A DNA stretch of 64,000 nucleotides from Myxococcota bacterium (GTDB lineage: Bacteria > Myxococcota_A > UBA796 > UBA9615 > JAKLKC01): assembly GCA_023150875.1 (NCBI GenBank), contig JAKLKC010000032.1, forward strand, positions 1 to 64,000, read 5' to 3'. The notes beneath the pieces were generated by a model that saw nothing but the letters and a program-made list of their open reading frames with translations, was not told the origin of the DNA and did not search any database. Of the stretch, positions 1 through 64,000 are shown piece after piece. The translations under genes and the position numbers were made by a program. Position 1 is the stretch's first letter. Each line of letters starts with the position of its first letter.

Positions 1-1511
1 AGGTCGGGGAAGTCGGGGCAGGCCGCCTCCTCCTCCACGTCCAGGGCGCAGTCTCCGTCCCGGTCCGCGAAGGGGTCTACGGCGATGACCGCGAGCCCCC
101 CGAGCCCACCGGCCCCATCGTCCCAGGAGGGGGCACCGAGGAGCAGGTCGGGGTAGTCGCCGCCGGTCCAGACCGCCGCGGCCACTCCCGTTCCCAAATG
201 TGCCGCGGGGCCTCCTTCCAGCACGATCATCGTCGCCCAGTCCCGCACGTCGCACTCCCCGGGGCAGGTGGCCATGAGGTCCGCGAGGCGGGGGGCGGAG
301 AGGTACCAGGTGGTGCCGGGGTAGGAAGCCGCGATACCTGGTGCTGAGATCACCAGTTCGTCGACGCCATCCTCGTCCAGGTCGACGGCGGCCAGGGTGG
401 AACCGAACAGGTCGCGGGTGGCGACGCCGGAGAGGATCACCGGTGGGGTTGACGGGGTGGCGGTGTCGTAGAGGTAGACGCGACCCGCGTCAATGGCTGT
501 GGCGTCGTACCTCGGTGCCCCGGTCACCGCCCACTTGCGCCCGGGATCTTGTGTGTGGAGCAGTGCCACGGAGATCGCCTCTTGCCCATCATTCGCGCAG
601 AGGGCGTCGGTGCACGGGTCTCCGTCCAGTTCCTGGCCCTCCGCCAGCACATCCGCCGCTGTGTCGTAGTTGAGGAGCCAGGACCGCCCGAGCGCGAATT
701 GGTCGAAGGGGTCCCTGGCGCCCGCGTGGATGGTTACCATCGCGCCGTACTCGTCGGGGACTACCGAGATAGACGCACCTACCTCCGCCAGCGCCGGTTC
801 GGAGATAGCGCCGCGGAGTTCGACATCCCCGAGAGGATCCATCCCGTATACGTCGATCCGCCCCTCTGGACCGCACTGGGGGCACCCAACGAATGCGAAC
901 CACTCCGTACCGACCTTCGCGGTGGCGATTGCTATGCCCAGCTTCCCATCGGCGCCTTCCGCGTCCAGGACGAGTGCCGGGGCACCTGCCACCGAGGCGC
1001 AGTCGTCCAGTGCCACGCCCCTCAAGTCGATTGCGAACACCTGGCTTCGTCGGCCGTTGCCGACGAGCAGCCACCCCCCCCCATCCATCGCGGGGAGAAT
1101 CGCCAAAGACAGTGGCTCCTCGGAGAGCAACTCCGCACCGTCGGGAGCAGGGACCGCAAGGGGGAGGGCGCACCAGGGAGTCCCCAGGTTCTCTATCCAC
1201 CGCAGTGCCAGGCTCCAGGGCGCGGCCCCCTCGGAGGGGTCTCCCGCGCTGACCAGCAGCGCCGCCCCATCGACGGACGCGGTGTGCAGTACCTCTCCCC
1301 ACCCGCGGCCCATAGCCGCCCCCGGCGTCTCCACGTCGGTGGCCGCCGCCGAAAGCGTCCCGATCCGGTCGATGGCCTCCAGCGGTTCACAGTCGGCGGA
1401 TCGAGGACAGACGGGTGCCGCGAAGACGGGCGGGATCCGGAAGCCGGTGGCCAGTCCCAGCGAGCCGAAGGCACACACCAGCAGAAACCGAGCGGTCAAC
1501 GTCATGTTCAT
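1..1511 (-). CDS. Secreted FG-GAP-type propeller protein, 3' end cut by window edge
   Basis: The reading frame is open from an ATG at 1511 to the left edge, giving 503 codons with no stop, so the C-terminus is missing. A signal peptide is visible (MNMTLTARFLLVCAFGSLGL, then a polar region). The body is Cys-poor and beta-rich. It has FG-GAP-like segments, for example VDLDEDGVDELVISAPG and DYPDLLLGAPSWDDG, typical of integrin-alpha-like propellers on the cell surface. The last visible residues (DRDGDCALDVEEE) look like the start of an Asp-rich calcium-binding or MopE region. Its ATG lies 25 nt after the stop of the upstream lipoprotein gene on the same strand, so the two are probably co-transcribed. 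A surface or secreted location is inferred; no enzymatic motif is seen. Confidence 0.8.
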   Translation of the reverse strand, partial: MNMTLTARFLLVCAFGSLGLATGFRIPPVFAAPVCPRSADCEPLEAIDRIGTLSAAATDVETPGAAMGRGWGEVLHTASVDGAALLVSAGDPSEGAAPWSLALRWIENLGTPWCALPLAVPAPDGAELLSEEPLSLAILPAMDGGGWLLVGNGRRSQVFAIDLRGVALDDCASVAGAPALVLDAEGADGKLGIAIATAKVGTEWFAFVGCPQCGPEGRIDVYGMDPLGDVELRGAISEPALAEVGASISVVPDEYGAMVTIHAGARDPFDQFALGRSWLLNYDTAADVLAEGQELDGDPCTDALCANDGQEAISVALLHTQDPGRKWAVTGAPRYDATAIDAGRVYLYDTATPSTPPVILSGVATRDLFGSTLAAVDLDEDGVDELVISAPGIAASYPGTTWYLSAPRLADLMATCPGECDVRDWATMIVLEGGPAAHLGTGVAAAVWTGGDYPDLLLGAPSWDDGAGGLGGLAVIAVDPFADRDGDCALDVEEEAACPDFPD

Positions 1512-1536
1512 CCCTCGATCCCATGAGCACCGCGCA

Positions 1537-2229
1537 TCAGGGAACCGCCGCGCACTCGATGGTCGGGTCATAGCCGTACAGGTCGCGGCAGTCCGCGTAG
1601 CTCGACGGAATGCCGTCATCGTCCTTGCAGTCGGGGTCCAGGCAGTCCTTCAGACCGTCCCCGTCGTCGTCTAGGCCGTTGTAGCAGGGCAAGGTTCCTG
1701 AGTAGTACTGGTCCTTCTCGTCCTGTTTCGCCCCGACGCTGATGTCATCGGGCGCACAGTCGTAGTCCGCCCCGTCGCAGCACCCGTCCCCGTCGTTGTC
1801 CACGTTATCGGCGCATGCGCCGTACAGCGGGATGGTCGGGGCCTGCGGGTTGTAATCCGGGCACACGTCCACCGGGGTCGTGTCGTCGTCGGGGAGGGTG
1901 GTGTCGTCGTCGGGGAGGGTGCTGTCGTCGTCGTCCCCGCTGTCGTCGTCGGTGGGGGTGGTGTCGTCGTCGGTGGTGGAGTCCCCGTCGGGGAAGGGGT
2001 CGTCGCAGTCGTCCCGGATGTGGTAGGCCGCCACGGTGCCGCAGGGGGGCTCGTCCTCGGCGAGCATGCGGCAGCCGTCGTCGCCGCCGCCGCGGGCGCA
2101 GGACAGGCCCAGGGCCAGGACCAGCAGCGCCGGCACGGGCGCGAGAGGCCGTTGGGGACGGCTCCGGTCCGGCGGGACGGCGGCGAGAAGGGAGGGGGAA
2201 CGGGAGGAAGGCGCGAGGCGATCCTTCAT
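1537..2229 (-). CDS. Asp-rich secreted protein or lipoprotein (DDDT linker)
   Basis: A 230-aa protein. A basic N-region of about 30 residues precedes a hydrophobic core (APVPALLVLALGLSC). The Cys is in a lipobox-like but imperfect setting (GLSC), so lipidation is likely but not certain. A low-complexity Asp/Thr linker (repeats of DDDTTLP) follows. Next comes a Cys-rich domain with Asp-Gly motifs (DNDGDGCCDGADYDC; DDDGDGLKDCLDPDC), resembling metal-binding motifs of myxobacterial surface proteins. The ATG at 2229 has GGAG eight bases upstream. It is the first gene of a likely two-gene unit with the propeller protein at 1-1511. A tandem GTAATGG box lies about 180 bp upstream. The function is unknown; a structural or cation-binding envelope role is inferred. 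Confidence 0.8.
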   Translation of the reverse strand: MKDRLAPSSRSPSLLAAVPPDRSRPQRPLAPVPALLVLALGLSCARGGGDDGCRMLAEDEPPCGTVAAYHIRDDCDDPFPDGDSTTDDDTTPTDDDSGDDDDSTLPDDDTTLPDDDTTPVDVCPDYNPQAPTIPLYGACADNVDNDGDGCCDGADYDCAPDDISVGAKQDEKDQYYSGTLPCYNGLDDDGDGLKDCLDPDCKDDDGIPSSYADCRDLYGYDPTIECAAVP

Positions 2230-2410
2230 CGGTCGACTCCACGGGCGGACCCGCCCCTGAAGCGGGCCGGCTCCACCGCTACCCCGATGATATCACCCCC
2301 GGTCCGCAAGTTCGGCGTACCTCCCTCGCCCGTCCGCTGCCGGCCCACCCGGCGTGCGGCGCGCTCGCGGAGTCGAAGCTAGCCCCAGGGGGACCGGTGC
2401 GCGCGGGTCG

Positions 2411-2430
2411 ACCATTACAGACCATTACAC
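2411..2430 (-). promoter_or_regulatory. Tandem GTAATGG box (copy a)
   Basis: On the minus strand there are two direct repeats of the form TGTAATGGTC, start-to-start 10 bp, about one helical turn. The pair faces the lipoprotein gene whose ATG is at 2229. The same 10-bp-spaced pair recurs at 2536-2555, 18566-18585 and 61089-61108. A regulatory protein-binding site is the simplest reading, but this is inferred from repetition only. Confidence 0.5.
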
Positions 2431-2530
2431 CGGCCCGCGTTCCCGATTCGTCCCGGCGCCCGGCCAGCGTTGGACCGACTCGCGGGCGAGCCGGCATGGT
2501 GGGCGTGGGTGACTTGGCCGGCACCGTGGG

Positions 2531-2636
2531 CGGGATGTAACGGTGCGTAATGGTGGGGCGTGGCGGCGCCCCTTGCGCGGGACGAAGTTGCGGGCCCCAC
2601 CCCTCTGTGAGGGGCGGGGGGATGGAGGAGGGTCGA
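2531..2636 (+). repeat. Structured GTAATGG-box element (copy b)
   Basis: Two box units (TGTAACGGTG at 2536, CGTAATGGTG at 2546) are followed by a hairpin with stem GGGGCG/CGCCCC (2555-2572). A conserved TTGCGC stretch follows, then a second hairpin (CCCCACCCC pairing with GGGGCGGGG, 2595-2619). The same order of parts, with different stem bases, is present on the minus strand at 18500-18590. It may be a small RNA, a leader or a dispersed repeat; nothing here decides between these. Confidence 0.5.
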
Positions 2637-2906
2637 ATGAAACGCGCGTGGGCGCCGTTCCGACCGCCCCGCGGGTGCTCCACCCCCTCCCCCCGCGGCC
2701 GGCCCGCGCACCGGATCGCCTCCGCCTCGCCGGCCCCTGCCCGGGCGGCGGGGTCTCAGCCAGCGCCCCCTTCCACCTCCTGGACGGTCACCTGGGAATG
2801 GGGACAGACCGCGGCATCCCCGTCGGCGAGCCGTTGCGCGGAGGTCGTGCACTCGAGCAGCCTCGGGGACGCGGGCTCGGTCTCGTGCCCCGCAGGGCCG
2901 ATGTGA
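2637..2906 (+). CDS. Possible small protein (weak)
   Basis: An 89-aa ORF starts at an ATG preceded at close spacing by GGAGGAGGG, and directly follows structured element b. Third codon positions are mostly G or C, as in real genes here. The product is rich in Ser, Ala and Pro with a few Trp (WTVTWEWGQ), has no recognisable domain and no clear signal peptide. It may be only a chance ORF in GC-rich DNA; the strong ribosome-binding site is the main support. Confidence 0.25.
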   Translation: MKRAWAPFRPPRGCSTPSPRGRPAHRIASASPAPARAAGSQPAPPSTSWTVTWEWGQTAASPSASRCAEVVHSSSLGDAGSVSCPAGPM

Positions 2907-3096
2907 GGCGGACTCGTCGGACGGGGAGGGGGCGTCCGCCAGGACGTCTGAGGCGAGGGAGACGAGGGGCGCAGTTCACCCACCGGGATCCCCAGAACGT
3001 CACAACCCCCGCCGACCCGGGTCCATGGACCGGGGCCAGCGGGGGCTGGAACTCTGGGCGAACGCCCCGACCTATGGCCGGGACGATCTCAGGTGA

Positions 3097-3516
3097 CTAC
3101 CAGCGGTCGCCGCCGCGGCCACCGCCGCCGCCCCGGCCGCCGCCGCCGCCGAAGCCGCCGCGACCGCCGCCGCCACCGCCGCCGAAGCCGCCGCCGCTCC
3201 GGCCGCCGCCGCCGCCGCCGAAGCCGCCGCGACCACCGCCGCCGAAGCCGCCGCCGCCGCCGCGGGGGCCCTTGTCCTCGGCCTCGTTCACCTTCACGGT
3301 GCGGCCGTCGAGGTTGGTGCCGTCCATCTGGGCGATGGCGTTGTCGGCGTCCTCGGCCTGGCTGAAGGTGACGAACCCGAACCCGCGGGAACGGCCGGTC
3401 TCGCGGTCATTGATGACCTTGGCGTCGGTGACCTCACCGAACCGCTCGAAGGCCTCCCGCAGACCCTCGTCGGTGGTGTTGAAGCTCAGGCCACCCACAA
3501 ACAGCTTCTTCGACAT
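3097..3516 (-). CDS. Glycine-rich RRM RNA-binding protein
   Basis: A 139-aa protein with one N-terminal RNA-recognition motif (residues 3-80). RNP2 (KLFVGGL) and RNP1 (RGFGFVTF), which contact single-stranded RNA, are both intact. The C-terminal third is a Gly/Arg tract of RGG and GGGGG repeats ending in GGDRW. This architecture matches bacterial Rbp and cold-inducible RNA-binding proteins, which act as RNA chaperones in the cytoplasm. The start at 3516 was chosen because GGAGAAGAGAG lies just upstream and the RRM begins at once; the frame extends further upstream without domain content. A 468-bp non-coding region in front leaves room for a long leader. Cold regulation is an inference from the family. 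Confidence 0.93.
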   Translation of the reverse strand: MSKKLFVGGLSFNTTDEGLREAFERFGEVTDAKVINDRETGRSRGFGFVTFSQAEDADNAIAQMDGTNLDGRTVKVNEAEDKGPRGGGGGFGGGGRGGFGGGGGGRSGGGFGGGGGGGRGGFGGGGGRGGGGGRGGDRW

Positions 3517-3984
3517 GACGTGCGACTCTCTTCTCCGGGAGTGCCGCCCTGCGGCATCTCCCCACGACGGTACGGGCGGAGGCGCCCGAAACCCCCCGCA
3601 CGGCCCCGATGGCCGCCCGGGGTCCGGTGCTCGCCTTACCTTGTCCGTACTCGCCTGGGAGTCAAACCAAGGAGGTGCGGTCGGGGAGGACGGGCCGGAT
3701 CCTGAACCTCTCCCTGACGTCAGGTCGAGGTTCGATGGTACCCTGGGCCGGGGCTCAGTCCCCGGTCCAGCGACCATGCCCGACGCGGGCGCGCCAAGCG
3801 ACGGAAGTATGTGCCGCGATTCCCGCGAGCGCAAGTGTCAAGAAGAGAGATCGTCGCTCTTTCTCTCGTGCCTCCGCCCGGCCGCGTCCCTCCGCTCCTT
3901 CCGCGGCCCCCGGTGCGGTCCTCAGGCGGCCCAGGTCCGCCGCGGTGCGGCCGCGGTGTGCCGCCCGCCGGGGAGGCGGGGCCG
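3517..3984. other. Intergenic region upstream of RNA-binding protein
   Basis: A 468-bp divergent spacer between the RRM gene (minus) and the Cys-cluster gene (plus). It should hold both promoters. No clear sigma-70 pair, repeat or RNA fold could be picked out by eye, and frames running through it look non-coding. Confidence 0.5.
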
Positions 3985-4605
3985 TTGAGCGGGAAGGCTG
4001 GCGGGGAACGGGGGCTCCGCCTCGGGCGCTGCGACCTCGCCGAGTGCGAGGGGGCGTGCTGCTACGACGGCGCCTACCTCGAGCCCGGCGAGGAGGAGGC
4101 GATCCTCGCCGCCATCGCGCGGGATCCCGCCCTGTTCTCCTCCCTGGACGGCCCGCCGGTGGTGGACGGCACGTGGCGCGGGATCGTGGCGGGACGGAAG
4201 ACCGGCGTGAGGCCCCACCGGTACCGCAGCCCGGAGTTCCCCGCCCACTTCGAGCAGACCCGGTGCGTGCTGGCCCTGCCCGACGCCCGATGCGCCCTCC
4301 AGGTCCATGCCGTCGCCCGGGGGATGCACCCCTTCGCCCTCAAGCCCCGGGCCTGCTGGATGCACCCCCTCCACGACGGGCCGTCCGGACCCGTCCCTCC
4401 CCCCGCCGATCCCGCGGCGGACCCCCACCGCGTGGACGCGGACTACCCGGGCTACGTCACGTTCACCGAGTGCGGCCGGCATCGCGACGGGGGCCTGCCG
4501 TGGCGCGAGGCGCTGGCGGAGGAGCTGAAATACGCGCGGATCCTGGCGAAGAGGGCCGCGACGGCGGCGTGGCGGCGGGCCAGGGCGGAGGGCGACGAGG
4601 GCTAG
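3985..4605 (+). CDS. DUF3109/YkgJ-like cysteine-cluster protein
   Basis: A 206-aa protein. The Cys cluster near the N-terminus (CDLAECEGACCYDGAYLE), a second segment RCVLALPDARCALQ, the KPRACWMHPL motif and a late TECG together resemble the DUF3109/YkgJ zinc- or iron-binding family. KP.(S/A)C...P is characteristic of DUF3109. The molecular role of that family is not established. The TTG at 3985 was chosen because GGGAGGCGGGG lies just upstream; the frame extends to 3811 but that extension is Pro/Arg-rich with no domain. The gene is convergent with the Asp-box protein gene and the two share the palindrome CTAG as their overlapping stop codons. Confidence 0.8.
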   Translation: MSGKAGGERGLRLGRCDLAECEGACCYDGAYLEPGEEEAILAAIARDPALFSSLDGPPVVDGTWRGIVAGRKTGVRPHRYRSPEFPAHFEQTRCVLALPDARCALQVHAVARGMHPFALKPRACWMHPLHDGPSGPVPPPADPAADPHRVDADYPGYVTFTECGRHRDGGLPWREALAEELKYARILAKRAATAAWRRARAEGDEG

Positions 4606-7265
4606 CGTGCCGGACCTCTCCCCCGTCGCCGGCTCGTCCCCCATCCCAGCAGCGCAAGCGCCCCCGCGGCCGCTGCGCCGCCGGCCCGCCCGGGAGGGCC
4701 CTGCGCGGCCTGGCAGCCCTCGCAAGGGCCGCAGGGCGCGTCGCCGTCGGCGCAGTCCTGGTCCGCGCCGTCCCCGCAGACCTCCTCGCCGCCCGGATGG
4801 ACGTCCACCCGGGTGTCGTCGCAGTCGGAGCAGGCCGGGAAGCCGTCCCCGTCTCCGTCGGTCTCGACGACGTCCTGGGGATCGCAGTTGGCGTCGGCGC
4901 CGTCGCAGGTCTCCGCCGCCCCCGGGTGGACCGCGGGATCGGCGTCGTCGCAGTCCGTGTCGCAGAGGGTTCCGTCCCCGTCGCGGTCCACCGGGGGGTA
5001 GCAGCCCTCCCCCTCGGGGTCGAGCTGGTAGTCCCAGATCCCCCGGCCGTACGTGCCGAAGCGCATGGTGTTCTCGTGGACCAGCGCCTCGACGCTCCAG
5101 TGGATCGTCACCGGCGAGTCCACCCCCGAGATCGCGTACCACTCGCCCCCCGGGTCCCTGCGCCAGGCGGCGGTCTCGGCGCCCGCGAAGAGGCGCCCGG
5201 AGCCGTCCGGGGCCTCGGCGAGGGCGTACACCAGCGTGTCGGGGAGGCCCTCGGAGTAGGGCTCGAAGGTCCGCCCTCCGTCGGTGCTCCGCCACACCGC
5301 GGGTGTCCCGTAGCCGCTCCCGCCGGCGTAGACGGTGTCCGCGTCCGTCCGGGAGGGGAGCAACGCCGTGCCGTAGAAGTAGTGGGCCTCGGGTCCCGGA
5401 CCCTGCGCCTCCTCCCAGGTCACCCCCTTGTCCTCGGAGCGGAAGAGCCGCCCTTTGGCGGTGGCCAGCCACGCCCGGCGCGGGTCGGAGGGCGCGAACG
5501 CCAAGGCGGAGATCAGGTCCCCGTCGGCGCCGAAGTCGGTCTCCGACCACAGTTCGGGGGACCACTCGGCGTCGTCCGTTCGCGTGAAGTACCAGAGGCG
5601 CGTCCCCGGGAAGAAGAAGCGCGAGGGGTACTCGGGATCCGCCACCACGGGCGGCAGCCACTCCCAGCGTTCGTCGGGGGGGAAGTCCACGAAGAACATC
5701 TCGGGATCGGTCTCCCCCTTCTGGACCAGCACGAAGCCGGGGTAGACCGAGAAGACCCAGTCGTGGGTGCCGTTCGCCGACGTCAGGTGGCCGTAGTCGC
5801 CGCTGATCCACTGCAGGAAGTCCAGGCGCTCCGCCCCTTGCGCCACGCCGGCAGTCAACTGGTAGCCCTGGTCCTGGGAGCCGCCGGCGATGTGGGCGGG
5901 ATCGGCGGCGGACGTCAGGGTGGAGTAGTACTGGGAGACCCGGAGTCCCCGGAGGGACAGGTTCTCGAGGGTGAGCAGCCCGTCGTCGGAGCGGTAGAGG
6001 CCCCCGTCGCCGTTGATGAACCACGTCTCTCCCCCCTGCCCGTCGGGCTCGACGTCGATGCCCATGACGTCGGCGTGCAGGAGGCTCGCGGGGTCCTCGT
6101 AATACTCCCACCACTCGTTCACCCGCGCGAACGAGGCGCCGCCATCCCCGGTGCGCCACAGCTCGAAGCCGCCCACGGCGAAGAGATCGGGGTCGACGGT
6201 GGATGCCGCCAGCTCGCCCCAGTAGTCGGAGATGGGGGGGAGCTCGACCCACTCCGCCCCCGCGTCGTCCGAGCGAAAGAGCTCCACCCCCGCGTCGCCG
6301 GGGACCACCGCCCACAGCCGCGGCGCGCCGGCCTCCGAGCCGGTCAGGTCCACCCGCGCGCCCGCCGTGGGGATCGAGCCGACCGGCTCGAAGGTGTCCC
6401 CGAGGTCGTGGCTCACCGTCAGGAGCCCGTCCACCACGAGGTAGACCGCGGAGCCCCCCACCCGGGGGACCCACACGTCCCCCTGGAAGCGTCCCAGGTC
6501 CTGGACCTCGTGGAAGGAGCGGCCCCCATCCTGGGAGCGAAGGAGCGCGTAGTCCTCCCAGGCCCCACCGACCAGGAACACCGTCGGTGAGGCGCCCGGG
6601 GTGGCGACGAGCCGCTTCGCATGGGTCAGGTAGGGCAGCTCGGCGGGCTCCCAGGTCCGGCCACCGTCCGCGCTGCGGTGGACCGAGCCCCAGTCCGTGG
6701 CGGCGATCAGGGCGTCGGGGCCCTCCCCCTCTTCCGGGGGGAGGACGGCGAGGGAGTGGGCTCCCCCGTACAGGCCGTCGGCGATGGGCGCCCAGCCCGT
6801 GCCGTCGGGCGTACCCTCCCAGATCCCCCCCAGCGCGGTCCCGGTGTAGATCCGCGTGCCGTCGGTGGAGAGGTGGGTGGTGTGGACGCGCCCGGCGAGG
6901 TTGTCGCTGCCCCTCTCCACCCAACGCTCCGGACCGGTCGGGGCGGCCGTGGCCAGCACCCTCTGGTTCCGGGCCCGCAGGAGGGTCGCCGCGGTGCGAC
7001 GCTCCGCCTCCTCCCAGTCGTAGCCCGGCGGCGCCCGGTGGCGGGCCTTCATCCACGCCTTGCGGTCCCGGGACGATCTCTTCTCGTCCCCGTCCGCGAG
7101 GACGTGCTCCGTCGGCCGCGGCGGCCCCTCCCCCCGGGAGGCCACCGAGGCAGTGAGACGCTGTGCGGGGGTGGCCGGTTCCGGACCGCGGGAGGGGCCG
7201 CGGGCGATCAGGAAGCAGGCCGCGGCGCCGAACGCGGCCGCGGCGAGGAGGCGGCGAGCTCTCAA
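4602..7265 (-). CDS. Asp-box (BNR/VPS10-type) surface protein with MopE motif and C-terminal anchor
   Basis: An 887-aa protein from a TTG at 7265 with GGGACGG upstream. An N-terminal membrane segment or signal (LLAAAAFGAAACFLIA) is followed by about seven Asp-box repeats: RSADGGRTW, RSQDGGRSF, VSHDLGDTF, RSDDAGAEW, RTGDGGASF, RSEDKGVTW and RSTDGGRTF. This marks a sialidase/sortilin/Ycf48-like beta-propeller; the fold does not define an activity. Next come MopE-type Cys/Asp motifs (CDTDCDDADPAVHPGAAETC). The C-terminus has a Cys pair, a short hydrophobic helix (GGAAAAGALALLGWG) and an Arg cluster, as in MYXO-CTERM sorting tails. Export and surface anchoring are inferred. A TACAAT hexamer lies 36 bp upstream of the start. 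Confidence 0.88.
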   Translation of the reverse strand: MRARRLLAAAAFGAAACFLIARGPSRGPEPATPAQRLTASVASRGEGPPRPTEHVLADGDEKRSSRDRKAWMKARHRAPPGYDWEEAERRTAATLLRARNQRVLATAAPTGPERWVERGSDNLAGRVHTTHLSTDGTRIYTGTALGGIWEGTPDGTGWAPIADGLYGGAHSLAVLPPEEGEGPDALIAATDWGSVHRSADGGRTWEPAELPYLTHAKRLVATPGASPTVFLVGGAWEDYALLRSQDGGRSFHEVQDLGRFQGDVWVPRVGGSAVYLVVDGLLTVSHDLGDTFEPVGSIPTAGARVDLTGSEAGAPRLWAVVPGDAGVELFRSDDAGAEWVELPPISDYWGELAASTVDPDLFAVGGFELWRTGDGGASFARVNEWWEYYEDPASLLHADVMGIDVEPDGQGGETWFINGDGGLYRSDDGLLTLENLSLRGLRVSQYYSTLTSAADPAHIAGGSQDQGYQLTAGVAQGAERLDFLQWISGDYGHLTSANGTHDWVFSVYPGFVLVQKGETDPEMFFVDFPPDERWEWLPPVVADPEYPSRFFFPGTRLWYFTRTDDAEWSPELWSETDFGADGDLISALAFAPSDPRRAWLATAKGRLFRSEDKGVTWEEAQGPGPEAHYFYGTALLPSRTDADTVYAGGSGYGTPAVWRSTDGGRTFEPYSEGLPDTLVYALAEAPDGSGRLFAGAETAAWRRDPGGEWYAISGVDSPVTIHWSVEALVHENTMRFGTYGRGIWDYQLDPEGEGCYPPVDRDGDGTLCDTDCDDADPAVHPGAAETCDGADANCDPQDVVETDGDGDGFPACSDCDDTRVDVHPGGEEVCGDGADQDCADGDAPCGPCEGCQAAQGPPGRAGGAAAAGALALLGWGTSRRRGRGPAR

Positions 7266-7300
7266 GTTCCGTCCCGTGCTCAGGGCAGCATCGCGCCGGC

Positions 7301-7306
7301 ATTGTA
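7301..7306 (-). promoter_or_regulatory. Candidate -10 element
   Basis: On the minus strand TACAAT sits 36 bp upstream of the TTG start of the Asp-box protein. No convincing -35 hexamer is found at 16-18 bp, so this is only a candidate. Confidence 0.3.
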
Positions 7307-7394
7307 CGCCGAAGTGGGCCTCGGGCGCTCCGGGGACGGCAGCCTGTCCCGGGCGCCCTCGGCCTGCTATACAGCGGGGGGCGTTCGGTCGGCC

Positions 7395-7583
7395 CCTCAG
7401 ACTCGGGTTTCGCATTCCTGGCCTGCTGCGGTCCGTCCTGGCCGGCCGCGGCGGCGTCGCGGTGCCGGATTTCTTGGTCGATGTGGGTCCACCACACCTC
7501 CCGCGAAGTCCGGCCCTGCTCCTTGCCGGGGCTCGGCCAGTCCTGGACCTCGCGACGGCCCGAAAGTGCGAAACACGAGTCAG
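7395..7583 (+). repeat. 189-bp MITE-like element, copy 1
   Basis: This segment is repeated at 51386-51574 in the same orientation and equal length, with four base differences found by eye. The ends form imperfect terminal inverted repeats of about 20 bp: the left end reads CAGACTCGGGTTTCGCATT and the right end, read inward, CTGACTCGTGTTTCGCACT. No transposase is encoded. Several frames are open through it, but the copy differences change amino acids in the minus-strand frame I checked (W/G, T/V, A/V), so coding is unlikely. It fills most of the divergent spacer (7266-7605) between the Asp-box protein and the MgtC-like gene. Target-site duplications are not evident. Confidence 0.8.
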
Positions 7584-7605
7584 GGGCGGAGGGTGGCGCA
7601 GGGTC

Positions 7606-8862
7606 GTGACCTGGCTGGATCGGGAGGACGTGCGCCTCGGGATCTCCCTCGCCATCGGTCTGCTGATCGGGGCAGAGCGGGAGCGCAGCAAGGGGGGCGA
7701 GCCCCACCGGACCGCCGCGGGGGTCCGCACGTTCGCCCTGGTCTCCCTCGGGGGCGGCCTCGGCATGTTGCTGGGGGTCGACGCGGTGGTGGTGGTGTCG
7801 GCGCTGTTCGTGGCGCTGCTGGCCGCCCTCTCGTACGCGCTGGGGGATCGGGGGGACCGGGGCCTGACCACCGAGGTGGCCTTGCTGGTGGCGTTCCTGC
7901 TGGGGGCCCTGGCCACGCGGGAGCCGCGCCTGGCGGCGGGGCTGGCGGTGGTGGTCACCATCCTGCTGGCAGGCCGGGGGAGGATCCACGGCTTCGTGCG
8001 CAACGTGCTGACGGAGCACGAGATGCACGACGGCCTGCTGCTGGCGGCGGCGGCCCTGGTGATCCTCCCCCTCGCCCCCGACCAGGCCGTCGGGCCTTAC
8101 GGGGCCCTCAACCCCCGCACGTTGTGGCGGCTGGTGGTGCTGCTGATGGCCCTCTCGTCGGCGGGGTACCTGGCGGTCCGCCTTCTGGGGCCCCGGGCCG
8201 GCCTGCCCCTCTCGGGGCTGGCGTCGGGCTTCGTGTCCAGCTCCGCCACCATCGGGGCCATGGGGGCCCGGGCGGTGGGGGAGCCGCGCCAGCGCCGGGC
8301 CGCGGTGGCGGGGGCGGTCCTCTCGAACCTCGCCACCGTGGCGCAGCTCGCCATCGTCGTCGGGGCCACCAGCGCCGGGGTGCTGGCGCGCCTCGCCTGG
8401 CCCCTGCTGGTGGCGGGGACGGCGATGGTCGTCCTGGGGAGCGTCGCGGCTGTGCGCGCCTTCCGGGAGCCCAAGGCGGCGGCGGAGCCCCAGCGGGGGC
8501 GCCCCTTCGATCCTCGGCTGGCCCTGAGCTTCGCAGGGGTCGTCGCCGTGGTGACGCTGGGGGCCGCGGCCGTCCACGACGGGCTCGGCGACGCGGGCCT
8601 GGCGGTGGCCGCCGCCCTGGCAGGGTTCGCCGACGTCCACGCCGCGGCGATCTCCGTGGCCGCGCTGGCCGCGGGGGAGCGGTTCGCCCCCGGGGACGCC
8701 GCCATCCCCATCCTCGCCGGCCTCACCGCCAACACCGTCACCAAGGCGGTGGTGGCCGCGGGCACGGGAGGCCGCCGCTACCTGGCCGACCTGCTCCCCG
8801 CCCTCGTCGCCCTGGTGGGGGGCGCGTGGCTGGGTTGGTGGGTGTCGGAGCGGATCGGCTGA
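7606..8862 (+). CDS. MgtC/SapB-DUF4010 family membrane protein
   Basis: A 418-aa polytopic inner-membrane protein. The N-terminal part has the MgtC/SapB signature (LGISLAIGLLIGAERERSKG, then AGVRTFALVSLGGGLG). The C-terminal two-thirds matches the DUF4010 partner domain, with about ten further hydrophobic segments and the conserved-looking SGLASGFVSSSATI and GLTANTVTKA. Proteins with this architecture are suspected to act in ion homeostasis or transport, but no substrate is established. The GTG at 7606 was chosen because GGAGGG lies upstream and the MgtC domain starts at once. The frame extends further upstream only through the repeat element. The gene stands alone on the plus strand. Confidence 0.88.
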   Translation: MTWLDREDVRLGISLAIGLLIGAERERSKGGEPHRTAAGVRTFALVSLGGGLGMLLGVDAVVVVSALFVALLAALSYALGDRGDRGLTTEVALLVAFLLGALATREPRLAAGLAVVVTILLAGRGRIHGFVRNVLTEHEMHDGLLLAAAALVILPLAPDQAVGPYGALNPRTLWRLVVLLMALSSAGYLAVRLLGPRAGLPLSGLASGFVSSSATIGAMGARAVGEPRQRRAAVAGAVLSNLATVAQLAIVVGATSAGVLARLAWPLLVAGTAMVVLGSVAAVRAFREPKAAAEPQRGRPFDPRLALSFAGVVAVVTLGAAAVHDGLGDAGLAVAAALAGFADVHAAAISVAALAAGERFAPGDAAIPILAGLTANTVTKAVVAAGTGGRRYLADLLPALVALVGGAWLGWWVSERIG

Positions 8863-8936
8863 GGGGCGTGCGACCCCGGGGCCCTCGTCCCGGAGGCGTC
8901 CTCCCGCCGCGCGCCTCTGTGCTACGCTCCAGGGTC

Positions 8937-11324
8937 ATGGGGAGCCCGGGAACCGAGACCTCCGCCCCCTCCCAGGCGGCCGTCACCGCCGGGGGGATCG
9001 GGGTGGCCCTCATGCTCCTCGCGGGCGCGGCGGAGGCGCAGGATCCGGCTTTCCCCTACGCCGGCATGTCTCCCCGGGCCCGGGCCCTCGTGGACCTGGG
9101 CACCGCGGGGATGATCTCGCTGCTCTTCGGTGGCGCGTTCTTCGTGCTGGTGGGGTGGGGGCGCAAGCAGCAGAGGGCCGAGCCCCTCCACCTGGCGGCC
9201 TTCTACGCCTGGACCGGCCTCGCCCTGCTGGCCGGCGACCCCCGGTTTGCCGCGGTCTTCCCGATGCACGCGGCGTCCGCCTCCGCGCTGCGCCACGCCG
9301 CCTGGTGCTTTGCCGCGGGCTCGGCGCTGCTCTACACCCAGGTGGCGGCGGGGGCGAGGCCGGTCCCTCCCCGGCTGGCGGCGGGGGTGGCCATGCTCGT
9401 CGCCCTGCTGGGAGTCTTCGTCCCCGATCCCCACGGCGCCGGCCTGCGGGAGCTGGCGCTCCTCTCCGCCCCCCTGGTGCCGCTGGCGAGCGCCGCGATC
9501 TGGGCTCCTCGGGCGTGGGGCCGGAAGCCGGGGGCTGGATGGCTGTTCGCTGCGGCGGCGCTGGGGGCGATCCCCGTGGCGGGCTACGCCGGGTGGGCCC
9601 CCGCCTCCTGGGTCTCCCCTGCGGTGGCGATGGCGCTCATGCCCCTCATCGCCGCCTCGCTCATCGTCGGGACCGGACGCCGCGTGGTCGCCTACGGCGA
9701 GCAGCGCCGGATCCGGATGGAGATGGCCCGGGACGGCGTGCTGGTGGTCACCCCGGACCTCGTCGTCGCCGAGGCCAACGCCGCGGCGCTCCGCCTGCTG
9801 GCCCCCGCGGGGGGGCTCGAGGCGCCGTTCGCCTTGTCCCGGGTGCTCGCCCCCGAGGACCTGGCCGCGCTCCGCGCCCACGTACCCGCCGACGCCGCCG
9901 CTCCGCCCTCCGGGTCGCCCCCGCCGCCCGCGCAGGACCCCGACGGCCTCATCGACCTCAGGGTCTCCGGGGCCGACGGCGCCCCTCGGGTGCTGGAGGC
10001 CAACGCGACGCGGCTGCCCCACGGCGATCACCTCCTGCTGGTGCGGGATGTGACCGAGAGGCGGCGGCTGGAGGGGAGGAGCGCCCAGAGCGAGCGCCTG
10101 GAGGCGATCGGCCTGCTCGCGGGGGGGATCGCCCACGACTTCAACAACCTGCTCCAGGGGGTGCTCGGCACGGCCTCGGACCTGCGGGGACGGCGCAACC
10201 TGCCCCCCGACGTCGAGCGCGGCCTGGCCCGGATCGAGAGGGCGGCGGGGCGGGCGGCGGTGCTCACGAGCCAGCTCCTGGCCTTCGCCCGGGGCGGACG
10301 GTTCGAGCCTCGGCCGGTGGTGGTGTCGGCCCTGGTGGAGGAGGCCGCGTGGCTGGTCCGGGATGGCCGCCGCGGGGGTGCCGACATCCGCCTGGACCTC
10401 GCCCCCGGCCTTCCCCCCGTGGCCGCGGACGCCGCCCAGATCGAGCAGGTCTTCGACAACCTCATCCGGAACGCGGTCCAGGCGATGGAGGGACGACCGG
10501 GCGCGGTGGACGTGAGGGCGTTCCCGGTGTTGATCGAGGCCGAGGACGCTGCCCGGTTCCGGATCGCCCCCGGCCCCCACGTGCGGGTCGTGGTGAGGGA
10601 CCGCGGCCCCGGCATCGCCCCGGAGGTCCTGCCCCACATCTTCGAGCCCTTCGTGACCACCCGTGCGCCGGGGAAGGGGACCGGGCTCGGCCTCGCCGTC
10701 GCCCACGGCGTGGTGGAGAGGCACGGCGGCTCGCTGCGGGTGGCCAGCACCCCCGGAGAAGGCGCGACCTTCACCGTGGACCTCCCCGTGGCCCTCGGGG
10801 AGCTGGCGCGGGTCCCTGACTTGATGGCGGCGGCGGCCGAGGCTCGAGGCCGGCAGGAGGGGGACGGGGGAGGGGAGGCCGGCGCGCCCCCCGTCCACCG
10901 CCCGCGCATCGCCCCCCGCACCGTCTTGTTCGTGGACGACGAGGACGTGCTCCGCACGTTCGTGAAGGATGCCCTCTCGGTGCGGGGCTACGACGTGACC
11001 ACGGCCGCTTCGGGGGAGCAGGCCCTGCGCCTGCTGAGCGATCCCGAGTTGATCCCGCGGATCGACGTGCTGGTCGTGGACCTCCGGATGCCCGGGCTGG
11101 ACGGGCTGGAGGTCCTGGAGGCGGTGCGGGCCACCCACCCGGGGGTGCCCGCGGTCCTTTGCAGCGGCCATGGGTCCACCGAGCGCATCGAGGCGTTCGT
11201 GTCGCTGCCCCACAGCGCCTTCCTGCCCAAGCCTTTCCGCGTGGAGGCCCTGGAGAGCGCCATCGCCGAGGCGATCTCCGACGGCAGGACGGGAGCGGCC
11301 CACGCATCCCGGGCGACGGCCTGA
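8937..11324 (+). CDS. Membrane-bound hybrid histidine kinase (7TM-PAS-HK-REC)
   Basis: A 795-aa sensor kinase. The order is: an N-terminal block of about seven hydrophobic segments (to about residue 240), a PAS-like sensor (about 255-370), and a HisKA domain with the phospho-acceptor in GGIAHDFNN (His400). A HATPase_c domain follows with N, G1 and G2 boxes (DNLIRNAVQAM, DRGPGIAPE, GKGTGLGLA), then a C-terminal receiver with VDDED, phospho-acceptor Asp715 in VVDLRMPG and Lys765 in FLPKPFR. All key residues are present, so it should autophosphorylate and pass phosphate to its own receiver. The signal is unknown. The ATG at 8937 follows a TACGCT -10-like hexamer closely and has a weak ribosome-binding site, so the start is tentative. 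A receiver-HD-GYP protein is encoded nearby and could be a partner. Confidence 0.92.
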   Translation: MGSPGTETSAPSQAAVTAGGIGVALMLLAGAAEAQDPAFPYAGMSPRARALVDLGTAGMISLLFGGAFFVLVGWGRKQQRAEPLHLAAFYAWTGLALLAGDPRFAAVFPMHAASASALRHAAWCFAAGSALLYTQVAAGARPVPPRLAAGVAMLVALLGVFVPDPHGAGLRELALLSAPLVPLASAAIWAPRAWGRKPGAGWLFAAAALGAIPVAGYAGWAPASWVSPAVAMALMPLIAASLIVGTGRRVVAYGEQRRIRMEMARDGVLVVTPDLVVAEANAAALRLLAPAGGLEAPFALSRVLAPEDLAALRAHVPADAAAPPSGSPPPPAQDPDGLIDLRVSGADGAPRVLEANATRLPHGDHLLLVRDVTERRRLEGRSAQSERLEAIGLLAGGIAHDFNNLLQGVLGTASDLRGRRNLPPDVERGLARIERAAGRAAVLTSQLLAFARGGRFEPRPVVVSALVEEAAWLVRDGRRGGADIRLDLAPGLPPVAADAAQIEQVFDNLIRNAVQAMEGRPGAVDVRAFPVLIEAEDAARFRIAPGPHVRVVVRDRGPGIAPEVLPHIFEPFVTTRAPGKGTGLGLAVAHGVVERHGGSLRVASTPGEGATFTVDLPVALGELARVPDLMAAAAEARGRQEGDGGGEAGAPPVHRPRIAPRTVLFVDDEDVLRTFVKDALSVRGYDVTTAASGEQALRLLSDPELIPRIDVLVVDLRMPGLDGLEVLEAVRATHPGVPAVLCSGHGSTERIEAFVSLPHSAFLPKPFRVEALESAIAEAISDGRTGAAHASRATA

Positions 11325-11354
11325 TCCCGCGCCTCGGCGACGGCGGACGGCCGC

Positions 11355-12017
11355 CTACTTCTTGGGGATCGCCTTGATGGTCGCCTTGCCGTTCTCGACG
11401 CTGACCCGGTACGTCACCTCGGCGCAGCCGAACTTCCGCTTGATACCTTCTTCGTGGCTCGCGAGGGTCTGGCGGAGCCGCTCGGCGGTGAGGCCCAGCA
11501 CGGCTTCGCCGGTGGCGCGCCGGGCGTCGACGTAGGCGCGAAAGAGGGCCTCGGACTCCTTGGGCCACGCCCGGGCCGCCGGGGGAGGGGGCGTGGCCGG
11601 TCCCGCGGGGGTGTCCCCACGCCGCGCAAGGAGGGCGCGGGCCGCGGCCTCCCGCTCCGCCTTCAGGGCGTTGTCCGCCTCGAGCTTCCGCTGCTCGGCC
11701 TCGCGGAAGGCGACGCGCCGCCTCATGCGCGAGTAGGTGCCGAGCTCGATCTGCTGGAGGGTGCGCTGCCAGTACAGCGACATCGTGTTGTACCGGGAGC
11801 GGAGGGTCTTGCGCTTGAAGTTCTGCCCCGTGTTCATGATCACGAGCTGGTCGAGGTCGGCGATCCTCCGGCGCAGCTCCCGGAACTTGTCGTCCGGGGC
11901 GGTCTTCACCAGGCCCAGGAAGTAGAGCTCGAACTCGTTCTTGAGCAGGTGCATGAACGCCTCGAGCTCCTCCAGGAACTCCTCGACCTTGCGTTCGTCC
12001 TTGCTCAGCCGCGCCAT
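11355..12017 (-). CDS. Uncharacterised protein resembling MXAN_5187 C-terminal domain
   Basis: A 220-aa soluble protein, highly charged and mostly helical. The first 140 residues are rich in Lys, Arg, Glu and Leu and probably coiled. A Pro-rich spacer follows, then a compact C-terminal domain ending in CAEVTYRVSVENGKATIKAIPKK-type beta strands. That end resembles the domain named after Myxococcus MXAN_5187; this recognition is from memory and not certain. No catalytic motif is visible. The ATG at 12017 starts a clean protein, while the frame upstream to 12221 is compositionally unlike coding sequence. It is divergent from the HD-GYP regulator and convergent with the hybrid kinase, which hints at a signalling or motility link but does not prove one. 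Confidence 0.75.
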   Translation of the reverse strand: MARLSKDERKVEEFLEELEAFMHLLKNEFELYFLGLVKTAPDDKFRELRRRIADLDQLVIMNTGQNFKRKTLRSRYNTMSLYWQRTLQQIELGTYSRMRRRVAFREAEQRKLEADNALKAEREAAARALLARRGDTPAGPATPPPPAARAWPKESEALFRAYVDARRATGEAVLGLTAERLRQTLASHEEGIKRKFGCAEVTYRVSVENGKATIKAIPKK

Positions 12018-12186
12018 GGGTCGACCCGCCACCGGAGTGGATCCGCCGGGACGGGAGGGGGCCTGCCGGTCCGCGCGGACGCCCCCGTTATACCAGTGCG
12101 GCGCGGGTCGTTCACGCCGTCGTTGGCGCGGGGCCCCGGAGGGTGATATCACGTAGGGAGTCCCTGGGAGGAAGGGGTCGCCGAGG

Positions 12187-13740
12187 ATGCCCTTGGTCAG
12201 CCCGGCGCTCGAGACGGCCATGAAGCCCCGGATCCTCGTCGTCGACGACGAGGCGCCGATCCGGGAGATGCTCCGGGAGTTCCTCGGCTACGAGGGGTAC
12301 TCCGTCGAGGTCGCCGAGGACGGGGCCGACGCCCTGGCCCGCCTGCGTTCGGGCGGCTTTGACCTCGTCCTCACCGACATGAAGATGCCCACGGTGGGGG
12401 GCCTGGAGCTGCTGCGGGAGATCGCCGCCCTCCGCAGCCCGGTGACCACCGTGCTGATGACGGGCTACGGCACCGTCGACACCGCGATCTCGGCGATGAA
12501 GACGGGGGCCTACGACTACATCCTCAAGCCGTTCAAGCTCAAGGACGTCACCGCGACCCTCGCCCGCGCCTGGGAGAAGGTGCGCCTGGAACGCGAGAAC
12601 GTCGCCCTGCGGGGCACCCTGTCCCTCTACCGCCTCTCGGAGGCGACGACGAGCTGCGACAGCCTGGACAGCCTCTTCGAGATCTACTGCGCCATCATGC
12701 TCGACGAGCTGCGGGCGGACCTGGTGCTGCACTACATGGCCCGCGCCGACGGCACCCAGCTCGGGCTGGCGGACTTCGGGGCGGGCTTCGTGGTGATCGA
12801 GGAGGACCTGTACCGCTTCGCCGAGAGCCTCTCGGCGGACCGCCTCCTGGCGTCGTTCGCCCGCCGGGATCCCGTGCTCCTCCATGGCGACGACGCGGCT
12901 TCGGCCTTCGGGAGGACCCTGGGAACGCCGGTCCGGTCTCTGCTCGCCGTGCCCCTTGCCCACCAGTCCGGCCGCGTGGTGGGCATGACGGTGGTGGCGT
13001 CCGTGGACGCCGCCCACGCCTTCGCCGAGGGGCACCGCAAGCTGGCGCAGGTCTTCGCCAACACCGTCGCCGACGCCGTGGAGCGCACGCGCCTCTACGG
13101 GGAGATCGACCGCAACCGTCGGCACACCCTGACCGGCCTCGCCAACGTCCTGATGACCAAGGACCCCTACATCCGGCACCACTCCGAGAGCGTGCGCCGC
13201 CTCGCCCTCGCCACCTGCCGGGCCATGGGCCTCTCCGCCGCCGAGGCCGAGGTCGTCGGCTACGGCGCGCTGCTGCACGACATCGGCAAGATCGGGATCA
13301 AGCTGGAGAAGCTGCACCAGCGGGAGCGCCTGACCACCGAGGACTACCGGATGTTCCAGGCGCACCCCGACGCCGCCCGCTTCATCCTCGAACCCCTCGC
13401 CTTCCTGGCGGACATCACGCCCATCGTGTACCACCACCACGAGCGATGGGACGGCAGGGGCTACCCCGCCGGGCTGAAGGCCGAGGAGATCCCCCTCGGC
13501 GCCCGTATCGTCTCCGTCTGCGACGCCTACGACGCCATCACGTCGCGGCGGGTCTACGTGCGGGACACCAGCCACGAGACCGCCCTCGGCGAGCTTCGCC
13601 GCAACGCCGGCACCCAGTTCGACCCGGGTGTGGTCCGGGATTTCTGCTCGATGATCGACGAGTATCGGGCCACCGAGGGTGACTACCACGAGCAGGTCGC
13701 CCGGGCGGGGGATCCCCGCGGCGAGGCCGCTCCCGCCTGA
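12187..13740 (+). CDS. Response regulator with HD-GYP domain (REC-GAF-HD-GYP)
   Basis: A 517-aa protein likely to degrade cyclic di-GMP. The receiver domain (residues 14-130) has the acidic pair in VVDDE, phospho-acceptor Asp64 in LTDMKMP and the conserved Lys in ILKPFK. A GAF-like sensor (about 150-310) links to the HD-GYP domain, with His364-Asp365 in LLHDIGK, the YHHHERWDGRGYPAG motif (GYP at 425-427) and the CDAYDAITS motif. The intact metal-binding residues imply an active phosphodiesterase controlled by phosphorylation. The ATG at 12187 has GGGAGGAAGG upstream at good spacing; an internal ATG at 12220 is closer to the receiver but has a weaker site. The hybrid kinase encoded at 8937-11324 is a plausible cognate kinase (inference). 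Confidence 0.93.
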   Translation: MPLVSPALETAMKPRILVVDDEAPIREMLREFLGYEGYSVEVAEDGADALARLRSGGFDLVLTDMKMPTVGGLELLREIAALRSPVTTVLMTGYGTVDTAISAMKTGAYDYILKPFKLKDVTATLARAWEKVRLERENVALRGTLSLYRLSEATTSCDSLDSLFEIYCAIMLDELRADLVLHYMARADGTQLGLADFGAGFVVIEEDLYRFAESLSADRLLASFARRDPVLLHGDDAASAFGRTLGTPVRSLLAVPLAHQSGRVVGMTVVASVDAAHAFAEGHRKLAQVFANTVADAVERTRLYGEIDRNRRHTLTGLANVLMTKDPYIRHHSESVRRLALATCRAMGLSAAEAEVVGYGALLHDIGKIGIKLEKLHQRERLTTEDYRMFQAHPDAARFILEPLAFLADITPIVYHHHERWDGRGYPAGLKAEEIPLGARIVSVCDAYDAITSRRVYVRDTSHETALGELRRNAGTQFDPGVVRDFCSMIDEYRATEGDYHEQVARAGDPRGEAAPA

Positions 13741-13830
13741 CGCCCTCGCCGGTGCGGTCCGGCCACCGGCGGGCACGCGGGCTGCACGTCCGTCGACCGA
13801 CCATGAAGGTCCCACGGAGGCACCTGCAAG

Positions 13831-14322
13831 ATGCACGTCCGCAACCTGATCCGGCTCGCCGGGCTGGGCGCCGTCCTGGCGCTCCCCGTCACCGCCCTCG
13901 CCGTAGAGGGTGGGAAGGCCTGCCCCGGCATGATGGGGGAGAGCGGCCCCAGGGGGCTGCCCCTCTACCCCAACGCCGTGCGCCTGTCCGACGACCAGCT
14001 CCAGGACATCCAGGAGAGCGACGCCGAGGGCCGGGAGGCCGAGGGGCAGGAGGAGGAAGTCCTGGAGGGCTACGTCACCGGCGACGACGCCCACCGGGTG
14101 ATGGCCCGCATGGGCTGCGCCCTGATGTCCGGGGGCTGGGCCATCACCGAGACGGAGATCGAGACGGACATCGAGACCGGCTCCCCGGTCGCCCTCGAGT
14201 ACGAGGTCGTGCGCAACGATCCCGACACGGGCGAGGAGGTGAAGGCCGAGGTGGAACTGTTGTTCGACGCCCCCGGCCACGAAGACAAGGTGGTCATCCT
14301 CTACGAGGGCGTGAAGGAGTAG
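13831..14322 (+). CDS. Small secreted protein of unknown function
   Basis: A 163-aa protein with a clear signal peptide cleaved after ALA (residues 1-24). The mature part is acidic, with a Glu-rich segment (GREAEGQEEEVLEG) and two Cys residues that could form a disulfide. No known domain was recognised. The ATG at 13831 has GGAGG about 12 bases upstream. It follows the HD-GYP regulator by 90 bp on the same strand and is convergent with the lipoprotein gene at 14446-15231. Periplasmic or extracellular location is inferred from the signal peptide. Confidence 0.8.
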   Translation: MHVRNLIRLAGLGAVLALPVTALAVEGGKACPGMMGESGPRGLPLYPNAVRLSDDQLQDIQESDAEGREAEGQEEEVLEGYVTGDDAHRVMARMGCALMSGGWAITETEIETDIETGSPVALEYEVVRNDPDTGEEVKAEVELLFDAPGHEDKVVILYEGVKE

Positions 14323-14445
14323 AGGGTCGGCGGGGCGCGGGCGGGGCTCCGTGCGGCCGGCGGGGCCTCGCGACGCCCCTTGGAGCGCATCTCGGAGCAG
14401 GGGGGCGGCTCCGGGGTCGCCCCCCCCGGGCGTCGCCCCGAGGCG

Positions 14446-15231
14446 TCAGTCGACGGGGTCCAGCAGCCACTCCACCAGGGCCCCGAAGACCGTGGCGCCG
14501 TCGGCGGTGAGGTCGTCGGGCACGCCGTCGGACGCCCCACCCCAGCCCCAGAACCAGTACCGCCCGTTGGAGCAGATGTCCGCGTACGTTCCGGGATAGC
14601 GATAGTCCCAGGCCAGGGCGACCACGTCCCCGGAGGGGATGATCCCGACGTCGGTGACCGCGGACGTGGTGACGGCGACCACGCGGTCGGCGGGGACGTC
14701 GATCCCCGCGAAGATGGGATGGTCCACCGCCGAGGCGTCGACCTCCATCTTGTCCACCGCCCCCTGCCCGCCATCCCCCGTCCCCAGTCCCACCTCCAGG
14801 CCCTCGTAGGCCCGGGCCCCTCCCACCCCGAGGCCCAGCACCGGGCCCCCGTGGGCCGTCAGGCGCGGGGCCTCGTCCGAGGCGTCCCGGGGCAGGTCGG
14901 GCAGGAGCACCACGAGGTCGGCGGCCGCGGGGATCGCGGAGGCGTCGTCGTAGGCCGCCAGGCTCGTCTCCAGGCCGAGGCCAGTGACGAAGGCGTCGTA
15001 GGCGGAGGCGACGGAGCCCTCGGGATCGTCCGCGAACATCCACACCCGCGGCGGGTCGCCGGGGGAGGAGTCGTCATCGGAGGCGTCGTCGTCCGAGGCG
15101 TCGTCGTCGGCGACGTCGTCGTCCGAGGCGTCGTCGTCGGCGACGTCGTCGTCCGAGGCGTCGTCGTCGTCGCCGGACGGCGGGCAGGCGACCAGCAGGG
15201 GGAGGAGCAGGAGGCAGGTGGGGCGGTTCAC
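14446..15231 (-). CDS. Lipoprotein with ASDDD repeats and a GATase/ThuA-like domain
   Basis: A 261-aa lipoprotein. A perfect lipobox (LVAC) at residues 13-16 follows the short signal MNRPTCLLLLPLLVAC. Next is an Asp-rich linker made of ASDDD and VADDD repeats encoded by exact 30-bp DNA repeats. The C-terminal domain of about 200 residues alternates strands and helices (VWMFADD, DLVVLLPDLP, GPVLGLGVGGARA). It resembles a class I glutamine-amidotransferase or ThuA-like fold, but no Cys nucleophile is evident at the GLGVGG turn, so it is probably not an amidase. The GTG at 15231 was chosen because AAGGAG lies upstream and the lipobox follows directly. It is divergent from the small zinc protein gene. 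Confidence 0.85.
   Translation of the reverse strand: MNRPTCLLLLPLLVACPPSGDDDDASDDDVADDDASDDDVADDDASDDDASDDDSSPGDPPRVWMFADDPEGSVASAYDAFVTGLGLETSLAAYDDASAIPAAADLVVLLPDLPRDASDEAPRLTAHGGPVLGLGVGGARAYEGLEVGLGTGDGGQGAVDKMEVDASAVDHPIFAGIDVPADRVVAVTTSAVTDVGIIPSGDVVALAWDYRYPGTYADICSNGRYWFWGWGGASDGVPDDLTADGATVFGALVEWLLDPVD
15091..15168 (-). repeat. 30-bp tandem repeat coding ASDDDVADDD
   Basis: Two identical 30-bp units (15091-15120 and 15121-15150) plus an 18-bp partial copy lie inside the lipoprotein gene and encode the Asp-rich linker. Exact repetition at DNA level suggests recent slippage, so linker length may vary between strains. Confidence 0.85.
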
Positions 15232-15481
15232 GGGGGCTCCTTGCGCACCGGCGGTGGGCGCGGGAAACTGAGGCCGCACGCTACCTGCGCGCCCGCCGAT
15301 GTTCAACACCGCCGGCCTTCGGGAGGGGCGCCCGGGGAGTCCGGCTCGTTCGCCGGGTCCCGTCGTCGCCGGACCCGAGGCGCTCTCCCCGTTGACGCGG
15401 CGGGGGGGACCGCACAGGTCTTGAGCCCGCGCGCCCCGCCGGACCGCCCCGGCCGGCGTCGGCCGCGAACGGAGATAGCCC

Positions 15482-15778
15482 ATGTCCCTGCCTGCCTGCG
15501 CCTGGTGCGGCGGCTCCGTCGTCCGCCGCTCCCGCACCGTCGTCCGCTGGTCCCGCCTCCCCGGTCGCCCCACCGTCGCCTGGTGCGACGACCTGGGATG
15601 CGCCGACGCCGATCCCTACTGGCGCTGGATGCACGAGAGTCGCCTCGGCCCCGCCGCCATCGTCCGGGGCATCGCCGAGCGCGGCGCCGATCGCGTCTCC
15701 GCGGGCGCCGCGTGGTCCCGCTACGAGCGGGACCTGCCCGAGGAGAAGGTGCTCGTCCCCGACAGAGCCGAGTGTTGA
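15482..15778 (+). CDS. Small Cys-containing protein, possible zinc binder
   Basis: A 98-aa protein starting MSLPACAWCGGSVV. The N-terminal CAWC pair and a CDDLGC segment could together bind one zinc ion, as in short zinc ribbons. The C-terminal half is helical (IVRGIAERGADRVSAG, SRYERDLPEEKVLV). No named family was recognised. The ATG has GGAGA ten bases upstream. It lies between divergent and convergent neighbours, so it is probably a single-gene transcript. Cytoplasmic location is likely because no signal is seen. Confidence 0.65.
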   Translation: MSLPACAWCGGSVVRRSRTVVRWSRLPGRPTVAWCDDLGCADADPYWRWMHESRLGPAAIVRGIAERGADRVSAGAAWSRYERDLPEEKVLVPDRAEC

Positions 15779-15830
15779 CCCGCCCCCCGGGGGCCGCGGT
15801 CGCCGGTCCCGCCGCCCCCTCGCCGCCTCG

Positions 15831-16154
15831 TCAGGGATCGGCGAGGGCGAGTCGGGGCCGGCCACATCTCCAGCACTCGGTGAACTGACCCTCGACCTCC
15901 TCGCCGCAGCCGCCGCAGGCCCACCCAGGCCCAGGCGGAGCCACGTCCCGGAGGGCCTCGCGGACGATCAACCTCGCCCGCTCCGCCTGCGCTCCGTCCA
16001 CCACCCAGATCTCCGGCCAGCACTCGATGGGCGGCAGCTCCCCCGCGGCCGCCGAGAGCATCTGGTTGCGCACGCCGCACGCGATCCCCTCCCCGCGGAG
16101 CAGGTTGGCGAGGTGGCACACCATCAACCGGTCCGGTGAGCTGAAGATCCGCAT
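15831..16154 (-). CDS. DUF2007-type signal-transducing-like small protein
   Basis: A 107-aa protein. The N-terminal 70 residues (MRIFSSPDRLMVCHLANLLR, then EGIACGVRNQ and PEIWVVDGAQAERARLIV) match the DUF2007 fold, a ferredoxin-like alpha/beta domain related to PII-like proteins. The C-terminus carries a zinc-ribbon-like pair of Cys pairs (CGGCGEEV and CWRCGRP). DUF2007 proteins often carry such a ribbon; their ligand is unknown. The start at 16154 was chosen because GGAGG lies upstream and the domain starts there; the frame reaches 16211 without coding character. It is convergent with the small Cys protein gene. Confidence 0.82.
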   Translation of the reverse strand: MRIFSSPDRLMVCHLANLLRGEGIACGVRNQMLSAAAGELPPIECWPEIWVVDGAQAERARLIVREALRDVAPPGPGWACGGCGEEVEGQFTECWRCGRPRLALADP

Positions 16155-16481
16155 CGACCCGCCTCCGGAGGGCCCGCCGCCGGGCCCGCACCCGAGATCG
16201 AACCATGGCACCGATCGCCGCCGTTGCGCCAGCCCCTTCCCCGAGCGAGGAGCGCGGGGGGGCGCAGTCCCCTCGGTGGACCTGGCCCGGAGTCCGGCGT
16301 GGCGGGCCGCGAGCCCTAGCGCGGGGCCGGTTCCCCGCCCCGTCCCAGCTCCAACCCGCTTCCCAATTCCATACCCGTCCGAGATGCAAACGGCCGGTCA
16401 AGTCTGACAAACTATTGTAAACACTGACGTAATGGCGCGGATCAGCCCGCCGCCTCCCGCCGCGGGTGGTAGCATCGCGCC
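16155..16481. other. Intergenic region upstream of metalloprotease
   Basis: A 327-bp divergent spacer. It contains one of the few AT-richer stretches of the window (16400-16435), with a degenerate tandem GTAATGG box near 16416-16437. Otherwise no gene, repeat or RNA structure is seen. Confidence 0.5.
16416..16437 (+). promoter_or_regulatory. Degenerate tandem GTAATGG box (copy e)
   Basis: A half unit TGTAA at 16416 is followed 12 bp later by a full CGTAATGG unit at 16428, 45 bp upstream of the metalloprotease ATG. Spacing and the first unit differ from the other copies, so this one is less certain. Confidence 0.35.
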
Positions 16482-18401
16482 ATGAACATCTTCCATCCCC
16501 CCTTGCGTCGGGGGCCTGCCGCGTTCTCGCGGCGCGCCCTCTCCCCCACCCTCCTCGCCCTGGCGGGCGTCCTCGGGGCCACGACCCCGGCGGCGGCGTT
16601 CACGGGTGGAGAGAAGCCCTTCCGCGACCCGTCGTTCGACCAGCGGGACTACGCGCCCGAGACCCAGAAGGTCCTGGCCGCCGGTCCCGCGTGGACCGGC
16701 TTCGTCCAGCGCGCCGGCGGCGGGTGGTCCGCTCGGTTCGACGAGAGGACCGGTACTCCCCTGCGCTTCTACGGGAGCGGCATCGAGGTCGGCCAGCCCC
16801 AGGATGCCGCCCACGCCCTGGAGGTGGCCACCGCCTTCTTCACCGAGAATGCCGATCTGCTCGGGGCCGAAGTCGAGGTCGACGACCTGGTCCCCGTGAC
16901 GAACGTCGACCGGTACGGCACGCGCATCGTGGCGTTCCAGAGGACGTGGCAGGGGATCCCGGTCGAGGGCGCCCACGCCCACGTCCGGATCCGCCAGGGT
17001 CGGATCTTCATGGGCGGCGTGGACACCCGCCCCGGCCTGCAGGTCGCCACCTCGCCCGCCATCACCGCCGATGACGCCTACGCCGTGGCGGACGACGCCC
17101 TCGCCGAGATGGGCTCCGGCGGCTCCCGGGACCTGCAGGGCCCTCCGGAGCTGCTCGTCCACTCCATGCCCGTCGAGGGCGGCTACGAGCATCGCCTGGC
17201 CTGGAGGGTGCGGATCGCCCGGATCGACGCGCCGGGACTGTGGGACACGTACGTCGACGCCGTCACCGGCGAGGTCGTCGACCGGCGCGACCGGATCCAC
17301 CGCATGGGCGGTATCGTCAACGCCCGCCACGACCGACGCACCGTCACGGCGACGCCCGACTGGGCCAACTCGCCCGTCGCCTTCGGCCAGGTGAAGGTGG
17401 AAGGCCAGTCGGTGGTCACCGACGAGACCGGACGCTTCATCGCCGAGGCCACGGGGACCGCGACCCTGAGCGCTGGGGTGACGGGGACCTACGTGAAGGT
17501 CCAGAACCAGAGCGGCGGGGCGTCCCTCACGGGTTCGTGGGAGGTCGAGGACGGGGACGTGGCGACCCTGGCCGGGAGCGGGAGCGACGGCGACATCGCG
17601 CAGCTCGACGCCTACGTGTTCACGAGCCAGGCGCGGGAGTACTGCGCCGCCATCGCCCCGGACAACGCCTTCGTGAACGGCCAGGTCCAGGTCAAGGTGA
17701 ACCACGGCCAGACCTGCAACGCCTACTTCGACGGGTCGTCCATCAACTTCTACAAGGCGGGGGGAGGCTGCAACAACACCGCGCGGATCGCCGACGTCGT
17801 GTATCACGAGTTCGGACACGGCTTCCACTACCGCCAGGTGGTCGGCGGCATGGCGGCGATGGACGAGGCCCTCTCCGAGGGGGCGAGCGACTACCTGTCG
17901 GCGACGATGCTGGACGATCCGTACCTGGGACGGGGGATCTACTCGTCGGACCTGGACGAGCCCTTCCGGGAGATCGACTCCGACTACGTCTGGCCCGATG
18001 ACAAGGACTCCGATCCCCACCTCACGGGCCAGATCTTCGGTTCGGCCATGTGGGACCTGCGCGGCGCGCTGTCGGAGACCCTGGGACCGGTCGAGGGCGT
18101 GGCCCACGCGGACTGGCTCTGGGCCGAGGCGCTGGCGGGGGCGTACGACATCCCGTCGAGCTACGAGGAGATCCTCGCCGCCGACGACGACGACGCCGAC
18201 CTGTCCAACGGCACGCCCAACCAGGAGGTCATCGACGAGGTCTTCGCGGCCCACGGCCTCGGCCCGGCGTACGGGAGCCCCGGAGGGGGCGGTCCGGGCG
18301 GGGGTGGTCCGGGTGGGGGCGGCCCGGGCGGGGGTGGTCCGGGTGGGGGCGGCCCGGGTGGGGGTGGTCCGGGTGGGGGCTGGCCTCCTGGGCACCCCTA
18401 G
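16482..18401 (+). CDS. Secreted zinc metallopeptidase (FTP propeptide, M4/M36-like)
   Basis: A 639-aa preproenzyme. A signal peptide (hydrophobic LSPTLLALAGVLGATTPAAA, cleavage after AAA) is followed by an FTP-type propeptide region. The catalytic zinc motif HEFGH is at residues 442-446 (VVYHEFGHGFHY), with the third-ligand helix in MDEALSEGASDY about 25 residues later. These are hallmarks of gluzincin peptidases related to fungalysin and thermolysin. The C-terminus is a run of GGGGP repeats ending in WPPGHP, which may be a flexible tether. It likely digests external protein (inference from family). A degenerate GTAATGG box sits 45 bp upstream. The ATG at 16482 follows directly after a short leader without a strong ribosome-binding site. 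Confidence 0.92.
   Translation: MNIFHPPLRRGPAAFSRRALSPTLLALAGVLGATTPAAAFTGGEKPFRDPSFDQRDYAPETQKVLAAGPAWTGFVQRAGGGWSARFDERTGTPLRFYGSGIEVGQPQDAAHALEVATAFFTENADLLGAEVEVDDLVPVTNVDRYGTRIVAFQRTWQGIPVEGAHAHVRIRQGRIFMGGVDTRPGLQVATSPAITADDAYAVADDALAEMGSGGSRDLQGPPELLVHSMPVEGGYEHRLAWRVRIARIDAPGLWDTYVDAVTGEVVDRRDRIHRMGGIVNARHDRRTVTATPDWANSPVAFGQVKVEGQSVVTDETGRFIAEATGTATLSAGVTGTYVKVQNQSGGASLTGSWEVEDGDVATLAGSGSDGDIAQLDAYVFTSQAREYCAAIAPDNAFVNGQVQVKVNHGQTCNAYFDGSSINFYKAGGGCNNTARIADVVYHEFGHGFHYRQVVGGMAAMDEALSEGASDYLSATMLDDPYLGRGIYSSDLDEPFREIDSDYVWPDDKDSDPHLTGQIFGSAMWDLRGALSETLGPVEGVAHADWLWAEALAGAYDIPSSYEEILAADDDDADLSNGTPNQEVIDEVFAAHGLGPAYGSPGGGGPGGGGPGGGGPGGGGPGGGGPGGGGPGGGWPPGHP
18290..18379 (+). repeat. 15-bp tandem repeat coding GGGGP
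   Basis: Six 15-bp units, each of the form (C/T)GGYCCGGGYGGGGG, lie at the 3' end of the metallopeptidase gene and encode the GGGGP tail. Units vary at a few C/T positions. The G-rich strand is the coding strand. Confidence 0.9.
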
Positions 18402-18499
18402 CGGGGGGCGTGGAGCCGGGGGTCAGGGGCCCGTGCGGGCCGCCCGTGAGGGCTCCACGCGGGCCGCAATTGAAGTAACGCGCGCGCGGCCGACCCACC

Positions 18500-18590
18500 T
18501 CCTCCCCCCACCCTTGGGTGGGGCGAGGATCGTCGCCCGCGGCGCAAGGGCGTCGCAACGCCCTCCCATTACGCGCCATTACATCCCCGC
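18500..18590 (-). repeat. Structured GTAATGG-box element (copy c)
   Basis: Read on the minus strand: two box units GATGTAATGG and CGCGTAATGG (18566-18585), then a hairpin GGGCGT/ACGCCC (18548-18563), a TTGCGC stretch, and the palindrome CCCCACCCTTGGGTGGGG (18506-18523). The same parts in the same order occur on the plus strand at 2531-2636. Here the element sits between two convergent gene ends (metallopeptidase and aminotransferase), where a promoter for either gene is not expected. Confidence 0.5.
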
Positions 18591-18662
18591 CGTTCCCCGC
18601 CTCCCGCCTCGTCTTCCACCCTCCCATCCCGCCCCCGCATCCCCCCTTCACCCTCCTCCCCC

Positions 18663-19904
18663 TCAAGCCGCCTTCGCCTCCCCCCTCGCCCCGAACGCGC
18701 CGGCGACGGCGTCCACCACCCGCTCGCAGTCCGCCTCGGTCATCGCCGCGTGGAGCGGCAGGCAGAGCGTCGTCCGCGACGCCCGCTCGCACCGCGGCAG
18801 GCTGCCGGGCACGAACAGCCCCTCGTACAGCGGAGCCGTGGTGACGGTGGGGAAGAAGTACTTGCGCGCGTGGATCCCCCGATCCCGCAGCCACGCCGCC
18901 AGCCCGTCCCGGTCGACCCTCCCACCGGGGCGCACGGAGACCGGGAAATAGGCGTGGTTCAACCGGACCCCGGGGTGCCGGGCGGGGTCGATCCCGATCT
19001 CGATCTCCTCGATCCCCAGCTCCTCCAACCTCTCCCTGTAGCGCCGCGCCAGGGCGCCCCGCGTCTCGATGGCCGCGTCGACCCGCTCCAGGTTCAGCAG
19101 CCCGAAGACCGCCCGGACCTCGTCCATCTTGCCGTTCGACCCGAAGGCGGCGACCTCGTTCTCGTTGCGGAACCCGAAGTTGCGGAGCAGCCGCAGCCGG
19201 TCCAGGGTCGCGGCGCTCCCGGTGGTGACGCAGCCCCCCTCCAGCGTGTTGAACACCTTGGTGGCGTGGAAGCTGAACACCGAGGCGTCCCCGAACGAGC
19301 CGATCCCCCTCTCCCCGACCGTCACCCCGAAGGCGTGAGCGGCATCGTAGACCAGGCGCAGGTCGTGCCTCCGGGCGATCCCCTCGAGCCGCGCGAGGCG
19401 GCAGGGGAGCCCGTAGGCGTGGACCGCCAGGATCCCCCGGGTCCGCGGGGTGATCGCCGCCTCCACCGCCTCGGGATCGATCCCGAAGCCCTCGTCCACG
19501 TCGACGAAGACCGGCCTCCAGCGCGGGTTCTCCAGGAGCCCGTGCCAGGTGGCGGGGAAGCTGTAGCCCGTGGTGACGACCTCGCCGTCCGGGATCAGGG
19601 CCCGCACCGCAAGGTCGAGCCCCACCGTCCCGCTGGTGGAGAGGGCGAGGCCCCGAACCGCCAGGTAGTGGACGAGGGCCTCCTCCAGCGCCCGGGCGTA
19701 GTGGCCGTGGTTGGTGACCCACCGGCGTTCGAGGACATCGGACAGGAGGGGCACCAGGTCCGCGAGCTCGGGCAGCAGCGGGCTGGTGACGGTGAGCCAG
19801 TCCCTCCCCGCCGCGTCGCGGGGGAAAGGGCTGCCGGCCGGCACCTCGGCGGGTCGCGCGTGCCCGATCTCCGCCATCCCCCGGCGGGTGCGTCCCGATC
19901 CCAT
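18663..19904 (-). CDS. DegT/DnrJ/EryC1/StrS-type aminotransferase
   Basis: A 413-aa PLP-dependent sugar aminotransferase of the DegT family, which usually aminates a nucleotide-linked keto-sugar. Seen in sequence: ALSTSGTVGLDLAVRAL (PLP phosphate region), VYDAAHAFGV (Asp stacking on the cofactor) and the Schiff-base Lys216 in FSFHATKVFNTLEGG. Length is normal for the family. The ATG at 19904 has GGGAGG seven bases upstream and lies 19 bp after the stop of the sulfotransferase gene, so it is the last gene of a minus-strand operon GT2 - sulfotransferase - aminotransferase. This context points to an amino sugar in a sulfated cell-surface glycan (inference). Confidence 0.92.
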   Translation of the reverse strand: MGSGRTRRGMAEIGHARPAEVPAGSPFPRDAAGRDWLTVTSPLLPELADLVPLLSDVLERRWVTNHGHYARALEEALVHYLAVRGLALSTSGTVGLDLAVRALIPDGEVVTTGYSFPATWHGLLENPRWRPVFVDVDEGFGIDPEAVEAAITPRTRGILAVHAYGLPCRLARLEGIARRHDLRLVYDAAHAFGVTVGERGIGSFGDASVFSFHATKVFNTLEGGCVTTGSAATLDRLRLLRNFGFRNENEVAAFGSNGKMDEVRAVFGLLNLERVDAAIETRGALARRYRERLEELGIEEIEIGIDPARHPGVRLNHAYFPVSVRPGGRVDRDGLAAWLRDRGIHARKYFFPTVTTAPLYEGLFVPGSLPRCERASRTTLCLPLHAAMTEADCERVVDAVAGAFGARGEAKAA

Positions 19905-19923
19905 GATGGCCTCCCGCCGCTCC

Positions 19924-20973
19924 CTATCGGTCGCCCCGGCCCGCGATGGAGGCCGGATCGCCGCCGATCCCCGCGAAGGGGAACGCCTCCCAGGCCGCCG
20001 CGATGGCCTCCGCCTCCTCCGGCGCCACCCTCACGGTGTCGGACGCCTCGAAGCCGGCGGGGCCGCGGTAGGCGGGGTCGATCTCCTCCCCCGCCGCCCC
20101 GAGGGCCCGGGCCAGGTCCGCCCACGCCTCCGCGGGATCCCCGCAGAACCGCTCGTACCGCAGGCGGACCACCCGGCGGGGGTCCAGCGACGCGAGGCCC
20201 CCCTCGATGGCCCGGCGCACGGACCCGACCTGCCCGACCACCTGCTCGGGGGGGGACAGGGCGGCGAGGGCCGCCGCTTCCGGCGGCTTCACCGAGTACC
20301 AGCGGCCGGCGTCGCCGAAGAAGCGCCGGCGCGCCAGCAGCAGCGCCTGGGCGTTGAAGAACGGGTCCCGCCGGATGTCCACGAACACCGCCCGGGGCAG
20401 CAGCGCCGCCAGGAGGGGCAGGTCCCAGGCGAGCAGGATCGCCTTCAGGGCCAGGGGGCGCCCCACCGCGGCCTCCCAGGCGGCGAGCTGACCCAGGAAC
20501 CCCGGGCCGTCCACCCCGGCGCGGCCCGCCTCCCCCAGCCCTCCGGCCTCGCCCAGGGGGAAGAAGCGGCGCCAGAAGTACCAGAACTCGTTGGGAGATC
20601 GGGCTCCCGTCGTCTTGCCGAGATCGGAGTCGAAGCCCACCGCCGGGGCCGCCCCGAGGCCGAGCTCGTCGCGGAACTGCACCGCGGGATCGAAGAGGAG
20701 GCGCTCCACCATCGCCCCCACCGCCGGCGCCCGCCAGAATCGCGAGACCAGGTTGCTCGGGTAGCCGAACGCCCCCGAGGCGGCGAGCCACTGCATCAGC
20801 AGGGTCGTCCCGCTGCGCGGACACCCGACCACCAGCACCACCGGGCGCGAAGGGGCCCCGCGCTCCGCCGCCAGGGCGTCGCCGCCGGGAGCGATGGCGG
20901 CGTTGAGGGAGGCCAGCAGTCCCTCCAGCGCCGGGTTCCTGCGGAACGCTTCGTCCCTCGCGTCCTCCTTCAC
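19924..20973 (-). CDS. Sulfotransferase family protein
   Basis: A 349-aa protein with the PAPS-binding 5'-phosphosulfate loop VVGCPRSGTTLLMQWL near residue 45 and a later region with FVDIRRDPFFNAQALLL that fits the 3'-phosphate motif. Such enzymes move sulfate from PAPS to hydroxyl groups of sugars or peptides. The GTG at 20973 overlaps the TGA of the glycosyltransferase gene (GTGA), and GGGAGG precedes it, so the two are translationally coupled. The long frame to 23850 on this strand is a shadow. The likely substrate is the glycan made by its neighbours (inference). Confidence 0.88.
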   Translation of the reverse strand: MKEDARDEAFRRNPALEGLLASLNAAIAPGGDALAAERGAPSRPVVLVVGCPRSGTTLLMQWLAASGAFGYPSNLVSRFWRAPAVGAMVERLLFDPAVQFRDELGLGAAPAVGFDSDLGKTTGARSPNEFWYFWRRFFPLGEAGGLGEAGRAGVDGPGFLGQLAAWEAAVGRPLALKAILLAWDLPLLAALLPRAVFVDIRRDPFFNAQALLLARRRFFGDAGRWYSVKPPEAAALAALSPPEQVVGQVGSVRRAIEGGLASLDPRRVVRLRYERFCGDPAEAWADLARALGAAGEEIDPAYRGPAGFEASDTVRVAPEEAEAIAAAWEAFPFAGIGGDPASIAGRGDR

Positions 20974-22814
20974 GAGGGTCCTCCCTCGGGGGGCAGCAGG
21001 TCCACGTCCAGCCTCCCCAGAGTGAAGCTGCCCCCGCAGGGCCCGATCCGCAGCGCCGTCTGGTCCCGGCCCTCCGGGACGTCGAGGGCGATCCGGGCGC
21101 CCTCCCCGGGCGTCCGCAGCTCCAAGGTGGGCCCGGCAGAGCCCTCCACCGCCGTCGGCAGCCGCGCCGGCCCCGCCGCCGGTGACTCCGCCAGGCCGAT
21201 CTCCAGCGAGATCCGGGCCCGCCAGCCCCCCGTCTGCACCCACAGGGACCACGGCGTGTCGAGCCTCGCCGGCCCCCCGGTCCATCCCCGATCCCCCCAG
21301 AGCAGCCACGGGAGCCCCAGGGCGATGCCCCGCTGCACCGCCGCCCGGCCCTCCCTGTCGCGCCCGGCGCGGCGCAGGGCGGTCCCCAGCCAGGCCCAGG
21401 CCGGAAGGTACGTGGGATCGAGCCGCGTGGCCTCCGCCGCCGCCCGGGCCGCCCCCAGCGCGTCCCCGGCGCCGAAGCGCGCCCGGGCGTGGTCGCAGGC
21501 GATCTGGACATCCCCGGGCGCGAGGGCGGCCACGGCCTCCCAAGCCGCGCCCTCCCCGGGGGAGCCCCGGGCGCCCACGGCCTCCCCCCAGGCCCGGCGC
21601 GCCGGATCCCCCCACCAGGGCCTCGCGCCGAGGGGGGTCCACACCAGGCGGGGCACCGGCCCCGACGAGCGGAACCCCAGGTCCCGGGCCCGCTCCCCGA
21701 GGGTCTCCCATCCCCGGATCCCCCGCTCCCGGAACGCGGGGTCCCGCTGGGCCTGGGCGTCGTGGACCCGGAACAGGCTCAGGGTGGAGGCGAGGTAGAC
21801 GAGATGCCCCTTCGAGAGGAGGGACGCCCAGGCGTGGGTGTCGCCGTTGGCGACCGCGGCCTCTCCGGCGAAGCTCATCAGGTGGGGGCTCGCGTCGGCG
21901 ACGTCGGCCCGGCGGAACATCGTCGTGGAGGGCTCGCCAATGAAGTTCGTCGACGACTTGATCATCAGGTCCACCGCGGACACGCCGTCCACCAGGGCGT
22001 CCTCCAGGACCACCCGGCGCGTCGCCGGCCCTTCCCCGAGCCTCGCTCCCGTCGCGTCGACGGTCCCCCGGTGGGATGTGATCAGCGTGGCCCCGGGGAC
22101 GGCCTGGAGGCAGCGGGCCATCCGCTCCACGCAGCCGGGCAGCAGCACGTCGTCGTCGTTCAGGAACTTCACGTACTCCCCGCGGGCCAGCTCCAGGCAA
22201 CGCAGGTAGTTCCGCCGGCCGCCGACGTTCGTGGGGTTCCGGTGGTAGCGCACCCGGGGATCGCCCCCCGCCACCGCCCGCACCGCCGCGCCGATCTCGT
22301 CGCCCCCGCTGTCGTCCGAGACCACCACCTCCAGCGCCGGCCACCCCTGGGCCAGGGCGCTCTCCAGGGCCTCCCGGAAGAAGCGGGGCTTGTAGGCCGG
22401 GATGAGCACGCTCACCAGGGGATCCCCCGGGGCCTCCCTGCGGGGCCGGACGAGCTCCAGGACCCGCCCTACCCCGGCCTCGGGACGCGGCGCGTCGCCG
22501 CCCCGGTCCGCCAGCCCCACCCATCCGGCGAGGCGCGCCAGGTCCCGGGCGGCGTCCTCGCCCGCGGGCGCGGCGATCCGGAGGGTCCCCCCGGGCTCCA
22601 GCGCCTCCCGGCAGGCCCGCAGCAGTCGCGCGACGTCTCCCCGGGCCCAGGCCGGCAGGCCACCCGCCTCGATCCCCGCGAGCCCGCGCAGGCCGCCCAG
22701 CCGCGCCACGGCCCCCTCGATCCCCCCGGAGAGCCCGATCGCCTCGATACCCTCGCCCGGGGATCCCTCCCCCAGGAGGATCCGCCGTCCCCGCGCCCCA
22801 CGCGCCTCGTCCAT
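20970..22814 (-). CDS. GT2 glycosyltransferase fused to extra domains
   Basis: A 614-aa protein. Residues 1-110 look like the second half of a SAM-methyltransferase fold (LLRACREALEPGGTLRIAAP) with no SAM-binding loop visible. Residues 125-350 are a GT-A family 2 domain: VSVLIPAYKP, VVVSDDSGGDE, and the metal-binding FLNDDD. A TPR-like helical segment follows (about 400-510: ACDHARARFGAGDALGAARAA, LDPTYLPAWAWLGTAL). The last 100 residues are beta-rich. The ATG at 22814 has GAGGAG upstream. It heads the operon with the sulfotransferase and aminotransferase. Such fusions occur in complex surface polysaccharide loci; the acceptor is unknown. Confidence 0.88.
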   Translation of the reverse strand: MDEARGARGRRILLGEGSPGEGIEAIGLSGGIEGAVARLGGLRGLAGIEAGGLPAWARGDVARLLRACREALEPGGTLRIAAPAGEDAARDLARLAGWVGLADRGGDAPRPEAGVGRVLELVRPRREAPGDPLVSVLIPAYKPRFFREALESALAQGWPALEVVVSDDSGGDEIGAAVRAVAGGDPRVRYHRNPTNVGGRRNYLRCLELARGEYVKFLNDDDVLLPGCVERMARCLQAVPGATLITSHRGTVDATGARLGEGPATRRVVLEDALVDGVSAVDLMIKSSTNFIGEPSTTMFRRADVADASPHLMSFAGEAAVANGDTHAWASLLSKGHLVYLASTLSLFRVHDAQAQRDPAFRERGIRGWETLGERARDLGFRSSGPVPRLVWTPLGARPWWGDPARRAWGEAVGARGSPGEGAAWEAVAALAPGDVQIACDHARARFGAGDALGAARAAAEATRLDPTYLPAWAWLGTALRRAGRDREGRAAVQRGIALGLPWLLWGDRGWTGGPARLDTPWSLWVQTGGWRARISLEIGLAESPAAGPARLPTAVEGSAGPTLELRTPGEGARIALDVPEGRDQTALRIGPCGGSFTLGRLDVDLLPPEGGPS

Positions 22815-22938
22815 GCTGCGCTCCTCGCCGGCCGCTCCCGTCCTCGGGAACCACGGACCACACCATCGTAGCACGGGGACCCGCGGCGCCGCACCCCGCC
22901 CCCGGATCGGCCCGGTCCGGGGTAGACTCCCCGCCACC

Positions 22939-23952
22939 ATGGACGCCGCCCCCACCTTCGTGTTCCTGATCTGCTCCGAGCGCTCGGGCAGCAACCTCGT
23001 CACCCGCATGTTCGACGCCCACCCGGGCTTCTGCGGGCCGGCGCCGGTCCACCTGGTGCGCCTCCTGTGCGACCACGCGCTGCGCTACGGCCCCCTGGAG
23101 GAGGACCGCTGGTGGGACCTGCTGATCGGCGACGTCGTCGCCCTCCTGGAGACCCAGGTCGGCACCTGGCGCACGGCCCCCACCGCCGAGGCCCTGCGGG
23201 AAGCGGTGGCCCCGAGGGACGCGGGGGCCCTGCTGCGCCACGTCTGGCTCGCCGAGGCCCGCGCCCACGGCAAGACCCGCCTCTTCCTCAAGGAGAACCA
23301 CACCCCCCGCCACCTCCCCTTCGTGCTCGCCGCCTTCCCCGACGCCCGTTTCCTCCTCCAGGTCCGAGATCCCCGGGACATGGCGCTGTCGTGGAAGGAG
23401 AGGCGGGAGCTGCGGGGGGACGTGGTGCGGGCCGCGACCACATGGACCGAGGACCAGGCCGAGGCCGCCCGCGCCCTCGGGCAGCTCCGCCTCGCCGGCC
23501 GCGTCGCCTGGACGCGCTACGAGGACCTGATCTCCCGGCCCGAGGAGGAGCTGGCCCGGGTGTGCGGGGCGCTGGGCACCGGGTTCCACGCCTCCATGCT
23601 GGCCTTCCACGAGGACCCCCACACCCGCGAGGTCGCCGGGGCGACGGAGGCGTGGGGGAACCTCGCCCGGCCGCTGATCTCCGGCAACCACGGCCGCTGG
23701 CGCGCGGGGCTCGACGAGGCGGAGGCCCGCTACGTGGAGTGGCGCTGCGCCGAGGGGATGCGCCTGTTCGGCTACACCCCCGAGCTCCCGCCCCTGGGGG
23801 ACGACGAGGGCGCCGCCCTGGAGGCGGAACTCCGGGCCCGGGAGCGCCACGAGAAGCCCGGCTACGCCGAGATCCCCGGACGGGAGCGCCTCCTGCGGGC
23901 CCGGCGGGCCGAGTTGCTCCGGGGGATCGCGGCGCGACCGCCCAGGGCGTAG
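22939..23952 (+). CDS. Sulfotransferase family protein (second)
   Basis: A 337-aa protein with the PAPS loop at the very N-terminus (FLICSERSGSNLVTRMFDAHP) and a 3'-phosphate-binding region QVRDPRDMALSWKERR. FLKENHTPRHLPFV is also typical of Stf0/sulfotransferase folds. It runs opposite to the glycan operon and its ATG follows a TAGACT -10-like hexamer by about 12 bp, so the transcript may be nearly leaderless. Its C-terminus is charged and helical. It probably sulfates a glycan or lipid made by the flanking genes (inference). It is not similar enough by eye to the sulfotransferase at 19924-20973 to be a recent duplicate. Confidence 0.87.
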   Translation: MDAAPTFVFLICSERSGSNLVTRMFDAHPGFCGPAPVHLVRLLCDHALRYGPLEEDRWWDLLIGDVVALLETQVGTWRTAPTAEALREAVAPRDAGALLRHVWLAEARAHGKTRLFLKENHTPRHLPFVLAAFPDARFLLQVRDPRDMALSWKERRELRGDVVRAATTWTEDQAEAARALGQLRLAGRVAWTRYEDLISRPEEELARVCGALGTGFHASMLAFHEDPHTREVAGATEAWGNLARPLISGNHGRWRAGLDEAEARYVEWRCAEGMRLFGYTPELPPLGDDEGAALEAELRARERHEKPGYAEIPGRERLLRARRAELLRGIAARPPRA

Positions 23953-23970
23953 TCCGCCGCGCGCGACATC

Positions 23971-24945
23971 TCACCCCACCAGCCCCTCCACCTCCTCTGC
24001 CACCGCGTCCATCTCGGCGTCCCCGTAGCGCTGGTCGATGGGCAGGGGCAGGAGGCGGGCCGCGAGGTCCCGGGCGCCGGGGTCGGCCCCCGCAGGGAGA
24101 TCGGGCCAGTAGGTGGGGACGAAGATCCCCCGCCGGTGCAGCTCCGTCCGGTCCACGGCGCGTCCGGGCAGGAACGGGTAGCACAGGGGCACCGCCCCGG
24201 GGCCGGGGTCCAGGGGCAGGCGGTTCCGAGCCCCCAGCCGCTCGTGGAGGCGCGCGAAGTTCCGGCGGCGCCGGGCCGCCACGAGGTCGAAGTCGATGGC
24301 GGAGAGCAGGCGCTCCGACAGAGTGGAGACGCCCAGCACCGCGTCGTCCAACCGGGCCTCGTGGGCGCGGAACGCCTCCAGGGCGGAGTCCGTCTCCCCC
24401 GCCAGGCGCCGCAGGAGGTGCTCGGCGGAGACGCCCTCGTTCCGTCGCTCCGGCGCGGTGACCGGCCGCGGGGCATACAGCCACGCCCCGTCCGGCACCC
24501 CCACCTGCTTCCGGGCGGAGTGGAAGGCCCACGAGCCGGGCCTCGGGCGGTGGAAGAGGGCCTGGGAGTCGTCGATCACCAGGCGCTCCCCGAACCGCCC
24601 CGCGAGGTCGTCCACCACCGCGTCCAGGACCCCGAAGTGGTTGACCGCCACCAGGACCTCCCCCGGGCGGAGCGCAAGGGGCTCCCGGGGGCGCAGGTCC
24701 GGCCCCAAGGAGTAAAGGCGCCAGGGGATCCCGCGGCGCTCCACGGGTTGGAGGACGACGGGGCAGGTGTAGGCGGGCAGCAGCACTCCCCCGGGGCGGA
24801 CCGTGTCCAACACCAGGGCCAGGGCCGCCCGGCCGGTGGACAGGGGCACCGCCCCCGGATGCGGCGGCGGTCGGGGCGGACCGATCTCCAGGCCGGGGAA
24901 GCCGCCGATCCCCCCGGGGAACCGCCCGGCGACTCTTTCGCTCAT
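23971..24945 (-). CDS. DegT-like PLP aminotransferase (short variant)
   Basis: A 324-aa protein with the fold-type I order of DegT enzymes but shorter than the usual 370-400 residues. Seen: PLSTGRAALALVL (cofactor phosphate site), LLPAYTCPVVLQPVE, VIDDSQALFHRP (Asp-Asp before the active site) and a Lys146 in FHSARKQVGVPDGAW at the Schiff-base position. It may be a diverged sugar aminotransferase or a related lyase or regulator. Its ATG overlaps the stop of the WbqC gene (ATGA), which couples the two. It is convergent with the second sulfotransferase. Confidence 0.82.
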   Translation of the reverse strand: MSERVAGRFPGGIGGFPGLEIGPPRPPPHPGAVPLSTGRAALALVLDTVRPGGVLLPAYTCPVVLQPVERRGIPWRLYSLGPDLRPREPLALRPGEVLVAVNHFGVLDAVVDDLAGRFGERLVIDDSQALFHRPRPGSWAFHSARKQVGVPDGAWLYAPRPVTAPERRNEGVSAEHLLRRLAGETDSALEAFRAHEARLDDAVLGVSTLSERLLSAIDFDLVAARRRRNFARLHERLGARNRLPLDPGPGAVPLCYPFLPGRAVDRTELHRRGIFVPTYWPDLPAGADPGARDLAARLLPLPIDQRYGDAEMDAVAEEVEGLVG

Positions 24946-25685
24946 CCCCACACCACGTCGTCGAGCATGGCCCGCACCCGCTCGGGGGCGTTGAACATCA
25001 GGGCGTCCACCACCGAGAGGTGGGGCTCGAAGGCGGGGCGACCCTGGTCGTAGCGCGCGTCGCCCAGGGCGAGGAAGCGGAGATCCATGCCCTCCCGGCG
25101 CCAGTCCTCGGGGTCGAACAGCTCCCGCCCCCCGGCGGGGTTGACGTAGGCGCGGGCGCCGAGGGCCCGAGCCACCGCCCGCGCCCAGTCCCCGGGGGCC
25201 CGGACGGCCTCCCGGTCGTAGTCCAGCGACGACGAGAACAGGGGCCGGAAGGGCAGGCCCAGGAACGCGCAGGTCCGCTCCAGCGAGCGGGCGAGGAGGT
25301 CCCGGACCAGGTCCCCCTCCACCGCCAGGGCGTCCTCCAGCATCGCCATCACCGGGGCGTAGTGGGGCGCCCTGCGGTAGTGCTGGAGCTGCCTCAGGAT
25401 CCGTCCCCTCCAGTCCCCGTCGGCGCAGATCCGCACGTCCATGATCCGGGCCTCGCGGGAGTGCTTCCGCAGGGGGATCCCGACGTACTGCCACCCCTCG
25501 GCGGGGTGCAACACGCGGTTGCGGTTGACCCAGCCGTGGCGGATGTACTGGGCCTCGTCGAACAGCACGAAGGCGTCCGTCGCCCGGATCAGCGCGAAGT
25601 ACCCCAGGTAGGGCAGGAAGTAGGGCTGCATCATCCCCAGCCGCCCGGCGGGCGAGGGGCGGCCGCCCGTCATCGGGGCCGTCAC
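24942..25685 (-). CDS. WbqC family protein
   Basis: A 247-aa protein with the WbqC signature: MMQPYFLPYLGYFALI near the start, then DEAQYIRHGWVNRNRVL, VGIPLRKHSREARIMDV and the late ARAYVNPAGGRELFD. WbqC-like proteins are found in O-antigen and glycan loci together with DegT aminotransferases and are thought to act on amino sugars, though their reaction is not well defined. The GTG at 25685 has GGAGGAG upstream. Coupling to the aminotransferase gene by ATGA overlap supports a joint role. Confidence 0.9.
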   Translation of the reverse strand: MTAPMTGGRPSPAGRLGMMQPYFLPYLGYFALIRATDAFVLFDEAQYIRHGWVNRNRVLHPAEGWQYVGIPLRKHSREARIMDVRICADGDWRGRILRQLQHYRRAPHYAPVMAMLEDALAVEGDLVRDLLARSLERTCAFLGLPFRPLFSSSLDYDREAVRAPGDWARAVARALGARAYVNPAGGRELFDPEDWRREGMDLRFLALGDARYDQGRPAFEPHLSVVDALMFNAPERVRAMLDDVVWG

Positions 25686-25757
25686 GGTCCAGCTCCTCCG
25701 GGCCCGGGGGGCACCCCCTCGACCCGGGGGCCAGGGTAGTCGGGGCGCCGTCCCCGC

Positions 25758-26468
25758 TCAAGGGCCGGACCGGATCGTGCCGCCCAGGCCGGCCTCGACG
25801 AGGGCGGGGTCCAGGCCGGCCTTGCCCTCCCGGGACACGAACCCCACGTCGCCGCCCCGGGTCGCGTACTTGTCCTGAGATCGCTCCTGGGCGACGGTGT
25901 ACCAGGTGTCCGCGGCGGCGACGAGCCGCTCCCTCAGCTTCGCCAGCTCCTCCCGGGCGGCCTCCTCGCTCCGATCCGCCCCGAACTCCAGCGTGACGAG
26001 CTGGAGTTGCCGCTTCGCGGGGACCACGAACTCGGCCCGGTGGGCCTCGTAGTACTCCTTGAGCTGGTCGTCGTCGAAGTCCGAGTTCCGCACCGTGGAG
26101 TAGACCTCGGACCGGAGGAACACGTCCACGATGGTGCGGCGCACCGCGGGCTCGTCGGACGTCCCGAATCCCTTGCGGCTGGCCTCGATGTAGACGAGAT
26201 CCCTGTCCAGCAGGCCCGCGAGGACCCGCCGGCGCTGCTCCAGGGACATCGTCCCGGGGCCGTCCGGGACGTGCTTCGCCGCCTCGTGGGCGAACTCGTC
26301 GGCGGTGATGGTCTGCCCCTCCACGGTGGCGACCACCGCGTCGTCGGGGGGTGGGACGGCGGCCTCCACACTCCATGGGGCGAGGGCAACGAGGACCAGG
26401 AAGCCGAGGGCCGGGAGGGTCACCTTCGGGCGGGGATGCGGAAGGCTCGCGGATCGGGCGGCGGTCAT
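25758..26468 (-). CDS. Parvulin-type peptidyl-prolyl isomerase, C-terminally truncated
   Basis: A 236-aa exported protein. A signal or anchor segment (LPALGFLVLVALAPWSVEAA) is followed by a SurA/PpiD-like helical chaperone region (TITADEFAHEAAKHV, LEQRRRVLAGLLDRDLVYIEA). A parvulin domain then starts at VVPAKRQLQLVTLEFG and reaches GGDVGFVSREGKAGLDPALVEA. The protein ends at GTIRSGP, just where parvulins continue into the strand with the GYH motif, so about 25 residues are missing. No restoring frame was found downstream. Folding help for periplasmic or outer-membrane proteins is the family role; catalytic activity of this version is doubtful. A six-hairpin array lies directly upstream. Confidence 0.82.
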   Translation of the reverse strand: MTAARSASLPHPRPKVTLPALGFLVLVALAPWSVEAAVPPPDDAVVATVEGQTITADEFAHEAAKHVPDGPGTMSLEQRRRVLAGLLDRDLVYIEASRKGFGTSDEPAVRRTIVDVFLRSEVYSTVRNSDFDDDQLKEYYEAHRAEFVVPAKRQLQLVTLEFGADRSEEAAREELAKLRERLVAAADTWYTVAQERSQDKYATRGGDVGFVSREGKAGLDPALVEAGLGGTIRSGP

Positions 26469-26492
26469 GGGACCTCGGGGCGTAAACGTTCA

Positions 26493-26636
26493 GGCCCCTT
26501 CAGGGGGTGGGGCCCAATCGCGTCAGCGATTGGGCGGGGGACGGCGTCCCCCGGGCGTCGGGCCCGGCCCGATGCCCCGCGGGGGGTTGAAGCGGCCGAA
26601 TTCACTTCGGCCGCGAGGGGGGTCGCGAGACCCCCC
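26493..26636. other. Array of six consecutive hairpins
   Basis: Six inverted repeats follow each other: CCCC/GGGG around 26495-26506; a perfect 10-bp stem GCCCAATCGC (26512-26535); GGGGGAC/GTCCCCC (26536-26552); an 11-bp stem with one wobble (26553-26577); a perfect 9-bp stem GCGGCCGAA (26592-26614); and GGGGGGTC/GACCCCCC with a GCGA loop (26617-26636). The array is upstream of the parvulin gene (minus) and of the TusA-like gene (plus), so it may be a leader RNA, an sRNA or a palindromic repeat cluster. No T-run marks a terminator. Confidence 0.65.
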
Positions 26637-26738
26637 TGAACAGATACCAGCATTCTAACACCGGAGGCCGACCCGGGCCCGCGGGCGGGGCCTTGCCGCG
26701 CGCCGCCCGGGAGGGCTAGTCTCGGGGCCGGAGAGCCC

Positions 26739-26972
26739 ATGACGGAACCGGACGCGGCCCTGGACCTCACGGGGGTCCCCTGCCCGCTGAACGCGGCGAA
26801 GGCGTTGCTGCGCCTGGAGGAGATGGGAAAGGGGCAGGTGCTCCTCCTCACCCTGGACGGCGGAGAGCCCGTGGAGAACGTCCCCCCCACCCTCGCCTCC
26901 GAGGGCCACGTCGAGCTGGGCCGCGAGCGCCGGGGCGACGGGAGGTGGCGGATCTGGTTCCGGGCGGCGTGA
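26739..26972 (+). CDS. TusA/SirA-like protein with altered CPxP motif
   Basis: A 77-aa protein of TusA size and layout: LDLTGVPCPLNAAKALLRLE, then a beta-rich half (QVLLLTLDGGEPVENVPPTLASEGH). TusA proteins carry sulfur on the Cys of CPxP and hand it to tRNA-thiolation or other sulfur pathways. The Cys (residue 15) is kept, but the motif here reads CPLN, so the second Pro is replaced by Asn. Sulfur transfer is therefore possible but not assured. The gene is alone on the plus strand after the hairpin array, with GGAGAGCCC before the ATG. Confidence 0.82.
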   Translation: MTEPDAALDLTGVPCPLNAAKALLRLEEMGKGQVLLLTLDGGEPVENVPPTLASEGHVELGRERRGDGRWRIWFRAA

Positions 26973-26996
26973 CGGCGCCGGGCACGCCCGGGCAGC

Positions 26997-29900
26997 TCAG
27001 GCCGCCCGCGTCGCGTCCCCCGCCTGGGCGTCCTCCACCGGCTCCGGCAGCAGCAGCCGCACCGCGGCCCCTCCCCCCTCCCGGTTCTCCGCCCAGATCC
27101 GACCGCCGTGCTGCACCACGATCTCCCGGGTGATGGCCAGTCCGAGCCCCGTGCCGCCGGCCCTGGCCCGGGCGTCCCCCGCCTGGGCGAACTTCTCGAA
27201 GATCGTCTCGATCTGGTCCGGGGGGATCCCCGGCCCGCGGTCCAGGACCGCCACCTGGACGAAGCGGGTCTTGGAGGTCCCGTGGCCGGGAAAGGGGGTT
27301 CGGGATCGCCAGGTCGTCACCCCGTCCTCCAGCTCCGGAAGGTCCACCCTCCGGGCCTCGATCCGGAGCGAGCCCCCATCGGGGCTGAAGCGGGCGGCGT
27401 TGGCCAGCAGGTTCACCAGCACCTGCACCAGCCGGTCCGCGCTCCCCCAGATCCGCGGGGTGTCGCCCGGGACCTCGACCGCCAGGGTCAGGTCCCGGGG
27501 GGCGAAGAGGGCGGCCATCTCCCTCCCCGCCCGGGCCGCCACCGTGCCCAGGTCCACTCGCTCCGGCTCCCAACCCCCGCCCGCCCCCTCCAGGCGGGCC
27601 AGGTCCAGGATGCTGTTCACCATCCGCGCCAGGCGCCGGGCCTGGCCCTCCATGGTCTCCAGGAGTTCCCCCCGCTCCCCCTCGTCGACCTCGGGGTCCT
27701 TCAGCAGGTGGCTCGACGAGATCATCGCCGCCAGCGGGGACCGGAACTCGTGGGCCAGCACCCCCATGAGGTCGGCGCGGCGCTTCAGGGCGTCGAAGAG
27801 GCGGGTGTTCTCCAGGGCCAGCGCCGCCTGCTCCGCGATGGCCTCCAGCAGGCGCTGGGTGCCGAGGTTCTGGGCGGGGTCCGTCAGGCGCTTGCTGTCG
27901 ACGTAGATCACGCCCACCAGCCGGTCCTGGCGCAGCATCGGCACGCACATCACCGAGCGCAGCCGCATCGCCACGATGGAGCGGCGATCCCGGAGCTCGT
28001 CGTCGGAGTCCACGTCCGCCGACACCACCGCCTTCCGCGTCTCCATCACCCGCCGCACCACCGTCGTCGAGTGCAGGCCTCCCCCCTCCACCTCGGCCCG
28101 GCTCATGCTGCGGCCCGAGGTGAGCTGCACCCGCCCCCCCTCGTCCAGAAGCAGCAGGCAACCCCGATCGGCGTTGGCCAGCTCGATGGCCCGGTCGAGG
28201 ATCAGCTCCACGGCCTCCTCGGTGGAGGCGGCGTGGGTGAGGGTGCGGGTGAAGTCCAGCAGCAGCTCCAGGTGGCGGACCGATTGCCGGCCCGGGAGCC
28301 CCGCCAGGGCGCCCAGCTCGGCGACCTGCAGCGCCCCGGGGGGCGCCTGGCGCGAGGTCGCCCGGCGCAGGAAGTGGCGCGCCCCCATGTCCCGGAAGGC
28401 GTCCGCCGCCGCGGCCAGCCTCGCCTCGCCGTCCCTCGCCCGGCCGGACGCCACCAGGGCCTCGCCCTCCAGCAGGTCCAGGCGGGCCAGCTCGAAGCGG
28501 GCACCCCCCTCCCCCAGGAGTGCCCGGGCGGACGCGAAGCACGCCGCCGCGGCCTCCGGGCTCCCCCGCGCCGCCAGGGCCGCCCCCTCCACCGCGCGGG
28601 CGTTGCCCTCCTCCAGGGTCAGGCCCAGGCGGCGCGCCGCCTCCCCCGCCGACGAGGCGAGGTCCGCGGCGACGTCCGCGCGCCCCCGGTGGAGCGCCAG
28701 CTCGGCGCGCCGCCGGGCCAGCTCGGCCTGCTCGTCCTCGGCCCCCGTCTCCACCGCCAGCTCCTCGCACCGGGCGAAGTGGGCCTCCGCCTCGTCGAGT
28801 CGGCCCGCCAGCACCTCCGCCTCCCCCAGGTTGCCCAGGGCCATCGCCCAGACCCGCCGGTGGCCCAGCTCGGCGGCGAGCTCCGCCGCCCTGCCGAGCC
28901 GCTCCCGGGCCCGGTCCAGGTCCCCGCAGTCCCGGTGGAGGGTGCCGATGTTGTTCAGGGCGTTGACCAGCTCGTCCCTCGCCCCCACCTGCTCGCAGTG
29001 ACGGGCGAACCGCTCCCACCACCGCAGCGCCGCGACCCGATCCCCGAGGAGGTAGGCGACGATCCCGAGGTTGTTGTCGAGCCGCGCCACCTGGGAGGAC
29101 CGTCCCAGGCGCTCGAAGACCTCCCGCGCGGCCTCGTAGCGCCGCGCCGCCTCCTCCAGCCGACCGGCGAGGCGGGCCACCGTACCCAGCTCGTTCAGGA
29201 TCGCCGCGGCCAGCGGCCCGTCGCCCCCCCCCGGCAGCAGCGAGAGGCCGCGCTCCAGGAACCGCGCCGCGTCGTCGAGCCGCCCCTCCCTCCAGCACGC
29301 GGTCCCGACGATCCGCGCCGCCCGGGCCTCCGCCTCGACGTCGCCGAGCCCCCGGGCGAGTCCCTCGGCCTCGCTGGCGAGGGCCCGCGCCTCGGCGTTC
29401 TCGCCGCACATCATCCGGGCGGACGCCTGCTCCAGGAGGTTGGCCAGCCGCGCCGCGCCCTCGTCGGGGGGGATCTCTCCGGCCGCCCGGGCGAGGCACT
29501 CCAGCGCCTCCCGGAAGCGTCCCCCCTGGGTGAGGGCCTCCCCCAGCCTCTGCCTCCATCGAAGCCCGTGGGGCAGCCCGGTCCCGTCCCCGCCGAGGGG
29601 AGCGGGTGCCTCCCCCCCGATCAGGCGCTCCAGGACCTCCACCGCGTCGGCGGGGCGTCCGGCGCTCAGGGCGAGGTCGGCGACCCGCTCGTCGAGCCAG
29701 GAGCACAGGGGGGAGGACTCCGCCTCGGGCAGGCATCGCCTCGCCCCCTCCATCAGGCGCAGCGCCCCCTCGGGATCCCCGAGTGCGACGTCCCGGGCGA
29801 CGGCGGCCTCGATCCACGGCACGGCGTCGGTGACGGCGCCCGCTTCGACGAGGTGGCCGGCGATCTCCCGCGACCGCGCCTCGGCGCCGGCCCCCTGGGA

Positions 29901-31877
29901 CAGGACCCGCGCCGCGGTCCGGTGGAGCTCCCGGCGCCTCTCCCCGGGGATCGCCGCCCGCACGGCGTTCCGCAGCCGCCCACCGGTGAACGTCGCCGTG
30001 CCACCCCGCTGGCGGCGGATCCATCCCTCGTCCCCCAGCAGCGTCAGGGCCGCCCCGAGGTCGGCGGGGTTGCAGGCCACCATGCGGGCCGCCGCCCCTG
30101 GCGCGAAGGGATCCCCGAGCACCGCCGCGGCCTCCAGCACCGAGCGGGCCCAGCTCGGGAGCGCGGTGAGGGCCGCCGCCTCGGCCGCGGTCTCCACCGG
30201 GTCCAAGGCGCCATCCGGCAGGGCCCGGAGGGCGACGGGGTCCACGAACCATCGCGCCGAGCCCCGATAGAGGACACCGTGCTCCGACGCCCGCTGGAGC
30301 GAGGCCAGCAGGGCCTCCGGGAGCCCGCCGGTCGCGGCGTGCAGGGGCCCCGCCAGCAGCGCCCCCTGGTCCACCTCCCCCAGCAGCTCGTCGAGGAAGG
30401 CCGGGATCGCCGCCTCGTCGAACGGGGGAAGGGGGACAGCCGCGGGGGAGTCCGGTGCGGCTTCCCCCGGCTGTGCCACCAGCAGGGAGAGGCGCCCGGC
30501 GCCGACCTCCTCCCCCAGGGCCTCCAGGAAGGCCGACGACGCGGCATCCACGGACTCCGGCAGGTCCACCAGGACCGCGTGGGGGAGGGTCGGGACCCGG
30601 CGCAGGAGTCCCATCGCCGCGGCGACGAAGCGGGTGCGGGCGTCGTCCACCCCGGCGGCCCCGGCGAGGGAGTCGGCCTCCCCCCTCAGGACGCGGGCCG
30701 CCTCCCGCAGCGGCTCCGGGAGGGACTCGATCCCGTCCCACACCGGCTGCCCCAGGGCCCCGAGCACGACGCGGATGGCGTCGAGGGGTCGGGGCATCGG
30801 AGCGACCAGGGCGGCGTTCCAGCCCAACTCCGAGAGGCGGGCATGCACCGCCCGGAGCAGGTGGCTGCGCCCCGTCCCCGGTGGACCGACGACCCGGGCC
30901 GCCCCCCGGCACCCCTCGGGAGACGCACCGAGGCGGGCGAGCAGGTCCGCGACCAGGGGGCCCCGGCCCACGAAGCGGCCGGAGCGCGCGTAGCGGCGGA
31001 GCAGCCCCACGGGGTCCGCGCCCCCGTCGCCGCCCGCGACCCTCCGCAGGTCGGCGGCGAGCTCGGCGGACGAGGCGTGGCGGAGGGCCGGCTCCTTCTC
31101 CAGCAGCCGCAGCACCGGCGCGTCGAGGTCCGTGGCGCCGTCCTCCCGCAGGGTGGAGGGGGCCGGCGGCACCTGGGAGACGTGCCGCTGGAGCAGGCGC
31201 GCGACGTCCTCCTCCTGGAAGGGAGGCGAGCCGGCGATGAGCTCGAACAGCATCACGCCCGTGGAGTAGAGGTCGCTACGGGCGTCGCAGGCCCCTCCGG
31301 AGAGCATCTCGGGGGCGAGGTAGGTGGGGGTGCCCCGGACCTCCCCGGCTTCGGCCCGCCCCGCCATGCCGAAGTCGGCGAGGCGCGCGGGGGGAGGCGG
31401 CGCCCCGGGCTCCCACGGGGCCGCAAGCAGGAGGTTCTCGGGCTTGAGGTCGGCGTGGACCATGCCCCGCTCGTGGAGGAGCTGGAGGGCCTCGACGACG
31501 GGCAGCAGGAGCTGGGCGGCGTCCGCGGGCCGCAGCGGAAGGGGCGCCGCCGAGAGGGGGCCCCCGGCCAGCAGCTCCATGGTGTAGAAGGGGCGGCCGT
31601 CCCCCGTCGCTCCCAGGTCGTGGACCTCGACGACGCCCGGGTGCCGAAGCTCGGAGAGGAGGGCGTACTCGGCGCGGAGGGGGCCGTCGCCGCGGGCGTC
31701 CTGGGCGACCTTGACCGCGACCTCGCGGCCGAGGTGGGCATCCCACGCCCGGTACACCACGCCGACTCCCCCTCGCCCCAGCTCCCGAACGCTCCCGTAT
31801 CGCGGGCCGAAGTCGGGGGTTCCGCCGAGCCCCCGTGCCCCCTCCTCCGGGGGCGGAGCCACGTCTCGCTCGTCCAT
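26997..31877 (-). CDS. Ser/Thr kinase - ATPase - TPR - GAF - histidine kinase fusion
   Basis: A 1626-aa multidomain signalling protein. A PknB-type kinase domain (about 25-290) has the VAVK Lys56, catalytic HADLKPEN (141-148) and DFG (168-170). An AAA/STAND-like ATPase follows with Walker A VGPPGTGRSHLL near residue 340. About 450 residues of helical TPR repeats come next, then a GAF domain, a HisKA helix with His1376 in VLAHEFRSPLAAMI, and a HATPase_c domain (DRGPGIPPDQI, GGTGLGLAI). Every key catalytic residue seen is intact, so one chain may have both Ser/Thr and His kinase activity. The architecture is known from myxobacteria and cyanobacteria; the input is unknown. No receiver is attached. 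Start ATG 31877. Confidence 0.93.
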   Translation of the reverse strand: MDERDVAPPPEEGARGLGGTPDFGPRYGSVRELGRGGVGVVYRAWDAHLGREVAVKVAQDARGDGPLRAEYALLSELRHPGVVEVHDLGATGDGRPFYTMELLAGGPLSAAPLPLRPADAAQLLLPVVEALQLLHERGMVHADLKPENLLLAAPWEPGAPPPPARLADFGMAGRAEAGEVRGTPTYLAPEMLSGGACDARSDLYSTGVMLFELIAGSPPFQEEDVARLLQRHVSQVPPAPSTLREDGATDLDAPVLRLLEKEPALRHASSAELAADLRRVAGGDGGADPVGLLRRYARSGRFVGRGPLVADLLARLGASPEGCRGAARVVGPPGTGRSHLLRAVHARLSELGWNAALVAPMPRPLDAIRVVLGALGQPVWDGIESLPEPLREAARVLRGEADSLAGAAGVDDARTRFVAAAMGLLRRVPTLPHAVLVDLPESVDAASSAFLEALGEEVGAGRLSLLVAQPGEAAPDSPAAVPLPPFDEAAIPAFLDELLGEVDQGALLAGPLHAATGGLPEALLASLQRASEHGVLYRGSARWFVDPVALRALPDGALDPVETAAEAAALTALPSWARSVLEAAAVLGDPFAPGAAARMVACNPADLGAALTLLGDEGWIRRQRGGTATFTGGRLRNAVRAAIPGERRRELHRTAARVLSQGAGAEARSREIAGHLVEAGAVTDAVPWIEAAVARDVALGDPEGALRLMEGARRCLPEAESSPLCSWLDERVADLALSAGRPADAVEVLERLIGGEAPAPLGGDGTGLPHGLRWRQRLGEALTQGGRFREALECLARAAGEIPPDEGAARLANLLEQASARMMCGENAEARALASEAEGLARGLGDVEAEARAARIVGTACWREGRLDDAARFLERGLSLLPGGGDGPLAAAILNELGTVARLAGRLEEAARRYEAAREVFERLGRSSQVARLDNNLGIVAYLLGDRVAALRWWERFARHCEQVGARDELVNALNNIGTLHRDCGDLDRARERLGRAAELAAELGHRRVWAMALGNLGEAEVLAGRLDEAEAHFARCEELAVETGAEDEQAELARRRAELALHRGRADVAADLASSAGEAARRLGLTLEEGNARAVEGAALAARGSPEAAAACFASARALLGEGGARFELARLDLLEGEALVASGRARDGEARLAAAADAFRDMGARHFLRRATSRQAPPGALQVAELGALAGLPGRQSVRHLELLLDFTRTLTHAASTEEAVELILDRAIELANADRGCLLLLDEGGRVQLTSGRSMSRAEVEGGGLHSTTVVRRVMETRKAVVSADVDSDDELRDRRSIVAMRLRSVMCVPMLRQDRLVGVIYVDSKRLTDPAQNLGTQRLLEAIAEQAALALENTRLFDALKRRADLMGVLAHEFRSPLAAMISSSHLLKDPEVDEGERGELLETMEGQARRLARMVNSILDLARLEGAGGGWEPERVDLGTVAARAGREMAALFAPRDLTLAVEVPGDTPRIWGSADRLVQVLVNLLANAARFSPDGGSLRIEARRVDLPELEDGVTTWRSRTPFPGHGTSKTRFVQVAVLDRGPGIPPDQIETIFEKFAQAGDARARAGGTGLGLAITREIVVQHGGRIWAENREGGGAAVRLLLPEPVEDAQAGDATRAA

Positions 31878-31983
31878 GCGCTGGTCCGCTCCTCCGTCCG
31901 CGGTGGTCCCCGCAGGCGTTTCGGCGCAGCGGGGGAGGACTTGAGTGACGGGAGGGGCGGTCCGCCGCGGCGGGGAGGAGGCT

Positions 31984-32016
31984 GGGGGGGGAGGGAGGGG
32001 CGGGGGGGGGGGCGGG
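31984..32016 (+). other. Long G-run region (potential G-quadruplex)
   Basis: Runs of 8, 3, 4, 11 and 3 guanines separated by single A or C bases lie on the plus strand between the subtilase stop and the kinase start. It fits the pattern for a G-quadruplex. The minus-strand transcript would carry the C-rich version. The 11-base homopolymer (32002-32012) is also a possible sequencing or slippage site. Confidence 0.6.
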
Positions 32017-32022
32017 TCCGAC

Positions 32023-34488
32023 CTACTCGGCGTGGGCGTCCAGGGTCGAGCCGTCCGCGAGGACGGTCCCCGCGCTCTGGCCGTCGTGGTGGTCGCTGGT
32101 GTCGGCGGAGCGGGCGCTGAAGGTGGAGGAGGCCAGGCCGCGGGCGGTGAGGGTGGAGCTGGCGAGGCCGTTGCCGAACGAGAGATACAGGGTGGAGGAC
32201 GCGAGCCCGCGCCCCAGGGTGGAGCTGGCGAGGCCGGAGCCGAAGAACTCCTGGCTCAGGAAGTCCTTGCCCGAGAGGTTCAGCAGGGTCGAGGAGGCGA
32301 GACCCGAGCCCGAAGGGGCCCCGAGCAGCAGCCGATCCAGGGGCAGCGCCAGGGTGCTGCTGGCGAGGCCGGTGCCCGTGAGGACCTCGACGGAGATCTC
32401 CTCCATCAGGCCGCTACCGAAGGACTTGGGGGAGTCGAAGGTCACCAGCAGGGTGGAGGAGGCCAGCCCGGTCCCGCCGATCACCTCCAGGAAGGAGGGA
32501 TTGAGGGCGACGCTCATGGGGCCGGTCGCCTGGATGGGCCCCAGGTTCTTCATGACGTAGGCGTCGATCACGGTGGCGCCGCCCAGCAGCTCCGACCAGC
32601 CCTCGGACGCGCCCTTGGTGCCGAAGAGGAGCAACGTGCTCGACGCCAGCCCGTCGCCGGACATCAAGGACTCCAAGGCCGCCGCCAGCCCGTCGCCCAG
32701 GCGGTAGAACTCCCCCGGCGGCACGGGGATCCCGGTGCCGGGGTCGACGACGGTGTCCACCCGGAGGCCGGCCACGAAGGGCGTCGCCGAGCCGTCGGCG
32801 GCGACCTCGTCCACCGCGGGGCCGGTGAACCGGGCGAAGCCGGACCCGTCGGTGATGGCCTCCGCCCCCATGGCGCTGGTGCCGAGCCACTGGGCGATCA
32901 CCCGCACGCCCACCGCCGGGGCCCCGTTCCCGTCCAGGACCTCGACGATCCCCTCGGCCCTGATCCGGGATCCCTCGTCCACGATCAGGACCACCGGGTC
33001 GACGCGGTAGGTGGGGAGGGCCACCGCGGCCCCTTCGGCCAGGGCGTCGAGGGCGCCCTCCATCTGGACGAGGCCCATGCCGGTGCCGAGCTCGTAGCGG
33101 CCGTCTTCGGAGAGCACCTCTGTGGTGCGGAGCAGGGCCGACCGGACCTGGTCCCGGCCGGCGCCGAGGGCCACCAGGCCGGCGGCCACGCCGGAGACCT
33201 CGGCCGCCGCCGAGGAGGTGCCCGCGTACCAGTAGTAGGCGAGGGTCCCCGGGTCCCCGTCCAGCAGCGCCGGTCCGAGGATGGCGTCGGGGAGGTCGTC
33301 GTGCTTGGTCGCGAGGAGCAGGGAGCCGCCCGGGGCGACCAGGTCGAGGGAGGACCCGTGGCTGGAGTAGCCCGCCCGGACGTTCTTGGCCTTCGACGTC
33401 GGGTCGTCCTCGGAGCCCTTCCGGAGGGAGGCACCCACGGCGATCACGTCCGGGAAGGCCGCGGGATAGGCGACCTCGGCCGTGCCCTCGTTGCCCGCGG
33501 CGGCGACCATGGTCACGCCGGCGGCGGCGGCGTAGAGGACCGCGTCGGAGAGGAGGGGGTCGGGGAAGTAGCCCGCCGGGAAGGACAGGCTCATGTTGAT
33601 CACGTCGGCGCCGTGGTCCACGGCGTAGTAGATCCCGTCCACGAGGCCCGCCAGCGTCCCGCGCTTCTCGCCGTCCAGCACCCTCACCGGCATGAGGGTG
33701 GCGGCGGTGGCGAGGCCCGAGACGTGGCCGAGCCCGGCGATGGAGGCCGCCATGTGGGTGCCGTGGCCGTGGTCGTCCAGGGGCGCGGGATCGGCGTCGA
33801 TGAAGTCGTAGCCGGCGGCGATGGGGGTGGCGGCGAACTCCGCAGCACGGACGTGGGAGGCGCCGGTGCTGGGATCGACGGCGTCCGCGTAGGCGATCCC
33901 GCTGTCCAGGACGGCGACCACCGCCCCGGCACCCGAGCCCTCCTTCCAGGGCTTCTTCTCACCGGCGCGCTCCAGGTTCCACTGGAGGGACGAGTACTTC
34001 GGCTTCGACCCGCTCCCGGCGCCCACGCAGATCGCGTTGGGCCCCGCCCAGAGCGCCACGCCCACCGACTCCAGGGCGTCCGCCGCGGCCTCGAGGGCGC
34101 CGCTCCCCACGCGCAGGCGGGCGTAGCCGGCCGCGGGCCGCGAGTCGAGGAGGGTGGCCCCCGCCCGGGCGAGGGCGCTCTCCACGTCGGCGGGGGAGGC
34201 GGTGGGGGCCAGGCGCACCAGCAGCTCGTCGGGGACGGCGAGAAGGTTGCGGCCCCGGAAACCCACCAGGGCGGCAGCGACGCGGTGGTCCGGACCGGCC
34301 GCCGGTGCCGGCCCACCGGCACGACGCCGGAGCCCCGGATCGGGCGGGTCGGCGCGGTCCAGGTCGGCCTGGCTCCCTCCGGCGGGGGGCGGACCGCCCC
34401 CGTCTTCGGCGTCGAGCCACAGGCGAGCGACCCCCGCGGAGAGCAGGATGGCGGCGCCGCAGCCCGCGAGGAACCTCGTCGTACGCAT
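32023..34488 (-). CDS. Secreted subtilisin-like serine protease with GLASSTL repeat tail
   Basis: An 821-aa exported protease. A signal peptide (FLAGCGAAILLSAGVARL) and an inhibitor-like propeptide (about 60-150) precede the S8 catalytic domain. The triad is Asp195 in AVLDSGIAYAD, His242 in DDHGHGTHMAAS and Ser425 in AGTSSAAAEVSG, with the oxyanion region in AAAGNEGTAEVAYPA. All are intact. After about residue 600 the tail holds eight copies of GLASSTL (first at 613, last at 784), with spacing that shrinks toward the C-terminus, ending in an acidic stretch. The start at 34488 was chosen because AGGGAG lies just upstream and the signal follows; the frame reaches 34599. The kinase fusion follows 145 bp downstream on the same strand. 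Confidence 0.93.
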   Translation of the reverse strand: MRTTRFLAGCGAAILLSAGVARLWLDAEDGGGPPPAGGSQADLDRADPPDPGLRRRAGGPAPAAGPDHRVAAALVGFRGRNLLAVPDELLVRLAPTASPADVESALARAGATLLDSRPAAGYARLRVGSGALEAAADALESVGVALWAGPNAICVGAGSGSKPKYSSLQWNLERAGEKKPWKEGSGAGAVVAVLDSGIAYADAVDPSTGASHVRAAEFAATPIAAGYDFIDADPAPLDDHGHGTHMAASIAGLGHVSGLATAATLMPVRVLDGEKRGTLAGLVDGIYYAVDHGADVINMSLSFPAGYFPDPLLSDAVLYAAAAGVTMVAAAGNEGTAEVAYPAAFPDVIAVGASLRKGSEDDPTSKAKNVRAGYSSHGSSLDLVAPGGSLLLATKHDDLPDAILGPALLDGDPGTLAYYWYAGTSSAAAEVSGVAAGLVALGAGRDQVRSALLRTTEVLSEDGRYELGTGMGLVQMEGALDALAEGAAVALPTYRVDPVVLIVDEGSRIRAEGIVEVLDGNGAPAVGVRVIAQWLGTSAMGAEAITDGSGFARFTGPAVDEVAADGSATPFVAGLRVDTVVDPGTGIPVPPGEFYRLGDGLAAALESLMSGDGLASSTLLLFGTKGASEGWSELLGGATVIDAYVMKNLGPIQATGPMSVALNPSFLEVIGGTGLASSTLLVTFDSPKSFGSGLMEEISVEVLTGTGLASSTLALPLDRLLLGAPSGSGLASSTLLNLSGKDFLSQEFFGSGLASSTLGRGLASSTLYLSFGNGLASSTLTARGLASSTFSARSADTSDHHDGQSAGTVLADGSTLDAHAE
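32119..32652 (-). repeat. Eight GLASSTL heptapeptide repeats (protein level)
   Basis: Copies begin at residues 613, 674, 707, 729, 752, 761, 774 and 784 of the subtilase; the last reads GLASSTF. The DNA of the copies differs; the Ser-Ser pair is coded AGC-TCC, TCC-TCC, TCC-TCG, AGC-AGC or TCG-AGC, changes that need more than one substitution. The peptide is therefore conserved by selection rather than by recent duplication. Confidence 0.9.
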
Positions 34489-34700
34489 CGGGAACTCCCT
34501 GACCACCTCGCTCCCCGGGATCGCGTTCCCGGTCCCCGCGTGACGCCGCCGTCGCGCCGCCACCGCCTTCCGTGGCGCGGGTTCCCCGTCCTCTCCCATC
34601 GGCGGCGGGCGGCCCCTCTTGAGGACTCACCCTTCCGATGCATCCGCCCACCTCTGGTACCCTCGCCAAGCCCGTGCCCGTGCCCGTCCCCGAGGACCCC

Positions 34701-35129
34701 ATGCCCAGCATCCCCGAAGACCTCCTCCGCCACTTCTTCGACCAGCAGATCGCATTCAACCGATGGCTGGGCATGCGCCTGGAAGCCTTCGGCGAAGGCT
34801 GGGCGCGGATGGTGCTCCCCTGCCGCCCCGAGCTGGTGGGGGATCCCTTCCGGCCGGCGATCCACGGCGGCGTGCTGTCGGCCCTCGTCGACACCACCGG
34901 TGGCGCGGCCGTGTTCAGCCTCATCGGCACCGAGGACCGAGCCTCCACGGTGGACCTGCGGGTGGACTACCTGCGCCCGGCGGGGATGGAGACGCTGGTG
35001 TGCGAGGCCCGGGTGCTCCGCCTGGGGAACCGCGTCGCCGCCGTCGACGCCACCGTCCATCAGGGGGATCCCGCGAAGCCCGTCGCCATCGGCAGGGCCG
35101 TCTACAACGTGCGGAGGGTGGGCGAGTGA
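34701..35129 (+). CDS. PaaI-like hotdog-fold thioesterase
   Basis: A 142-aa hotdog-fold protein. Seen: FDQQIAFNRWLGMRLEAFGEGWARM, then the HGGVLSALVDTTGGAAV helix with the Asp/Gly arrangement typical of PaaI/YbgC-type acyl-CoA thioesterases, and STVDLRVDYLRPA with the conserved strand. It likely hydrolyses an acyl- or aryl-CoA thioester in the cytoplasm; the substrate cannot be read from sequence. The ATG at 34701 with GAGG before it gives a normal family length; an upstream in-frame ATG at 34638 would add a Pro/Val-rich stretch without domain content. It is divergent from the subtilase gene. Confidence 0.85.
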   Translation: MPSIPEDLLRHFFDQQIAFNRWLGMRLEAFGEGWARMVLPCRPELVGDPFRPAIHGGVLSALVDTTGGAAVFSLIGTEDRASTVDLRVDYLRPAGMETLVCEARVLRLGNRVAAVDATVHQGDPAKPVAIGRAVYNVRRVGE

Positions 35130-35176
35130 GGGACCTCCGGCTGAACGCGCGTTCGTCGTGAACGGCAGTTCGGGAC

Positions 35177-35204
35177 TTGCGCCCCCGCCGGAGTCCGGTA
35201 GCTT
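35177..35204 (+). promoter_or_regulatory. Candidate sigma-70 promoter of SpoIID-like gene
   Basis: TTGCGC and TAGCTT are separated by 16 bp, about 95 bp before the TTG start at 35298. Fair but imperfect match to the consensus. Confidence 0.35.
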
Positions 35205-35297
35205 GACCTCTCGGTCACCGAGGAGCACCGGGGACGAGGGCGCCGCCAGGCACCCCCCGGCCCCCGAGCCAGACCTCGGGACCGGGAGCGAGTCACA

Positions 35298-36524
35298 TTG
35301 TCGTCCGAAAGCCGGCGGCGGTGGTGGTGGCCCCTGGTGGCCCCCCTCACGGCCCTTCTGGTCAGCTCGGCACCTCCAGGCGCGACGCCCCAGGCGGCCC
35401 TGGTCGTGCCCCCCCCGACACCGACGTGGGCCCCCCTCCCCGCCCAGGCCGAGCCCCCCCCCTCCACCCGCCCCTCCGAAGACCTCGACGTGCCGCTGGT
35501 CCGCGTGATGCTGGGAGACCGCCTCCGCTCGGTCCGCCTCTCCGGAGACGGGCTCTGGTGGTCGGGCCCCGACGGCCGGCGCCACGCCGTGGACGGCGAC
35601 GCCCGTGTCGTGCCCGATCGGGGCGCGCTGCGGCTGGGGACCCAACGCCTCCCCTCGGGGACCTCCTTCGGCGGCCTGGACGGCTCGGTCCGCTTCAGCG
35701 GCCGCTCCTACGCCGGCACCATCCAACTGGTGGTGAGGGGGCGCGGGATCATGGCGGTGAACCACGTCGACCTCGAGCACTACGTCGCGGGGGTCGTCGC
35801 CGCCGAGACCCTCGGCTCCTGGGGGTCCGAGGTCAAGAGGGCCCAGGCCGTCGCCGCGAGGTCCTACACCCTCGCGTCCCTCTCCCGCCGAGGCGACCGT
35901 CCCTACGACCTCACCGTCTCCAGCCTGGTGCAGCTCTACAAGGGCAAGAAGGTGGACGCCGCCACGCGGAGGGCCGTGGAGTCGACCCGGGGCGTCGTCC
36001 TGGAGTCCCGGGGGCGGATCGTCAGCGCCTACTACACGTCCTCGTGCGGCGGGCACACCGAGCCCGCCCGCGGTCTCGCCGGAGGCACCGCGGGGGTCAA
36101 GGGCGTCGCGGACCCCTGGTGCGCCCGGGCGCCCGGGGGGAAGTGGCACGTCGACCTCGACCCCTCCGCCTTCGGGGAGACCCTCGCGGGCCGGGGAGTG
36201 GCCGAGGGAGGGCCGGTCACCTCCCTCGCCGTCTCCCGGCGCACCGCGGCCGGGCAGGCGGCGGAGGTGACCGCCGTCGTCGGTGGGCAGGCCGTCCAGA
36301 TGAAGGCGAAGGATCTGCGCTTCCTGGTCGGGCCCGCGCAGCTCCGGAGCACCCGTTTCTCCATCCGGCGCCACGGTCTCGGATTCCGGGTCGAGGGGAC
36401 CGGCTTCGGCCACGGGTCCGGCCTCTGCCAGTGGGGGGCCCACGCGCAGGCGGCGGCGCGCCGGGACTGGCAACGGATCCTGGGCTTCTACTTCCCCGAC
36501 GCCCGCCTGCGCACCCTGTACTGA
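35298..36524 (+). CDS. SpoIID/LytB domain protein
   Basis: A 408-aa exported protein. A signal segment (WWWPLVAPLTALLVSSAPPG) and a Pro-rich linker lead to a SpoIID/LytB domain. Seen: LEHYVAGVVAAETLGSWGSEV with a Glu at the position of the SpoIID catalytic Glu, KRAQAVAARSYTLASL, ESTRGVVLESRGRIVSAYYTSSCGGHTE, and the final GTGFGHGSGLCQWGAHAQA. SpoIID proteins are lytic transglycosylases acting on glycan strands without stem peptides; relatives are common in non-sporulating bacteria. A cell-wall remodelling role is inferred. The start is a TTG with GGGAGCG upstream. Confidence 0.92.
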   Translation: MSSESRRRWWWPLVAPLTALLVSSAPPGATPQAALVVPPPTPTWAPLPAQAEPPPSTRPSEDLDVPLVRVMLGDRLRSVRLSGDGLWWSGPDGRRHAVDGDARVVPDRGALRLGTQRLPSGTSFGGLDGSVRFSGRSYAGTIQLVVRGRGIMAVNHVDLEHYVAGVVAAETLGSWGSEVKRAQAVAARSYTLASLSRRGDRPYDLTVSSLVQLYKGKKVDAATRRAVESTRGVVLESRGRIVSAYYTSSCGGHTEPARGLAGGTAGVKGVADPWCARAPGGKWHVDLDPSAFGETLAGRGVAEGGPVTSLAVSRRTAAGQAAEVTAVVGGQAVQMKAKDLRFLVGPAQLRSTRFSIRRHGLGFRVEGTGFGHGSGLCQWGAHAQAAARRDWQRILGFYFPDARLRTLY

Positions 36525-36614
36525 GCGCCCATCGGCGCTCCCCGTCCGCCCCCCCTCCCCGCCACCTCCGGCGACCACCTCCGGTAGAATGGAGCCTCGG
36601 CCGCGGAGACCGGA

Positions 36615-38198
36615 ATGTCCCGAACGCATCGCGCCCGGCTCCTGCCCCTCGTCGCGGCGCTCCTGGCCCTGCTCCTTCCCGGCTCCGGCCCCGCCGCCGC
36701 CGGCGAGCCCCCCCCCAACGTGCCCGGCGCCACGCCCGACCAGGCCGCGGTGCTCCGGGACGTGACCGACGCCCTGGCCCAGGCCACGGGCATCGAGGAA
36801 CAGGTCCGTTCCGCCGCCGACCGGCGGGACCCGGCGGGCTGGGCCAGACTGGACGCCCTCGACGCCATCCTCGACCAGATCGAGTCCCGTCTGGGCGACG
36901 TGGACCACACGCCCGGCGAGACCGCGGCCCGCATCGCTCGATGGGGGCACACCAGCCTGGCGACCCGCCGGGGGATCCACGAGAACCTCACGCGGCTGGT
37001 GGAGGACTCCGTCGGTGCCCGGGGGGCCTCGCCCCCCCGGCCCCCGCCGCCACCGGAGCCCGCGCCGTCCGCGGCGCCTTCCCCGGCCTGGGGAGCCACA
37101 CCGCCCCCCGCGCCGCCGCCCGCGCCGGTGGCGGCGGGTGGAACGGCCCCCGCCCCCGCCGCCGGGCCCTCCCCGTGGGGTGGAGCGCCACCACCCACCC
37201 CCCGACCCGCGGCCGACCCTGCACCCCCGCTCCCCGCCCCCCCTCCCAGCCGGTCCGCCCCCGCCGCCGCCCCGGCCCGCCCCGCCCCCGCCGACCCGGT
37301 CGCGTCGCGGCCGGCGCCGCCGCCCCCTGCGGCGGCCCCGATCCCTCCCCCTCCCGCGGTGGAGGGGATGGCGGGCCTGAAGGTGGGGGTGGCGCCCGCC
37401 TTCGACTTCGCCTCCGCCGCCCAGGGCCGTCGGATCGACGAGCTCATGGCGGACGGCTCCCGGGTCCGGACGGCGCCCCGGCCCCCCGCCACCCCCCGGG
37501 AGAGCCTGGACCTGCGCAGCGGCGAGGCCCTGGTGATCTCCGTCCCCGCCGGCACGTTGCGGGAGGCCGGGATCGTCGACCTCCGCCTCGCCGTGGTGGG
37601 CCGCGGCCAGCACGTCGACCGCAGGGTGGAGATCGTCCACCCGGCCCTCGCCGACGCGCGGCGGCGGCTGGAACGGACCGGAGCCCTGTCCATCCCCCCC
37701 GACGCCTTCGTCCGCTACCTGGACTCCGGGGAGGCGCCGCGGCGCCTGGAGCACGGAGAAGTCCTGGAGCTGCAGCTCGAGTACGCCGGCCTCCCCGCGC
37801 CCATTCCCTTCTACTTCCGGAAGGAGGCGCCGGCGAGCTGGAGCGGGGTCCAGCTCCCCGTCCTCTTCGCGGCCGCGGTCCACTTCCCGGGGGTCCAGGT
37901 CGGTTCCCCCCCCGCGTTCGCGGTGGTGCCGTCCCTGGCGACGGGGGTCCGCCTGGCGGCGGACGACCTGGGGCGCCACGTCGTGGACGTCAACGGCTGG
38001 ATCGGGCTGGCGCTCCCCGTCGCCGATCCCCGGACCTCGGCCTGGCGCGCCCCCGGGATCGCCGCCGGGCTCGCCGTCGGCTTCGACGGGGTCGCCCAGG
38101 TGGGCCTGGGCGCCGACTTCCTCAACGGCGCCGTCCTCTTCGGCGCGTCCATCACGCCCATCGGGTGGAAGCGGATCGGGATACCCCTCGGACCCTGA
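36615..38198 (+). CDS. Exported protein with Pro-rich linker, function unknown
   Basis: A 527-aa protein with a signal peptide (LLPLVAALLALLLPGSGPAAAG). Residues 30-130 form helices (AVLRDVTDALAQATGIEEQV, LDAILDQIESRLGD). An unusually long Pro/Ala linker (about 135-255) follows. The C-terminal 270 residues are beta-rich, with alternating hydrophobic strands near the end (VVDVNGWIGLALPVA, GIAAGLAVGFDGVAQVGLGADF), which could be part of an outer-membrane or periplasmic domain. No named family was recognised. A TAGAAT hexamer lies 25 bp upstream of the ATG (36585-36590) without a clear -35 box. It probably is a separate transcript. Confidence 0.82.
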   Translation: MSRTHRARLLPLVAALLALLLPGSGPAAAGEPPPNVPGATPDQAAVLRDVTDALAQATGIEEQVRSAADRRDPAGWARLDALDAILDQIESRLGDVDHTPGETAARIARWGHTSLATRRGIHENLTRLVEDSVGARGASPPRPPPPPEPAPSAAPSPAWGATPPPAPPPAPVAAGGTAPAPAAGPSPWGGAPPPTPRPAADPAPPLPAPPPSRSAPAAAPARPAPADPVASRPAPPPPAAAPIPPPPAVEGMAGLKVGVAPAFDFASAAQGRRIDELMADGSRVRTAPRPPATPRESLDLRSGEALVISVPAGTLREAGIVDLRLAVVGRGQHVDRRVEIVHPALADARRRLERTGALSIPPDAFVRYLDSGEAPRRLEHGEVLELQLEYAGLPAPIPFYFRKEAPASWSGVQLPVLFAAAVHFPGVQVGSPPAFAVVPSLATGVRLAADDLGRHVVDVNGWIGLALPVADPRTSAWRAPGIAAGLAVGFDGVAQVGLGADFLNGAVLFGASITPIGWKRIGIPLGP

Positions 38199-38261
38199 CC
38201 CCCCGGGTTGCCGGCCCGCGGTCACCGATGGATCCGAGAAATCGTCAATGGTTCCGGCTGG

Positions 38262-38290
38262 TTGACAGGAGAGCGCGGCGCCCGTATCCT
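38262..38290 (+). promoter_or_regulatory. Strong sigma-70 promoter
   Basis: TTGACA (38262-38267) and TATCCT (38285-38290) are separated by exactly 17 bp, the best sigma-70 match in the window. It lies 157 bp before the dehydrogenase ATG at 38448, leaving a leader of about 150 nt. Confidence 0.7.
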
Positions 38291-38447
38291 GCGGCGGCCC
38301 ACTCCTGGAGGTGGGGGACGTCCCGCCCGCTCCGGCGCCACGGGCTCGGGCGGCGGAACGGCACACACAGGCGCAGGGATCCGTCCCTGATGACGGTCTC
38401 CCCATCCCTCCACCCCGGCGTCCTCGGGGCGCGATCGGAGGTCGGCG

Positions 38448-39533
38448 ATGCAGGTCTTCTCCCACAAAGAGGCGCTGGGCCACGAGCAGGTGGTGTTCTG
38501 CCGGAACGATGCGGCGGGGCTGAAGGCGATCGTCGCCATCCACGACACCACCCTGGGCCCGGCGCTGGGGGGCTGCCGGATGTGGCCCTACGCATCCGAG
38601 GACGAGGCGCTGCGGGACGTGCTTCGCCTCTCCCGGGGAATGACCTACAAGGCAGCCTGCGCCGGGCTCAACCTGGGGGGAGGCAAGTCGGTGATCATCG
38701 CCGATCCCCGCAAGGACAAGTCCGAGGCCCTGTTCCGGGCCTTCGGACGCTTCGTCGAGTCGCTGGGCGGTCGCTACATCACCGCCGAGGACGTCGGGAC
38801 GGCCGTCGCCGACATGGACGTCATCGCCATGGAGACCCGCCACGTCACCGGAACGTCGGCGACCACCGGGGGCTCCGGCGATCCCTCGCCGGTGACCGCC
38901 TGGGGGGTCTTCCACGGCATCAAGGCGGCGTGCGCCCACGCCTTCGGCAGCGCCGACCTGCGGGGGCGCCGGGTGGCGATCCAGGGCGTCGGCAACGTGG
39001 GCCTCAACCTCGCCCGCTACCTCGCCGGCGAGGGAGCGGACCTGTGGGTGAGCGACATCGACCCCGAGCGGTGCGAGCGGGCCCGCCGCGAGTACGACGC
39101 CCGCATCGTCGTGGACGACGACATCTTCGGGCTGGACGTGGACGTCCTCGCCCCCTGCGCCCTGGGCGGGATCCTGAACGACCGCACCATCCCGGCGATC
39201 AAGGCCAGGGTGGTCGCCGGCGGGGCGAACAACCAGCTCGACGACGAGGAGCGCCACGGCCGTGCCCTGCAGGAGCGGGGGATCGTGTATGCGCCGGACT
39301 ACGTGATCAACGCCGGCGGCCTGATCAACGTGAACGCGGAGCTGCACCGTGCCCCCCGGGAGAAGGCGCTCCGGGACGCCGAGGGGATCTTCGACACCCT
39401 CACCCGCATCTTCCGCCTCGCGGACGAGAAGAGGTTGCCCACGGGCGCCGCGAGCAACGCCGTCGCCGAGCAGCGGATCGCCCGGATTGCCGAGGTCCAG
39501 AGGGTACGCCTGCCCCTCGCCTCCCGCCCCTGA
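38448..39533 (+). CDS. Glu/Leu/Phe/Val-type amino acid dehydrogenase
   Basis: A 361-aa NAD-dependent amino acid dehydrogenase, oxidatively deaminating a branched-chain or aromatic amino acid. Seen: [12 protein letters not shown] (substrate-binding loop), [19 protein letters not shown] with the two conserved Lys residues 68 and 80, TAEDVGTAV, and the Rossmann motif [13 protein letters not shown]. Length and motifs fit leucine/phenylalanine dehydrogenases rather than hexameric glutamate dehydrogenases. The exact substrate cannot be read here. The ATG has GGAGG at good spacing, and a strong promoter lies at 38262-38290. The Sua5-like gene follows 60 bp later on the same strand. Confidence 0.93.
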
Positions 39534-39593
39534 ACGAAGCCCCTGCCCGTCGGCGTCGGCCGGGGGCCGCGGAGCGGGCTACACCGGAGTCCA

Positions 39594-40211
39594 TTGCGCA
39601 TCGTCCTGGATCCCGAGGCGCCCCGGGGCGACCTGGTCCACCGCGTCGCCCAGATGTTGCGCGGGGGAGCGCTGGTGGTCCTCCCGACGGACACCGTCTA
39701 CGCCTTCGCCTGCGACGTCGCCGACAAGAGGGCGGTGGAGAAGATGCGCGCCCTGCGCGGCCTCCCCCGCAACAAGCTGTTCTCCCTCGTCTGCGCGGAC
39801 CTCTCCGACGTGGGCGTCTGGGCCGGCTACCTCCCCCCCTACGCATACCGGACGCTGAGGCGGATCCTCCCTGGGCCGTACACGTTCATCCTGGAGGCCG
39901 GCGACGAGGTGCCGAAGTCGATGCTCGGCCGCCGCCGCACCGTCGGGATCCGGGTGCCCGACAACGCCATCGCCCGGGCGATCGCCCGGGACCTGGGGCG
40001 TCCCTTGTGCTGCACCAGCGTCGTCGGGGACGGGGACGACCCTCCCGGCGATCCCGACGAGTTGGAGGACCGCTTCGGCGGGATGGTGAGCGCCGTGATC
40101 GACGGCGGGGTGTCCACCTGCGAGCCCTCGACGGTGATCGACCTCACAACGGATCCGCCCGAGGTCCTGCGGATCGGCAAGGGGGACGTGGCGCTGTTCG
40201 AGGGGGGGTAG
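39594..40211 (+). CDS. Sua5/YciO/YrdC family protein
   Basis: A 205-aa protein of the YrdC fold, which in TsaC/Sua5 makes threonylcarbamoyl-AMP for the t6A modification of tRNAs. Seen: GGALVVLPTDTVYAFACD (the conserved TDTVYG-like motif, with Ala for Gly), KMRALRGLPRNKLFSLVC (KxR.K region), LPGPYTFIL and the final STVIDLT. It is closest in look to the shorter YciO type, so full synthase activity is not certain. The TTG start at 39594 has GGAG six bases upstream. It probably shares the transcript of the dehydrogenase gene. Confidence 0.9.
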   Translation: MRIVLDPEAPRGDLVHRVAQMLRGGALVVLPTDTVYAFACDVADKRAVEKMRALRGLPRNKLFSLVCADLSDVGVWAGYLPPYAYRTLRRILPGPYTFILEAGDEVPKSMLGRRRTVGIRVPDNAIARAIARDLGRPLCCTSVVGDGDDPPGDPDELEDRFGGMVSAVIDGGVSTCEPSTVIDLTTDPPEVLRIGKGDVALFEGG

Positions 40212-40219
40212 GCGGCGGG

Positions 40220-40867
40220 TCAGCAGCCGCCGTCGTACGCCTCCAGCGCGTCCCGGATCTCCCAGTCCACGTCCAGGATCCCGCAGTCCACGGCGCGGAT
40301 GTAACCCGCCGCCGCCGATCCCGCGAAGAGGCCGCGGAGGTCGATCCCCTCGCTCCACCACGTGAAGGAGGCGGCCACGTCGTGGTCGTAGGGGACGGCG
40401 ACGCCGGCGTTCGCGTCGCCGAGCCTCTGCCACAGGCAGGGGTCCAGGGCCTCCTCGCGGCTGAAGGCGAAGTCCCGACCGTCCTCCCCTCCAAGGTCCG
40501 AGGCCCAGACCATCCCCGACGCGAAGTGGACGGAGTCGAGGTCCGCGTCCTCGTAGAAGTCGCTCACCCAGCGGCCGTCCTCCTCTTCGTAGAGTTGGAG
40601 GATCATGGCCTCGGTGTCCGTCACCATCCGGATCCAGTCCGCGCTCTCGAAGTCGGGACAGTAGAGCTGGCCGCCGGTGTTGGCCATCACCACCAGGCCC
40701 ACCCAGTAGTCGTCACCGGTCCGGAACCGGACGAAGGCGGAGTCGTCGACGACGGCGAGGTCCGCGACGTCTCCGCCGTTGAGCTCGGACTGGAAGCAAC
40801 CGGCGACGGCGAGGGCCAGGGGGACGAGCCCCGCGGCGAGGGCGGCCAGGGGATGCGGGGCGGGCAC
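40220..40867 (-). CDS. Small lipoprotein of unknown function
   Basis: A 215-aa lipoprotein. The hydrophobic segment PLAALAAGLVPLALAVAGC ends in a good lipobox (VAGC). The mature part is acidic and aromatic-rich (DDYWVGLVVMANTGGQLYCPDF, EEEDGRWVSDFYEDADLD) and ends with a disulfide-capable Cys pair. No family was recognised. GTG at 40867 is preferred because CGGAG is six bases upstream; a GTG at 40873 is possible. The gene is convergent with the Sua5-like gene, only 8 bp apart. An envelope location is inferred. Confidence 0.78.
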   Translation of the reverse strand: MPAPHPLAALAAGLVPLALAVAGCFQSELNGGDVADLAVVDDSAFVRFRTGDDYWVGLVVMANTGGQLYCPDFESADWIRMVTDTEAMILQLYEEEDGRWVSDFYEDADLDSVHFASGMVWASDLGGEDGRDFAFSREEALDPCLWQRLGDANAGVAVPYDHDVAASFTWWSEGIDLRGLFAGSAAAGYIRAVDCGILDVDWEIRDALEAYDGGC

Positions 40868-41032
40868 GGGCACTCCGGGGGCATCGGACCTCGGCGGGGC
40901 CGAGGCGCGCGGCGCCGAGTCTAGCGCGACGGTCGGGTCCTTGCCAGCGGGCGAGGCCGCACCGAGGGGATCCCGGAGGGGGACGCGGCCCCCGGCATCC
41001 CGCACTTGGAGGCACTCCGACGTCGTCCAGCG

Positions 41033-41061
41033 TTGAACTCCGCAGGATCCCGCGGTAGACT
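41033..41061 (+). promoter_or_regulatory. Sigma-70 promoter of HTH-EIIA gene
   Basis: TTGAAC (41033-41038) and TAGACT (41056-41061) are separated by 17 bp, about 110 bp upstream of the ATG at 41172. Confidence 0.6.
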
Positions 41062-41171
41062 GACGGCGGCCCGCGGCGGAAGGACCTCGCCCGCGGTCCT
41101 CGATGGCGACCTCGCCGTTCCCGGCGGGGTCCGGTCGCCGATCTGCCCCATCGGCGAGGACGGAACACCCC

Positions 41172-49517: not shown

Positions 49518-50745
49518 GGCGCCACTCCGGCGCGGCGACCACCAGGCAGGCGTCGTTCCCCCCGAAGGCGAAGGAGTTGGAGATCGCCATCCGGACCCGC
49601 GCGGGGCGGGACTCGTTGGGGACCGGGTCGAGGTCGCAGGCGGGATCCGGCACCCCGAACCCCCCGGTCGGCGGCAGGAACGCGCCCTCCAGGGCGGCGA
49701 CGCAGGCGACCGCCTCGATGGCCCCGGAGGCGCCGAGGGTGTGGCCCACGAGGCTCTTGGTGGAGCTGACCGGGAGCGCCCTCCCGGGGATCCGATCCCC
49801 GAAGACCCGGGTCAGGGCCCGGGCCTCCATGACGTCGTTGGCCGGGGTGGCAGTGCCGTGGGCGTTGACGTAGTCCACGTCCCGGGCCTCGATCCCGGCG
49901 TCGGCGAGGGCCATCTCGATGGCGCGGGCCGCGCCGCTGCCGTCCTCCATGGGGTGGACGATGTGGTGCCCCTCGGCGGAGCAGCCGTGGCCCAGCAGGC
50001 GGGCCAGCACCCGCGCGCCCCGGGCCCGGGCGTGGGCCTCGCTCTCCAGCACCAGGACCGCCGCGCCCTCCCCCAGGACCATCCCCTGGCGCCGCGCGTC
50101 GAAGGGCCGGGGCTGGTCCGGCGCCACCACCCCCAGGGAGTTGAACCCGGCCAGGGTGAGCCGGCACAGGGAGTCCGCGCCGCCGGCGAGCACCACGTCG
50201 CAGGCGCCGGAGCGGATCCAGTCCAGGGCCTGGCCGAGGGCGTTGGCTGAAGACGAGCAGGCGGTGCTGAGGGCCGAGACGGGCCCGTGGGTGGTCAACG
50301 CGGCGGCGAGCTGATCGGCGGTCGACCCTACGGGGATGCGCAGGAACTCGGAGGTCGCCGGCTCGGCCCACCGCACTCCGGTCCCCGCACCCAGGATCGC
50401 CACCTCGGCCTCCGGCATCCCCGCCGTGCTCCCCCCGAGGCAGATCCCCGCCGAGCCGAGGGAGGCGCCATGGAGGGGCAGCCCCGCCTCCGCGAGGGCC
50501 TCCGCCGCCGCGAGCAGGGCCAGGCGGGTCGAGCGGTCGGCGGCGGCCTCCGCCGGACCGAAGGATGCGACCTCCGGGAGCGCCCGGACTTCCGCTCCCC
50601 GGCGCGACCGGTGGCCCCGGGTGTCGAACGACCGGATCTCCGAGATCGCCACCCTCCCCTCCCGCAGCCCGCGGGCGAAGGAGCGGCGGTCGGGGCCGAG
50701 GGCGGTGACGCAGCCGATCCCGGTGATGGCGGCCGAGACGGCCAA
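49510..50745 (-). CDS. FabF-type beta-ketoacyl-ACP synthase (KS-alpha 2)
   Basis: A 411-aa condensing enzyme. The catalytic Cys163 in LSTACSSSANALGQ, the His in VNAHGTATPANDV and the His in KSLVGHTLGASGAIE are all present, as is NSFAFGGNDA near the C-terminus. It should condense malonyl-ACP with an acyl starter. The TTG at 50745 has GAGGAGGAG before it, with one base between it and the stop of the dehydratase gene. It overlaps its degenerate partner, which supports a KS-alpha/KS-beta heterodimer as in type II polyketide, aryl-polyene or ladderane-type systems. Confidence 0.93.
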   Translation of the reverse strand: MAVSAAITGIGCVTALGPDRRSFARGLREGRVAISEIRSFDTRGHRSRRGAEVRALPEVASFGPAEAAADRSTRLALLAAAEALAEAGLPLHGASLGSAGICLGGSTAGMPEAEVAILGAGTGVRWAEPATSEFLRIPVGSTADQLAAALTTHGPVSALSTACSSSANALGQALDWIRSGACDVVLAGGADSLCRLTLAGFNSLGVVAPDQPRPFDARRQGMVLGEGAAVLVLESEAHARARGARVLARLLGHGCSAEGHHIVHPMEDGSGAARAIEMALADAGIEARDVDYVNAHGTATPANDVMEARALTRVFGDRIPGRALPVSSTKSLVGHTLGASGAIEAVACVAALEGAFLPPTGGFGVPDPACDLDPVPNESRPARVRMAISNSFAFGGNDACLVVAAPEWRRG

Positions 50746-50746
50746 G

Positions 50747-51253
50747 CTACTCCTCCTCGCCGGAGTCGAAGTCGTCGCCGTGGTTGTAGGAGCGGGAGTC
50801 CTGGGGCAGGCGGGGCAGCTCCCCCTGGGCGCTCCCCCGGAACACCGTGACCTCCCCGCTGCACATCAGCTCCCGCCCCAGGTGGGCCTCGACCCGGAAG
50901 AGGGCGAGCCCACCGAAGATCTTGCGCCGGAACACCCGCAGCTCGATCTCGTCCCCCTCCCGGGGACGGGACTGGAACACGAAACGCTCGGCGGCCACCA
51001 GGAAGCCCTCCTCGGGGCCGTCCCGTGGGATGGTGATGGCGCTCCAGGTCGCGGTGGCCTGGGTCAGGGCTTCGATCAACGCCAGCTCGGGGAACATGCT
51101 CAAGGCGAACTTCCCGTGGCGGCCGCCGGGGAAGCGCCATAGGAAGCGGCCCCACTCCTCGTTGACCTCGACGGCCTCGTCCACGAAGAGGAAGGGCGTG
51201 GCGTGGGGGATGATCTGACCCGGGACGGGCAGGCTGGGGGGTGAGTCGCTCAC
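50747..51253 (-). CDS. FabZ-like hotdog 3-hydroxyacyl-ACP dehydratase
   Basis: A 168-aa hotdog protein. The N-terminal IIPHATPFLFVDEAVEV is FabZ-like. The active-site pair appears as His46 in GGRHGKFAL and Glu61 in LALIEALTQATA, with one residue more between them than usual. It should remove water from a 3-hydroxyacyl-ACP, giving a trans-2-enoyl product. The GTG at 51253 with AGGAG upstream is preferred; a TTG at 51283 lacks a ribosome-binding site. The C-terminus is acidic. The MITE-like copy 2 and the ACP gene lie upstream on the same strand. Confidence 0.84.
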   Translation of the reverse strand: MSDSPPSLPVPGQIIPHATPFLFVDEAVEVNEEWGRFLWRFPGGRHGKFALSMFPELALIEALTQATATWSAITIPRDGPEEGFLVAAERFVFQSRPREGDEIELRVFRRKIFGGLALFRVEAHLGRELMCSGEVTVFRGSAQGELPRLPQDSRSYNHGDDFDSGEEE

Positions 51254-51385
51254 GGCATCTACACTCCTGCAGGCGAGACCCAAAGGGCCTGCGGGATCCC
51301 GCCCGGTCGCTGCCGGGCGGTGGAGGCGTGGGTCACGGGGGGGAGTCCTTCGGAGCGGACTTCGCCCCGAGGAACTCCTCGCCGG

Positions 51386-51574
51386 CCTCAGACTCGGGTT
51401 TCACATTCCTGGCCTGCTGCGGTCCGTCCTGGCCGGCCGCGGCGGCGTCGCGGTGCCGGATTTCTTGGTCGATGTGGGTCCACCACACCTCCCGCGAAAC
51501 CCGGCCCTGCTCCTTGCCGGGGCTCGGCCCGTCCTGGACCTCGCGACGGCCCGAAAGTGCGAAACACGAGTCAG
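51386..51574 (+). repeat. 189-bp MITE-like element, copy 2
   Basis: Same length and orientation as the element at 7395-7583, with four base differences. It sits inside the type II operon between the ACP gene and the dehydratase gene. Its right end supplies the TGA stop codon of the ACP (51571-51573). The terminal inverted repeats could form a long hairpin in the operon mRNA. Confidence 0.8.
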
Positions 51575-51846
51575 CGCTCCGGCGTGTGGCGGGCGATGAA
51601 GCGGGCGAGGTCGTCCACGGAGCGGAACGCCTCCTTCCCGACGTCGGAGTCGCCGATGGGGATGCCGAAGCGGTCCTCCACGGCCACGGCGAGCTGGAGG
51701 GCGTCCAGGGAGTCGAGCCCCAAGCCCTCCCCTTCGCCGAAGAGGGGCGCCCCGTCCCCGATGGAGGCGGGGTCCACGCCCTCGAGGTTCAGCGCCTCGA
51801 CGAGCATCCGCTTGACTTCGTTCCGCAGGTCTTCGATCCCGGCCAT
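51571..51846 (-). CDS. Acyl carrier protein
   Basis: A 91-aa ACP with the phosphopantetheine attachment site Ser46 in LGLDSLDALQLAV. The helix 1 region (EDLRNEVKRMLVEALN) and the acidic helix 2 fit the family. It differs from housekeeping ACPs in length and in the FGEGEGLGLDSLD loop and so is probably dedicated to the surrounding synthases. Its stop codon lies in the 189-bp repeat, so the original 3' end may have been altered by insertion; the last residues RHTPER are hydrophilic and the fold looks complete. No phosphopantetheinyl transferase is seen nearby. Confidence 0.93.
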   Translation of the reverse strand: MAGIEDLRNEVKRMLVEALNLEGVDPASIGDGAPLFGEGEGLGLDSLDALQLAVAVEDRFGIPIGDSDVGKEAFRSVDDLARFIARHTPER

Positions 51847-51939
51847 CTCCCGGCCTTCCCACGTCGGACGCCCGCCAGCGAGGCCGGGTCGCCCGGATCT
51901 CGACGCCCCGGCCCGGACGGGCGGGGCGATGTTGTCTGC

Positions 51940-52920
51940 CTAGCCCCTCGCCCCTCCCGCCGCACGGCCCACCGGGGCCGACGCGCCAGCGAGCTCCCGA
52001 ACCGCTCCCAGCGTCGCCCGGACCACGTGGGGACCTCCGGCGATCCGTGCGTCCGCCGCCTTCCCCTCCCGGAACGCCTTTCCCCACTCCAGAACCGTGG
52101 ACGCGCCGAACGTCCAGCCGCCGGCATTGGCGCCCGGGGACGTGGGCCGGGCGGGCTCGCCGCCATCGGGGTCGAAGGACAGCTCGATCCCCAGGACGGG
52201 CGCCGAGGGAACGCCCCGCGCCAGGGCCAGGTCCTCGCGCTCCAACACGACGAAGGCCGCGGCCTCGGCAGGGAACGCCCCTCCGTGCCGCCCCCGCCAG
52301 CCCCGGTCATGGAGCTCCTGGGCGACCGACGGGGAGATCGCCTCGTAGCCCCCGGCGAGGACCCGGGGGGCCCTCCCGCTGGCGATGAGGCGCGCCGCCT
52401 CCCGCAGGGCCGCCGCCGAGGACGCGTCTCCCGCGGAGATCGTCAGGTTCGGGCCCCGGGCGCCGTAGGCGACGCTGATCTCCCCCGCCGGCGCCGACGC
52501 CACCGTGTAGCCGAAGAGGAGGGGTGCGGCGAGGCGCGCCCCCCGCTCCCAGAGGTCGGCATGCCACGCCCCGTTGGTGGCGAGGCACCCGAACCGGCTG
52601 CCGACGACGACCCCCGCGGAGGCGAGGTCCCCGGTCCCGAGACCCGCCCCCACGACGGCCTCCCGGGCCGCCAGGAGCGCCATCCGGCAGGCCCGGTCCA
52701 TCCGTCCGAAGCGGTCGGGGGCGTCGGGCCAGACCGAGCGGAACTCCCCATCCCACAGGCCCACGGGCAGCGTCCCGCCGGCGACCGGCAGGCGGACCGG
52801 CCGCGGATCGGCGTGGAGCAGGCGGTCCAGGCCCGCCCCGAAGGCGCCGCAGGCCCCCGCGCCGGTGACGACCACGGCGGGGGCCGTGGGGGCCGCGTGC
52901 TGCGTTCCCAGCCGGATCAA
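51940..52920 (-). CDS. Beta-ketoacyl synthase-like protein, active Cys replaced by Asp (KS-beta 1)
   Basis: A 326-aa ketosynthase-fold protein, clearly shorter than the usual 400. The Cys position reads ISAGDASSAAALREAA, with Asp165 in place of Cys, and the His motifs of the C-terminal half are not recognisable. It cannot act as a normal condensing enzyme and looks like a chain-length-factor or structural partner. The TTG start at 52920 overlaps the TGA of the KS gene upstream (TTGA) with GGAG before it, so it is translationally coupled to that KS. Confidence 0.82.
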   Translation of the reverse strand: MIRLGTQHAAPTAPAVVVTGAGACGAFGAGLDRLLHADPRPVRLPVAGGTLPVGLWDGEFRSVWPDAPDRFGRMDRACRMALLAAREAVVGAGLGTGDLASAGVVVGSRFGCLATNGAWHADLWERGARLAAPLLFGYTVASAPAGEISVAYGARGPNLTISAGDASSAAALREAARLIASGRAPRVLAGGYEAISPSVAQELHDRGWRGRHGGAFPAEAAAFVVLEREDLALARGVPSAPVLGIELSFDPDGGEPARPTSPGANAGGWTFGASTVLEWGKAFREGKAADARIAGGPHVVRATLGAVRELAGASAPVGRAAGGARG

Positions 52921-54131
52921 GGTGCTCCTACCCGGGTCAGCACCAGCGCGGCGTTGTTGCCGGCGAAGGCGGAGTTGGTGGTGGCGAAGACCCGGGGTGA
53001 GGGCCCGCGGCGGGCGTCCCCCAGCACCAGGCCCGCCGGCGCCTCGGCGTCGGGCTCCCCCCGAAGGCGGGCGGCGGGGACCAGCCCCTCGGTCAGGGCC
53101 AGGACCCCCATGACCACCTCCATCGCCCCCGCGGCGCCGAGGGCGTGTCCCAGCGGCTGCTTGATGGCGTTGACGGCGACGGGCTCGGCGCGGCCTCCGA
53201 AGAGGCGGTCGATGGCCTTGGCCTCCATCGCGTCGTTGAACACGGTGCCGGTGGCGTGGGCGTTGACGAGGTCCACATCCCCGGGCCCGATCCCCGCCTG
53301 GGCCATCGCCGCCCGGAGGGCGTCCTCCACGCCTCCCCCGTCCCGCCGGGGTGCGGTGAGGTGATGGGCGTCACCGGCGAGTCCGAAGCCGTCCACCCAC
53401 GCCAGGACCCGGGCGCCCCGCCGGACGATGGCCGGCTCGGGCTCCACCACCAGCATCGCCGCCCCCTCGCCGAGCTGGAGCCCGTCGCGGGTGGCGCCGA
53501 AGGGCTCGATCCCCGAGGGGCTGAGGGCGCGCAGGGCGTCGAACCCGGCGTGGGCGAACCGCGACAGGGCGTCCGCCCCCCCCGCCAGGGCCAGGTCCAC
53601 CTCCCCCTCCGCCACCGCCTCCCGGGCGAGGCCGATGGCCCCGGTGGAGGAGCAGCAGGCCGTGACGACGGTGACCACCGGGCCCCGCGCCCCCAGCCGG
53701 CGGGCGAGGCGCTCGGCGAGGGTGCCGTGGCCGGTGAGGCGGGGATCCGGACCGTCGTCCCGGCCCGCGAGGCGGGCCCCGTGGTAGCGCTCCCACAGCG
53801 CCAGGTCGCCGCCGGAGGTGCCGACCCAGATCCCTACCCGGAGGCCGCGCCTCGCGTCCCCGTCCCCGAGGCCGGCGTGGGCGAGGGCCTGGTCGGCCGC
53901 GTCCCACAGGAAGGCGGACGCCAGCTCCCCGTCCCCCACGCCATGGCGCCGGAGCAGCTCCTCCCTCGCGGGGGCGGGCACCTGCGCGGCCACGGGTACG
54001 CGGATGTCGGCCGTGTCGTAGCGGTCCACCGGGGTGCCCCCGGCGCCGCCTCGGATCAGCCCGACGCGGAAGGCGTCGACGCCGATCCCGGCCGAGCTGA
54101 CCACTCCGAAGCCGGTGATCCCGGCGCGCAT
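52917..54131 (-). CDS. FabF-type beta-ketoacyl-ACP synthase (KS-alpha 1)
   Basis: A 404-aa condensing enzyme and the first gene of the minus-strand type II operon. Catalytic Cys159 in VVTACCSSTGAIGLA, the His in LVNAHATGTVFNDA and the His in QPLGHALGAAGAMEV are present, and NSAFAGNNA closes the domain. The ATG at 54131 has GGAGGAAG directly upstream; the frame reaches 54497 but only in non-coding composition. It is probably paired with the degenerate KS-beta 1 encoded next. The operon continues with ACP, dehydratase, a second KS pair, the SelW-like protein, ModA-like protein and radical SAM enzyme. Confidence 0.93.
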   Translation of the reverse strand: MRAGITGFGVVSSAGIGVDAFRVGLIRGGAGGTPVDRYDTADIRVPVAAQVPAPAREELLRRHGVGDGELASAFLWDAADQALAHAGLGDGDARRGLRVGIWVGTSGGDLALWERYHGARLAGRDDGPDPRLTGHGTLAERLARRLGARGPVVTVVTACCSSTGAIGLAREAVAEGEVDLALAGGADALSRFAHAGFDALRALSPSGIEPFGATRDGLQLGEGAAMLVVEPEPAIVRRGARVLAWVDGFGLAGDAHHLTAPRRDGGGVEDALRAAMAQAGIGPGDVDLVNAHATGTVFNDAMEAKAIDRLFGGRAEPVAVNAIKQPLGHALGAAGAMEVVMGVLALTEGLVPAARLRGEPDAEAPAGLVLGDARRGPSPRVFATTNSAFAGNNAALVLTRVGAP

Positions 54132-54292
54132 CTTCCTCCACGGGGGCCCGGGGGGCGGACCCCGAAAAAAGCGCGCGACGATTACCACGCCCCCGTCTGG
54201 GTCGTCAATTATGCGGGTGACGGCCACGCGGGCGAGGGCGGGGGAGGCCCGAGCCCCGGCCGGAGGAGCGGGGCGGGTCGGCCGCGCGGGCG

Positions 54293-54322
54293 TTGACATC
54301 CCAGGACCGGACCCCCTACCCT
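54293..54322 (+). promoter_or_regulatory. Sigma-70 promoter of lytic transglycosylase
   Basis: TTGACA (54293-54298) and TACCCT (54317-54322) are separated by 18 bp, 71 bp upstream of the ATG at 54394. Confidence 0.62.
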
Positions 54323-54393
54323 GCGGGGCGGGGGGCAGTCCGCTCCGGGCACGGGTGAGGCCGGTCGCCGCTCCTACGCCGGGGACCTCGAGA

Positions 54394-55044
54394 ATGCCGA
54401 CGCCGCGCCCCGCCGTGCCGAAGCTCCTGGCCGCCGCGCCCCTGGCGATGGCCGCGACCCTGCTCGCCCCCGGCTCCGCCCGGGCCGGCGGCAGCATCTA
54501 CCAGGGCTGGGACGAGGCGGGGGTCCTCACGTTCACCGACTCGCCCACCGGACCGGACTTCGAGGTCCTGATCGAGGTCAAGAAGGACCGCCCCAAGGAC
54601 ATGGCGGCCATCAACGCCTCGATCCTGAAGAAGAACATCGACCTCTACGACAACGAGATCGTCGAGGAGTCCCTCCGGGCGGACGTGTCGCCCGAGCTGG
54701 TCAAGGCGATGGTGCTGGTGGAGTCCGGCTTCAACCCCCGGGCGCGCTCCCCCAAGGGGGCGATGGGCCTCATGCAGCTCATGCCGTTCACGGCCCGGGA
54801 GGTCGGCGTGACCGACGCCTACGACCCCCGCCAGTGCATCCGGGGCGGGGTGACCTACCTGCGCAAGATGCTCGACCGGTTCGGCGGCGACACCCGCCTC
54901 GCCGTCGCCGCGTACAACGCCGGGCCAGGCAGGGTCGAGAAGGCCGGGGGGATCCCCGCCATCGCCGAGACCCGCTTCTACGTCGACCGGGTGCTTCGGT
55001 ACTCCCGTTACTTCGCCCACGAGCGCCCCATCGCGTCCCGCTAG
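54394..55044 (+). CDS. Soluble lytic transglycosylase (SLT/MltC-like)
   Basis: A 216-aa exported murein hydrolase. The signal peptide ends at SARA (residue 31). A DUF4124-like N-terminal piece (SIYQGWDEAGVLTFTDSPTG) comes first. The SLT domain then has the catalytic Glu110 in AMVLVESGFNPRARSPKGAMGLMQLMP, GGVTYLRKMLDRFGGD and AVAAYNAGPGRVEKAGGIPA. It cleaves the glycan backbone of peptidoglycan to 1,6-anhydro products in the periplasm. A good promoter lies upstream. The pgsA gene follows after 36 bp on the same strand and is likely co-transcribed. Confidence 0.93.
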   Translation: MPTPRPAVPKLLAAAPLAMAATLLAPGSARAGGSIYQGWDEAGVLTFTDSPTGPDFEVLIEVKKDRPKDMAAINASILKKNIDLYDNEIVEESLRADVSPELVKAMVLVESGFNPRARSPKGAMGLMQLMPFTAREVGVTDAYDPRQCIRGGVTYLRKMLDRFGGDTRLAVAAYNAGPGRVEKAGGIPAIAETRFYVDRVLRYSRYFAHERPIASR

Positions 55045-55080
55045 GGCCGCCCCCCTCTCCCCACTCCACAGGAGAGCCCG

Positions 55081-55653
55081 ATGGCCCGGCCCCTCGCCCG
55101 CAGCCAGCTCTGGAACCTGCCCAACACCATCACCGTCGTCCGGGTAGCGATCATCCCGGTGGTGATGGTGCTCATGCTCTACGGGGACCGGTGGACCTCC
55201 CTGGCCGCCGCCACCCTGTTCATCCTGGCGGCCCTGAGTGACGTCCTCGATGGCTACCTGGCCCGCAGGATGGGCCTGGTGAGCACCTTCGGCGCGTTCC
55301 TCGATCCCCTCGCCGACAAGCTGCTGGTCTCCACGGCGATGGTGATGCTGATCCCCCTGGACCGGATCCCCGCGTGGATGGTGGCCCTCTTCCTGATGCG
55401 CGAGATGACGGTGACCGCGCTGCGCTCCATCGCCGCCAGCGAGGGGCTGATCATCTCCGCCTCGCCGCTGGGCAAGAAGAAGACCGCCTACCAGCTCACC
55501 GCCCTGTCCTTCCTGATCATCCACCACCCGCTGATGGGCTTCGACGTGCACAGCGTGGGGATCGTGCTCCTCTGGTTCGCCCTCTTCTACACGATGCTCT
55601 CGGGCTGGGACTACCTCCGGTCGTTCTTCAAGGAGGTCATCGTCCCGGGCTGA
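55081..55653 (+). CDS. pgsA: CDP-diacylglycerol-glycerol-3-phosphate 3-phosphatidyltransferase
   Basis: A 190-aa integral membrane enzyme that makes phosphatidylglycerol phosphate, the first step to phosphatidylglycerol and cardiolipin. The CDP-alcohol phosphatidyltransferase motif is complete: SDVLDGYLARRMG, then FLDPLADKL, with the four Asp residues at 54, 57, 75 and 79. LPNTITVVRVAIIPVVM at the N-terminus is typical of PgsA. Five to six hydrophobic helices are visible. The ATG has AGGAGAG upstream. Its length is normal. Confidence 0.95.
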   Translation: MARPLARSQLWNLPNTITVVRVAIIPVVMVLMLYGDRWTSLAAATLFILAALSDVLDGYLARRMGLVSTFGAFLDPLADKLLVSTAMVMLIPLDRIPAWMVALFLMREMTVTALRSIAASEGLIISASPLGKKKTAYQLTALSFLIIHHPLMGFDVHSVGIVLLWFALFYTMLSGWDYLRSFFKEVIVPG

Positions 55654-55739
55654 GTCCGCGGGTCCACGGCACCGGGGCGAAGGCCGCCCGTGGTCCCGCC
55701 GGGGGAAAGGCCCGCGGCCCGAGAGAGCGAGGAATTTCC

Positions 55740-55768
55740 TTGTGACTCCCCGCCTTGAGGGGTACGCT
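55740..55768 (+). promoter_or_regulatory. Candidate sigma-70 promoter of FG-GAP protein
   Basis: TTGTGA (55740-55745) and TACGCT (55763-55768) are separated by 17 bp, about 70 bp before the GTG at 55841. Confidence 0.5.
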
Positions 55769-55840
55769 CCCCCCATGGGTCCGTGGCCGCTCCGCCCGTG
55801 CCGGCTCCGGTGGCGTGGTGGGCGGCCCTGAGGAGGCATC

Positions 55841-58138
<2,298 letters not shown>

Positions 58139-58160
58139 GCCCGAGCACCCCGCTCGACGT

Positions 58161-60977
58161 TCAAGGGGCGCCGGACCCGCCCCCGAGGTCGATGGCCAGG
58201 CGGAAGCCGAGGTTGTCGGCGACGGCCTCCTCCGCCTCCCCCGCGCGCCCGCAGGCGCGGGCCCACGCCCGGGGCAGGTCCCAGGCGCCGCCCCGGACCA
58301 GCCGGAGGCGCCGGTAGGCGTCGAACCAGTCGGCGCACCACTCCCGCACTCCCCCCGCCATGTCCCGCACGCCATAGGGCGACACGTCCCCATCGAAGGT
58401 GCCGACCGGCTCCGGCGTGGCGCGGCGGCGGCGGGACTCCTCGGTCTTGCACAGGCTGGCGTCGAAGTGGTCCCCCCACGGGAAGTAGCGACCGTCGGTG
58501 CCCCGGGCCGCCTTCTCCCACTCCAGGTCCATGGGCAGGCGGTAGCGCCGGCCGTCCAGGCGGGACCGCCAGTCGCAGTAGGCGACGGCGTCCGACCAGC
58601 TCACCCCGAACACCGGGAAGCGCGGGTCGACGGGATCCCCGCGCCGGTCCACCCCCGGGATGAAGTACCGCCCGTCGGGCCCCCGGGTGAAGTAGGCGTC
58701 CGTCCCAGCCCGGGAACGGGGCACGCGGAACTGGGCGATGAGGGGGTCGTCCCGGGTCAGCTCGTGCACGAACGCCAGGTACTCCGCCATCGTGACCGGG
58801 ACCTCGGCGACGGCGAAGCTGGGCACCTCCACGACCTCCCTCTCCGCCGAGTCGAACGCCTGGGGATCGCCGCCCCTCACGAAGGGGCCGCCGGGAACGT
58901 ACACGAAGCCGTCGGGGACGACGTCCTCCCCCACGAGGGCCACTTCGACCCGCCGCCGCTCGCACCGGTCCAGGAACACGGGGACCCGGGTCTCCCTCGC
59001 TCCGGCCAGGCGCAGGACCAGCAGGTGGGCCCCCATGGAGAGGGGGATCGGGCCCAGGGGCGCGACTCCGACCCTCCGCTCGTCCACCGGCACCCGCACG
59101 CCGTCACGCTCCTCGTAGCGCCACACCGAGACCGCCGCCCCCGGGGGGGCCGACGCCACCTCCAGGGTTCCATCCCCCACGAGGCGCTCGGCGTAGGTCC
59201 CGTCGTCGTACTGCTCCACCAGCTTGCGGAAGTAGCGGGTGTCCCGGGGGTCCCGGCTGGCCTCGGCGTCCCGGAAGCGCCGCCAGTACAGGGCCGCCAG
59301 GCCCATGCGCGCCTCGCGGTTCTCGGGATCGTAGGCCAGCGCCTGCCCGTAGCGGACGATGGCCTCCCCCAAGGTGTCGACGGCCTCGACCTCCCGGCGG
59401 GTCACCTCCCGCTGGAGGTCCCAGACCGGCCTCTTCAGCTCCGGCGCGTCCCAGGGCATGACCTGGCGGGAGCGCTCCCGCCACGCCCGCTGGAGGTCCG
59501 AGACCTCCTGGCGCAGCCGGGAGTGGGCGGCGGCCAGGCTCGCCGCCTCGTGGACCTTCTGCGCCGCCTGGCGCCTGCGCCGGGTCCCCTCCAGGTAGTT
59601 CTCCAGCTCCCCCTGAAGCGCCGAAGCGCCGGGATAGCGCCGGTTGGGGTCCTTCTCGAGGCAGCGCATCACGATGGCGTCGAGGTCCTCGGGGATCGCC
59701 ATCTCCGGCGCCCTCTGGCGGGGCGGCGTCACCGGATCCCGCGCCACGGCGCGGATCACCGCCATGGGGTCCGCCCCCTCGTGGGGCCGCTTCAGCGTGA
59801 GGCACTCGTAGAGGATGGCTCCGATGGAGTACACGTCGGAGCGCTCGTCGATGGCGGCGACGTGGCCCCGAGCCTGCTCGGGTGACATGTAGGCCGGCGT
59901 CCCCTTGATGGTGCCGTGCAGGGTGTCGGCGGCCCCGGTGCTCCGCAGGGTGTGGATCCGGTGGGACGGCATCTCCCCGTCGCCGTCGGCCGCCGCGCCC
60001 CGGAGCTTGGCGAGCCCCCAGTCCATGACCACGACCTCGCCGTACTCCCCCAGCATGATGTTCGCCGGCTTGAGGTCCCGGTGGACGACCCCCTTGGAGT
60101 GGGCGTAGGCGAGCCCCTGGCAAACCTGCTGGAAGATGTGCAGCAGGCGGGCGCGCCCGTACTGGCGACGGTACTGGGGAGCCCCCTTCCGCAGGCCGCG
60201 GATCACGGTCTCCAGGGTCCTCCCCTCCACCAGCTTCATGGTGAAGTAGACCTCGCCGTTGGGCAGTCGGCCCAGCTCGTGGACCGGCACGATGTTGGGG
60301 TGCTCGAGCTGGCCGGTGACCTGCACCTCCCCGATGAAGCGCTCGATCTCCCGATCTCCGGCACCCACCCCGGAGCGGAGGGTCTTCAGGGCCACACGCC
60401 GGCCGACGTCGACGTCGTACACCAGGGTGACGACGCCGCTCCCCCCCTTCCCGATCTCCCGGCCGAACAGGTAGCGGTAGTCCCGTCCGAACGAAGCGGT
60501 GGCGAAGCCGTGGGGCCCCGTCGACCGGTGGCTGAAGGCCCCCTGCCCCGGGAGCTGCACCCGCCCCGCCAGCCCGCGCTCCTCCCGGAGCTGGAGCACG
60601 ATGGATCGCCCCGACCGCGCGCCTTGATCGGGCCAGGATCCGCCGTCCCCCGAGGCCCTCGCCGCGCCCGCGGAGAGGTCCGACGGCAGCCTCCCGGGGC
60701 GCGTGCCCGGCTCCTCGTCCCGGGCCAGGGTCGTGTCCTCGCTCTCGCTGGCGCTCCCCGTGGAAGCGCCCCCTCCCCCGGAGGCCCGAAGGGCCTCCTC
60801 GACGCGGGCCCTCCCATCGGCGTCGAGGAAGCCCCTCTCCACGAGGATGGACAGGAGGCTCCGCGCCCCTCCCGAGCCGCCCAGCTCGTGGAGCGCGGTG
60901 CAAATCTGGTCGTGGGTCGCCAGCCCGATGCGCATGGCCAGGCTCGCGACGTCCAGGTCCTCCAGGAGCGACGACAT
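58161..60977 (-). CDS. Ser/Thr protein kinase fused to PEGA-like and FGE-sulfatase domains
   Basis: A 938-aa protein. After a Ser-rich N-terminal region the PknB-type kinase runs about 170-480, with GKGGSGVV, Lys198 in VALKTL, catalytic VVHRDLKPANIML (Asp301), DWG in place of DFG, and GTPAYMSPEQARG. A helical region with TPR-like segments (about 520-620) and a PEGA-like beta domain (GTLEVASAPPGAAVSVWRYE) follow. The C-terminal 250 residues are an FGE/SUMF1-like domain (GFVYVPGGPFVRGGD, PVTMAEYLAF, PVFGVSWSDAVAYCDWRSRL, RYRLPMDLEWEKAARGTDG, RGGAWD). FGE oxidises Cys to formylglycine in some members; in kinase fusions it is usually a binding domain. Start ATG 60977. Confidence 0.92.
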   Translation of the reverse strand: MSSLLEDLDVASLAMRIGLATHDQICTALHELGGSGGARSLLSILVERGFLDADGRARVEEALRASGGGGASTGSASESEDTTLARDEEPGTRPGRLPSDLSAGAARASGDGGSWPDQGARSGRSIVLQLREERGLAGRVQLPGQGAFSHRSTGPHGFATASFGRDYRYLFGREIGKGGSGVVTLVYDVDVGRRVALKTLRSGVGAGDREIERFIGEVQVTGQLEHPNIVPVHELGRLPNGEVYFTMKLVEGRTLETVIRGLRKGAPQYRRQYGRARLLHIFQQVCQGLAYAHSKGVVHRDLKPANIMLGEYGEVVVMDWGLAKLRGAAADGDGEMPSHRIHTLRSTGAADTLHGTIKGTPAYMSPEQARGHVAAIDERSDVYSIGAILYECLTLKRPHEGADPMAVIRAVARDPVTPPRQRAPEMAIPEDLDAIVMRCLEKDPNRRYPGASALQGELENYLEGTRRRRQAAQKVHEAASLAAAHSRLRQEVSDLQRAWRERSRQVMPWDAPELKRPVWDLQREVTRREVEAVDTLGEAIVRYGQALAYDPENREARMGLAALYWRRFRDAEASRDPRDTRYFRKLVEQYDDGTYAERLVGDGTLEVASAPPGAAVSVWRYEERDGVRVPVDERRVGVAPLGPIPLSMGAHLLVLRLAGARETRVPVFLDRCERRRVEVALVGEDVVPDGFVYVPGGPFVRGGDPQAFDSAEREVVEVPSFAVAEVPVTMAEYLAFVHELTRDDPLIAQFRVPRSRAGTDAYFTRGPDGRYFIPGVDRRGDPVDPRFPVFGVSWSDAVAYCDWRSRLDGRRYRLPMDLEWEKAARGTDGRYFPWGDHFDASLCKTEESRRRRATPEPVGTFDGDVSPYGVRDMAGGVREWCADWFDAYRRLRLVRGGAWDLPRAWARACGRAGEAEEAVADNLGFRLAIDLGGGSGAP

Positions 60978-61088
60978 GGGTCCCCGCGGAAACCGACGGC
61001 GCGGACGGAGATCCCTCGCCGGGCCGGAATCCGGGCCGGGATGATAGCAGAACGCCCACGTCCTCCGGCCGGAGCGTGCCGCCGCCGA

Positions 61089-61108
61089 TGTAATGGTGTG
61101 TAATGGTG
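61089..61108 (+). promoter_or_regulatory. Tandem GTAATGG box (copy d)
   Basis: Two identical units TGTAATGGTG, start-to-start 10 bp, lie in the divergent spacer between the kinase-FGE gene and the envelope protein gene (ATG 61166, 57 bp away). A hairpin ATCCCC/GGGGAT follows at 61118-61132. This is the most perfect copy of the box in the window. Confidence 0.55.
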
Positions 61109-61165
61109 GTGGCGCGGATCCCCGACGGGGATGTGCTCCAGTGCGGTGGAACATGGAGGTGCACG

Positions 61166-62758
61166 ATGGCCCCCTCCCCGCGTATGCGGCGTCTTCTCCT
61201 TCTCGCCCCCGTCGTCCTCGGCTCCCTGTCCCGCGTCCCGGCCGCGTCCGCCGCGGGCCCTCCCGTCGAGGTGATCTGGTTGCCCCGGGCGGGGGATCCC
61301 GCCGAGGACCTGCCCGAGCTCTACCGCCTGCTCCCAAGGGCGGCGAGCATGCTGGTCGATCCCCGGGACTTCACGGTCCACCCCGCCTCCTCGGTCACCG
61401 TCCAGGACGCCCTGCGGGAGGCCGATCCCCGGGTGCGGGCGAACGACTGCCCCGAAGACGACTCGTGGCTCTGGCAGCGTTTCGTTCCCACCCGGCTCGC
61501 CAAGGCGGTGGCCAGGGCCTCGTCCCCCGGCGAGTACGAGGCGGCGCTGGGCCTCTTCGATGACCTGCTCGCCCACATACCTTGCGCGTGGACCCCGGTG
61601 TCGCCGGCGGAGTTGCGGACCGCCCTCGTCCTGACGGCCACGGCGGCCCTGCGCGCGGGCAGGGACGAGTCGGAGTTCCTCGACGCCGCCGTCGCCGCCG
61701 ACCCCACCTGGGAGGCGGCCGACGACTCCCTGCCCGAAGACCTGCGGCCAGCCTGGAGCGCCGCCCGGAGCCGCCACTTCCAGCTCGCGGCGCCCGACGT
61801 GGAGCTGGTGGACGGTGGCCGCTACTCCGACCGCGAGATCCTGATCGACGGGCGTCCCCTGCCCCTTCCCCGCCCCGGGTCCTTGAGGCTCCGACCGGGG
61901 CACCACCTCGTCCAGGCGGTCGAGGACGGGACCCACGCCCTCTCCGCCCTCTTCACCGTCCCCGCCGACGGCCCCCCCGGGCCCCTGCGCCTCGCCGACC
62001 TGCTCCCCGAGCTCACCCGAGACCCCGACGCAGAGCTGACCCGCGCGTTCCGGGACGGCGAGATGCCGGAGTGGATGTGGCAGGCCCTCCTCGGGGTGGA
62101 GCGGCGGCGGGGTCGGCAATACACGTTCCTGGCGGCCCTCACCGGCGCGGACGACCCCGGGGCGCCGGTCCCGGGTCTCCGGATCTGGTACCTCGACCCC
62201 GAGGCCGGGCCCCGGCCCCTCCCGAAGGAGCTCTGGGGCTCGGCCTTCCGGGCTCCCGCCGCGTCCCGGCTGGGGGCGGCCCTCTCGGCGAACGCGTGGA
62301 GGGGCCCCGGAGTCGGCGGGAACGTGGCCCTGGACTTCACGCAGTATGGGGGCCGTTCCTGGCTCGGGGCGGCGGGGGACGTGCGCGTCAGGCTGTGGAG
62401 GCCCCTCCACCTGCGGGCGGGGGGACTCGTCGGCACGAACCTCGGGTTCGGCGCCAGTGGAGGCGGCGACGCGGGCGGCGCCCGGGGCCTCATGGTCGGC
62501 CTGGCCCGGCTCGGGGTGGAGGCACGGACGCCCATCGGACCCATCCGACCTTACGGCGGAGCCGATCTCCAGGGGTGGATCACCGAGCGGCACCACGTCC
62601 GGCTGGCCCCCGCGGCGCACCTGGGGGTAGACTTCCGGAGGCCGGGGGAGGCCAGGGGACCCTTCGTCGAGGGGGGAGTGACCTTCCCGACATCGGGGGA
62701 CGAGGGGACGCCCGAGTGGACCTTCGGTGTGGAGGCGGGCTGGCGCTGGGATCCCTGA
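61166..62758 (+). CDS. Exported protein with probable C-terminal beta domain, unknown
   Basis: A 530-aa protein with a signal peptide (MRRLLLLAPVVLGSLSRVPA, cleavage near ASAA). The first half is helical with two to three Cys residues (ANDCPEDDSWLWQRF). A PEGA-like segment (REILIDGRPLPLPRPGSLRLRPGHHLVQ) follows. The last 180 residues are strand-rich with alternating hydrophobic and Gly/aromatic residues (GGNVALDFTQYGGRSWLGAA, GLVGTNLGFGAS, FGVEAGWRWDP) and end in W-D-P, which suggests an outer-membrane beta-barrel. Start 61166 has GGAGGTGC before it. No named family. It is divergent from the kinase-FGE gene and forms a pair with the gene at 62823. Confidence 0.82.
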   Translation: MAPSPRMRRLLLLAPVVLGSLSRVPAASAAGPPVEVIWLPRAGDPAEDLPELYRLLPRAASMLVDPRDFTVHPASSVTVQDALREADPRVRANDCPEDDSWLWQRFVPTRLAKAVARASSPGEYEAALGLFDDLLAHIPCAWTPVSPAELRTALVLTATAALRAGRDESEFLDAAVAADPTWEAADDSLPEDLRPAWSAARSRHFQLAAPDVELVDGGRYSDREILIDGRPLPLPRPGSLRLRPGHHLVQAVEDGTHALSALFTVPADGPPGPLRLADLLPELTRDPDAELTRAFRDGEMPEWMWQALLGVERRRGRQYTFLAALTGADDPGAPVPGLRIWYLDPEAGPRPLPKELWGSAFRAPAASRLGAALSANAWRGPGVGGNVALDFTQYGGRSWLGAAGDVRVRLWRPLHLRAGGLVGTNLGFGASGGGDAGGARGLMVGLARLGVEARTPIGPIRPYGGADLQGWITERHHVRLAPAAHLGVDFRRPGEARGPFVEGGVTFPTSGDEGTPEWTFGVEAGWRWDP

Positions 62759-62822
62759 CCGACCGGCGTGCCCTTGACGGTGTCTCGAGAGGGGCGACAC
62801 GGCCCCACGGAGGAGAGAGACG

Positions 62823-63923
62823 ATGATCGGGACGGTACCCCTGGCCGGAGTCCCCGGCGTGGTATGCGCGATGTCCGGGAGCGGGGCCCCGGCGCCCCGG
62901 ACGCCTCCGCCCGGGATCCCCGTCCGGAGCGGCGGGGGCATCGGGACGGCCGTGGCGCTCCTCGTCGGGGCGATCTGCCTCGGGACGCCCCAACCGGGGC
63001 TCGCCGCCGTCGGCGGCGCCGACTGTCGCCCCACCCGCGCGGAGACGTGGAGGGAGTCCCTGGACGGCGCGATGCGCCTGGCCACCGAGACCTACGACCC
63101 CGGGGCGGCGCTCCGGGAGTTGCGGAGGCTCCGGGCCGACCTCGCCTGCCTGCGGACCCCCGTCCGGCAGGAGGACCTCGGACGGGTCTTCCTCTACGAG
63201 GGCGCCACCCTGTCCATCCTGGCGGCGGCCGCGGAGGCGGACCGCGACTCCCTGACCGCCGACGCCCGGGAGGCGTTCGCCACCGGCGTGTCCCTCTTCT
63301 CGCAGGTCACCTGGGACGCGGCCGTCTTGGGCACGACCGGCGAGGCGAGCTTCCGGGCGGTGAAGGCGGAGGTGGAGGCGTCCCCCCCCGACGCGACCCT
63401 GGTGGTCCCTCCGTCCTCCGACCGCCTGGACGTCCTGGTGGACGGGCAGAGCCAGGGGCGAGGTTGGGACACCGAGCTCCGCAAGCGCCACGGCTTCCAC
63501 CTGGTCCAGCTCATCCACTCCACGCGGCGCGGCGAGCCCAGCAACCACCCCATCGAGCTGAGGACGGGCGAGCGGGTGGTGCTGGACGCCGGGCCCGGGG
63601 GGGAGCCGAGCGCGGCCCGTCGGCGCGCCTCCCCGGGGGCCCCCCTCTGGACCGCCGCGGGAGCGTGCGTGATGGGGACGGCCGCCCTCTTCCTGGGCTC
63701 GACCGCCGAGCTCCAGGCCGCCTACGACTCCAGGAGCGAGGCGGAGTACCAGCTCCACCGCGACGCCAACCACGCCCTCTTCACCGCAGGGATCGCCCTG
63801 GGAAGCACCGCGGTGGCCCTGGCCGTCGGAGGCATCGTCGCCGCCACCCGCCCCGACGTGCGGGTCGGGGCGGCCTTCTCCGGAGAGGGCTTCGCCGCGA
63901 CGCTCACCGTCCCCGTCCGATGA
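62823..63923 (+). CDS. Exported or membrane protein of unknown function
   Basis: A 366-aa protein. A hydrophobic segment ([19 protein letters not shown]) near residue 45 could be a late signal. A helical, TPR-like part follows (WRESLDGAMRLATETYDPGAALREL). A PEGA-like piece (DRLDVLVDGQSQGRGWDTELRKR) comes next, then two hydrophobic helices near the C-terminus (APLWTAAGACVMGTAALFL, AGIALGSTAVALAVGGIV). The layout resembles that of the upstream neighbour, and the two may work together in the envelope. The start ATG has GGAGGAGAGAG upstream. The gene is convergent with the edge fragment and shares a palindrome with it. Confidence 0.75.
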   Translation: MIGTVPLAGVPGVVCAMSGSGAPAPRTPPPGIPVRSGGGIGTAVALLVGAICLGTPQPGLAAVGGADCRPTRAETWRESLDGAMRLATETYDPGAALRELRRLRADLACLRTPVRQEDLGRVFLYEGATLSILAAAAEADRDSLTADAREAFATGVSLFSQVTWDAAVLGTTGEASFRAVKAEVEASPPDATLVVPPSSDRLDVLVDGQSQGRGWDTELRKRHGFHLVQLIHSTRRGEPSNHPIELRTGERVVLDAGPGGEPSAARRRASPGAPLWTAAGACVMGTAALFLGSTAELQAAYDSRSEAEYQLHRDANHALFTAGIALGSTAVALAVGGIVAATRPDVRVGAAFSGEGFAATLTVPVR

Positions 63924-63936
63924 CGCCCCGGCGTCA
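63921..63936. terminator. Palindrome between two convergent stop codons
   Basis: TGACGCCCCGGCGTCA is a perfect 16-bp palindrome. Its left arm is the TGA of the upstream gene and its right arm the TGA of the minus-strand edge gene. It may act as a two-way terminator, but no T-run follows. Confidence 0.4.
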
Positions 63937-64000
63937 GCCGTCCATGGAGTCCTCCTCCGAGTCCCCCTCGGAGATCCCGTACTTGGCCAGGCGATAACGG
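63934..64000 (-). CDS. C-terminal fragment, possible NtrC/Fis-type regulator
   Basis: Only the last 21 full codons are in the window, reading RYRLAKYGISEGDSEEDSMDG before TGA. A RYRLAKYGI end is typical of the Fis-type DNA-binding helix of sigma-54-dependent (NtrC-like) regulators. The rest is outside the window, so this call is tentative. Confidence 0.45.
   Translation of the reverse strand, partial: RYRLAKYGISEGDSEEDSMDG

Follow-up and report, generated by a model that had tools for sequence, protein, structure and literature searches.

A tandem GTAATGG operator with fixed promoter geometry precedes protein genes and a repeated RNA-like unit in a Myxococcota-like genome

GTAATGG boxes occur in pairs as a real and highly specific tandem operator, which has a fixed promoter geometry and some 20 targets genome-wide. 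Four pairs with a 10-bp period were located in the window, by which we mean the whole stretch of DNA analysed (64,000 nucleotides). Three of them contain the exact GTAATGG-N3-GTAATGG pattern (2412–2428 and 18566–18582 on the minus strand, 61090–61106 on the plus strand), and the fourth (2537–2553, plus strand) has one mismatch, GTAACGG. These four pairs had been reported in the preliminary description and are indeed present. The degenerate pair that it had also reported at 16416–16437 is just a single GTAATGG at 16429, at chance level and below 9 bits. The window holds 7 pairs with up to 3 mismatches against 0.46 expected, a number reached in none of 100 shuffles, and 8 single GTAATGG against 0.68 expected.

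The proposed scan of the genome for GTAATGG units at 10-bp spacing gave 15 exact pairs in 6.92 Mb and none with the reversed-pattern control. With up to 3 mismatches to TGTAATGGYNYGTAATGGT, 22 matches were found genome-wide and 0 with the control. The 15 exact pairs, two of which are overlapping matches in a triple box of contig C93, together with six one-mismatch pairs make 20 loci, four of them in the window. In 263 kb of DNA from the same genome (some stretches overlapping), real sites scored 31.8–40.4 bits against 16.9 bits for the best other sequence, and no site of intermediate strength was seen. Alignment of 18 of the 20 loci, without two near-identical copies in contig C143, gave the consensus TGTAATGG-YNY-GTAATGG-T. 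Invariant positions are T−1, G0, T1, A2 and A3 in the first box and GTAAT in the second, which is preceded by C or T in every case. Eleven loci lie before protein genes (class P) and nine belong to an RNA-like unit (class R).

The distance from the boxes to promoter-like elements was counted from the first G of box 1. In both classes an AT-rich −10-like element begins at offset 47–48. For class P the geometry was tested on ten independent sites, the C143 paralogue being excluded. Both the 7-base window richest in AT and the best −10-like hexamer started at offset 47, and each of the two values was reached by 0 of 3000 random rotations of the downstream sequences. T at offset 24 (6/10) and G at offset 26 (9/10) were enriched in the same sites; single −10-like hexamers often match TATAAT poorly. 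Class R has its AT-rich stretch at 48–54 (next best 47–53) and a TTGCG/TGGCG element at 24. The TGGCG...TTGCG look of the R units led us to consider a sigma-54 promoter, for which the elements are, by eye, one base too far apart; a −35/−10 pair fits all R units better. Since the −10-like element begins at offset 47, the boxes would occupy roughly −60 to −42, next to a weak −35. This predicted position upstream of a weak −35 is the place where an activator would sit.

A same-strand start codon was found 59–182 nt from the box in all ten class-P loci that could be read, the eleventh site (in C154) being about 105 nt from a contig end. For nine of the eleven sites the start was assigned by script, with ORFs accepted by third-position GC, and the start in C136 was chosen by hand. 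The two outcomes that the preliminary description had named against its own reading, sites random with respect to gene starts and a single repeat family behind all of them, were thus not observed: ten of eleven class-P sites point at a start, and the repeat family accounts for only 9 of the 20 loci. As for its statement that three window sites lie upstream of exported-protein genes, this holds for the sites at 2411 and 61089, whereas those at 2536 and 18565 precede the RNA-like unit. The description had missed that two of the four true window sites head copies of a repeated RNA-like transcription unit.

Table. Box pairs and associated features in the window, with the contractile injection locus from elsewhere in the genome. 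Offsets are from the first G of box 1.
Feature	Coordinates	Strand	Remarks
Box pair, class P, TGTAATGGTCTGTAATGGT	2411..2429	-	39.2 bits
-10-like hexamer TAGCTT, offset 47	2376..2381	-	
Lipoprotein-like gene	1537..2229	-	start 182 nt after the 2411 boxes
Box pair, class R, TGTAACGGTGCGTAATGGT	2536..2554	+	34.0 bits
Promoter-like -35 GTGGCG (2560-2565), 18-nt spacer, -10 GAAGTT (2584-2589)	2560..2589	+	
Putative sRNA: 5' hairpin CCCCACCCCUCUGUGAGGGGCGGGG, GGAUGGAGGAGGG tail, CGCGCG stretch	2594..2655	+	approximate ends
Putative sRNA, subfamily 2, CCCCACCCAAGGGUGGGGGGAGGAGGUGGG and CGCGCG stretch	18475..18524	-	87.5 bits; approximate ends
Box pair, class R	18565..18583	-	between 3' ends of two converging genes
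Box pair, class P, TGTAATGGTGTGTAATGGT	61089..61107	+	40.4 bits
-10-like hexamer TCCAGT, offset 47	61137..61142	+	poor match
Exported-protein gene	61166..62758	+	start 59 nt after the 61089 boxes
Contractile injection system genes (sheath, gp19 tube, CIS_tube)	L129 (G000:C180:138000-157119) 3490-8590	-	boxes before sheath gene

About eight of the ten class-P products were judged by eye to be exported or membrane-bound. Neither of the two class-P genes in the window gave a Pfam match in its product; a paralogue of the lipoprotein-like gene in C143 has the same boxes upstream. The C136 gene, which was not called by the automatic gene caller, starts 95 nt after the box and encodes a lipoprotein resembling DUF3006, just below the Pfam cut-off. 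Other products are a MopE-type metal-binding repeat protein, a membrane-anchored proline-rich protein in C103 that runs off its contig, a protein in C118 placed by eye in the exported or membrane set, a protein in C144 with a weak export signal and two possible starts, and a kinase-like protein (Pkinase E 1.7e-4, below cut-off). A phage-like tail sheath is the first of a gene run that includes gp19 tube and CIS_tube products. Two of the ten products are not exported.

The nine class-R loci are the window sites 2537 and 18566 (minus strand), three copies in C143 in tandem with 172-bp spacing, and one each in C93, C124, C135 and C155. Each unit spans about 105 bp, in which the boxes and a promoter are followed by a C-rich hairpin, a GGAGGAGG tail (in C124 GACGGTGG) and a CGCGCG stretch. 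The hairpin, CCCCACCC...GGGNGGGG, lies at the predicted 5' end. A sequence-only model built from seven units and run with strict filters on 71 genomes of the class recovered the nine units and no other match, and every one of the nine has boxes. The RNA-core pattern matched eight of the nine, C135 having G for the last A, and nothing elsewhere in the class. When genome contigs were scanned with the RNA core, 60 stretches gave one match each, none with boxes by eye, and these appear to be chance matches or unrelated sequence. Of seven R sites examined, five are followed by a nearest gene on the opposite strand and two by one on the same strand. Window 1–2648 and L025 (G000:C143) 424–3073, each at the start of its contig, are paralogous and 86% identical. 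Both have the lipoprotein gene, boxes of the 2411 type and the R unit, which is present once in the window and in three tandem copies in C143. Window 16482–18401 encodes an exported M4 (thermolysin-like) protease, just above the Pfam cut-off, with a Gly-rich repetitive tail.

We consider it quite probable, judging from the sequence, that the R unit is transcribed as a multicopy sRNA. The units fold stably, mostly not better than shuffles. The units form two near-clonal subfamilies, which gave no covariation. Rfam gave no match in the window at the gathering score, and on seven loci sub-threshold matches alone (E 0.6–0.74). Two loci of Deltaproteobacteria bacterium M1802 (L100 at 3403 and L102, reverse, at 2892) have a sigma-54-like TGGCACG...CTTGA element followed after about 10–15 nt by the hairpin GCCCCACCCAGGGYGGGGGGA, which resembles the R-unit hairpin. 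These loci could be another sRNA family.

The tail of the R unit is Shine-Dalgarno-like and rich in GGA, and one CsrA gene was found in the genome. As a guess, the R RNA may compete by this GGA-rich tail, e.g. by titration of CsrA or by pairing with C-rich RNA. Its action is the least certain part of the best explanation. Pairing of the tail with class-P leaders (9 of 11) was compared with 144 control leaders. The first tail gave a mean of −28.2 against −23.5 kcal/mol and the second a slight gain, −25.8 against −23.3 kcal/mol. Against dinucleotide shuffles the advantage was lost (mean z −0.59 and 0.19), so it was taken as a composition effect and leader pairing was rejected; two single leaders still paired better than their shuffles for one tail.

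Several known systems resemble the finding, as far as the available portions of the cited articles describe them. In streptococci, the direct-repeat regulator of CiaRH drives protein operons and similar intergenic small RNAs (PMC3091779). As there, a short direct repeat stands close upstream of the promoters of protein genes and of sibling RNA-like units; the repeat promoter and nine sibling units were seen here, with no U-tract terminator at the window copy (2300–2900). The CiaR repeat is TTTAAG-N5-TTTAAG with an 11-bp period, 10 nt from the −10 (PMC3091779), whereas here it is TGTAATGG with a 10-bp period, 30 nt from the −10. The csRNAs are complementary to the Shine-Dalgarno sequence (PMC3091779), whereas the R tail is itself Shine-Dalgarno-like. 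LhrC1-5 of Listeria is a multicopy sRNA wholly dependent on LisRK and linked to the cell envelope (PMC4132741). It shares with our case a multicopy RNA-like unit under one putative regulator and an envelope link, but has CU-rich pairing sites, unlike the R unit (PMC4132741). Pxr of myxobacteria, an intergenic stem-loop sRNA with tandem paralogues in Cystobacter (PMC5568312), is similar in kind and in its tandem copies. It differs from the R unit in its sigma-54 promoter, three stem-loops and length of 108 nt (PMC5568312), and the available text of that article makes no mention of tandem boxes.

The envelope regulon of enterobacterial CpxR has the direct repeat GTAAA(N)4-8GTAAA (PMC6298763), which is the closest printed operator among those compared. 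With N5 it has a 10-bp period, as does GTAAT-N5-GTAAT here. The boxes nevertheless do not fit the CpxR operator: GG after GTAAT and the preceding T are extra invariant bases, and the sites hardly vary, whereas those of CpxR do. The cyanobacterial RpaB site HLR1 is a TTACA-type direct repeat near promoters (PMC6331805); its sites are degenerate and belong to another group of organisms and other targets (PMC6331805), whereas the boxes here are near-invariant. The finding thus appears to be a variant of a known pattern, in which a direct-repeat regulator serves envelope genes and sibling sRNAs (CiaRH/csRNA, LisRK/LhrC).

The preliminary description had suggested a shared regulator bound to one face of the helix. 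The invariable 10-bp period, the fixed distance to the −10 and the position upstream of starts fit this suggestion, which is partly supported. OmpR-family regulators, to which RpaB belongs, use TGTAA-type direct repeats of 10-bp period placed directly before the −35, and their operators are usually less uniform than the GTAATGG sites. The layout of OmpR/PhoB operators, two head-to-tail half-sites 10–11 bp apart adjoining the promoter, is found here. It is possible, as a tentative assignment, that the box-binding factor is a response regulator of this family. Six Trans_reg_C matches were found in the genome, four of them response regulators (L051–L054), and no box lies near any of the four genes. 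In an NCBIfam comparison of L051, L052 and L054, L054 looked OmpR/CpxR-like but fell below both equivalog cut-offs, with 184.4 bits against 341 for CpxR, which does not fit a CpxAR system. Relatives of L051, L053 and L054 with about 60–73% identity and the same or nearly the same recognition helix occur in order-level genomes that lack the motif. For L052 no relative above 43% identity was seen among the 30 loci of relatives compared, of 58 domain matches. L052 (G000:C90:53852) is therefore the best candidate by distribution, with L054 (G000:C44:115385) second.

The presence of about 20 near-identical pairs at a fixed promoter distance indicates that they probably serve one specific regulatory circuit. 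The explanation we favour, with moderate confidence, is that the boxes are the operator of one dedicated activator for about 20 promoters, of protein genes and of an sRNA family. The strand of the gene next to most R sites speaks for it as well. Against it count the site uniformity, unusual for OmpR-family operators, the lack of boxes near the four response-regulator genes, the relatives of three of them in genomes that lack the motif, the mostly unremarkable folding of the R units with neither covariation nor a U-tract terminator in the window copy, and the two products that are not exported. The activator role is inferred. Position alone is no proof of activation, and the uniformity of the sites suggests an unusual binder; a repressor, or another direct-repeat binder such as a BldC- or lambda-CII-like protein, could own the sites. 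We regard this as unlikely, as the boxes lie upstream of a poor −35 and not over it, the usual place of an activator.

Less likely still is that the boxes are part of a mobile or repetitive extragenic element, with the R units as its copies and the P sites as leftover fragments. The R units are repeated, partly in tandem, and the paralogous C143 and window segments carry three copies and one. The conserved block, however, starts at the boxes and ends with the RNA-like part, the P sites share with the R units nothing beyond boxes and promoter features, and all ten readable P sites point at a gene start. Comparably improbable is a reading of the R units as a family of peptide genes, in which each unit would be the leader of a very short ORF with a good Shine-Dalgarno sequence. 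All five copies of subfamily 1 have GGAGG and, 7–8 nt on, (A/T)TG-AA(A/T)-CGC, but their frames are inconsistent in length (89, 12, 12, 93 and 32 aa), for which reason this reading was set aside; moreover, subfamily 2 has no start at that distance and yet keeps the hairpin, GGAGG and CGCGCG.

In the favoured explanation, the putative activator would bind two head-to-tail half-sites on one helix face just upstream of the −35 of weak promoters and recruit RNA polymerase to about 20 of them. Eleven would serve protein genes, mostly for exported proteins and lipoproteins, but also a contractile-injection operon and a kinase-like gene. From the other nine a multicopy RNA of about 60 nt would be transcribed, probably non-coding, with a C-rich 5' hairpin and an exposed GGAGGAGG tail.

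The genome, the sole member of its family in the comparison set, looks like a deep Myxococcota-like lineage by RpoB identity: 77% to an order-level relative (partial), 68–69% to two class members, 67% to Hyalangium, 58% to a Desulfovibrionaceae genome and about 49% to Planctomycetota. Among 70 other genomes of the class neither TGTAATGGNNTGTAATGG nor, under strict filters, the R unit was found, and confinement of the motif to one genome counts against the favoured explanation. The looser pattern TGTAATGNNNTGTAAT gave five matches in three other class genomes against 0 for the control. These TGTAATG-N3-TGTAAT pairs lie in L148–L150 (G002), L159 (G054) and L160 (G058), and in G002, which has three of them, one pair is followed at 30 nt by TATAGT, the same distance as in this genome. 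These matches are suggestive. Literature searches for TGTAATGG with direct repeat and response regulator gave nothing related by title and abstract, those for GTAATGG alone nothing related by title among the matches listed, and those for injection systems with response regulator, promoter and Myxococcota no match.

A further-reaching version is a lineage-specific circuit in which one stringent regulator co-activates the injection system, exported proteins and a nine-copy sRNA, the exposed GGAGGAGG tail of which mimics a Shine-Dalgarno/GGA site and so titrates CsrA or occupies the 16S anti-Shine-Dalgarno. Such an sRNA would be a Shine-Dalgarno-mimicking counterpart of the anti-Shine-Dalgarno csRNAs; taken as a whole this version is rather doubtful. 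If the favoured explanation is true, it would provide a regulon whose operator, promoter geometry and some 20 targets are already described in a deep, little-studied myxobacterium-like class, and its all-or-none operator would ease isolation of the regulator by its DNA. A contractile injection system and exported proteins would be linked to a multicopy sRNA, whose exposed sequence would be Shine-Dalgarno-like and not anti-Shine-Dalgarno.
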